DNA of 46,475 nt from Candidatus Cloacimonadota bacterium (lineage in GTDB: Bacteria; Cloacimonadota; Cloacimonadia; JGIOTU-2): NCBI GenBank assembly GCA_030611765.1, contig JAUWPE010000004.1, forward strand, positions 1-46,475, in the 5' to 3' direction. The notes under the pieces were generated by a model. The model saw only the letters and a list, made by a program, of their open reading frames with translations. It searched no databases and had not been told where the DNA came from. Shown here piece after piece: positions 1 through 46,475 of this stretch. Every line of letters begins with the position of its first letter. Position 1 is the stretch's first letter. A program made the translations under genes and the position numbers.

Positions 1-110
1 AACGAGGAGTCGAGAATTGCTTTTTCGTCTGTTCTGAACTCGAGGACTTCGTCTCTCAAGTCCAGTCCAATCATCATTTCGGCGAGAGACTCGCCGACTC
101 CAAATCACCA
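1..110. repeat. Intergenic repeat family (GAGGAGTCGAGAATT...CGGCGA-GAGAC-TCGCCGACTCCAAATCACC)
   Basis: Re-occurs at 3264-3421 almost word for word, in a different modular order, and partly at 2667-2692. Confidence 0.85.
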
Positions 111-112
111 AA

Positions 113-2620
113 TTATTTCAAAAGCAGCATTTTGTTTGATGCAATTTCTTTCTCGCCCATCATTAATTTATAAAAATAAATCCCGCTTCCAACAGACTGA
201 TCATTATCATCTTTGCCATCCCATTGAATTGAGGATTGAATATTGCCTGCCCCGTAAGGAGCTTGCGACTGTTCGGGGAATATTGAATATTTTCGGATTT
301 TTTGTCCTTTGATATTATAAATCACAAGCTTTGCTTTCTTTGTCCGCCAGCTGGCGGAGTGAATATTAAAAGAAATCGTGGTTGAGGTAGTGAATGGATT
401 GGGATAATTCTGCAAGATGAATTCATTAGAAATTTGTGACGGTATATCCACACCTGTTGTTGAAAATAATGTCATCTCAATAAGCCAGTTCCTGTCCAAC
501 TGCGGATTTACTGACAAACACACCCAGCCAGATGGACATATCCAGGCACCCTTGTTTGGTTCCATAGGTCCTTCATCCATCCACCCAACTTTGCCATTTA
601 AAGTATAAATCTCATACCCAATCCAGTATTCAGTGCCAGACTCTATTTCGACAGGTTCAGTAAGGAAATGCTCTACCCATGTATCAGCAGGAAAAACTCC
701 CATAGGTGCTTCATATACTAATTCTCCTGGTGGATTATCCAGAGAACCACCTTCATAGATTTTTATCGTAATATCACAACTATCTGAAGATGTGGGAGCG
801 AAAAACGATACCTTGCCAATTATATCTCCAACATTATCTCCGAGTTCCTCGTCGGTAAATCTAACAGCAATTTGCAAAGTATATTCATACGGCAGCTCAA
901 GTAAAATAGATGGCTCACTGCAATATTTCAACACGGTTGAATTGTAGTAATTAGCCAGTTCAAAGTCAACTACCATATTAGTACTATCAATATCTACTTC
1001 CTTTGTTTGAAAATATATCCGATTAAGACTTGCTGTTGCCGTGTAATGTCCTGGCATAACATCTAAGATTTCATATTCTCCATTTAAACTATCAACTACT
1101 GCAGAGTAATTGTAATCGCCAATAAAATTTATGATTGTGCCAGTTGGGTCAGCGCCACCTTCCACAGAAACCACACCTGTAACACTTTCATAATTAAACA
1201 AATTAAAGTTAACTACCGTATGAGCAGAATCAATATAAACTTCTTTTGTTTGATAATACAATCTGCCCAAAAGTGCACTTGCAGTATAATATCCTGGAAA
1301 TACTGTTTGCATCTCATAAAAACCATTTGAATCTTCAACAGTAGTTGAATAATTATAATCTCCTTCAAAAATGATGTTAGTTCCAATTGGATTTACTCCA
1401 TTAGCGTATACAGTTCCATATACAGTTAACGGTCTATCTCCACCTTCAATATTAAGGACAGCGCCACCAACAATACAATATCCTACTGGCATACCTTGGG
1501 GTAAGGAATACCATGCATTAACGATATTAGGACCTCCCGGATTACTTGAGCCCCAGCCAAAATTAAGATGGTAAAAATCATCTGTATTGTATCCATCACT
1601 GACAATTGCATGTCCATTGTTCCAGCCAGAAGTATAGATACACAGTTCTGCCGGTCTTGCATTCATCATATCAGTACATAATGAATCGTAGAAACCCCAC
1701 TCATACTCATACATCAAAATAGCCGAATCAAAACCAAATTTATTTATGAAAGCCTCTGGATCAGGCCAAGCACCTGACCCAGATGAACTATAATCCATTT
1801 CCACAGAAACGCCACAGGCAAAAGAAAGAGTGGCTTTATCATCATTAGTTAATGTTATATTATTTTCATAGTGATAACGCAAAGTATCTAAATATACATT
1901 TAACTCTGGAAAAGATGGAAAGTCTCTTTCTTCGTGGTCATCATCAATTTGAATACCTTGAGACCATGTAGTATAATCGTCCGTATCAGAGAAAGACGCA
2001 TTACCAATATATTCATGAAAGTTTACAATCTGAACCATTGCCGTAGCTGTGCAACCCACAACGGAACGCTGACCACTATTATCTAATGGGCAAAACATAT
2101 TATAAGGATAACCTTGTGCCCATGTAGTTTCAATCCAACCACTTGTGGAAGTACTACCTGGTTCAGGCCACTGTTGGAAATCTTTGGTTTTTAGTTCTCC
2201 AATATTTTCAGAAATATAATTATTCCAAAGCATATTATTGGTGTCTATCTTCTCAGAAGTGAATTGTGGCTTTGCTTCTAATCTGAATTCCATATCTTTT
2301 TTTATCATATAATAGAGGAGATTTTCCTCGTCGCGTATCAGATTATTTCTAAATGAATATGCAATAATTGGTGTAATATCGGTGTCCGAAGAAAGAGCAA
2401 TAAACCCTTTGGGCTGGAGGTCTGCGATAAAACACAGTTTTGTCTGATTATTTTCGTCTTCAATAATAGAAATTTCTGCGATTGAATATTCAATCGATTT
2501 GTTTTTATAAGCAAGTTGCGTTTTTACAGCCTGTTCAACATCATCGGCTGTGACTGGATTTGCTGATAAATAAATCGGAAAGAGTAATAAAAACAGAAAT
2601 ATGTAATATATCTTTTTCAT
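113..2620 (-). CDS. Secreted C10-family (streptopain-like) cysteine peptidase with tandem carboxypeptidase-regulatory-like domains and a C-terminal T9SS type A sorting domain
   Basis: ORF 113..2662; preferred start MKKIYYIFLFLLLF (signal peptide) at 2620. Cys motif SVVGCTATAMVQI and His motif NNGHAIVSDGYN...HLNFGWG are typical of C10 peptidases. Two tandem repeats (VYGTVYANGVNPIGTNIIFEGDYNYS / VTGVVSVEGGADPTGTIINFIGDYNYS). C-terminus NYPNPFTTSTTISFNI...GSGIYFYKLMMGEKEIASNKMLLLK. Confidence 0.85.
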   Translation of the reverse strand: MKKIYYIFLFLLLFPIYLSANPVTADDVEQAVKTQLAYKNKSIEYSIAEISIIEDENNQTKLCFIADLQPKGFIALSSDTDITPIIAYSFRNNLIRDEENLLYYMIKKDMEFRLEAKPQFTSEKIDTNNMLWNNYISENIGELKTKDFQQWPEPGSTSTSGWIETTWAQGYPYNMFCPLDNSGQRSVVGCTATAMVQIVNFHEYIGNASFSDTDDYTTWSQGIQIDDDHEERDFPSFPELNVYLDTLRYHYENNITLTNDDKATLSFACGVSVEMDYSSSGSGAWPDPEAFINKFGFDSAILMYEYEWGFYDSLCTDMMNARPAELCIYTSGWNNGHAIVSDGYNTDDFYHLNFGWGSSNPGGPNIVNAWYSLPQGMPVGYCIVGGAVLNIEGGDRPLTVYGTVYANGVNPIGTNIIFEGDYNYSTTVEDSNGFYEMQTVFPGYYTASALLGRLYYQTKEVYIDSAHTVVNFNLFNYESVTGVVSVEGGADPTGTIINFIGDYNYSAVVDSLNGEYEILDVMPGHYTATASLNRIYFQTKEVDIDSTNMVVDFELANYYNSTVLKYCSEPSILLELPYEYTLQIAVRFTDEELGDNVGDIIGKVSFFAPTSSDSCDITIKIYEGGSLDNPPGELVYEAPMGVFPADTWVEHFLTEPVEIESGTEYWIGYEIYTLNGKVGWMDEGPMEPNKGAWICPSGWVCLSVNPQLDRNWLIEMTLFSTTGVDIPSQISNEFILQNYPNPFTTSTTISFNIHSASWRTKKAKLVIYNIKGQKIRKYSIFPEQSQAPYGAGNIQSSIQWDGKDDNDQSVGSGIYFYKLMMGEKEIASNKMLLLK

Positions 2621-2761
2621 TGTTTTTTCCTCATTTGGAGTAGTCCAGATACATTGGGGCATAATACGGCGAGAGACTCACCGACTCCAAATATCTTCAC
2701 ACGATAAGGTTGTTCTGACAGTCCAACCGAATACAAATAATATGCTGCCATATTTCATTCG

Positions 2762-3088
2762 TCATACTAAGATACCTTCTTCAAATATATTACGAAACAA
2801 GGCATATTCCTTTGCAAGCAATTCGTTTTTCTCTAAAAAGAACAAATTGATGACACAGTTATTTTCTAAACTGATCTTTGCCCGCATTTTACTACAGCGT
2901 TCTCTTTCTTGGTATCTACTGGCAAGACCATCAAGGACAACTGCAATATCAATATCAGAATCCTCATTTGCTTCATTCCTTGCACAAGAACCAAAAAGAT
3001 AAACTAATTTTAGATTAGAACCATAGATGTTTTTCAAATTATCCTGTATTTTTTTTGCAAGAACTAATGCTTCTTTTCTATTTATCAT
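2762..3088 (-). CDS. MNT-type nucleotidyltransferase domain protein (orphan, no HEPN partner seen)
   Basis: Motif LVYLFGSCARNEANEDSDIDIAVVL (GSxAR...DSDIDI). The start at MINRKEAL (3088) is more credible than the ORF-track start at 3343, because the upstream part reads through intergenic repeats. Confidence 0.75.
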   Translation of the reverse strand: MINRKEALVLAKKIQDNLKNIYGSNLKLVYLFGSCARNEANEDSDIDIAVVLDGLASRYQERERCSKMRAKISLENNCVINLFFLEKNELLAKEYALFRNIFEEGILV

Positions 3089-3139
3089 AATATTTATCTT
3101 TTCAAATGGAATATATACTGTCAACTTATTTTTATGCAA

Positions 3140-3425
3140 GTGCCTCATAGACTGGACTTCACGCGCCGGCTGGCTGAGGACAAGCTTCCACGGGAATGAC
3201 ATCCTGTTTGGTTTTTTGGAGTAGCCGAGTCTCTCGGCTTTATTATTTTCGACTCCTAAGTGAAACGAGGAGTCGAGAATTACTATTTTTCGGCTGTTCT
3301 GAACTCTTCCCGAAAGCATTCGGGATGGATCAAGACCAACCATAATTTCGGCGAGGGACTCGCCGACTCCAAATCACCGGTTGTTCTGAACTCGAGGACT
3401 TCGTCTCTCAAGTCAAGTCCAAACA
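3140..3425. repeat. Cluster of intergenic repeat modules, including AGCCGAGTCTCTCGGCT, TCCCGAAAGCATTCGGGA, CGGCGAGGGACTCGCCG, and GGACTTCGTCTCTCAAGTC
   Basis: Direct reading; shares modules with 1-110, 2667-2692 and 43068-43290. Confidence 0.85.
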
Positions 3426-3428
3426 ATA

Positions 3429-4349
3429 CTAATTATCCTCTACCCGAAACACGGTAATATCTTCTGAAATACCTGTATTTCCAAATGAGTTTGTTGCACG
3501 GAGATAGAAAGTATTTGTCTGATCGTAAATATCTATGTACTGATGAAAATCTCCAAATTCATCGACTTCTACCGTCTGCTCTTCGCCGTTCATATTCAGG
3601 ATCGCATAAGTACCAAGAAAGTCATTTACATATCCTGAAAGGAAAAACTCATCATCATTGATAATATCTCCATCCAGAGGATTAATGATATTAAAAACAG
3701 GAGTGGGATAGGAAGGTAATTCGAGATAATAATACATCGTTGTATCAGCAGAAAGATAGAGCTCTTTCCATATCTCATTATAGCCCTTCAAATATATACC
3801 AACTATGTAATTCCCTACAGATAAATTATCCATAGTATAAGGTGTGGTATAATCAAGTTTGATGCCATTCAGATAGAGACTTGCGCCCGAAGGATTTGTA
3901 TCCACATCTATTGAATAGCTGCTGCCAAATTCCTGCTGATTACCATAGACTTTCCACTCATCATTATACTTTTTGAAATAGACCAGGTCGGTAAATACTC
4001 CATCCAGAGGTACTGAATATTCCACTCCGTTATAATCTATCGTAAAGGAAACAAAGGCGTGATCGCTATTGATCTGAATTGCGGCATAGGACAAAATCTC
4101 GACTGAAGCGCCAAGCCGGTCATACCAAATTGATCGCTCTTCAAAAAAATCTATTCCATCGTTCAAGAAATCTGCGCTGAAATACTCCATGATCCCATCG
4201 ACATCGAACATGTTGAACTCATTAAAAATACTTAGAAATACCTGTTTTATCTTCTCGAGATTTTCATCATTATCTCCATTTTCAGTATATTCGAAAATAC
4301 AGGAAGTTAAAACCAAAAGTGCGATCAGTATAAAAAAATATTTTCTCAT
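3429..4349 (-). CDS. PEGA-domain lipoprotein
   Basis: Lipobox-like N-terminus MRKYFFILIALLVLTSCIF; PEGA-like segment YSIDVDTNPSGASLYLNGIKLDYTTPYTMDNLSVGNYIVGIYLKGY. Confidence 0.7.
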   Translation of the reverse strand: MRKYFFILIALLVLTSCIFEYTENGDNDENLEKIKQVFLSIFNEFNMFDVDGIMEYFSADFLNDGIDFFEERSIWYDRLGASVEILSYAAIQINSDHAFVSFTIDYNGVEYSVPLDGVFTDLVYFKKYNDEWKVYGNQQEFGSSYSIDVDTNPSGASLYLNGIKLDYTTPYTMDNLSVGNYIVGIYLKGYNEIWKELYLSADTTMYYYLELPSYPTPVFNIINPLDGDIINDDEFFLSGYVNDFLGTYAILNMNGEEQTVEVDEFGDFHQYIDIYDQTNTFYLRATNSFGNTGISEDITVFRVEDN

Positions 4350-4450
4350 TTTTTATACCTCTTATTTATATTCTCATGCTTTATAATTCTTATCACTTTT
4401 GTGAAAATACCGAAAGCTTCTTTTTATGATCATCTTATGAATAACCCTTC

Positions 4451-5695
4451 TTAAATTTTCTCGGTGTTCTCTGTGCTCTCTGTGGTGTTATCATATTGCT
4501 TTCTGTCTATCTGTACTTCATTCCAGAAACTGGTTCCTTTTCCTGTACCTTGCATCCGGAATATATCAGCAATTGTGGCACCGATGTCTGCAAAAGACTT
4601 TCGGACACCAATATCGACTCCGCCTTTGATGCCCTTTCCATATACTAAAATCGGTATATATTCACGGGAGTGGTCAGTGCTTTTTGTTGTCGGATCGCAG
4701 CCGTGATCAGCCGTTAGGATAACGATGTCATTTTCTGTCACTTTTTCAATTAATTCAGGAAGCCAGAGATCGAATTCTTCTAATCCTTTTGCAAATGCTT
4801 TGTAATTATTCCGATGTCCCCAAAGGGTATCGAAGTCAGGCAGATTTGCAAAAACAAGTCCCCTATCTGCTTTCTCGCAATAGGAAAGGATCATATCCAT
4901 CGCTTCCGGATTGTGAGGTGTATGAATGGATTCAGTAATTCCCTGAAAGTTAAAAAGGTCTTCGATCTTTCCTACTCCAATAACAGGAATGCCCTGATTT
5001 TTCAGAAGATCCATAATCGTTTGTGACGGAGGATTTACTGAAAAATCTTTTCGGACTCCAGTGCGTTTGAATTCTCCATTCTTATCACCGACAAAAGGTC
5101 TGGCAATAACCCTTCCTACCCGGTGTTTGCCGACCAAAATTTCATTTCGTGCAATCTTACACATCTTATATAACTTCGCCAATGGATAAATCTTTTCATG
5201 AGTTGCGATTTGAAATACGCTGTCTGCAGATGTGTAAACAATCGGGAAATGGGTTTTAAGATGCTCTTCCCCAAGCTCGTTGATGATCTCTGTTCCGGAT
5301 GCTGCCGTGTTTCCAAGCACTCCTTTGCAGCCCGTTTTCTCAATGAAACTATCAATTATTTCTTTAGGAAATCCGCCAGCTGGCGGATAAGTGGGAAATG
5401 GTTGCTCGTTGATAAGTCCCATGATCTCCCAATGGCCAGTAGTGCTGTCTTTGCCTGCAGAGATCTCAATAGCTTTTCCGAAATTGCCGATAGGTTTTTT
5501 CTCGTCAGGAACACCTTCAATAGGGATGATATTCCCTAAACCCAATTTCTGAAGGTTCGGCAGATGAAGTCCATGAACTTTTTCTGCAGTATTTGATAAT
5601 GTATTGCTTCCTTCATCGTGGTATTGTGCTGCATCAGGTAGTGCGCCTACACCAACCCCATCAAGAATGATGAGGAAAACTCGGTGAATTCTCAT
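4451..5695 (-). CDS. deoB: Phosphopentomutase
   Basis: MRIHRVFLIILDGVGVGALPDAAQYHDEGSNTLSNTAE...GKDSTTGHWEIMG...LTADHGCDPTTKSTDHSREYIPILVYG, characteristic of DeoB. Confidence 0.95.
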   Translation of the reverse strand: MRIHRVFLIILDGVGVGALPDAAQYHDEGSNTLSNTAEKVHGLHLPNLQKLGLGNIIPIEGVPDEKKPIGNFGKAIEISAGKDSTTGHWEIMGLINEQPFPTYPPAGGFPKEIIDSFIEKTGCKGVLGNTAASGTEIINELGEEHLKTHFPIVYTSADSVFQIATHEKIYPLAKLYKMCKIARNEILVGKHRVGRVIARPFVGDKNGEFKRTGVRKDFSVNPPSQTIMDLLKNQGIPVIGVGKIEDLFNFQGITESIHTPHNPEAMDMILSYCEKADRGLVFANLPDFDTLWGHRNNYKAFAKGLEEFDLWLPELIEKVTENDIVILTADHGCDPTTKSTDHSREYIPILVYGKGIKGGVDIGVRKSFADIGATIADIFRMQGTGKGTSFWNEVQIDRKQYDNTTESTENTEKI

Positions 5696-6546
5696 AGATC
5701 GCCGAAAAATATTTCTATTTTTGCTTTGTTTCTGAGCTTCCTGATAAATTGTAATAATTCAAGTTCTCCAGCGATCTTTTCAAGCTGTTTTTTTAGTGAA
5801 CCCTTGATTTCATCATAGGATGGAATTCGCTGTTCTTCTTTCTCAATTAATTTCACAAAATGAAAGCCGAAATCCGTTGGAATGGGACCCGCAATTTGGT
5901 CTTTCTTCAGAGAGAAGATCACATTCTCCAGCTCTTCAACCAGGTCGCCGCGAGTGATGAAACCGAGATCGCCGTTCTTTTTTGCACTTGGGCATTCGGA
6001 GTAATTATTGGCAACATCGCAGAAATCTTCATTCTCATATAATTTTTTACTTACTTCTTCCAATTTTGAAAAAGCTTCTGGGTCACGATTGCTGATCAAA
6101 ATATGACAAATACGGGCGCGTTCCGGATACTGAAGCTGCTCTTTATGGCTTTCATAGTATTCATGGATCCATTCAGGTTCGATATCAACAGAATCCAGAA
6201 ATTGGCTTTTAATATATTCCTTGATTCGAAGCCCGTTCCCGATATTTTCCAATAATTTATCAACTGAAATATTAGATTCTGCAAGGTCTTTGATGAAATC
6301 TTCGTGAGATTCGTACTGGCTCTGGATCTCCTGGAACTGGAAATGGACTGAGCTTTCATCTATGTGAATGTTGCACTTGTTTGATTCTTCCATAAGCAGA
6401 CATGCATCGATCAGATTGTTTATGGCTGTTTCTTTCAGCTGTTTTGATGGCTTCTCAACATGATGCTCTTTGAGAAGCTGAAACAATTCCGCCTTGTAAT
6501 CTGCATGAAAGATTTTGTAATTATTAACTATAGCAACATGCTTCAT
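5692..6546 (-). CDS. Parvulin-type peptidylprolyl isomerase without an obvious signal peptide
   Basis: YPERARICHILISNRDPEAFSKLEEVSKKLYENEDFCDVANNYSECPSAKKNGDLGFITRGDLVEELENVIFSLKKDQIAGPIPTDFGFHFVKL is a parvulin core. Overlaps deoB by 4 nt and miaA by 23 nt. Confidence 0.85.
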   Translation of the reverse strand: MKHVAIVNNYKIFHADYKAELFQLLKEHHVEKPSKQLKETAINNLIDACLLMEESNKCNIHIDESSVHFQFQEIQSQYESHEDFIKDLAESNISVDKLLENIGNGLRIKEYIKSQFLDSVDIEPEWIHEYYESHKEQLQYPERARICHILISNRDPEAFSKLEEVSKKLYENEDFCDVANNYSECPSAKKNGDLGFITRGDLVEELENVIFSLKKDQIAGPIPTDFGFHFVKLIEKEEQRIPSYDEIKGSLKKQLEKIAGELELLQFIRKLRNKAKIEIFFGDL

Positions 6547-7483
6547 TGTGTCCCAGAAACTCCATGATTTGATTTTTTATATCAAATAAAGTAAGCTGGG
6601 GAGGAGAGATTGTCAAATGTATTTCTTGTTTATTGAACCATGTGAGCTGTCTTTTGGCATAATTTCTCATGTACTGTTTTATGAGTTCGACGGTTGTATG
6701 CCAGTCATGAATGCCATCAATATGATCAAATAATTCTTTATAGCCAAGTGAATTCATGCCAGGATCATTTCTCGTAAATCCCATTTCAAGCAAATGTTTG
6801 AATTCATCGAATAGGCCATCCCTTATCATCTTATCAACACGGGTATTTATTTTTTCATATAATACTGAACGTTCATCGTTAAGAAAAATTGTGAAATGAT
6901 GATATCGCTTTTCAAGTGCATCTTTTTGCCAATAGGATGAAATTGGCGATCCTGTTACTCGATAAACTTCGAGGGCTCTGGCAATGCGGTTGCCATCATG
7001 CGGATTGATCTTTTTTGCAGCAATAGGATCAACTTCATTCAGCATGTGATGAAGAGTCTGAGCTCCTTTTTCTTCAACTTCTTTCTTTAGTTCATTTCTT
7101 ATAGCAGCAGGAATTGGAGGGATCTTGCACAATCCATATAATAAAGATTTAATATAAAATCCGGTTCCTCCAACCACGAAAGGAATATGGTTATTTTTTT
7201 TTATTTTTGAAACTGCCGAATCAGCTCTTTTCACAAATTCTCCTGCAGTAAATTTTTGATCAGGTGTAATAATATCGATTAGATGATGCGGAACACGAGC
7301 TAATTCTTCAGGAGTCGGTTTTGCAGTGCCAATATTCATATATTTATATATCTGACGCGAATCAGCAGAAATGATTTCAGCAGAGAGATCTTTAGCAAGT
7401 TGTAAAGCAAGTGAAGTTTTCCCCACTCCTGTTGGACCGCAAATGACGATCAGTTTTGGTTGGTTAGCTTTATTTGATTTCAT
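6524..7483 (-). CDS. miaA: tRNA dimethylallyltransferase
   Basis: [48 protein letters not shown]...VGGTGFYIKSLLYGL...NYAKRQLTWFNKQ. Confidence 0.95.
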   Translation of the reverse strand: MKSNKANQPKLIVICGPTGVGKTSLALQLAKDLSAEIISADSRQIYKYMNIGTAKPTPEELARVPHHLIDIITPDQKFTAGEFVKRADSAVSKIKKNNHIPFVVGGTGFYIKSLLYGLCKIPPIPAAIRNELKKEVEEKGAQTLHHMLNEVDPIAAKKINPHDGNRIARALEVYRVTGSPISSYWQKDALEKRYHHFTIFLNDERSVLYEKINTRVDKMIRDGLFDEFKHLLEMGFTRNDPGMNSLGYKELFDHIDGIHDWHTTVELIKQYMRNYAKRQLTWFNKQEIHLTISPPQLTLFDIKNQIMEFLGHNEACCYS

Positions 7484-7502
7484 CAGAAATACTATTCAAT
7501 GT

Positions 7503-8073
7503 GTTCCCAAACGGGGGTTTGGGAACAAGACTTCTTATGGGTTTGGGAACAAGTACATTTTTGGTGGTTTGGGAATAAGAGCATTTTTGGTGGTTTGGTT
7601 AACAAGTACATTTTTTGTTTTTGGGGAGGTTAATAGCTCTCTCGTTCCAAAGACCATATAATTTCTCGCTCCAAAGACCATATAATTTCTCGTCCCAAAC
7701 CCGATGTCGGCTCCTCGTTCCCAAACCCGATGTCGGCTCCTCTTTCCCAAACCCGATGTCAGCTCCTCGTTCCCAAACCCCTGTTTGGGAACAAATACAT
7801 TTTTGGTGGTTTGGTTAACAAGTACATTTTTTGTTTTTGGGGAGGTTAATAGCTCTCTCGTTCCCAAGATTAGTAACTTTCTCGTTCCCAAACCCGATGT
7901 CAGCTCCTCGTTCCCAAACCCCTGTTTGGGAACAAATACATTTTTGGTGGTTTGGGAATAAGAGCATTTTTTGTTTTTTGGGGGATTAATAGCTATCTCG
8001 TTCCAAAGACCATATAATTTCTCGTTCCCAAACCAGATGTCGGCTCCTCGTTCCCAAACCCCTGTTTGGGAAC
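7503..8073. repeat. REP/BIME-like array of 24-26 nt units with several full palindromes (GTTCCCAAACCCCTGTTTGGGAAC)
   Basis: Full palindromes at 7503-7526, 7769-7792, 7910-7933 and 8050-8073. Between them are half-site units CTCGTTCCCAAACCCGATGTCGGCTC, CTCGTTCCAAAGACCATATAATTT and a repeated ACAAGTACATTTTTTGTTTTTGGGGAGGTTAATAGCTCTCTCGTTCC segment. Confidence 0.9.
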
Positions 8074-8086
8074 GCTATTATCTATA

Positions 8087-8626
8087 CTATAACTCAAGTT
8101 CATCAATCTTAAAAGGATTATTTTTTCCAGCAAAATTTCGTGCGCTGGAATAATACCAGTCCTCTGGTTCGGCAACAAATCCTCTCTTTACCGGATTGAA
8201 ATGAATGTAATCAATCTTCTGGCGTAACATATTCGTGGAACAAATCAATTTGGGGTAACTCCCCTCCTGCCAGAATTGATAAGTCGAATTTCTTTTATAT
8301 GACTTCTTTAGCATTTTCAATGAATCCAAAATATCATTTTTTTTATCTTCCTCCAGTAATAAAATTATCTCTTTGGCTGTATAACCTTTTATATTCTGAA
8401 TAATTATTTCAATATCCGTTGGATGTGATGCGATCATGTGGAGATGATGATCCATTATTACATAATAAAATATTTTCAAACCCTTTTCATTTCTATAAAA
8501 ATTGAAATTTTCGATGATTATATCACAATATCTTGGATCTGTAAAAAACTTTATTTTTCCTACAACAATCCATGTAATAAAATATAAGTGATCTTGAACC
8601 TCAGAAAATTTATATCTACTTCTCAT
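8087..8626 (-). mobile_element. REP-associated tyrosine transposase (RAYT / TnpA_REP, Y1 HUH superfamily)
   Basis: MRSRYKF...YFITWIVVGKIKFF...GLKIFYYVIMDHHLHMIASHP (HUH motif)...QFWQEGSYPKLICSTNMLRQKIDYIHFNPVKRGFVAEPEDWYYSSARNF (catalytic-Tyr region and typical RAYT C-terminus). Confidence 0.9.
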
Positions 8627-8638
8627 GATTTGCTTGTG

Positions 8639-8662
8639 TTCCCAAGCAGGGGCTTGGGAATG
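8639..8662. repeat. REP-like palindrome immediately upstream of the RAYT gene
   Basis: GTTCCCAAGCAGGGGCTTGGGAAT-type palindrome 13 nt upstream of the RAYT start; counterpart of the one at 8050-8073 just beyond the RAYT stop. Confidence 0.8.
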
Positions 8663-8697
8663 ATATCCAACAACTTTCTATTTATCGTCATCATAAA

Positions 8698-10230
8698 TCA
8701 ATGTCTGAAATGTCTCATTCCTGTAAAGATCATAGTAATTTTATGCTCATTGCATGCCCGGATAACTTCTTCATCACGAACCGACCCACCCGGTTGAATT
8801 ACTGCAGTGATACCCTTTTTGGCAATCATATCAATAGTATCCCGAAAAGGAAAGAAAGCATCGGAGCCAAGTGCACAATCCTGCACACTCAATCCGAATT
8901 TCTGTGCTTTTGATAGTGCAATTTCCGTGGAATCTATTCTGCTTGGTTGCCCCATTCCGAGTCCGATCGTTCTATCCTCCCTGCATATTGCTATGGCATT
9001 TGACTTAAGATGATTCACTGTTTTCCATGCAAAACGCAATTTTTTCCATTCTGTTTCAGAAGGTTTCCGCTCCGTAACAATTTGCCAGTTTTCTTCAATG
9101 TCACAAGAACTATCTTCCTGCTGAAGGAGGATACCTTTCATGCATGACCGGACATTATAAGTTCCGATAAATGTCTCAAGTGCATCTAAATTAAAAATAA
9201 CGAGCCGTCTGTTTTTCTTTTTCTTCAGTATTTCAAGCACATCATCTGGAAAATCCGGTGCGATAATTATTTCTGTAAATATCTTGTTAATCTCAAGTGC
9301 TGCATCCATATCCAAAGATTGGTTTGAGACGACAATGCCGCCAAAGGGAGATTGGGTATCAGTTGCAAAAGCTTTCTCATATGCTTCTTTCAAATTCTCT
9401 GCTGAACCGATCCCGCAGGGATTGCAGTGTTTAAAAATTGCGATCGTCGGTTTATCTTTGAAATCAAGGATAGTCTTCAGAGCAGCATCAATATCCTGAA
9501 AATTATTAAATGAAAGCGCCTTCCCGTGAAGCTGATGTATAACCGGATTATCATCATAATATCCTGCTTTTTGATGAGGATTCTCCCCATAACGAAGGGT
9601 TTGAGAAAGCGGTAAAGAGAGAGAAAATTGTGAGGGCAAATCTTCTTCACATATTTTGGAGAAGTAGTTAGAAATATATGCATCATATTCTGCTGTATGC
9701 TGGAATGCCTTCCGAGCTAAATTTTTCCTGAATTCATGAGATACTTCACCATTTTCCTTCAATTCATCAAGTACTTTTGGATAATCACATTTATCTACGA
9801 TGATAGTAATGCTGTTAAAATTCTTTGCAGCAGCCCGAACCATTGTCGGACCGCCAATATCTATCTGCTCGATCGCTTCAGCTTCTGTTACATCAGGAGT
9901 AGCAATGGTTTTTCTAAAAGGATAGAGATTCACAACTACGAGATCGATCGGCTTAATTTTCTGTTGTTCAAGCGCTTCCAAATGTTCAGGATTATTTTTA
10001 TCAGCAAGTATTCCTCCATGAATAGCCGGATGAAGGGTTTTAACTCTTCCATTCATGATCTCGGGGAATCCGGTAATATCTGAAACTTTTGTAACTGGAA
10101 TTCCATTTTCTTGAAGGTGTTTGAAAGTTCCTCCCGTTGAAATGATCTCAAAATCCAATGCAACGATTTCTTGTGCAAAATCTATAATGCCTGATTTATC
10201 TGAAACACTTATGAGTGCTCTTTTTTTCAT
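8698..10230 (-). CDS. purH: Bifunctional phosphoribosylaminoimidazolecarboxamide formyltransferase / IMP cyclohydrolase
   Basis: MKKRALISVSDKSGIIDFAQEIVALDFEIISTGGTFKHLQENGIPVTKVSDITGFPEIMNGRVKTLHPAIHGGIL...RYGENPHQKAGYY...AIFKHCNPCGIG...SDAFFPFRDTID. Confidence 0.97.
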   Translation of the reverse strand: MKKRALISVSDKSGIIDFAQEIVALDFEIISTGGTFKHLQENGIPVTKVSDITGFPEIMNGRVKTLHPAIHGGILADKNNPEHLEALEQQKIKPIDLVVVNLYPFRKTIATPDVTEAEAIEQIDIGGPTMVRAAAKNFNSITIIVDKCDYPKVLDELKENGEVSHEFRKNLARKAFQHTAEYDAYISNYFSKICEEDLPSQFSLSLPLSQTLRYGENPHQKAGYYDDNPVIHQLHGKALSFNNFQDIDAALKTILDFKDKPTIAIFKHCNPCGIGSAENLKEAYEKAFATDTQSPFGGIVVSNQSLDMDAALEINKIFTEIIIAPDFPDDVLEILKKKKNRRLVIFNLDALETFIGTYNVRSCMKGILLQQEDSSCDIEENWQIVTERKPSETEWKKLRFAWKTVNHLKSNAIAICREDRTIGLGMGQPSRIDSTEIALSKAQKFGLSVQDCALGSDAFFPFRDTIDMIAKKGITAVIQPGGSVRDEEVIRACNEHKITMIFTGMRHFRH

Positions 10231-10761
10231 CTATTTATCCTTTATAATATTCCCGGTTTGTTTAAATCCGACTTCTTTCCTTGCTGGCTCAGGTTGCTCC
10301 ATAAGTTTCTTTAAAACCTGAAAAACAACTTGAAACTGCTTATCATATTTCTTTTCTATTTCTTGAAATTTTCGGTTAAGTTCCTCATTGGTTTGAAGTA
10401 ATTTTCTAAGTTTTACAAATGCCCTCATTATTGCTATATTCACTTTTATAGCCCGTTCACTATTAAGCACAGATGAAAGCATTGCGATCCCCTGTTCTGT
10501 GAAAGCGAATGGTTGATTCCTTCGTCCCCCCCAACTTGATATCACATTTTGTGATTTCAAATTCTCCCATTCTCCGGCTGTAAGTTGAAACATAAAATCA
10601 TCAGGAAATCGTTCAATATTTCTTTTAACAGCTTGATTTAATACCCTTGTTTCAACTACATAAAGCTCCGCAAGATCGCTATCCAGCATCACTTTGCTTG
10701 AACGAATAAAAATAATTTTATTCATTAATGTTTCTGAAGGCACAAGCGAATTATTTTTCAT
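10231..10761 (-). CDS. ORF6N-domain (phage antirepressor-like) DNA-binding protein
   Basis: [104 protein letters not shown] is the ORF6N signature. Confidence 0.9.
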
Positions 10762-10803
10762 ATCTCTCTATTACAGGATTTTTAAATAGTGCATGATTTC
10801 AGA

Positions 10804-11589
10804 TCACTCAAATGTTAATGTAACATTAATATCATGCCCTGACTCAATCAATACACTATCAATGTGAACAGGTGAATAATCCTGATGAAAAGCCCAGATA
10901 TCGACATATGGAGTGACCGTAAAATCACCTACAAGACAACCCTCTTCATCATATTGATCTCCAACATAATTAAGTGGTAAAACCTGTGTGAATATTGTGA
11001 AACGACCTGCATCGCTTGTTGTACTCAAAGGTGTTATATTATCATAAGTAAAATCGTTGTAATCCTTGAAAACAAAAAGTGTGTCGCAAAAAAGTTCATC
11101 TTTGGCATATAACATTACTTTGTAAGCACCATTTTGAAAATTGTTGTTATCGTTATTTTTTCCGTTCCAGACAACCTGACCATGTCCTGCCTGGCAAGAT
11201 TGATTAGCGAGAATAGTTTTAACTTCATTATAAAAATTATCTTCAATCCATACAGATATCGTGCATGGAGAACCTAATTGGAATATAATATTTGTTGAAT
11301 TGGTAAATGGATTAGGATAATTTCCCAGAATACTAGTGGGAGGAATTGGTGGGTCAGGATCAACCGAGTCTCTAACGGTAAAGTTATTTTTCAAAAATCC
11401 ATTTTTACTCCCGATAGGATAGTCACAATCAATATTAAAATTCACCAAAATCTTGGCATCAGCTACCGGATTGCCGGAAGGATCATGCACTGTACCATTT
11501 ATTTTAGACGCAATCCCGGGGGATGTAGCTTTTTCACATCCAACAATAAAAACAAATAAAATCATGCAAAATATTATTATCTTTCTCAT
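10804..11589 (-). CDS. Lipoprotein with carboxypeptidase-regulatory-like domain and an internal FlgD/T9SS-tail-like module
   Basis: MRKIIIFCMILFVFIVGCEKATSPG (lipobox) ... INGTVHDPSGNPVADAKILVNF ... LGNYPNPFTNSTNIIFQL...WNGKNNDNNNFQNGAYKVMLYA. Confidence 0.65.
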   Translation of the reverse strand: MRKIIIFCMILFVFIVGCEKATSPGIASKINGTVHDPSGNPVADAKILVNFNIDCDYPIGSKNGFLKNNFTVRDSVDPDPPIPPTSILGNYPNPFTNSTNIIFQLGSPCTISVWIEDNFYNEVKTILANQSCQAGHGQVVWNGKNNDNNNFQNGAYKVMLYAKDELFCDTLFVFKDYNDFTYDNITPLSTTSDAGRFTIFTQVLPLNYVGDQYDEEGCLVGDFTVTPYVDIWAFHQDYSPVHIDSVLIESGHDINVTLTFE

Positions 11590-11603
11590 CGCTTTCCTTT
11601 CAT

Positions 11604-13361
11604 TCAATTTTTCCTTGCATTAACCACATAAAAGAACGCCCCTTTTTCTATGTCCTCATCCCATTTAATATACTCGGGTTCTTTGTAATCTGTAAATAAT
11701 TCTTTCACAATCTGTTTCGCATCTTCAATATGTTTTTTATAAAGATTATTAGATTCTTTGCGGTTTGAGTCCTGTTCAAATTCGATATTTATAATCCTAT
11801 CAAAATTAAGATCAAGCTGAATTTCCGAATCCATAGCATCAACATGCGACCATTCACCTGATGTTATATCAAATTTATATAATGACAGGAAGAGATGTCC
11901 ATATTCAGAGATAAGTTTGATCGCTTCAATGATATAGCTGAATTCTTCATATGAGAGTGAATAGTGCACATTCAATCGTACCCATCCGGGCTTCATGCCT
12001 TCAAGATTTATTATCCCCGTAAAACAGCGATACATTTTTGAAGCGATATCGTCAAAATGCAGGAGTCTGTGTCCATAGGGTCCGGCGCAGGAGCACCCAG
12101 CCCTTGTTTGAATACCAAAAAGATCATTGAGGAGCTTTGTCACGAATTTGGGGTGAAGAATTCTATCATTATGTTTGATATTGAACGCAATGATGCCGAT
12201 CTTGCTCTCTTGATCTTTAGGTCCGTAAATGATCATTCGTTCATCATCTTTAAAAGCATTTAAAAACTCAGTTACGTAAAAATCTTCGATTGCTTCAATT
12301 GTATCGACACCTATTCTATTCTTAAGCTGAAGAACCATTGATGACTTGATCGCCTGCATAATGCCCGGAGTGCCGGGTTTTTCCCGCGTTTCAATATCAT
12401 CTACATAGCATTCTTTATCAAAACTGACAAATTTAACCGTGCCACCTGCAGCAATAGTCGGCGGAAGATCGCTTCGATAGATATTTTCATTTATAATAAG
12501 AATTCCAGAAGAACCAGGACCACCGAGAAATTTATGGGGTGAGAAAAAGATTGCATCAAAATAACTCTTTTCATCTCGGTTCATATCAATTTCAATATAG
12601 GGAGCGCAGGCAGCAAAATCGAAACACGCAATAGCATTGTTTTCATGCAAGATTTTTGCAACTTCATAAACCGGAGTTTTTATTCCTGTCACATTTGATG
12701 CTGCAGAGAATGATCCGATCTTTTGTCTTTTATTGTATTTTGGATCAGACACCTCTTTTTCAAGTGCTTTCAGATTAAGCACTTCGTTCTCATTAAGAGG
12801 AATTTCTATAACCTCGCACAGAGTTTGGCGCCACATTATCTCATTAGAATGGTGCTCATAGGGACCAACAAAAACAATTGGTTTATTCTTTTCTATGAAA
12901 TCCAACAATTTTTTATGACATTCTGCATGAGATTCTTTATTTATCTCAATGCAACTATCGAGAAATTTGTTCACTCTTTCTTGCGTAGTCGGAGACCAGT
13001 ACACACCAAGGATCTGTTGCAAGCGAGTGATCCCACCTGTTGTACCGGTTCCTGTAAAAATGATCTTTCCCTTTTCACCGGCATTGACCAAATCCTTTAT
13101 ATGTGCTTCGGCTTCATTTAAAAGCCGGGTCATTGTTTTTCCTGTGAAATCATCTTCTGTGTGCGTATTTGCATAGAACTGGAGAATATACTGAAGATAG
13201 TTCTCGATAAAATCCACTGCTCGACCGCTTGCTGTATAATCTGCATACACGAGCGGTTTTGTTCCAAAAGGTGTTTCAAAAGGCATATTCCTGCCGATGA
13301 TGCTCTTCCTGAGCCAATTCAATTTGTTGATTTTTGTTAATTCATTAATTTTCATAATCAT
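11604..13361 (-). CDS. Aminotransferase class V / cysteine-desulfurase-fold PLP protein (585 aa)
   Basis: YADYTASGRAVDFIENY...FTGTGTTGGITRL...YEHHSNEIMWRQ...CFDFAACAPYIEID...FFSPHKFLGGPGSSGIL (PLP-Lys region)...IQTRAGCSCAGPYGHRLL. Confidence 0.85.
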   Translation of the reverse strand: MIMKINELTKINKLNWLRKSIIGRNMPFETPFGTKPLVYADYTASGRAVDFIENYLQYILQFYANTHTEDDFTGKTMTRLLNEAEAHIKDLVNAGEKGKIIFTGTGTTGGITRLQQILGVYWSPTTQERVNKFLDSCIEINKESHAECHKKLLDFIEKNKPIVFVGPYEHHSNEIMWRQTLCEVIEIPLNENEVLNLKALEKEVSDPKYNKRQKIGSFSAASNVTGIKTPVYEVAKILHENNAIACFDFAACAPYIEIDMNRDEKSYFDAIFFSPHKFLGGPGSSGILIINENIYRSDLPPTIAAGGTVKFVSFDKECYVDDIETREKPGTPGIMQAIKSSMVLQLKNRIGVDTIEAIEDFYVTEFLNAFKDDERMIIYGPKDQESKIGIIAFNIKHNDRILHPKFVTKLLNDLFGIQTRAGCSCAGPYGHRLLHFDDIASKMYRCFTGIINLEGMKPGWVRLNVHYSLSYEEFSYIIEAIKLISEYGHLFLSLYKFDITSGEWSHVDAMDSEIQLDLNFDRIINIEFEQDSNRKESNNLYKKHIEDAKQIVKELFTDYKEPEYIKWDEDIEKGAFFYVVNARKN

Positions 13362-14535
13362 CTATCTCAAGAGTATTAATTGCCTTAATCAGTCTATCTG
13401 ATTCTTCTTCTCTAAATTTAAAATTTATAAACTCAAAATTGTTTTTTACCCATTCTTTAATTTTTTTATTTTCATCAGTAATATTATCGTTTTTTAGATT
13501 AAATACTCTTGCTATTCTCTTCTTAATCTCCATTGCATCAGGATTAATAATATAAATCTCAGTATTTTTATTAATAAATGAAAAGATAAAATTCGATACA
13601 GTATCAGCTAATGGCAAACTATATCCAATAAAATATATTTTGCTTGCATTTTTTACTGCCTTAACTGCACGTTTCACTAAATTAATTTCAATAGATTTAT
13701 TAAAAAGTTTAATAAACGTTGGTGTTATTATAGCTGGATTATGTAAATGCCATTTTCTTTGCATTTTATATAAATCATCAATTTCTATTTTGAGATTCTC
13801 AAAATAAGATATATTGCTTTTAACATCGGCTAACATAATACTAATATCACTATTATAATTTGAATATTTCCAATTAACTGATCCATGGAGTTTGATGAAT
13901 TTGACTTGCGTTTTGGGATAATTTTTATTTATTATCTTTTCAAATTTTAATATTTCACCAAAGCCATAACCATCAACAGGATTCCATAACTTCCTCAACC
14001 ATAGCCCTTGTTCAACTAATAAATCATAATTATAAGTAATAATTGAGTCATTTTCTTGAACTAATTCTAAAGATTTTAATAAATATTCTTTGTTATATTT
14101 TACATTTTGTGGTAGAAACAGTTCAGAGAGATAATGAATAATAAAATCTCTAGCTTTTTCTAAGTCGGATTTTTGAAGCCCCTGTATAAATGGAATAAAG
14201 CAATGCTGTAAATCTACGTCTTCTCCTTGTGGACTATAAGGTGCTAAAAGATTTAATTCTATTATCGTAAGAATATATTCTATATTTATCGGGCGCTCTT
14301 CAAACGGTTGTACTTCTGCGTTCGACATTTTTTCTAATATTCTTAATTTATCATTTATCTGATCTGCTAAATAGTTCATTAACTTTTTAAAAGCAGTGTA
14401 TTTCTTTTCAAACCTTGTAGTGACAGGCTTTTTTTTATGCAGAGAATATATTTCCTTAATTAAATCCTCAGCTAAAGGGAGATTAGCGACATCCTTTGAA
14501 TAGCCTGCACCAAAAACAAACAATCTATTTTTCAT
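13345..14535 (-). CDS. SIR2-like domain protein (candidate NADase / defence-type SIR2)
   Basis: MKNRLFVFGAGYSKDVANLPLAEDLIKEI (GAGxS), DSIITYNYDLLVEQGL (TYNxD), VKFIKLHGSVNWKYS (LHGS), AIITPTFIK, KIYFIGYSLPLADT, IYIINPD. Confidence 0.8.
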   Translation of the reverse strand: MKNRLFVFGAGYSKDVANLPLAEDLIKEIYSLHKKKPVTTRFEKKYTAFKKLMNYLADQINDKLRILEKMSNAEVQPFEERPINIEYILTIIELNLLAPYSPQGEDVDLQHCFIPFIQGLQKSDLEKARDFIIHYLSELFLPQNVKYNKEYLLKSLELVQENDSIITYNYDLLVEQGLWLRKLWNPVDGYGFGEILKFEKIINKNYPKTQVKFIKLHGSVNWKYSNYNSDISIMLADVKSNISYFENLKIEIDDLYKMQRKWHLHNPAIITPTFIKLFNKSIEINLVKRAVKAVKNASKIYFIGYSLPLADTVSNFIFSFINKNTEIYIINPDAMEIKKRIARVFNLKNDNITDENKKIKEWVKNNFEFINFKFREEESDRLIKAINTLEIDDYEN

Positions 14536-14616
14536 TATTTTTATATTTTTATTTTGTTAAGGATCTTGAGTGTATTGATTTGTTATGGTTTTGTGGATAT
14601 CCAGATCCTGGTATTT

Positions 14617-14756
14617 TTGCCATTCTCTTTTTAATCTCCATTGCATTAGGATTAATAATATAAATCTTAGATTTTTTTTAATAAAAAAAGATAAAATTCG
14701 ATACTGTATCAGATAATGGCAAACTATATCCAATAAAATATATTTTGCTTGCGTAA
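14617..14756 (-). pseudogene. Decayed partial copy of the SIR2-like gene
   Basis: Near-identical to 13508-13647 with a net 3-nt deletion. The minus-strand translation in the parental frame reads ASKIYFIGYSLPLSDTVSNFIFFY*KKSKIYIINPNAMEIKKRMAK, with an in-frame stop. Confidence 0.8.
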
Positions 14757-14942
14757 GTATTTTTTTATCTTGCATAAACAATCTCATATACTGCTTAAAA
14801 TACAAAATAATATTTCTTGCTTAATTAGGCAAGGAATATCTCGAATTTCTTGACATAGTATTTATAGGAAACATTTATCTTAAATAAGATTAAATATGTA
14901 TCAAGGATGTTTATTAATGGTTATTATTTATTATAGTCGGCC

Positions 14943-14986
14943 CATATACTGCTTAATGCAATGTCGCAGTATAATATATGTTAGAC
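14943..14986 (+). other. Possible integron recombination half-site (attC 3' part or attI-like) ending in GTTAGAC
   Basis: Hairpin CATATACTGC...GCAGTATAATATATG followed by GTTAGAC (matches GTTRRRY). No RYYYAAC partner is visible upstream. Confidence 0.35.
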
Positions 14987-15059
14987 AAATAGAACAAATA
15001 TATTCATGCTAATGAAATCATATTCTAACAAATTATTATTTAAATTGAGGTCTTATAAA

Positions 15060-15581
15060 ATGAGAAATATAATACTTTTAATTTTAGTCCTACTTGTCTT
15101 TGATTGTACTAAAAATGGAGAACAGAATCAAGATATGGCAAAAAAGGATAACGAGATTATAGAAATGGGAGAATATTCAGGGCCAAAAGATACTCCCCGA
15201 AAGTTTGAAAAAAGTAATATTGAGAAATTAATTGCCCCACACATTAAAAAGGCAAAACAAACTTTGCCAGAGGCGAAAAAGAAGTTTTTAGAAGGTTTAC
15301 CCTATGGGTACAGTTTTTTCGTTACTGTAAATTTGAGAAGCAATTCTGGTGACAAAGAAAATGCATTTATTAAAGTCGAACTGTGGGACAATAACAAAAT
15401 CACCGGAATATTATCAACAAAATTGCAATTGGTCAAAGAATATCAATTTGGACAAAGGTTAATTGTATCAGAAGATAAGGTTCTAGATTGGACTATAACT
15501 TCCCCTAACGGTGAGGAGGAAGGAAACTTTATGGGGAAATTCCTTGATTCATACTATAAACAAAATGATCGGCAAAAATGA
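15060..15581 (+). CDS. Lipoprotein with DUF2314-like domain
   Basis: Start MRNIILLILVLLVFDCTKNG (lipobox). Core FFVTVNLRSNSGDKENAFIKVELWDNNKITGILSTKLQLVKEYQFGQRLIVSEDKVLDWTITSPNGEEEGNFMGKFL resembles DUF2314. Confidence 0.6.
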   Translation: MRNIILLILVLLVFDCTKNGEQNQDMAKKDNEIIEMGEYSGPKDTPRKFEKSNIEKLIAPHIKKAKQTLPEAKKKFLEGLPYGYSFFVTVNLRSNSGDKENAFIKVELWDNNKITGILSTKLQLVKEYQFGQRLIVSEDKVLDWTITSPNGEEEGNFMGKFLDSYYKQNDRQK

Positions 15582-15602
15582 TATTGTTAAATGAATTTTG
15601 CT

Positions 15603-15672
15603 ATCTAACAAAGCGCTACACCTGACAAAAAATAGCTGCGCGATTTTTTATAGGTGATTATAGTCGTTATGT
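15603..15672 (+). other. attC-like site (integron cassette recombination site)
   Basis: ATCTAAC (fits RYYYAAC) AAAGCGCTACACCTGACAAAAAATAGCTGCGCGATTTTTTATAGGTGATTATAGTC GTTATGT. CACCT/AGGTG and AAAAAAT/ATTTTTT arms with offset (extrahelical) bases, located just after the stop of the preceding ORF. Confidence 0.75.
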
Positions 15673-15719
15673 TTTAAATAAAAAACCATAGAAGAAAAAT
15701 AATTTAAGGAGAAATAAAA

Positions 15720-15824
15720 ATGGGAGACAAAGGAAAAAAAGATAAGGGTAAAAAGGAAAGTCAAAAAAAAGCTAAACTTTCACTTAAGGAAAAACGTAAG
15801 CAGAAAAAAGAGAAAAATCAATAA
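15720..15824 (+). CDS. Small Lys-rich protein, 34 aa (MGDKGKKDKGKKESQKKAKLSLKEKRKQKKEKNQ)
   Basis: Good RBS AAGGAG 8 nt upstream; ATG at 15720, TAA at 15822-15824. Not in the ORF track because of its length. Lies between two attC-like sites. Confidence 0.55.
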   Translation: MGDKGKKDKGKKESQKKAKLSLKEKRKQKKEKNQ

Positions 15825-15913
15825 GGATTAAGAAGCATCACCGTGAAATGTGGCGGATCGGAAGAACTGTCCGCATTCTCGGATACCTATTTTTTATCAA
15901 TATATTGCTTTCA

Positions 15914-15974
15914 GCAATGTAACGTCAAGGTGAGTGGGGCTAAGCCCTTTTGCCGGTAATGCTCATCGTTATAT
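15914..15974 (+). other. Second, weaker attC-like site
   Basis: TAACG (15920) ... TGAG ... GGGCT-A-AGCCC ... CTCA ... CGTTA (15971): nested inverted arms in attC order. The RYYYAAC box is imperfect (ATGTAAC). Confidence 0.5.
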
Positions 15975-16084
15975 CGCTTAAATAAAAAATATTTTGGGCG
16001 GAGTTAATCTGTTCAGTAAAAAGAAAAATTTAGACAATAGTATTTATAAAGCTATTTTAATATAAAGGAATAAATTATAAAATT

Positions 16085-17356
16085 ATGCAATTTAAAGATC
16101 TAAAAATTATTGAGCCAATCTTAAAAGCTCTAAAAGAAGTAAATTATACAGAGCCAACATCAATACAGGAAAAAGCGATTCCGCTCATTCTAAAAAGAAA
16201 TGATGTATTAGGTAGTGCTCAAACCGGGACAGGTAAAACAGCGGCTTTTGCCATTCCCATTCTGCAGCACCTCTTTCACGACCGTCAGCAGAATGACAAC
16301 CCGCGCAAAATTAAGTCGCTCATCATCACTCCTACCCGCGAATTGGCGATTCAAATTGGTATCAGTTTTGCGGTTTATGGAAAATTCACAGGAATCAAAA
16401 ACACTGTTGTTTTCGGTGGTGTGAAGCAGGGTGCACAAACGGATGCCCGTCGCAAAGGTGTCGATGTTCTCGTGGCTACGCCTGGAAGACTTCTGGATTT
16501 GATAGATCAGGGTTTCATCAGCTTGAATGCTATCGAATATTTTGTATTGGACGAAACTGACAGGATGCTCGACATGGGTTTCATCAACGACATTCGAAAG
16601 ATCATCGCCAAATTACCAGCAAAACGTCAGTCTTTGTTTTTTTCAGCGACAATGCCGGAAAGCATTGTAAAACTTTCGAGGAAAATTTTGATAAATCCAA
16701 CGAAAGTCGACGTAAGTCCGATTTCATCTACTGCTGAAACTATCCGGCAATATCTGTATTATACCAACAGAATAAACAAGAAAGATTTGCTGCTTCATAT
16801 ACTTAAGGATCAAAATATCGATCAGGTATTGTTATTTTCCAGGACAAAACACGGGGCTGACAAAATAGCTCGTAACCTGAAAAAACATAAGATCAAATCG
16901 GCAGCTATACATGGTGATAAAGCCCAAAATAACCGGCAAAAAGTCCTGGCGCAATTTAAAGCCGGAGAAACCAGGGTGTTGGTGGCAACGGATATTGCAG
17001 CCAGGGTGATCGACATAGACAAACTAAAATATGTCATCAATTATGATATACCGAATGTAGCCGAAACATACGTCCACAGGATAGGTAGATCCGGTAGAGC
17101 AGGGGAAGAAGGAAATGCTATATCCCTTTGCGAACCTGAAGAAAATGCTTATATCAGAGACATTGAAAAATTGATAAACCTGAAAATAAAACGTGTTAAA
17201 GAAAACCCTTTTCCGCAAACAGATAAGCCGATGACAGAAAAGGAAAAAAAGGAATGGGAAAAAGAGAAACAGCGAAGAAAACAAGAATTCTTTGCTGCAA
17301 AAAACAGCAAACAAAATAGAACAAATTTATCAAAGTTTTCCAAGAAAAATAAATAG
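16085..17356 (+). CDS. DEAD-box RNA helicase (RhlE-like) with variant motifs
   Basis: Q motif, AQTGTGKTAAFAIP, TPTRELAIQI, ATPGRLLDL, VLDETDRMLDMGF (motif II DETD), SATMP, ATDIAARVIDID (motif V), YVHRIGRSGRAG. Confidence 0.93.
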   Translation: MQFKDLKIIEPILKALKEVNYTEPTSIQEKAIPLILKRNDVLGSAQTGTGKTAAFAIPILQHLFHDRQQNDNPRKIKSLIITPTRELAIQIGISFAVYGKFTGIKNTVVFGGVKQGAQTDARRKGVDVLVATPGRLLDLIDQGFISLNAIEYFVLDETDRMLDMGFINDIRKIIAKLPAKRQSLFFSATMPESIVKLSRKILINPTKVDVSPISSTAETIRQYLYYTNRINKKDLLLHILKDQNIDQVLLFSRTKHGADKIARNLKKHKIKSAAIHGDKAQNNRQKVLAQFKAGETRVLVATDIAARVIDIDKLKYVINYDIPNVAETYVHRIGRSGRAGEEGNAISLCEPEENAYIRDIEKLINLKIKRVKENPFPQTDKPMTEKEKKEWEKEKQRRKQEFFAAKNSKQNRTNLSKFSKKNK

Positions 17357-17394
17357 GACTTATGATGGGTAGTACCGGTTCGAAAATGAGTACA

Positions 17395-17511
17395 ATTAAT
17401 AAACAAAAACGCGTGCGGGTCACCTGTAGTATAGTTAATCCGGGCACGCTTATTAGCAATTTAAAGTTTACTGGCCTATTTGTTTTTGTCATGCTATCGC
17501 CAGCGTTATGT
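17395..17511 (+). other. Candidate third, longer attC-like structure
   Basis: AATAAACAAAAAC...GCGTGC...GCACGC...GTTTTTGT...CAGCGTTATGTT. Inverted arms AAACAAAAAC/GTTTTTGT and GCGTGC/GCACGC. The next ORF starts ~20 nt downstream. Confidence 0.35.
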
Positions 17512-17525
17512 TATGAGGTATTAAG

Positions 17526-18740
17526 GTGCAAATTGCAATAGTTGGAGGTGGAGCGGCCGGTTTCTTTTCGGCAATTACAGCAAAAGAAAATTATCCTGAT
17601 GCCAAAGTTGTCATTTTTGAAAAATCAAAAAAACTCTTGGCAAAGGTTAAAATATCGGGTGGAGGAAGGTGTAATATTACCAACGTTTGCACATCCATAA
17701 AAGAACTATCCGAAGCTTATCCCAGAGGAGAAAAAGCGTTGAAAAAAGCGTTTCGAATCTTTAATACCACACATGCTATGCAGTGGTTTGAGTCCAGGGG
17801 CGTTCCCCTGGTAATTCAGGATGACAATTGTGTTTTTCCTGCATCTCAAAATTCACAAAGTATAATTGATTGTTTTTTAAAACAAACGAAAAAATTAAGA
17901 ATTGAAATTGAAGTTGGGAGAGGAATAAAAGCCATTAAACAGATCGGCGACAAGTTGGAATTGGAATTTATTGAAGGGGATGTTCCATTGAGAACTTTTG
18001 ACAAAGTAATTGTTGCAACAGGCGGCTCTCCGAAAAGAAAGGGGTTGGAATGGCTTGAAAAATTAAATCACAAGATCGAAGATCCTGTTCCTTCATTATT
18101 CACATTCAATATGCCTGCTGAATCGGTTACCGAGTTGATGGGAGTCACGGTAGAAAAAACTTTAGTGAGCATACAAGGAACAAAGCTTAGATACGAAGGT
18201 CCCCTGCTAATTACTCATTGGGGAATGAGCGGTCCGGCGATCTTGAAATTATCGGCTTTTGGAGCGAGATTATTGAGTGAAAAAAGTTATGAATTTAAGA
18301 TTCAGGTGAATTGGGTTAATGTGATTAATAATGATGCTGTTATGGATAAGTTGAAAAGCATTGTTAATGAGCATTCAAATAAAATTTTGTCAAACATAAG
18401 ACCATATTTTTTGCCTGAAAGATTATGGCGTTATTTGCTTGATAAAAGTGATTTTTCAGCAATGAAAACATGGGGGGAGCTCGGAAAGAAGGGGATGAAT
18501 AAATTGGTGAATGTGTTAACCAATGATGTTTATTTTGTGAAAGGGAAAACATCATTTAAAGAAGAGTTTGTTACTTGTGGTGGTGTTAGTCTGGAAAGTA
18601 TCGATTTTAAAACTATGCAAAGCAAGGTGTGCAAAAACCTATATTTTGCAGGCGAAATAATGGACATTGACGGAATTACCGGAGGTTATAATTTTCAAGC
18701 CGCCTGGACAACAGCATTTATAGCAGGTAAACTGAATTAA
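17526..18740 (+). CDS. NAD(P)/FAD-dependent oxidoreductase, HI0933/YhiN (BaiN-like) family
   Basis: MQIAIVGGGAAGFFSAITAKENYPDAKVVIFEKSKKLLAKVKISGGGRCNITN...THWGMSGPAILKLS...YFAGEIMDIDGITGGYNFQAAWTTAFIAG. GTG start. Confidence 0.93.
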   Translation: MQIAIVGGGAAGFFSAITAKENYPDAKVVIFEKSKKLLAKVKISGGGRCNITNVCTSIKELSEAYPRGEKALKKAFRIFNTTHAMQWFESRGVPLVIQDDNCVFPASQNSQSIIDCFLKQTKKLRIEIEVGRGIKAIKQIGDKLELEFIEGDVPLRTFDKVIVATGGSPKRKGLEWLEKLNHKIEDPVPSLFTFNMPAESVTELMGVTVEKTLVSIQGTKLRYEGPLLITHWGMSGPAILKLSAFGARLLSEKSYEFKIQVNWVNVINNDAVMDKLKSIVNEHSNKILSNIRPYFLPERLWRYLLDKSDFSAMKTWGELGKKGMNKLVNVLTNDVYFVKGKTSFKEEFVTCGGVSLESIDFKTMQSKVCKNLYFAGEIMDIDGITGGYNFQAAWTTAFIAGKLN

Positions 18741-19114
18741 CTTAATTTGGATAAGCCAAAACCAGAAATTTTCAACGAACAAAATCTAACAATAAAAAGT
18801 TCATTGTTGTGAGTGTTTGTGAGTTGCTTTAAAATTTTCCGCCAAAAATTACATCCAATTTATTGATAAGATACTAATACTTAAGGATCAATTGCCCCAA
18901 TTGACCGTTATTTGAGACAATCTATCACTTCTGAAATCTCAAATCGGTGTTCTTCAATCTTCAATCAAAATTATTGTAATGAGAAAGGTTGCTTCAGCAT
19001 AGTTGCCTTCATGGAGTGGTCCATGACGACTCAGTAATTATTAAAGGAGCAAACTAGTGATAAGTCAATAGTTAAATGACGTAAATTGAATTTTAACAAA
19101 GTTTGAAACCTCAT

Positions 19115-19151
19115 CCCCCGGTGAAATATTCAGCAAGCTGATTTCACGGGG
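19115..19151. other. Inverted repeat CCCCCgGTGAAAT-attCAGCaaGCTG-ATTTCACGGGG
   Basis: GTGAAAT 19121-19127 / ATTTCAC 19141-19147, extended by C/G runs, with an inner CAGC/GCTG. Confidence 0.6.
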
Positions 19152-19250
19152 TAAACTAACCTTCTCCTATCTGAGTAGAAGGCAATATAAGGAATGTCAA
19201 AATTCAATTACCACTTCCAATCGAAGCTTGACATGACACTGGTAATTGTA

Positions 19251-19302
19251 ACTCAACATTCCGACCTGTTAAGGTGGAGCGAAACGTAGACTAATGTTGA
19301 GT
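19251..19302. other. 10-bp perfect inverted repeat ACTCAACATT...AATGTTGAGT
   Basis: Direct reading; 32-nt intervening segment CCGACCTGTTAAGGTGGAGCGAAACGTAGACT. Confidence 0.7.
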
Positions 19303-19398
19303 ACACAAGATTTGAATCTTGCGTTACAGTACTAAAGAACCAATTTTTTTATAATTTTTTTGTTATAGTTCTTCGGTGTATTGAATTGTTTTATCCTC

Positions 19399-19422
19399 GT
19401 TCCTAAACCCCTGTTGGGGAAC
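19399..19422. repeat. REP-like palindrome copy, degenerate (GTTCCTAAACCCCTGTTGGGGAAC)
   Basis: Matches the 7769-7792 palindrome with a few substitutions. Confidence 0.75.
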
Positions 19423-19446
19423 GATCTTTATTTATATCTACTTTGC

Positions 19447-19551
19447 GTTCCCAAAGAAGGAACAGTTAAATTTGCCCGCCCTGTGTAATTGCTTTGCACC
19501 ACTTCGTGGATTACACAGGGCAAGCATTTAACGTCCTAAAGCTTTGGGAAC
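19447..19551. repeat. Long nested inverted repeat sharing REP-like ends (GTTCCCAAAG...CTTTGGGAAC)
   Basis: Arms GTTCCCAAAG 19447-19456 / CTTTGGGAAC 19542-19551; GTTAAAT 19465-19471 / ATTTAAC 19526-19532; CCCTGTGTAAT 19479-19489 / ATTACACAGGG 19510-19520; inner CAC/GTG. Confidence 0.85.
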
Positions 19552-19563
19552 GAGAGATTGTAA

Positions 19564-22083
19564 TTATTTGGAATAACGAATCGTAACTGTCTGATTTATT
19601 TTCTGTTCTTGTAGCTTTTGCTCAGTGCCATCAAGAAAGGATACTTTTACAGACACATTCTCATTTGACGGAAATCCAAAATACTGTGTCATGCTATGCT
19701 GATTTGTCGTTCCCTTTCCACCCTCGATCTCTCGGATCTGCTTCATGTCATTTTGAATTACTTCTATGCGGGTTCCGATAAGAGGAGTCGTGCCGTTTTT
19801 ATCAACAACTTTCACCTTAAGCCAATTATCCGGAGTACTCTCATTTCTAAACAGATGAATTCCCTCACTGCTGCATACGAGCAGATCAATATCTCCATCA
19901 TTGTCATAATCCGAGAATGCGGCTCCCCATGAGTTGAAGGTGCGCACTCCAGCGAGATACGTTATATCCGTAAAAGTCTTATCTCTATTATTGAGATAGA
20001 GATAACTCCTCCTATTTGGATAGATAGAGGTGATGAATAGATCGAGATAACCATCGCCGTTCACATCACCCCAGGATGGATCGCTGTGGCATTCATCATA
20101 AGTAATTCCTGCAGATTCTCTAATATCGTAGAATTTATTTTTTTTCATATCATTCACAAAGAGCTGTATCATATCGGAAAATTTAATATATCTTGGGTGA
20201 GCAAGATTTGCACAGATCAAGTCCATATCTCCATCGTTATCAAAATCACCCCACTCACTGCCAATTGTATGACCATACCAGCCATTGTCGTATTTTCCTT
20301 CAACGCCAACTTTTTCAGCCACATTTTCAAATTCCCTACCCTTCAAGTTTTTCCAAAGAAAATTCTTATCCAACCGATAGTTTGAAACAAATATATCAAG
20401 AAATCCATCATTATTATAATCTCCCCAGTTCACCCCTCTTCCTGCCTGGTCTTCTTCATAAGGAGGGATGATATTGTAGGAAAACGTAACATTGGTAAAA
20501 GTTCCGTTCCTATTATTCAAGAAAAGGAAGTCCGGTTCTTTGTCATATTCTCCCCCATGCTCATAGTTAGCAATATACAGATCGGGATAAAGGTCGCCAT
20601 TTACGTCGCCCCATCCGGCACCTTCAGTTTGGAGCGTATCAGAGATTGGAGAGAGTGATGTAATATCTTCAAACGTGCCATCCCCTTTATTTTTCCATAA
20701 TCTATCCTCTCTCTCATGCGAGGATGAAGTAGAAAAAATATCGAGAAACCCGTCCCGATCAATATCAGCCCAGAGACCTCCGTTTGTTCTGCTTTCAGAA
20801 ATACCTGCATTCTTACTTACATCAGTAAAAGTCCCATCAGTATTATTTCTCAGCAGCACATTTCCATTTAAAAGGATATCATCAAAACCGTCATTATTAT
20901 AATCGCCCCAGGCAATACGGCTATTCTTATAGGAATCTAAACCGGCTTGTTCGGTTACATCTGTAAAAAGAGGTCCATTGTATTTTGCCCACACGTTCAC
21001 GAACTGACGAAATGCCTTACCACCATCAGACAGGTCATCATATAATTCATACAACAGGGAATCAGCTTGGGCAGTCCACTTGTTACGTTCATCACCCATA
21101 ATAACTGCTTGTAACAAATGATCAAAAGCCGCTGCATCCTGCTCGGTAGTCATCTCGATCTTTCCCATAAGATAAAAATGCTGCGCCAACAACTGGTCTT
21201 CTGGGATTTCGTTCAAAACTTTTAGGGCTTCATCATATTTGTTCTGCTCAAAAATAAGCTCTGCAAGAGTAAATCGATATGTCGCCAACTGCTCAATGCG
21301 GGATTTGTCGCCATAGAAATAATAACTATTTTCCCATTCAGCATTATTAAGCGAATCGATCATTACTTTCATTTTATCTTCATATTCAGATAGCTTCTGC
21401 TTCTTATCCAAATAATAGCGAGCTACAGTATTGAGCATTTTGGGATTATTTGAGTATCTCAGCTCAACAGCTATCAAGGTTGAATCCATTTTTTTTTCAA
21501 CTTCTAAGTTGTCATACGAGTAGAGCAAATACCGCCATGCGAGAGGAGTCCATTTATTATCAGGATATATTATAAGGAATTCTTCCAATTCCTTGGCACG
21601 AGCAGAGTCATCTCTCATGACCGCATAGTCAAAGACCTGCTCCTGTGCATTATCGGTTGTAACTGAACAGTTTGGATAATTTTGGATCAAGGTATCGAGT
21701 ATTGAAACTGCTGAAGAGTCTTCAAGAGTTTTCATAAACAGATATTTAACTTGCATTGAAAGACTATCCTGTAACAAGTTTTTATCAATATAAGCCAGAT
21801 ATTTTTCTTTATCTTTTGTTATGTCATCAGGAAATATATCAGCAACATTATAGAAGAAAAATAATTTCTCATACCCTATCATGCGAGAGGGATTATTCTG
21901 AATATATTTATCTATACTTTTCTTTGCATTATTAAATTGATGAGTACGAATCAATTCATCAATACTATTAAGATCTTTATGAAGTGCCGCTTCTCTAAAT
22001 TGAGGGTCTTCAGTTTTGTGGAAAAAAACACTTGAACAACCAAGAAATAGAAGTATTGCACCAATCAGAAAAATATTTTTCAT
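19564..22083 (-). CDS. Lipoprotein with TPR-like N-terminal region, FG-GAP/VCBS repeats and ASPIC/UnbV-like C-terminus
   Basis: Start MKNIFLIGAILLFLGCSS at 22083; repeated WGDYNNDGFDDILLNGN / WADIDRDGFLDIFS / WGDVNGDLYPDLYIAN / WGDFDNDGDMDLICAN motifs; C-terminal NWLKVKVVDKNGTTPLIGTRIEV. Confidence 0.85.
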   Translation of the reverse strand: MKNIFLIGAILLFLGCSSVFFHKTEDPQFREAALHKDLNSIDELIRTHQFNNAKKSIDKYIQNNPSRMIGYEKLFFFYNVADIFPDDITKDKEKYLAYIDKNLLQDSLSMQVKYLFMKTLEDSSAVSILDTLIQNYPNCSVTTDNAQEQVFDYAVMRDDSARAKELEEFLIIYPDNKWTPLAWRYLLYSYDNLEVEKKMDSTLIAVELRYSNNPKMLNTVARYYLDKKQKLSEYEDKMKVMIDSLNNAEWENSYYFYGDKSRIEQLATYRFTLAELIFEQNKYDEALKVLNEIPEDQLLAQHFYLMGKIEMTTEQDAAAFDHLLQAVIMGDERNKWTAQADSLLYELYDDLSDGGKAFRQFVNVWAKYNGPLFTDVTEQAGLDSYKNSRIAWGDYNNDGFDDILLNGNVLLRNNTDGTFTDVSKNAGISESRTNGGLWADIDRDGFLDIFSTSSSHEREDRLWKNKGDGTFEDITSLSPISDTLQTEGAGWGDVNGDLYPDLYIANYEHGGEYDKEPDFLFLNNRNGTFTNVTFSYNIIPPYEEDQAGRGVNWGDYNNDGFLDIFVSNYRLDKNFLWKNLKGREFENVAEKVGVEGKYDNGWYGHTIGSEWGDFDNDGDMDLICANLAHPRYIKFSDMIQLFVNDMKKNKFYDIRESAGITYDECHSDPSWGDVNGDGYLDLFITSIYPNRRSYLYLNNRDKTFTDITYLAGVRTFNSWGAAFSDYDNDGDIDLLVCSSEGIHLFRNESTPDNWLKVKVVDKNGTTPLIGTRIEVIQNDMKQIREIEGGKGTTNQHSMTQYFGFPSNENVSVKVSFLDGTEQKLQEQKINQTVTIRYSK

Positions 22084-22088
22084 GAGTT

Positions 22089-25049
22089 CTAAAATTCTGC
22101 ATTGAGGGAGAAATAAAACGAAGGTTCTGACTCGAATCCTTTTGTACTTTTCCATGCCCAGTCAAACTTTAGAATAAAGTAACCAAGGTTCATTCGTGTG
22201 CCGATTCCATATCCAATCTTTATAGGATTATCATGAGTGTTTTTAAACTCATCGTAATTATTCCACACCTTTCCTACATCTGCAAAGATCGCACCTCTTA
22301 TGCTTCTCACCCAGATCGGTAACGGAAAGCCAATTTTGAGTTCTTCAATAAAAGGATATCGGAACTCTACACTGCCGATCGCAATGTTGTTTCCAAGATA
22401 TTCGTTATCCAGATAACCGCGAAGATTATAATATCCTCCCATTATGAAATCCTGCTTATCCAGACCGGTACTGAAGCCCAAATTCAGCATTCCTGCAAGC
22501 TGGTAATTACGACTGAAGGCGATATATTTTCGGAAGTCGCCATAGATATTCAAATAGTCATTATTTGACCCAAAACTTTTCTGAACACCTGCCTGTAATC
22601 TCGATCCTTTTATTGGTCCTGTAATTCCCCACAATGCAGTATCGTGAGTGTAAAACAGTGAAGGAGCATAAACCCAGGCATCTCTTGTGTATTTATCCTC
22701 GATGTGCCATTCGTTGTTGTACCAACTATACCATTCAATTTTGTTGTAGAACAGACTATTATAGAGATCGAAGCGATTGAATTTATCAAGCGGGTAGCTG
22801 ACGAGCGTACTCACACCGGTGCTTCTATCCTTCTTCATGCCGTCATAAATAAATCCATGATCGCCGATCCAGTAATTGAAATAGTAGTAGTCATCGACAA
22901 GATTAAAAATGCCGGCGCCATAATCAATGCGTTTCTTGATATAGTAATAGTTCAGAATGATATTGCTTTCAGATAATGATTTATTTACATCTGACATAAT
23001 ATCAATATGATGATCCCCGAGAATGTCGCTTAGGGCGACATATATCTGGGCTGAAACACCATAACCAGTTGAATAAGCAAGACCTCCAAACAAAAAATCG
23101 GGAGTGAATTTGAGTTTGTAATCCTCAACTTCGGGCTCTTTATCCTCCTTATAATCCGGTTTGTTTTCCAGCGTATCTTTCATAAAGAAATAATCGCTGT
23201 CAAAACGCGATTTCTTTGTGATCAGTTTTTCTCTAAGACGATAGAACCTTTTAAATTCCGTTAAATGAAACACTTCATCAAAAGGATTTTCATTAACAGT
23301 CTGGGGTTCTTGATAGGCAATGTAATTGAGACTGTCGAGGGGATTGCTGTATAGATAAAGATCCCAACCCATTTTATAAAAACTTGAAAAGACCATCTCG
23401 GTATTATCTTCACTCACACATGGCGAGAAAGTACCGCTGAATATATTTGTCAATTGGGCAATGGCTTTTTCCTGAAAATCATAAACAAAGATATTAGAAA
23501 CACTGTCTCTATAGGCGCTATAAACAATATTCTGCTGATCTTTCGTCCAGATTGGATACTGGTGATCATAGGATGCATTTGTGATTGCAACAATCGTATC
23601 GGTCATCAGATCATAGGTGAAAATATTATAGTACAGATTTGAAAAAATGAGATGCTCATCCTCCTGCTGAAATGGTTCTTTTATAAATCTTTGGGATGAG
23701 AACACTATCTGTTTTCCGTCCGGTGACCAGCGTGGATAGCGGTCATCAAAACAGTCATCTGTCAATCGGGATACAGTCTTCGTTTTCAAGTCATAAATAT
23801 ATAGATCACTTTGTGCATCTTTAAGACCTACTAAGATTATTTTTCTGCCGTCAGGAGATACATCTATCTCAAAAATGCTGTTAAAATCAAGTGTGAACCT
23901 TTCAAGTTCTTTCCCATCTTTAACTCTCGCTATGACAATATCATCGCCTTTTGATGTTTTGGCGACAAAGGCAAAGCGCTCTCCATCAGAAAAATAGGAA
24001 AGTGAAGTTTTCAGAAAATGAAATCCTTCATATTTATTAGTATATCCACTTGTGATTATTTTCTTTGGTTTATACAATCCGAGGGTAGAGCGTTTGTATA
24101 TTCCGAGAGTGTAATCCTTATTTGAATAATAGAGAATTTGCGTTCCATCCGGTGAAAAGACAGGATCCCAATTTGCATTTGATTCCTTGGGATTATGTTT
24201 TGTAACCTGCTGATATTTGCTGTCTGGAAGTACATTTTTGTCTATGATGCTGCTGTACTTTTTGTATAAATAGTAACTCCACTGATCCTCAAGACTCTTC
24301 ATACTAAAGCCGAAAGTGCGATTGGCTGCCTCATCCACGCTTTTATATATTCTGAAATTATAGAGCAGTTCAATTATACTGTTAGAACCGAACATTTCTT
24401 CCAGAAAGAGCAAAAATGACTCACCTTCACGATAAGCATAATATCCGCCTACATATTCCAACGGAATGAGCTTATCATTTACAATAAGATCACGCAAATA
24501 CATCTCATTGCTTATAGAACCGTGTTCCGACGACCACTCCGGCAATCCTTCAGAGAACCAGAAAGGAAGCGAATAAAAGAGTCCGCTTGTAAAATTTGAA
24601 AAGCTCCCACCCTGCATAGTAAAATACATAAAAACATGACAGAGTTCGTGTACGACTGTAGTCTCAAATAGTTTATAATCTCCATCAAAGGGAACCACAA
24701 CACGATTCTTAATAAATTCAGTAAAACCGCCAACGCCTTCTTCAATTATTTGAAATAATATGTTCGTCTCTTCAAATTCATTATGAGAATTGTAGATGAG
24801 CACAGGAATTTTCTGTGGAAGAGATTGTTCGAACATTTCTTGAAATCTGTAATAGGCATTCTCAACGATCACTGTGGTGATCTGCCCTACAATATCGAGT
24901 CCGGTTTGATAGTATATATCGAAGTGTGTTGTCTTCATAACCGACCATTGCATGTCCGGAAGATTTGTCTTATTCTTTCCAAAATAAGTTGCATGTAAGG
25001 AGCTTGCAATTATCAGCATGACGATCAGTAAAAAAATGATTTTTTTCAT
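22089..25049 (-). CDS. Gluzincin-like metallopeptidase domain + TolB/WD40-like propeller + C-terminal outer-membrane barrel (BamA/Omp85-like) protein
   Basis: Signal peptide; VVHELCHVFMYF (HExxH) with downstream WFSEGLPEWSS; repeats WDPVFSPDGTQILYYS / RYPRWSPDGKQIVFSS / QYPIWTKDQQNIVYSA; C-terminus GGYYNLRGYLDNEYLGNNIAIGSVEFRYPF...FADVGKVWNNY...KIGYGIGTRMNLGYFILKFDWAW. Confidence 0.8.
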   Translation of the reverse strand: MKKIIFLLIVMLIIASSLHATYFGKNKTNLPDMQWSVMKTTHFDIYYQTGLDIVGQITTVIVENAYYRFQEMFEQSLPQKIPVLIYNSHNEFEETNILFQIIEEGVGGFTEFIKNRVVVPFDGDYKLFETTVVHELCHVFMYFTMQGGSFSNFTSGLFYSLPFWFSEGLPEWSSEHGSISNEMYLRDLIVNDKLIPLEYVGGYYAYREGESFLLFLEEMFGSNSIIELLYNFRIYKSVDEAANRTFGFSMKSLEDQWSYYLYKKYSSIIDKNVLPDSKYQQVTKHNPKESNANWDPVFSPDGTQILYYSNKDYTLGIYKRSTLGLYKPKKIITSGYTNKYEGFHFLKTSLSYFSDGERFAFVAKTSKGDDIVIARVKDGKELERFTLDFNSIFEIDVSPDGRKIILVGLKDAQSDLYIYDLKTKTVSRLTDDCFDDRYPRWSPDGKQIVFSSQRFIKEPFQQEDEHLIFSNLYYNIFTYDLMTDTIVAITNASYDHQYPIWTKDQQNIVYSAYRDSVSNIFVYDFQEKAIAQLTNIFSGTFSPCVSEDNTEMVFSSFYKMGWDLYLYSNPLDSLNYIAYQEPQTVNENPFDEVFHLTEFKRFYRLREKLITKKSRFDSDYFFMKDTLENKPDYKEDKEPEVEDYKLKFTPDFLFGGLAYSTGYGVSAQIYVALSDILGDHHIDIMSDVNKSLSESNIILNYYYIKKRIDYGAGIFNLVDDYYYFNYWIGDHGFIYDGMKKDRSTGVSTLVSYPLDKFNRFDLYNSLFYNKIEWYSWYNNEWHIEDKYTRDAWVYAPSLFYTHDTALWGITGPIKGSRLQAGVQKSFGSNNDYLNIYGDFRKYIAFSRNYQLAGMLNLGFSTGLDKQDFIMGGYYNLRGYLDNEYLGNNIAIGSVEFRYPFIEELKIGFPLPIWVRSIRGAIFADVGKVWNNYDEFKNTHDNPIKIGYGIGTRMNLGYFILKFDWAWKSTKGFESEPSFYFSLNAEF

Positions 25050-25062
25050 AGTAAATCCTTAA

Positions 25063-25929
25063 TTAAAAGAGACGGAAATAATACTTGGGATTTTCTCTGA
25101 TATCTGTCAACAGAGAATCAAAGTGTACGATTGTCGCATTAATTTTCTGATAAAGAGAATCATTTGCTGTGAAACGTCCAAGATTGTTATCTTCATTTTC
25201 AAGCTTATTAATAAGCCCCTGCATCTGAGCCAGCATGCTATCAATTTCGGATACTTTATCATCAGCAAAGGTAATGATCCTATCCACCTTCTCATCATTT
25301 TTGCTGATTAGGATATCAAGGTTGGTCACTATACTATTGATACGCTCAAAATCTATAGTAATATCTCTGTTCTTCTCACAAATGTGATTCATATTTAGCA
25401 GCAGTGCATTCAGATTTTGGATCACATCTTTGATGGTTCTAATCTGACCTTTGTCATCGATGAGTTCCTCCAGAGTACCGGAAAGGGCATTGATATTTTT
25501 AATAGTAACACCAATTTGAGATATAGTCTCATTAAATCCTGCATTATAATAACCTTGAATGATTTGCGAAGTATCGAGTGTTTCTGAGGAACTTCCAGGG
25601 TCAATTGAGATTTCCCTTTCCCCCATCATACCGCGTTCCGAGATCACAATGCGAGCATCTTTTTTCAGAGTAATTTCCCTGTTTACAAGAAGTACAGCTT
25701 TTACTCCGTTCTGTTCGAGAGCGATAACTGCTACTTTGCCGGCTCGAACTCCGTGTACAAAAACAGTATTCCCCACATCCAAACCACCAATTTGTGGAAA
25801 TTGCACTGTGATTTCAGCCATATCAGCTTTTTGCTTACTGCCTGTAATCACTAACTTGCCAAAGACTACGACTAGTACCGCAAGTATGATTATTATTCCT
25901 ACGGTTAGTTCACTTTTTTTTGTTTTCAT
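25063..25929 (-). CDS. MlaD/MCE-family substrate-binding protein
   Basis: N-terminal TM and ITVQFPQIGGLDVGNTVFVHGVRAGKVAVIALEQNGVKAVLLVNREITLKKDARIVISERGMMGEREISIDPGSS. Confidence 0.88.
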   Translation of the reverse strand: MKTKKSELTVGIIIILAVLVVVFGKLVITGSKQKADMAEITVQFPQIGGLDVGNTVFVHGVRAGKVAVIALEQNGVKAVLLVNREITLKKDARIVISERGMMGEREISIDPGSSSETLDTSQIIQGYYNAGFNETISQIGVTIKNINALSGTLEELIDDKGQIRTIKDVIQNLNALLLNMNHICEKNRDITIDFERINSIVTNLDILISKNDEKVDRIITFADDKVSEIDSMLAQMQGLINKLENEDNNLGRFTANDSLYQKINATIVHFDSLLTDIRENPKYYFRLF

Positions 25930-25939
25930 AATTTTTTAC

Positions 25940-26659
25940 TCATCTTGAAATAAATTTCTTTATATACGAATTTTCCACTTTGCCGAGATCTTCGACCGAT
26001 CCCTGAAAAATCATACTTCCATCTTTCATTAATGCTACCTTGTCAGCTATCTTGAATACGATACTGATATCATGAGATACGATCAAAGAAGTGGTATGAT
26101 ATACCTTTTTGAAAGTGGAGAACAGTTCAACAATATTGTTCGCTATTATCGGATCAAGACCCGTTGTGGGTTCATCGTAGAGAATATATTCGGGATTTAG
26201 TATCATTGCCCGGGCAAGACTCACTCTTTTCTGCATCCCGAAACTAAGTTCTGCAGGCATCTTTTTCTCCTGACCGGACATACCGACCATTGCGAGCTTT
26301 TCTTCAACCTGCTCCTTGATTTCCTTTTCAGGAAGATCGTGCTGTTCACTAAGAGGAAGCGCCACATTGTCATATACACTGAGCCAGTCAAAGAGTGCTG
26401 AGTTTTGGAAAACCATGGTCATTTTCCGTCTGAACTCATTCCAGCCCTTCCACGAAAGCGTATCGATCCTTTCACCATCACAAAAAATTTCACCTGCATC
26501 GGGCTTAAAAAATCCAATAATGTGCTTGAGCAGAACTGTTTTTCCACAGCCACTTTCGCCGATCACTACTGTAGTTTTATTCTTTTCGATCGTAAGGTCG
26601 ATCCCATTTAAAATGACTGTGCCGTCCAGAGTCTTCTTCAATCCCTTGATCTCAATCAT
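25940..26659 (-). CDS. MlaF-like ABC transporter ATP-binding protein
   Basis: VVIGESGCGKTVLLKHIIGFFKPDAGEI (Walker A), LSFGMQKRVSLARAMILNPEYILYDEPTTGLDPI, typical of the MlaF/MKL family. Confidence 0.9.
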   Translation of the reverse strand: MIEIKGLKKTLDGTVILNGIDLTIEKNKTTVVIGESGCGKTVLLKHIIGFFKPDAGEIFCDGERIDTLSWKGWNEFRRKMTMVFQNSALFDWLSVYDNVALPLSEQHDLPEKEIKEQVEEKLAMVGMSGQEKKMPAELSFGMQKRVSLARAMILNPEYILYDEPTTGLDPIIANNIVELFSTFKKVYHTTSLIVSHDISIVFKIADKVALMKDGSMIFQGSVEDLGKVENSYIKKFISR

Positions 26660-27938
26660 GGCTGAATTCTTCTACGATCAATCCTTCATTATCAGTTTTT
26701 AATTCCCTTGAAACAACCGTTTTCAACATTCCATTTTCAGCAGTGTTATTATCATCTTTGAGAAAAATTCTTACATAATGGTCGGAAACTGAAGTCCAAT
26801 ATTCTTTTTCTTTTGTTTCCAAAACTGCTTTCAATGGAACCTTCTTTTCAATCAAATATTTTGAATATTCATTTTTTTTAGTGTGCCCTAATTTTAGCAA
26901 GCTTTGCATTCTTTTTTTGCTGACTGTTCCGTTCAAATCCCATTTCATTTCTGATGCTTTTGTGAACTTTCTGGGTGAATATCTGAACACATGCAGATAG
27001 CTAATAGGAAGATCTTCAATAAAATCATATGTTTTACGGAACTCCTCATCAGTTTCACCCGGAAATCCGACTATCACATCACATCCGATCGCAGCATCAG
27101 GGAGCGCTGTTTTGATGTTTTCAATGATCTTCATGAAATCCGTTGTGGAATATGTCCTGTTCATTTTTGCAAGTACAATATCAGAACCGCTTTGAAGTGG
27201 AATATGAAAATGGGGACATATTTTTTCTTGAGATGCGAGGAACGGGATCAAATCATCATCAAAAAACATCGGCTCAATTGAACTCAGGCGGATCTGCTGA
27301 ATATCAGTTCTCACGATTTCCTTTAGCAAATACAATAAATTGTAATTTTCAAGATCAAAACCATAAAGCCCAAGATTGATGCCTGTTAAAATTATTTCCT
27401 TAACCCCTTTAGCTGCAAGGGTATTTACCTGCTCGATAACAGATCGAATCGGACGGCTTATTGGTTTTCCCCGAACATAAGGAAGAATGCAATAAGCACA
27501 GAAAAAATTACAGCCATCCTGAACCTTCACAGGAACTCTTGTATGCAAGTAATATGAATCTGTAGAAAGTTCTAAAAAAATTTGCGGGTTATCTTCCACT
27601 AATTCTTCAATATGACAAAAAATTTCATGCTTTTGATCATTTGGAAAAAGGGATAATTGTTTGCGATTTTTTTCAAAGAAAGAACTTCCCTTATTTACAT
27701 AACAACCGGCTACCACGACCTTTCCGCCAGGAGAAATACTTTTTAAAGCCCTTCGAATTGCATATCGGGATTTATATTCAGCTCTGTTTGTCACACAGCA
27801 GGTGTTTATGATGACAATATCAGGTTTATCATTTAGATTGCAAAGAACATACCCATGTTTCACAAATTGATTGAGTATTGCTTCGGACTCAAATTGGTTC
27901 GTTTTGCATCCGAGAGTAGTTATGGAAATCTTTTTCAC
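26652..27938 (-). CDS. mtaB: tRNA (N(6)-L-threonylcarbamoyladenosine(37)-C(2))-methylthiotransferase
   Basis: MKKISITTLGCKTNQFESEAI...NTCCVTNRAEYKSRYAIRRA...VKVQDGCNFFCAYCILPYVRGKPISRP (radical SAM CxxxCxxC)...HFHIPLQSGSDIVLAKMNRTYS. Confidence 0.93.
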   Translation of the reverse strand: MKKISITTLGCKTNQFESEAILNQFVKHGYVLCNLNDKPDIVIINTCCVTNRAEYKSRYAIRRALKSISPGGKVVVAGCYVNKGSSFFEKNRKQLSLFPNDQKHEIFCHIEELVEDNPQIFLELSTDSYYLHTRVPVKVQDGCNFFCAYCILPYVRGKPISRPIRSVIEQVNTLAAKGVKEIILTGINLGLYGFDLENYNLLYLLKEIVRTDIQQIRLSSIEPMFFDDDLIPFLASQEKICPHFHIPLQSGSDIVLAKMNRTYSTTDFMKIIENIKTALPDAAIGCDVIVGFPGETDEEFRKTYDFIEDLPISYLHVFRYSPRKFTKASEMKWDLNGTVSKKRMQSLLKLGHTKKNEYSKYLIEKKVPLKAVLETKEKEYWTSVSDHYVRIFLKDDNNTAENGMLKTVVSRELKTDNEGLIVEEFSHD

Positions 27939-27951
27939 TCAGATTTTGTAC

Positions 27952-28551
27952 TTATTTATGTAATTTCAGGTATTCGTGAGCTAATTTTTCAATCACTTCG
28001 GGGTAAAGCTGATGCTCGATCTTGAGCACTTCTCCTGCAATCTCTTCAGCAGATGTGCAATGACCAATTGGAATCTTCTGCTGTGCAATGACCTCCCCTT
28101 CATCATAACGCTCGTTAACATAATGAACTGATGCGCCGGAAAATTTCTCTTTCATTTTAAAGACTTTTTCATGCACTCTCATGCCGAACATACTTTTACC
28201 CCCAAATTTTGGAAGCAGGGCTGGATGGATGTTGATGATATCTCCCGAATATTTCTGCAGGAAATCTTCGGACAGTTTTCTCATAAATCCGGCAAGAACA
28301 ACAAGATGCACATTATTCTTGTTGAGAAGAGCGAGGAGTTCTTGCTCAAAGGTATTTTTATCATCGAGAAGTATGTATCGAACTCCGAATTTCTCCGCTC
28401 GTTGTGTGATAGGAGCATCTGCACGAGTTATGATAAGGAATTTTGTTTCGATCGGCACATTACGTTCTTGCAGATGTGTCATGATCGCTTCGAAGTTCGA
28501 ACCCCTGCTTTTACCCGAGGTGAGAAATGCAATATTGAAGGATCTCTGCAT
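27952..28551 (-). CDS. purN: Phosphoribosylglycinamide formyltransferase
   Basis: IAFLTSGKSRGSNFEAIM...VVLAGFMRKLSEDFLQKYSGDIINIHPALLPKFGG...GASVHYVNERYDEGEVIAQQKIPI. Confidence 0.93.
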   Translation of the reverse strand: MQRSFNIAFLTSGKSRGSNFEAIMTHLQERNVPIETKFLIITRADAPITQRAEKFGVRYILLDDKNTFEQELLALLNKNNVHLVVLAGFMRKLSEDFLQKYSGDIINIHPALLPKFGGKSMFGMRVHEKVFKMKEKFSGASVHYVNERYDEGEVIAQQKIPIGHCTSAEEIAGEVLKIEHQLYPEVIEKLAHEYLKLHK

Positions 28552-28887
28552 AATTATCCTAAGTCAGATAAACCGGAAAAAATACAACCACGAATTAACA
28601 CGAAAACACACAAATGAAAAAGATAAGCAGAAAAATTATCTATATGAATCCTCTCTAATAAAGAGGTTACAGGGACTGATTGAAATATTTTACCAAAAAA
28701 CATAGAACTAACTTACTAATTTTTTTCTTTGACGAGTAAAGAAAAATGGCAATCATAGATTGGGATAATGTTCATATATCTATTGTTATCAACAAAATAT
28801 TCTTCATTGTTTCTTTGCATTTCTGTCTTTGTGTCTTTGCGAGAAATTTTTCACGACAACTTGATGGTAGGTTTCATTTTTAAGTGC

Positions 28888-29976
28888 CTAAATAGATTTT
28901 TTTAGCATATCGATGAAATTTATCTCGCTTGGATTTACACGATTCAGAATTGCCAGATAATAGCTTATCATATCGCATAAAAGAATCGTTGAGAAGATTT
29001 TTCCCATAAGGGTTTTTCCGTCTGTGAAGATCTCAAGATATTCTATCTCTTCGTACGATGGATTTGCATCTTTTTTCTCTTCTTCAGATAGTCGAATAAT
29101 ATCTTTAAAAATCTGTACGCGTTTGAGATATTTCTTTCTCTCTTCAAAATCACTGATAAAGATTGGAATGAGCGAATGGATGTAACCGGTTTCCCAGCCC
29201 TCGATCTCATTGTGGTTCATTTCCGAGAAGGTGTTGCAGAATGCATGAGTTTTTGCATTCTCATTGATCTGGCATTTGAACCTATAGGCAAGGGGAAATA
29301 ATTTTGGATTGCTGCTGTAAATAACTGGGATTTTTTTATAGATCTTCTGTGCCAATCCTTTTGCAAGATTTTTGGATTCTTCCACATCACAGTTGATAAA
29401 CTTAAGCTTATTATTCAAGTTCAGGAGAGTGAGTTTTGCATTTATGTTCTGGTTCTCGATAAGCTCTAATTCTTCGAATATTTTGACAATCGAGAAAAAC
29501 AAATGCCCTATCGCAGCGCGCGGTTGGAATCCCGGTGGTATCATTTTGATGAGGTATCCTTCCTCTGCGCCATAGTGTTTCAATATTCCACCAGATGTGA
29601 CCATTGCTATCTGGGCACCTGCTTCTTTCAGTATTTCAAAGCAGGATACAGTTTCAGTAGTATTTCCTGAATAACTGCATACAATACCAAGGGTTGTTTC
29701 ATCAAGAAACGGAGGAATATTATAGTCCTTAAATACATGTATATTTAGGGTATTTCCGAATAGAGTTTTTGCAATATCTCCCGCGATGGCAGAGCCCCCC
29801 ATTCCGCAGATATACACCTTAGAAATATTCTTATAGAATCGTGCAATATCGCTTTTTTCCTGATTAAAATAGCTTTCTTCAATCTGCTGTGGAAGAGATA
29901 TGATCTGTTTATACATATGCTCAGTATCAAATCGATTGAAATTTCCAGTATAATCTAAACTAATTAATGAAGACAT
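28888..29976 (-). CDS. Bifunctional phosphoglucose/phosphomannose isomerase (SIS family)
   Basis: YICGMGGSAIAGDIAKTLF...GIVCSYSGNTTETVSCFEIL...PPGFQPRAAIGHLFFSIVKIFEELELI...NEMNHNEIEGWETG-like; typical family pattern. Confidence 0.88.
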   Translation of the reverse strand: MSSLISLDYTGNFNRFDTEHMYKQIISLPQQIEESYFNQEKSDIARFYKNISKVYICGMGGSAIAGDIAKTLFGNTLNIHVFKDYNIPPFLDETTLGIVCSYSGNTTETVSCFEILKEAGAQIAMVTSGGILKHYGAEEGYLIKMIPPGFQPRAAIGHLFFSIVKIFEELELIENQNINAKLTLLNLNNKLKFINCDVEESKNLAKGLAQKIYKKIPVIYSSNPKLFPLAYRFKCQINENAKTHAFCNTFSEMNHNEIEGWETGYIHSLIPIFISDFEERKKYLKRVQIFKDIIRLSEEEKKDANPSYEEIEYLEIFTDGKTLMGKIFSTILLCDMISYYLAILNRVNPSEINFIDMLKKSI

Positions 29977-30121
29977 TACTCTCCTTTCTTCATAAAAGTA
30001 TGAAATTTTTTATTTTTTAATTAACTGAAGTTTCGCTTGAGTGTAAATTACTTAATAAAATCATATTTAACCTTTTATAATATATTCTTCTAAAGACTTA
30101 GTAAGATTTACAATAATTTCT

Positions 30122-30137
30122 TCCCGACAAGTCGGGA
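30122..30137. repeat. Short palindrome TCCCGAC-aa-GTCGGGA
   Basis: Perfect inverted repeat; member of the TCCCGA/TCGGGA family (also 3308, 30589, 37067, 37139). Confidence 0.7.
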
Positions 30138-30196
30138 CTAATAACAAATAAAATGTCAAAGTATTTTTTTCTTCATCTTCTTTATTTTTTCGATTG

Positions 30197-30264
30197 CCCC
30201 ACTTTGCCGTCTCATTCCCAATCCCCACTTTGCAGTCTCATTCCCAATCCCCAGATTGGGAATG
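30197..30264. repeat. REP-like mini-array: 2 x CCCCACTTTGCnGTCTCATTCCCAAT (26 nt) capped by palindrome CATTCCCAATCCCCAGATTGGGAATG
   Basis: Units 30197-30222 and 30223-30248; palindrome 30239-30264. Confidence 0.85.
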
Positions 30265-30393
30265 TCATCATCTTTTGATAAATCTCTAATACATTAATTT
30301 TGAGAAAGTTAGAATGTAGTTTCATAGGAGAATAGTGCTGATCAGCTATCTTCATAAATCTAAAATCGCTAATCATCATTCATCAATTGTTGC

Positions 30394-30492
30394 GTTCCCA
30401 AACAGGGGTTTAGGAACGAGAAGACTGAAAGGTTTAGGAACGAGAAGACTGAAAGTTTTTGGAACGAGAAGACTGAAAGGTTTGGGAATGCA
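30394..30492. repeat. REP-like mini-array: palindrome GTTCCCAAACAGGGGTTTAGGAAC followed by 3 x 24-nt AAGACTGAAAGGTTTnGGAACGAG units
   Basis: Palindrome 30394-30417; units 30421-30444, 30445-30468, 30469-30492. Confidence 0.88.
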
Positions 30493-30588
30493 TATTATCA
30501 TTTTTAACGAAATCACCAATCTCTTCATTTTATTTTTTTCGCTTGCACCGTTGAATCTCTTTTAATTTATCATTTGAAATTTCATTAG

Positions 30589-30604
30589 TCCCGATATATC
30601 GGGA
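30589..30604. repeat. 16-bp perfect palindrome TCCCGATATATCGGGA
   Basis: Direct reading. Confidence 0.75.
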
Positions 30605-30689
30605 GTAATTAGAAATTCAAATATTACAGGACGTAAATGGTTTAAAATAATCATATAATATTTTATGCGAAACATGAGTTCATGAATTA

Positions 30690-31691
30690 TTAGAACTCAT
30701 CCTCGCTTCTTGGCGAACGGGTCATAAGTGTGATAACTCCTTCTTGCGGTGAAAAGCCTTCGAATAAAATTTGATATATATGGTCAGTGATCGGCATGTC
30801 CACGTTCATTTTATGTGATAATTGATATGCCGATCTTGTAGTATTCACACCTTCAGCTATCATTTTCATAGAAGAGAGAATTTCTTCTAATGAAAGTCCT
30901 TTGGCAAGCTGATTTCCCACGTAACGGTTTCTGCTATGCAAACTGTCACAGGTGACAATTAGGTCTCCAATGCCGGAAATGCCTGAAAAGGTATGAGGAT
31001 TAGCTCCGCAGGCAACGCCAAGACGGGTAATTTCCCTTAAACCCCTTGTGATGAGTGCAGCTTTTGCATTATCTCCCATACCCATTCCATCAGAAATGCC
31101 TGCACCGATTGCAATAACATTTTTCAACGAACCACCAAGCTCAACTCCGATAATATCTGTACTCGTGTAAACGCGGAAATAATTTGTCATGAATAGGTGT
31201 TGAATCATATTTGCATAATCTTCATTGGTAGAAGCTGCGACAATTGTTGAAGGCATCTTTTTACTCACTTCTTCAGAATGAGTTGGTCCGGATAAAATGA
31301 CAATTTTCTCAAACGGAATACCTGCTTCATCATGAATAACTTCGGACATCCGCAGCATAGTTTCATTTTCAATACCCTTTGCGACATTCACAATTTTTTT
31401 ATCATGAAGTTCATCTTTGACCTGACCGACAATGTGCCTTACCACATGAGAGGGGACTGCAAGCACGATTATATCTGACTGCTCAGATGCATAAGAAAGA
31501 TCGTTTGTAACTTTGAGATTGTTCGGGAATTTGCACCCTTGCAGGAAAAAAAGGTTTTCTCTTTTTTTCTGCATCTCTTCGGCACGTTCTTTTATCCATT
31601 CCCATCCAATAACAGGATAACCTTTCTCTGCTAAAAGAATTGCAAGGGTTGTACCCCAACTCCCCATCCCAATGACCGAAATATTTTCCAT
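30690..31691 (-). CDS. gpsA: NAD(P)H-dependent glycerol-3-phosphate dehydrogenase
   Basis: ISVIGMGSWGTTLAILLAEKGYPVIGWE...VPSHVVRHIV...KGIENETMLRMSEVI...LSGPTHSEEV...NVIAIGAGISDGMGMGDNAKAALITRGLREI...GISGIGDLIVTCDSLHSRNRYVG. Confidence 0.96.
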   Translation of the reverse strand: MENISVIGMGSWGTTLAILLAEKGYPVIGWEWIKERAEEMQKKRENLFFLQGCKFPNNLKVTNDLSYASEQSDIIVLAVPSHVVRHIVGQVKDELHDKKIVNVAKGIENETMLRMSEVIHDEAGIPFEKIVILSGPTHSEEVSKKMPSTIVAASTNEDYANMIQHLFMTNYFRVYTSTDIIGVELGGSLKNVIAIGAGISDGMGMGDNAKAALITRGLREITRLGVACGANPHTFSGISGIGDLIVTCDSLHSRNRYVGNQLAKGLSLEEILSSMKMIAEGVNTTRSAYQLSHKMNVDMPITDHIYQILFEGFSPQEGVITLMTRSPRSEDEF

Positions 31692-31758
31692 AATAAACCT
31701 TAAAAAATTAATAACACTATTACTTTTATCATCAAAATTATTACAAGTTTTTTAGAAA

Positions 31759-31785
31759 TTGGCACTCTGTTAATTTAAGTGCCAA
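31759..31785 (+). promoter_or_regulatory. CIRCE-type operator (HrcA site) upstream of clpB
   Basis: TTGGCACTC-N9-AAGTGCCAA versus consensus TTAGCACTC-N9-GAGTGCTAA. Confidence 0.85.
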
Positions 31786-31791
31786 AATTAT

Positions 31792-31819
31792 TTGACATTG
31801 TGTTGAGCACATCTATATT
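31792..31819 (+). promoter_or_regulatory. Putative sigma70-like promoter of clpB
   Basis: TTGACA (31792-31797), 16-nt spacer, TATATT (31814-31819), directly downstream of CIRCE. Confidence 0.6.
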
Positions 31820-31850
31820 TTTTATTAAAATTGGAAAATTGAATAATAAT

Positions 31851-34451
31851 ATGAATTTTAATAAATTTACTTTAAAAACACAAGAAGCAATTCAATCAGC
31901 ACTACAGCTCGCAGAGCAGTTTGGTCATCAAGAGATCACACCAGCTCATGTGATGGCTGTGCTGATGAAGCAGCCCGAAGGAATTATTCCTTCGATATTA
32001 AATAAATTAGAGGTCAATAAAGGCCAGTTCTACAATGCAATTGAAAAAATATTGCAGAACAAACCATCAGTTTCCGGCAGTACTCAGCAACCATATTTCT
32101 CAGCAGAACTGAATAAAATATTTACCACTGCTCAAAAGGAAGCTGACAGATTGAATGACGATTACCTCAGCACAGAGCATATATTTCTCGCAATGTTGAG
32201 AGATAAAAATGAGTTGAGCGACCTGTTCAAACAATTCGGCATCACAGAAAAAGATGTTATGCAGATCCTCAAAGATATTCGTGGAAATCAGCGAATTACA
32301 GACCAGAATCCTGAAGCAAAATACCAGGCATTGGAGAAATATTCCCGAAATATTACAGACCTGGCACGCAAGGGTAAGCTCGATCCTGTTATCGGTCGTG
32401 ATGACGAGATAAGATCAGTTATGCAAATACTTTCCAGACGAAGAAAGAATAATCCGGTGCTTATCGGCGAAGCTGGTGTGGGGAAAACTGCTATTGTGGA
32501 AGGTCTTGCAAGACGTGTAGTTGAAAATGATGTCCCGGAAAATCTGAAAGGAAAAGATGTTGTTGAACTTGATATGGGCGCTTTGATTGCAGGAGCTAAA
32601 TTTCGTGGTGAGTTTGAAGATAGATTGAAAGCTGTTCTCAAAGAAGTCGAATCAGCTCAGGGTCAGGTCATACTTTTTATTGATGAGCTTCATACAGTGG
32701 TCGGAGCAGGAGCAGCAGAGGGTGCGATCGATGCATCAAATATGCTCAAACCGGCTCTCGCTCGTGGAGAACTTCATTGTATCGGTGCAACGACTATTAA
32801 TGAATACAGAAAATATATCGAAAAGGATGCTGCACTGGAGCGCCGTTTCCAGCCGATCATGGTGTATGAACCGGATACAAATGATACGATATCCATCCTT
32901 CGAGGTATCAAAGAAAAGTATGAGATCCATCACGGTGTGAGGATAAAAAATTCTGCTATCATCGCTGCTGCAACGCTTTCTGAAAGATATATCACAAATA
33001 GATTTCTGCCTGATAAGGCAATAGACCTTATTGATGAAGCATGCGCACATATACGCATGCAAATTGACAGTCTTCCCACTGAACTTGATGAGATCGAGCG
33101 AAAGATCCGCCAGCTTGAAATAGAAAAACATTCTCTCAGAAAAGAAAAGGATGAAAAGTCAGTCGCTCGAAAAGAAGAGATTGAAACCAGATTGAAAGAG
33201 CTGCAGGAAAAAGCAAATCATATCCGCACACACTGGACTCGTGAAAAGGAACTCATAAGTGCGATTAGCGAGATCAAAGAGAGAATTGACCAGACAAAGA
33301 CCGAGATGGAAAGAGCAGAGAGAAATGCGGATCTGACAAAAGCATCAGAATTGAAATATGGAACACTTAGCAAACTCAATGAAGAGCTTCAAAAGAAAAA
33401 TGGGGAATTAGAAGACCTTCAGAAAGATCAGAAAATCCTCAAAGAAGAGATCGATGAAAATGACATTGCAGAGATAGTATCCAAATGGACGCATATCCCG
33501 ATTTCTAAAATGCTGGAAAGCGAAGCTGCACGTCTTGTTGATATGGAAAAAGATCTTCACAATCGCGTTGTTGGGCAGGATGAAGCCATTGTAGCAATCT
33601 CAAATGCGATTCGACGAAACCGCGCAGGCATCAGTCCGGAAGGTCGTCCTATTGGAACCTTTATGTTTCTCGGACCTACAGGTGTGGGTAAAACAGAGCT
33701 TGCGAAAACCCTTTCAAAAATTTTATTCGATACGGAAAAAGCAATGATACGGCTCGACATGTCAGAATATATGGAAAGACATACTGTTTCCAAGCTTGTG
33801 GGTGCTCCTCCCGGATATGTGGGCTACGAAGAAGGCGGACAGCTTACTGAAGCAGTTCGAAGACGCCCGTACTGTGTCATTCTTTTTGATGAGATCGAAA
33901 AAGCGCATCCTGATGTATTCAATATTTTATTGCAGATCATGGAAGATGGACGGCTCACTGATGGTCAGGGACGCACAGTTGATTTCACAAATACTGTGAT
34001 AATAATGACATCCAATATTGCATCACAAGAGATCTTTGCTTCTGATTCGAAAGGTGAAATTTCTCAAGCTGTTATAATGAAAGCACTGCAATCCCACTTC
34101 AGACCGGAATTCCTCAACCGATTGGATGAGATAATCATTTTCCACAAACTTTCTCATGAAGACATGAAAGAGATAATGGATATACAGCTTGATGACCTGA
34201 AGAAAAGAATGGCTTCAAGGGGATTTGAAATAGACTTTTCTGCAAAAGCAAAAGAATTAATTCTTCAACATGGTTACGATCCTCAATATGGTGCGCGACC
34301 TCTCAAACGAGTTATTCAAAAAGAAATTGAAAATAAAGTTGCCTTAGAGCTCCTAAAAGATTATAATATTGAAGAGGGTACAACCTCCGAAAAGCATAAA
34401 AAGCTTTTTATTGACATGAAAGATAGTGAAATTGCCATAAAGCGAAAATAA
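31851..34451 (+). CDS. clpB: ATP-dependent chaperone ClpB
   Basis: [38 protein letters not shown]...[19 protein letters not shown]...[22 protein letters not shown]...[19 protein letters not shown]; coiled-coil middle domain. Start at 31851 preferred over 31779. Confidence 0.97.
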
Positions 34452-34465
34452 AATAAAAATAATGA

Positions 34466-36127
<1,662 letters not shown>

Positions 36128-36197
36128 GAAGCTAAGAAGGCAAAAGTCAAAAGGCAAAAGTCAAAAGTAAGAAGTAAAAAGTATAAAGTGAAAAATT

Positions 36198-36241
36198 AAA
36201 GCGGTGTCCATGCTCGAAAGCTTGTGGACACCGCTTTTTAT
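36198..36241 (+). terminator. Intrinsic terminator after groEL
   Basis: AAAGCGGTGTCCA-tgctcgaaagcttg-TGGACACCGCTTTTT, 13-bp perfect stem plus T-tract. Confidence 0.9.
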
Positions 36242-36348
36242 TATCTTTTGCTCTAATCTACTTTGTGCTTGGCCAAAAGAGATTGTAAATTTATAAATTG
36301 ACAAATAATTTAAAATATTAAAATTTAATGATTTAGAGGAAAAAAATC

Positions 36349-36576
36349 ATGAAAGCAACAGTTACGAATAAAGGTGTGGTCATTCCAAAAAATCTATTAG
36401 AAGGAATTAAGGAAGTTGAAATCCAAAGGGAAAAAGACAGAATTATAATTATTCCAATATCAAAAGATAATCTTATTTTACAATTAGGAAAAGATATTAT
36501 TAAAAAAATTGCAGGTATAGTTGAACATGGTCATCTGGCTGAAGATATTGAAGAGGAATTGTATGGAAAAGTATAA
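36349..36576 (+). CDS. AbrB/VapB-like antitoxin
   Basis: MKATVTNKGVVIPKNLLEGIKEVEIQREKDRIIIIPI; overlaps the downstream PIN-domain gene by 14 nt. Confidence 0.75.
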   Translation: MKATVTNKGVVIPKNLLEGIKEVEIQREKDRIIIIPISKDNLILQLGKDIIKKIAGIVEHGHLAEDIEEELYGKV

Positions 36577-37015
36577 TCATTTTCTATTTGTTGACACATG
36601 GGGTTGGTTAACTTTATTTGATAAAAAAGAAAAGTATCATAATCAAGTAAGAAAGACTATTGAGAATTTAGCCGACAAAGGCTATCAGCTGGTAACAACT
36701 GATTTTGTCCTTGATGAAACAAATACAATTCTTTTTCGGAGATTGCAATTTGATTTAGCACAAAAAGCCTTTAAGGAAATGTACAAATTAGTAGAAAAAG
36801 GATATATCAAAGTTATATGGATAGACAAAAATATTTTTAATAGAACAATCAAAATACGATATAAATACAAGGATAAACCAGAGATTTCTTTTACAGATTT
36901 AACATCATTTATTGTTATGGAATTGTTGGATATTCAAAATGTAATAACTCAAGATAAACATTTTTTAATAGTTGGTATGGGATTTCAAACTTTACCAAAA
37001 ATAAATAATAAATAA
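36563..37015 (+). CDS. PIN-domain (VapC-like) toxin
   Basis: MEKYNHFLFVDTWGWLTLFDKKEKYHNQ...TDFVLDETNTILFRRL...ISFTDLTSFIVMELLDIQNVITQDKHF: PIN acidic residues preserved. Start at 36563 preferred over 36521. Confidence 0.85.
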   Translation: MEKYNHFLFVDTWGWLTLFDKKEKYHNQVRKTIENLADKGYQLVTTDFVLDETNTILFRRLQFDLAQKAFKEMYKLVEKGYIKVIWIDKNIFNRTIKIRYKYKDKPEISFTDLTSFIVMELLDIQNVITQDKHFLIVGMGFQTLPKINNK

Positions 37016-37048
37016 GATGATTATAAATAGCGAAAAACGAGGTGAAAG

Positions 37049-37162
37049 ATGTTGAGCAAAGCGAAATCCCGATTATTATCGGGGAAACAAAAAGAAGAAG
37101 TAAAAAAGAAAGGAGACAAAATGTTGAATGAAATGAAATCCCGAATACTTTCGGGGAAACAA
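37049..37162 (+). repeat. 72-bp tandem duplication carrying the start codon and a CCCGA..TCGGG palindrome
   Basis: ATGTTGAGCAAAGCGAAATCCCGATTATTATCGGGGAAACAAAAA (37049) and ATGTTGAATGAAATGAAATCCCGAATACTTTCGGGGAAACAAAAA (37121), offset 72. Confidence 0.85.
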
Positions 37163-40129
37163 AAAAATCTAATTATCATCCTTGTGGTCTTCATTTTAGC
37201 AAGTTTATCTTTTTCAAATGTTATAGCTGATATGCAATATTTTGAAAATGCTAAACTTGGTGAGAAAGACCACACATGGACAATCGTTGGTATAATCACT
37301 CCAGTTGGAATTTCTCTTGGTCATCTTTATGGATTGGATTATCACGATGGTTATCTATGGGTAGGTGATGATTCTGGTGGGCTAATTTATCAGGTGGACC
37401 CAGCAGATGGCTCAGTTATATCCTCATTTCAGGGTGCACCAGAATCAAATCATGGCTTAGCCTGGGATGGCACTTACTTTTGGGTAGCTGGAGATTATCA
37501 GGCTGATGGAAATATTTATAAGATGACCCAAGATGGAACTGTTATAGCTACAATTCCCAATCCGGGGGGAGATTATAGTGGGGGTTTAACATGGCATGAC
37601 AATCATCTCTGGGTAAGTGTTTATTATCCTAATACTCAGCCGAATATTTATGAAATTGACCCCTCTGATGGTTCAATCGTTGATTCTATGAGTACAGTAG
37701 GCATTCAGCCGCAAGGACTTGTTTTTCAGGATGATAACACCATTTGGAACAGTATGGATGACAATGATGATGACCCAGAAAGATGCACGGCTTATAATCC
37801 AGCAACAGGCGATACGATTTGGTCTTTCCCTGTTCCTACGACCAAACCACGAGGGCTTGCCTGGGATGGTACATATCTTTACTTAGTTGCAAAACAAGCT
37901 GAAGCAGGTTGGGACCAGGTTATCTATAAAATTCTACTTGATGGTGGCGGAACACCTGAAATTTCGGTCCCAATTACTACTCATAATTATGGAACCATAA
38001 CAGTTGGCGAATCTGCAACATGGAATGCCACGGCACAAAATATTGGAACAGCAGATTTAGTGATTGATAGTGTGTATTTCACTGGATACAATATTTGTGT
38101 TACTTGTCCTCTTGAATTTCCAATAACTATCAATCCTGGAAATCAAGAAGAAATACCATTTATTTATACACCGATAAATCCTGAACCTTTAAACGCAATT
38201 GCAACAATTCAATCTAATGACCCCTTACACCCAGAAGTAGATATTACTTTAACAGGAAATGCAGTAAATCCCGGACCTGATATTTATGTGCCTGTAACAA
38301 GTCACGATTATGGTTTAGTTAGAATCAATGCAATAACTCGCTGGTTTATGGAAATCCAAAATATTGGCGATGAAACATTAGTAATTGATAGTATTTACTG
38401 TGATGATACTCACTTTATTGTGGATTATGATGTAAGTTTTCCAATAAATATCGGCGTTCTTGATACCATTCAAATTGGCGTCTGGTTTAATCCTGAAGAA
38501 GCTATTTTATATGAAGGAACATTATTTATAGAAAGCAATGACCCTGATAACAATCCATTTGAAGTTACTTTAGAAGGAACCGGCGATGATTCACAATATG
38601 AAATTGGAGAAACTTTATGGCAATATCAAATTACAACGAGCTCGTATGATAATAGTCCCAAAGCTATTGCTCCCATACAGGATATCAATGCTGATAATAT
38701 TAGTGATGTTATAATCTGTTCAGAAGATAATTATGTTCGTTGTTTTAATGGTAATTCTTCCGGTACTGCTGATGTTCTTTGGGATTTTGAAGTTTACGCA
38801 GGCAATGTCTTTTCTTATAGAGGTTTGGATATTATTGAAGATATCAATGGAGATGGTTATCAGGATGTGATTGTTGGAACTACCGGTGGTGACCGCAGTA
38901 TCAGAGCGATTTCAGGAAAAGATGGCACAAGTATCTGGATTCACGACACACACGAATATGGTAGTGGTGGCTGGGTTTACCAGGTAAATTGCAGATTTGA
39001 CTATAATGGTGATGGATATACTGATGTTTTGGCTGCAACAGGTGATGATGCAAGCGATACTGGACCCAAAAGAGTATATTGTCTTGATGGTTTAACCGGA
39101 TTATCCATTTGGGAACGCTTTATAGGTGGGCCCGTATTCTCTGTAATAGGTATTGAAGATTGCACAGGTGATGGACAACCAGATGTATTAGCAGGTGCTT
39201 CTGATGAAGGTGAAACCACAGGTTATGCTTATGCTATTAATGGAGCAACAGGTAATATAATTTGGACATATACTACAACTGGCACATCTGTTTGGGCATT
39301 AGAACAGTTAAATGATATCAATGAAGATGGAATTAAAGATGTGATTATCGGTGATTTCTCCGGGCATTTTTATTACCTTGATTCCACAAATGGAGCAGAA
39401 CTTCATACCGGTAGTATCGGTGCAGCATTCATACTTCAATTAATTAAATTAGATGATGTAAATGGAGATGGCTATTCTGATATTGCTGTTGCCCATAGCA
39501 GTAGCAGTACAGTACAGGTAATTGATGGATATTCCGGAACTTTTGTCTGGTCACATTCTGTTGCCGATCAGCCATGGAATGCTTCCAGAATTGCTGATGT
39601 CAGCGGAGATGGAATTAATGATCTAATAGTTGGAACTCTTTACTCAAATAATTATGCTTATTTCCTTAATGGGGTAGATGGCTCAGAATTGGAGTCAATA
39701 TATGTTGGAACTCCTGTTGATGCAATTGCAGCAATCCCGGATATTGATGGAAATGGTTCAATGGAAATGGTTGTTGGCGATAGAAATGGCTGGGTATATT
39801 GCTATTCTGGTGGCTTTGATGCAATCGTTGGTGTTGATGATGAACCAAATATCTCTAATTCGATCCTTACTCAAAATTTCCCCAATCCCTTCTCACAAAG
39901 TACTACAATTCAATTTTCAAAACCTGCAGGATGTACTGCACATACGATCATCAAGGTATATAATATCATCGGGCAGCTTGTTAATGAAACTGTTCTTGAT
40001 CCGATGCAGAATTCCTTTACCTGGGATGGAACCGATTTGCAGGGTAATAGTGTAAGTTCAGGAATATACTTCTATAAAGTACAGAGCGGATCCTACAATG
40101 TGACAAGCAAGATGATCTACATGAAATAA
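37121..40129 (+). CDS. Secreted choice-of-anchor-D / FG-GAP beta-propeller protein with T9SS sorting domain
   Basis: Start either 37049 or 37121 (the second has RBS AAAGGAG). Signal segment NLIIILVVFILASLSFSNVIA; ASPMD-like repeats HNYGTITVGESATWNATAQNIG / HDYGLVRINAITRWFMEIQNIG; FG-GAP repeats; C-terminus NFPNPFSQSTTIQFSK...SSGIYFYKVQSGSYNVTSKMIYMK. Confidence 0.85.
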   Translation: MLNEMKSRILSGKQKNLIIILVVFILASLSFSNVIADMQYFENAKLGEKDHTWTIVGIITPVGISLGHLYGLDYHDGYLWVGDDSGGLIYQVDPADGSVISSFQGAPESNHGLAWDGTYFWVAGDYQADGNIYKMTQDGTVIATIPNPGGDYSGGLTWHDNHLWVSVYYPNTQPNIYEIDPSDGSIVDSMSTVGIQPQGLVFQDDNTIWNSMDDNDDDPERCTAYNPATGDTIWSFPVPTTKPRGLAWDGTYLYLVAKQAEAGWDQVIYKILLDGGGTPEISVPITTHNYGTITVGESATWNATAQNIGTADLVIDSVYFTGYNICVTCPLEFPITINPGNQEEIPFIYTPINPEPLNAIATIQSNDPLHPEVDITLTGNAVNPGPDIYVPVTSHDYGLVRINAITRWFMEIQNIGDETLVIDSIYCDDTHFIVDYDVSFPINIGVLDTIQIGVWFNPEEAILYEGTLFIESNDPDNNPFEVTLEGTGDDSQYEIGETLWQYQITTSSYDNSPKAIAPIQDINADNISDVIICSEDNYVRCFNGNSSGTADVLWDFEVYAGNVFSYRGLDIIEDINGDGYQDVIVGTTGGDRSIRAISGKDGTSIWIHDTHEYGSGGWVYQVNCRFDYNGDGYTDVLAATGDDASDTGPKRVYCLDGLTGLSIWERFIGGPVFSVIGIEDCTGDGQPDVLAGASDEGETTGYAYAINGATGNIIWTYTTTGTSVWALEQLNDINEDGIKDVIIGDFSGHFYYLDSTNGAELHTGSIGAAFILQLIKLDDVNGDGYSDIAVAHSSSSTVQVIDGYSGTFVWSHSVADQPWNASRIADVSGDGINDLIVGTLYSNNYAYFLNGVDGSELESIYVGTPVDAIAAIPDIDGNGSMEMVVGDRNGWVYCYSGGFDAIVGVDDEPNISNSILTQNFPNPFSQSTTIQFSKPAGCTAHTIIKVYNIIGQLVNETVLDPMQNSFTWDGTDLQGNSVSSGIYFYKVQSGSYNVTSKMIYMK

Positions 40130-40147
40130 AAAAAATTCGATAAACCT

Positions 40148-40180
40148 AAAAAGCCACGCGATGAGCGTGGCTTTTTTTTA
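40148..40180 (+). terminator. Intrinsic terminator
   Basis: AAGCCACGC-gatga-GCGTGGCTT followed by T-tract. Confidence 0.88.
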
Positions 40181-40374
40181 TTGTGGTCAAAATTTGTTAT
40201 CTCGTAGGAACTTCGTAGATCAGATATTCTTCTAAAATTTATCAAATAATCTATATATTACATTCACATCATTTGTAAGATTATTGTTAGTTCCGCATGT
40301 GCTTTCTTATAAAACTTTACAAGTAGATACTGAAGAAAAAATTTTATAATAAATTAACAGGGAGATTGAATAAA

Positions 40375-42984
40375 ATGAAAAAACAAGTGATCTTCACCTT
40401 TGTTTTGGTGATATTCTTAGGTATTTATTCTTTTGTATTTGGCAGCAATATTCTTTGTAAAACCCTCTCCAATGGCATGCAGATCGCTGTAAAAGAGAAT
40501 TATAATAATAATTCAATAGGTTTCTATTGTTTTGTGAAAACCGGCTCAGTTAATGAGGGAGAATATCTCGGAGCAGGTATTTCTCATTATCTGGAACATG
40601 TAGTTGCAGGTGGGTCAACCACCTACCGTACTGAAGCTGAATATGAAGCAATGGCAAAGGAAATGGGTGCGATTGTCAATGCATACACGACCAATAGTGC
40701 TACTGCTTTTCATATTACTGTTGATAAGCAATATGCAGATCAGGCATTGGAAATATTATCCCAGCAGATGCATGCCTGTGCCATTGACTCAGTAGAAGTA
40801 GCACGCGAAAAGCAGGTCATCCTCAAGGAGATCGTGATGCGCTCAACTCCGCCGCGGTCTAAAGTATATCAAAGAAATAATGAGCTTGTTTTTCCTACTT
40901 CAAATATGAAGTACCCGGTCATTGGATATACAGAATTATTTAAAACAATTACCAGAGAAGAACTCGCAGATTATTATCATAAACGATATGTTCCGAATAA
41001 TATGATCTTCGTCGTTGCCGGTGATTTTGATGCTGAAGAAATGCTTGCAAAGGTAGAAGAAACCTTTAATAGTCTTGAAATGGGACAACTGAATCCAGTA
41101 TATCTTCCACCTCAGAATATACGAAGTGGGACTATCGAATATATGGAGGAGTTCCAGATACAACAACCTACTGTGATCATTACAAAGATACTTCCTGCTG
41201 CAGATTTTGAACAGTATCCCAAATTGATAGCAGCACTCGATATTCTTTTTGGGAAAAGACAATCTCCAATTAAATACAAACTGGTGGAAGAGCTTCAATT
41301 GGTGAACTACATATATGCGCAGGCGAATGTCTCAATGCAGATGCCCGAGGGAACGATCACTATTGGTTTTGAAGCAAAAGATCCTTCAAAGGTGAAAGAA
41401 ATCGTCTCTATCATTGATGAGGAAATCGAATGGTACAGCCAGGTTGGAGTCGAAGATACAGATATTAAAAATCTCATTACAAAATTTAAAGCATATCTGC
41501 TTTTAAGTACTCCGGGAGTTGATATGGATTGTAATAATATCGGATGGAATCTTATGATGTTCGGTGTGCCGGATTCTGATGAGCTTTTTATAAACGCTTT
41601 TGAGCAGATCACTGCGAAAGATGTTATGAACAGCATCAAAAAATATCTCGTTCCAAAAAACCGTGTTATTTTCTATGCACTGCCTGAAGGTGCTAAAGAG
41701 ATGCTTGAGCAGAAAGATGAGCTTGTGGCAGAAAAAATACAGCCGCAAAAAGTTCAACTTTCAGATAACCTCACTCTCATTTATAAAAGGAATACTGAAA
41801 AACCGATCATAAGCGGAGTTTTATATCTTCCTATAAGTGATGATTATGAAACTGTGGAAACTGTTGGCACTATTTCCTTTATGACAAATCTTATACTCAA
41901 AGGTTCAAAAAAGTTCAACTCTCTTGACCTTACAGAATGGAAAGAGGACCACGCAATCGATCTGGATATTTCAACAAACAATGATGGTACATATTTGAGT
42001 TTCAAATGTCTGAAAGACGATTTTCCCAAACTTCGGGATATCATTATTGATGCGTTTAACATTCCAACCTTTCCCGAACATGAGATCATGCTCGCAAAAG
42101 AGAGAGCAAACGCAAATTACCAACGGTCATTGAGCAACGCTTATTCTATTCATAATGAATTCCGTAGCGAAAAACTCTATCAGGGGCAGCCGGCTGGTGT
42201 TTCAGATCTGAAAGAACTCGAGATCATTCAGGCGCTCGATCAGCAAGATTTACAGAACATTCATAAAAAATATATAAAGGCATCAAAGGTGATCGTAACC
42301 TTTTTTGGCGATATTACTCTTAATGAAGCAGAAGCGTATGCAAAAACCTTCTATAAAAACATTCCTCACGGAGAGATCGCAGGTACAGAATCTCATCTAA
42401 TCGTTCCGAATATTGAAGAAACATTTGTACAGGAGTATGCCTTTGAGCCAGTGAATATTGACCTCAACTGTATCGCTCCTCCATGTGATAAAGAGAGTAT
42501 TGATCACTTGACGATGAATGTTATTATTGCGATTTTGAATGGTTCTCGTGGCAGAATTCATAAAGCAATCCGTGGTCAAAATGATCTTGCGTACTATGGA
42601 TACGCACAGTATTCCAACGGGGATGATTACGGATTCTTCCGTCTTACAAGCCAGACCTCTGTTGATAAAAAAGTTGAATTGATCGCTGTGCTGCAAAACC
42701 AGATCGATAAACTTAAAAATGAGCCTGTAACTTCTGAGGAAATCCAATCCTCAATTGATGATTATTGTCAAATGGTCATTACGAGTATCGATGATAATCG
42801 GCTGCCCTATTATATGACACATTATGAAGCAATCGGGCTTGGCTATGATTATCTCGAAAACATGAAATCATATTTCGACAAAATAACTCCTGAAGATATA
42901 CAACGGGTCGCAAATAAGTATTTTACGAAGGTCGCTGTCTTTATCTCCGAACCAAATGCAGAAGTTGAGCTTATGGTGCAATAA
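40375..42984 (+). CDS. M16-family (insulinase-type) zinc peptidase, secreted
   Basis: Signal peptide MKKQVIFTFVLVIFLGIYSFVFG; LSNGMQIAVKENYNNNSIGFYCFVKTGSVNEGEYLGAGISHYLEHVVAGGS (HxxEH); two-domain M16 layout. Confidence 0.92.
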   Translation: MKKQVIFTFVLVIFLGIYSFVFGSNILCKTLSNGMQIAVKENYNNNSIGFYCFVKTGSVNEGEYLGAGISHYLEHVVAGGSTTYRTEAEYEAMAKEMGAIVNAYTTNSATAFHITVDKQYADQALEILSQQMHACAIDSVEVAREKQVILKEIVMRSTPPRSKVYQRNNELVFPTSNMKYPVIGYTELFKTITREELADYYHKRYVPNNMIFVVAGDFDAEEMLAKVEETFNSLEMGQLNPVYLPPQNIRSGTIEYMEEFQIQQPTVIITKILPAADFEQYPKLIAALDILFGKRQSPIKYKLVEELQLVNYIYAQANVSMQMPEGTITIGFEAKDPSKVKEIVSIIDEEIEWYSQVGVEDTDIKNLITKFKAYLLLSTPGVDMDCNNIGWNLMMFGVPDSDELFINAFEQITAKDVMNSIKKYLVPKNRVIFYALPEGAKEMLEQKDELVAEKIQPQKVQLSDNLTLIYKRNTEKPIISGVLYLPISDDYETVETVGTISFMTNLILKGSKKFNSLDLTEWKEDHAIDLDISTNNDGTYLSFKCLKDDFPKLRDIIIDAFNIPTFPEHEIMLAKERANANYQRSLSNAYSIHNEFRSEKLYQGQPAGVSDLKELEIIQALDQQDLQNIHKKYIKASKVIVTFFGDITLNEAEAYAKTFYKNIPHGEIAGTESHLIVPNIEETFVQEYAFEPVNIDLNCIAPPCDKESIDHLTMNVIIAILNGSRGRIHKAIRGQNDLAYYGYAQYSNGDDYGFFRLTSQTSVDKKVELIAVLQNQIDKLKNEPVTSEEIQSSIDDYCQMVITSIDDNRLPYYMTHYEAIGLGYDYLENMKSYFDKITPEDIQRVANKYFTKVAVFISEPNAEVELMVQ

Positions 42985-43067
42985 TATGTTCGAGTTATGC
43001 TATAGTAATTAATTTTTAATAAAATAAATCATAAGCGGACAAGCAAGGACACGAAAAGATCAGCAAT

Positions 43068-43290
43068 GCATTCTGAACTCCAATCTGTCAAGACTCGAGC
43101 TCAGGGGAGCGTAGCGAAACTGGACTTGAGACGACAACTGTCAGCATTCTGAACTCCGCCCACCTTCGGCGTGTGAAGTCCAGTCTGCTGAGACTGGAGT
43201 TGAGACGAAAAAGCTTGACGCATTCTGAACTCCGCCCACCTTCGGCGTGTGAAGTCCAGTCTGCTTTAAGGCTGGGATTAAACAATGGCG
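43068..43290. repeat. 76-bp tandem repeat, about 2.7 copies
   Basis: GCATTCTGAACTC starts at 43068, 43144 and 43220. 46-nt identical block GCATTCTGAACTCCGCCCACCTTCGGCGTGTGAAGTCCAGTCTGCT at 43144-43189 and 43220-43265; contains CCAGTCT-gctg-AGACTGG. Confidence 0.85.
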
Positions 43291-43427
43291 CATAAAAGTG
43301 AAACGCCGTTCTAAGAAAGAGGAATCCTATGAATAACACCTTTTATAAAACCAAAAGGTTTCACCAAAGGGTTCTATACAGATGGTTCAGGTAACATACA
43401 TGAACCAGCCAAATGCAAGGAGAATAG

Positions 43428-44666
43428 ATGAAAAATGAAGATAAGACAAAAGAAAAACTTATAAAAGAATTAGTAGAATTACATAGGCGCATTACTGAAT
43501 TGGAAAAATTAGAAAGTCATCGCAAGAAAGCAGAGATGGAAAACGAAGAACGCCGCCTTTATCTGGAAGCAGTGCTGGCTGATGCTCCTGATGCCATAAT
43601 TACTATGGATGCCCAGCATAAGATAATTATGTGTAATCAGGTAGCTGAGAAACTTTTCGGATATTCAAAAAAAGAGACGATAGGTAAGAATATTGATGAC
43701 CTGGTTACAGGTGCTGATAAATTTGAGGAAGCAAAACTTTATAGCAAACAGGTATTAGCTGGAGAAAATATACCAACCATAGAGACCGTCCGATATCGGA
43801 AGGATGGTACCCCTGTGGATGTAGTGATGGCTGGTTCACCAATATTAATAGGAAATGAATTAGTTGGAGCAGTGGCAGTTTATACTGACATTACCAAACG
43901 GAAGCAAATGGAAGTAGAAATTAAAAAGTATTCACGGGAACTTGAACACAAGATAGAAGAGTTGAGGAAAGTTAATGATGAGTTATCCCAATACACTTAT
44001 GCGGTCTCACACGACCTTCGTGCTCCTCTACGCGCACTAAACAACTATTGCCGGTTCCTTCAAGAGGATTGTAGTAATAGTTTAGATGACATTGGACAGG
44101 AATATATCCAGGGTATTGCAGAAAATGTATGGCATATGGAGGAATTGGTAACAGACCTTCTGGAATACTCTATAATAGGAAGAACCAGGACAAAGATAAC
44201 CAATGTAAATGTTGGCAAGCTCTTGGCTCGCCTTGTCTCCCAGTTGCACCCAGATGAAAATGTTGAGATAACTCTTCCAAAAGAAGATATTATAATTCAA
44301 GCCAAGGAAATCCAGATGGAACAAATATTTTCCAACCTACTATCAAATGCCTTTAAATTTAACAAATCTGATAATCCGCATATTATTGTAGGATACAAGG
44401 AAACCAATAACACCTGGGAATTCTCTATTAAAGATAATGGAATTGGTATTTCGCCTAAATATTTTGATAAGATATTTGGTATCTTTCAACGATTGCATAC
44501 TCAAGAAGAATATGAGGGTACAGGCATTGGACTGGCAATTGTTAAAAAGGCTGTTGACCAACATAGCGGCACCATTTGGGTAGAATCAACGTCAGGTAAA
44601 GGTAGTATCTTTACATTTACTTTGCCGAAAATAAAGGCAGAACAATTAGACCAAAAAACTGGGTAA
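43428..44666 (+). CDS. PAS-domain sensor histidine kinase
   Basis: PAS: AVLADAPDAIITMDAQHKIIMCNQVAEKLFGYSKKETIGKNI; H-box YAVSHDLRAPLRALNNY; N/G boxes NLLSNAFKFN, IKDNGIGI, GTGIGLAIVKKAV. Confidence 0.93.
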   Translation: MKNEDKTKEKLIKELVELHRRITELEKLESHRKKAEMENEERRLYLEAVLADAPDAIITMDAQHKIIMCNQVAEKLFGYSKKETIGKNIDDLVTGADKFEEAKLYSKQVLAGENIPTIETVRYRKDGTPVDVVMAGSPILIGNELVGAVAVYTDITKRKQMEVEIKKYSRELEHKIEELRKVNDELSQYTYAVSHDLRAPLRALNNYCRFLQEDCSNSLDDIGQEYIQGIAENVWHMEELVTDLLEYSIIGRTRTKITNVNVGKLLARLVSQLHPDENVEITLPKEDIIIQAKEIQMEQIFSNLLSNAFKFNKSDNPHIIVGYKETNNTWEFSIKDNGIGISPKYFDKIFGIFQRLHTQEEYEGTGIGLAIVKKAVDQHSGTIWVESTSGKGSIFTFTLPKIKAEQLDQKTG

Positions 44667-45139
44667 TGACAGAGACCAAATATAGGTGGTATAGTAAAAT
44701 GAGTAATATATTGCAAGATTTCCCTATTCTCCTTGTTGAAGACAATAAGCACGATGTTGTTTTTGTTAAACGGGCTTGGAGGCTTCATAAAATTACAAAC
44801 TCTCTTTTCGTAGTCCCTCATGGTGAGGAATGTCTCAAATTTCTCCGCCATCAAGGTAAATACTCTGATTCTGAAAAATTTCCAAGACCAGGCATCATAC
44901 TAATGGATATACGAATGCCAGTAATGGATGGTGTTGAATGCCTCGGTATTCTCAAAAAAGATCCACAACTTAAGTCAATTCCAGTGATTATGCTTACAAC
45001 CTCAAAAGAAGAAATTGACCGCATCAAAAGCTATCAACTTGGCTGCAATACCTTTATCCAAAAACCTGTGGATTTTGAAAATTTCTCAAACGCCATTCGT
45101 GAGATTCAAATATACTGGACAATGTCTGAATTGCCATAA
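44666..45139 (+). CDS. Single-domain response regulator (Rcp1-like)
   Basis: ILLVEDNKHDVVFVKRAW...IILMDIRMPVMDGVECL...VIMLTTSKEEID...CNTFIQKPVDF; TAATG stop/start overlap with the kinase gene. Confidence 0.92.
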   Translation: MTETKYRWYSKMSNILQDFPILLVEDNKHDVVFVKRAWRLHKITNSLFVVPHGEECLKFLRHQGKYSDSEKFPRPGIILMDIRMPVMDGVECLGILKKDPQLKSIPVIMLTTSKEEIDRIKSYQLGCNTFIQKPVDFENFSNAIREIQIYWTMSELP

Positions 45140-45248
45140 AAGATTGATTATAAAAGATAACCGAAAATGAAATGTGTCAACTATATTTAGAACTTGGCAG
45201 ATGTGTTATTTTCATATGAAATAATAAAAAATATAGGAGAATAAAATT

Positions 45249-46475
45249 GTGAAAAAAAAATTAAAAATCCTTATTGTTGAAGATATCAAATATGATTATA
45301 TTGCTATGAATAGAGCATTGGACAAGAGCGAGCTTGACTGCAAAAAACTTTGGGTAAAGCAAAGCAAAGATGCAATTCAACTTCTTCGCTCAGGCTCAAT
45401 TGATATAGTTCTAATTGATTACAAACTTCCGGACGAAAATGGTCTTGAGCTCTTTAAAAAAATAAAAAAGAATAAACTATATGTCCCTGTTATTTTTGTG
45501 GCAGCCTCAGGTAACGAATCTATCGCTGCTGAGGCAATTAAATTAGGCGCACAGGATTATATAGTAAAAGACCCTTTGGGTAGATACCTTGAAATAATCC
45601 CTGATATAATAAAAAAAGCACTGAATCAGTGGAAAATAGAGCAGGAACAAAAAATATCTGCTGAAAAATTAAAAAGAAGCGAAGAACGATTCCGTGCTAT
45701 TTTTGAAACAGCTCAAGACTCAATCTTCATAAAAGATAAAAGTCTAAAATACACTCAGGTTAATCCAGCAATGGAGAAACTTTTCGGACTCCCTGCCTCA
45801 AGGTTAATTGAAATGACGGATGATGACCTTTTCGGCAAGGAAGCAGGAGCATACATCAGAGAGACGGACTACCGAGTTCTTAGTGGGGAAATTATTGAGG
45901 ATGAACACACCAAACCAGTAAAAGGAGTTATGAAAACATTTCATGTTGTTAAGATTCCAATGCACGATAATACAGGTAGAATCATAGGGCTCTACGGTAT
46001 TGCCAGAGATATCACTGAGCGAAAGCAAGCAGAGCAAACCCAATCGGTTTTATATCATATTGCAGATGCAATAAATACCACTAAAAATCTTGATGAACTT
46101 TTCAAAATAATTCATAAACAACTTGGTACAATTATAGATACAACAAATTTTTATGTAGCTCTATATGATGAAAAGAGCAATATAATAACTGCACCCTATT
46201 ATGTTGACCAACTGAAAAAAAATATTCCACAACCACAACAATTAAGAAATGGATTAACAGCGTATGTAATTCGTAATGCAAAACCTCTTTATTTAACTGT
46301 CAAAAAACGAGAGCAATTGATGCGAGAGGGTAAAATTGCTCATGCTGATTGGAAAAGTAAAATTTGGCTCGGTGTTCCTCTTAAGATTGGAAGTGAAATT
46401 ATTGGTGCTTTGGCTGTACAAAGTTATACCGATGCTTCTCTCTATACTGAAAAAGATATGGAGATATTAGAATTT
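45249..46475 (+). CDS. Receiver-PAS-GAF signalling protein (probable hybrid kinase), truncated at window end
   Basis: Open frame from GTG at 45249 (RBS AGGAG) to the last base: VKKKLKILIVEDIKYDYIAMNRAL...VLIDYKLPDENGLELF...VAASGNESIAAEAIKLGAQDYIVKD...PAS...HIADAINTTKNLDELFKIIHKQLG...KIWLGVPLKIGSEIIGALAVQSY (GAF). Not in the ORF track because it lacks an in-window stop. Confidence 0.88.
   Translation, partial: MKKKLKILIVEDIKYDYIAMNRALDKSELDCKKLWVKQSKDAIQLLRSGSIDIVLIDYKLPDENGLELFKKIKKNKLYVPVIFVAASGNESIAAEAIKLGAQDYIVKDPLGRYLEIIPDIIKKALNQWKIEQEQKISAEKLKRSEERFRAIFETAQDSIFIKDKSLKYTQVNPAMEKLFGLPASRLIEMTDDDLFGKEAGAYIRETDYRVLSGEIIEDEHTKPVKGVMKTFHVVKIPMHDNTGRIIGLYGIARDITERKQAEQTQSVLYHIADAINTTKNLDELFKIIHKQLGTIIDTTNFYVALYDEKSNIITAPYYVDQLKKNIPQPQQLRNGLTAYVIRNAKPLYLTVKKREQLMREGKIAHADWKSKIWLGVPLKIGSEIIGALAVQSYTDASLYTEKDMEILEF

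Follow-up and report, generated by a model that had tools for sequence, protein, structure and literature searches.

Introduction

The position of RAYT genes between inverted REPs, the co-evolution of the two and the occurrence of REP clusters beside RAYTs are already known (PMC2817692, PMC3116915). Binding by TnpA-REP is restricted to the tagged strand of a REP folded as single-stranded DNA, and only that strand is cut, near the hairpin, at C|T or, in one system, at C|A (PMC8266576). The poorly described TnpA-REP subclass 2.6 (Bertels group 5) has a median length of 179 aa, the motifs WQ and YIHxNP, and an SS tail motif (PMC6006769). Its members come mostly from Bacteroidetes and are flanked by "atypical" hairpins that lack GT[AG]G and have copies elsewhere in the genome (PMC6006769, Quentin et al. 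2018).

The locus described here lies in a stretch of 46,475 nt from a Candidatus Cloacimonadota bacterium (the window), which is contig C167 of a 2.23-Mb genome in 189 contigs (G000). Its RAYT shares with subclass 2.6 the length of 179 aa, the WQ and SS motifs, and dispersed hairpins without GTAG; in place of the YIH[QN]NP and NH[LIV]H of that subclass, which are found in its relatives, it carries the variants YIHFNP and HHLH. By size, motifs and published description the protein appears to fit the subclass. The CTC/GAG tag of its REPs and the arrays of half-REPs are, in contrast, unreported in the text of PMC6006769. Like the REPtrons of Nunvar et al. 2010 (PMC2817692), the locus has a gene between inverted REPs, REP–RAYT co-evolution and dispersed REPs; the REPs of PMC2817692, however, have GT(A/G)G heads, whereas a CTC/GAG tag and half-REP arrays are found here. 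In Pseudomonas fluorescens SBW25 (Bertels and Rainey 2011, PMC3116915), tandem clusters also adjoin each RAYT and tandem arrays also occur elsewhere, but the units are whole REPs or REPINs with their flanks, spaced 70–180 bp, and not tag-side half-REPs of 24–27 nt. The GTAG/CGTC REP superfamilies (Di Nocera et al. 2013, PMC3733652) likewise consist of a short palindrome tagged at one end and form REP clusters with flanking DNA; both of their tags are missing here, and PMC3733652 does not use the words half, duplicat- or slippage. No description of CTC/GAG-tagged REPs or of half-REP ladders was found in the open-access papers searched, most subscription papers and supplementary tables lying outside the search, and a search with the raw motif gave only unrelated papers among the matches listed.

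The RAYT gene and its locus

The open reading frame at 8087–8626 (reverse strand, 179 aa), between miaA and purH, was assigned as a RAYT/TnpA-REP gene with profile NF047646 (104.3 bits, cut-off 80). The Y1_Tnp profile scored 22.9 bits, slightly below its cut-off of 23, and the score of 21.4 bits with NF033573 (cut-off 55) places the protein outside the IS200/IS605 transposases. The motifs HHLH, WQ, YIHFNP and SS are present, and the residues of the HuH motif and the single catalytic tyrosine (H61, H63 and Y140) were invariant among 19 aligned relatives. The closest solved structure is TnpArep 4er8; the predicted fold is regarded as settled well enough by family, motifs and this solved relative.

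The order miaA–RAYT–purH is kept in three congeners, with RAYT identities of 77–79%. The gene is vertically inherited at a fixed miaA–purH locus, which is old; the arrays at it are not fixed. The spacer between miaA and the RAYT measures 603 nt in the window, 216 nt in G005 and 202 nt in G006, and the number of array units varies as well. The orthologous RAYT of Ca. Cloacimonas sp. 4484_140 (G007:C123; loci L126 and L145) was matched only over residues 28–121 and seems truncated, and the surrounding arrays remain.

The RAYT model has 18 matches in G000 (on C35, C161, C52, C177, C119 and others), several of which adjoin quite different hairpins, such as GTGTCATGG at C35 and AACAAGATT at C119; this genome therefore seems to hold several RAYT–repeat systems at once.

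The REP family and its tie to the RAYT

The REP is a 10-bp hairpin, GTTCCCAAxx-loop-xxTTGGGAAC, in which a one-sided CTC/GAG tag replaces GTAG. As its foot carries neither GT[AG]G nor CGTC, it falls outside the GTAG/CGTC superfamilies. The two palindromes that had initially been seen close to the RAYT ORF were confirmed. One REP (8047–8075, palindrome 8050–8073, reverse strand) lies 12–13 nt beyond the stop codon as CTC-GTTCCCAAAC-CCCT-GTTTGGGAAC-GC, with its CTC tag outward and its GC head facing the gene; the other (8635–8663, palindrome 8637–8660, forward strand) lies about 11–12 nt ahead of the start codon as TGTGTTCCCAAGC-AGGG-GCTTGGGAATGA, its TGTG head facing the gene.

The motif is not confined to the locus: the genome holds 39 exact copies of the half-site TTTGGGAACGAG, and GTTTGGGAACRA occurs 33 times, against none in the reversed control. 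Full hairpins were carried by 29 of the 99 genomes searched, and controls had none. Nor is the motif equally abundant where the RAYT is missing, since among the 60 nearest genomes, counted with relatedness ignored, those with a close RAYT (E ≤ 1e-30) had at least five hairpins in 7 of 11 cases, and those without one in 0 of 49. Of 94 sides of the RAYT genes of the clade, 75 had a hairpin no more than 130 nt away, compared with 3 of 414 random windows. The stem varies by RAYT clade (TTCCCAA, TTACCAA, TTAACAA, TTACAAA, TTACGAA and TATCCAA) and tracks the RAYT tree, with 7 changes versus 13–18 in 300 shuffles. Most clade members in other phyla (Geomonas, Sulfurimonas, Hydrogenedentota, Planctomycetes, Verrucomicrobia and methanotrophs) show the arrangement CTC-tagged REP, gene, GAG-tagged REP, with the tags mostly outward.

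The flanking REPs are thus inverted, dispersed in the genome and co-evolving with the RAYT, as in REPtrons. The initial proposal of a RAYT with its own REP is borne out by the protein family, by the flanking hairpins in orthologues and in other phyla, by the co-variation of stem and RAYT and by the association in presence and absence; judged from these comparisons of sequence, the link holds and would be ordinary REPtron biology.

Organisation of the array

Four full hairpins (7503–7526, 7769–7792, 7910–7933 and 8050–8073) and many half-sites separate miaA from the RAYT, as had been described at the outset. With at most one mismatch, TTYGGGAAYRAG was matched 23 times in the window against 2.3 expected, a number reached in 0 of 100 shuffles. 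The TRF periods in the array were 24, 26 and 140 nt, and the folding of the 601-nt block as single-stranded DNA gave z = -11.

The block from about 7500 to 8076 is an inverted-REP element, with a head-outward REP at each end and half-sites running inward from both sides; its half-REP units (7503–8075) are 24–26 nt long. At its left end stands a full REP (7503–7529, hairpin 7503–7526, forward strand), TGTG head outward and AAG tag inward, followed on the same strand by tag-half units GTTTGGGAACAAG and GTTTGGGAATAAG and a decayed GTTTGGTTAACAAG (7541–7606, period 26–27). Tag-half units of the CTCGTTCCAAA and CTCGTTCCCAAAC types follow in reverse orientation (7641–7765, periods 24 and 26). The next full hairpin (7766–7795, hairpin 7769–7792, reverse strand) ends in CTC on one side and in AACAAA on the other, as though a right-type end had been fused to a left-type end. 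From 7740 to 8073 extends an unstranded higher-order tandem repeat of 140 nt (2.4 copies at 90%), each copy of which has one full hairpin and half-sites; the hairpin of its second copy is at 7907–7936 (hairpin 7910–7933, reverse strand).

The initial picture of the array was correct in its half-sites and palindromes and had to be amended. The half-sites are oriented both ways, those on the left reading GGGAACAAG and those on the right CTCGTTCCC. Although four palindromes do punctuate the array, three of them are due to the 140-nt repeat. The segments between half-sites, which had been called variable, are largely identical within a run, and are therefore tandem duplications and not random spacers. 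A constant segment that alternates regularly with a variable one, every 24–26 nt, could also suggest a CRISPR-like array or another structured RNA locus. Such a reading is hardly credible and a CRISPR array was rejected because the spacers within runs are identical; moreover, the constant part measures only about 13 nt, both orientations occur in one block, the neighbours are miaA and purH with no cas genes seen there, and an Rfam search gave no match.

The same kind of half-REP array occurs at 30190–30490 of the window, in a second composite element (unstranded) that comprises two arrays, with 26-nt and 24-nt units, and is dispersed in the genome. This element of about 300 bp (window 30180–30520) is also found on G000 contigs C75, C113, C150, C181, C39 and others, with three consecutive copies on C75; several contig ends fall inside it, so that it breaks the assembly. 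Two further repeats were seen. At 43119–43265 a 76-nt unit with palindromic parts stands twice in tandem, its sequence unrelated to the REP. At 19441–19554, and on G000 contigs C18, C131 and C177, REP loops harbour a further palindrome of greater length (GGAACAGTTAAAT ... ATTTAACGTCC around CCCTGTGTAAT/ATTACACAGGG), which gives the impression that another repeat was inserted there.

Polarity and breakpoints of the half-REP duplications

The array unit is not a whole REP, and consists of the tag-bearing half: hairpin apex, arm, tag and 2–12 nt of flank. Among 131 tandem GTTCCCAA pairs, mostly of period 24–27, the second copy came after CT(C/T) 113 times and never after the GC head. At loci that had not been selected for arrays (RAYT loci and the window; the hairpins of one array are not independent), a tag-half copy stood on the tag side of 21 of 59 tagged REPs and on the head side of 1 of 59, while other hairpins had such copies on 5 of 142 sides. 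Copies of full hairpin after full hairpin were absent from 120 pairs at periods 18–36, and the order at the analysed loci was either full-then-half (Fh, Fhh, Fhhhhh) or half only. Neither the polarity nor the scarcity of half-copies at other hairpins is expected from generic slippage at hairpins, and the absence of full copies also speaks against it.

Even so, the arrays might be minisatellites that arose at stable hairpins, through replication slippage or template switching; in that case the RAYT would spread REPs and have no part in the half-site arrays. This we judge unlikely, though it is the main competitor. In its favour, junction microhomology in two-copy cases was mostly 0–2 nt, often AA as in the stem; the larger tandem repeats of 140 and 76 nt share the window; and a close RAYT was undetected in some array-bearing genomes. 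The 37 exact duplications all had their start in the loop or upper stem, none of them within the first six far-arm bases, and terminated 2–12 nt beyond the tag; 17 of the 37 started exactly after xTTCCC. The breakpoint is at the loop in Cloacimonadota and after xTTCCC in the others, a difference that counts against the RAYT mechanism favoured below. A universal breakpoint rule, CCC|AA, was rejected because the duplications of Cloacimonadota begin at the loop.

A scan of named genomes gave at least 116 stretches of tandem tag-halves in many phyla; the counts per phylum are lower bounds and were not converted to rates. Arrays of the window's REP type adjoin RAYTs in G000, G006, G007, G008, G073 and G082. 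A second REP type, TTACCAA, forms arrays of this kind too. They lie on 11 contigs from 8 genomes, and on four of these contigs (G000:C161, G012:C14, G015:C255 and G016:C108) the cognate RAYT is adjacent. Among 38 array-bearing genomes, the RAYT profile matched nothing in 5 and only distant sequences in 14, which limits the claim of a RAYT link. MAGs lose repeat-flanked genes, and this may bear on array-rich genomes without a RAYT. One MAG, of Desulfatirhabdium (G099; L176 and other contigs), has very many half-REP duplications, but its match to the RAYT profile is very weak; the explanation is either loss of the gene in assembly or survival of the repeats beyond their RAYT.

In the RAYT-flanking arrays of four species, half-sites differed at 17% of positions and spacers, still recognisably homologous, at 44%. 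The same comparison in arrays found by exact match was set aside as ascertainment-biased, to which the RAYT-flanking set is less subject. This difference, and the persistence of arrays at the locus in congeners, would agree with selection of the half-sites as binding, decoy or autoregulatory sites of the RAYT beside its gene, their origin being incidental. Such selection is nevertheless improbable as the main explanation: the same arrays occur in many places far from RAYT genes, a lone half-site is incapable of forming the hairpin, and homogenisation by unequal exchange could equally keep half-sites alike.

Proposed mechanism

The explanation that we favour, and consider probable with a good deal of room for doubt, is a REPtron of the subclass 2.6 type between inverted cognate REPs, in which the tag half is duplicated through cutting by the RAYT and ladders arise by unequal exchange. 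The RAYT would bind the folded single-stranded, tagged hairpin and cut a few nucleotides past the tag. The tag half would then be duplicated as the DNA is rejoined or copied again at the upper stem or apex, and unequal exchange would extend the copies to ladders of 24–27 nt and to repeats of 140 nt. The arrays that adjoin RAYTs would be side products of RAYT activity at the site and may have been retained as binding sites. The tag-polar duplication of half-REPs is probably RAYT-linked, with an enzymology that we infer from the sequence patterns.

The description of the array as a RAYT-generated satellite, with which the analysis began, stands in so far as the tag-side unit, its strong polarity and the frequent position of arrays beside RAYTs fit RAYT processing. 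It does not stand as a full account, since replication slippage could give the same product and much of the window's 570 bp is simple tandem amplification of the 140-nt repeat. A stronger version is put forward tentatively, with rather less than an even chance: RAYTs of this clade would process the tagged hairpin at two sites, one just beyond the tag and one in the apex or upper stem; the tag half so released would be re-inserted or re-copied in tandem, making the ladders direct RAYT products clade-wide across phyla.

Conclusions

On the question of how RAYTs spread REPs, cutting has been shown in vitro, but its genomic products have been hard to recognise. A polar duplication of half-hairpins, nearly confined to the tagged side, offers a specific product that can be searched for. 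The repeats of this subclass have been described only as "atypical"; a candidate substrate can now be defined for it, GTTCCCAAGC-loop-GCTTGGGAAC-GAG, together with cognate enzymes. The natural stem variants TTCCCAA, TTACCAA, TTAACAA and TTACGAA, each with its own RAYTs, provide a ready set for studies of specificity. Tandem copies of the tag half are met with in many bacterial phyla and may be the trace that REP multiplication by RAYTs leaves behind; if the ladders are indeed direct RAYT products, they would reveal the outline of REP amplification.
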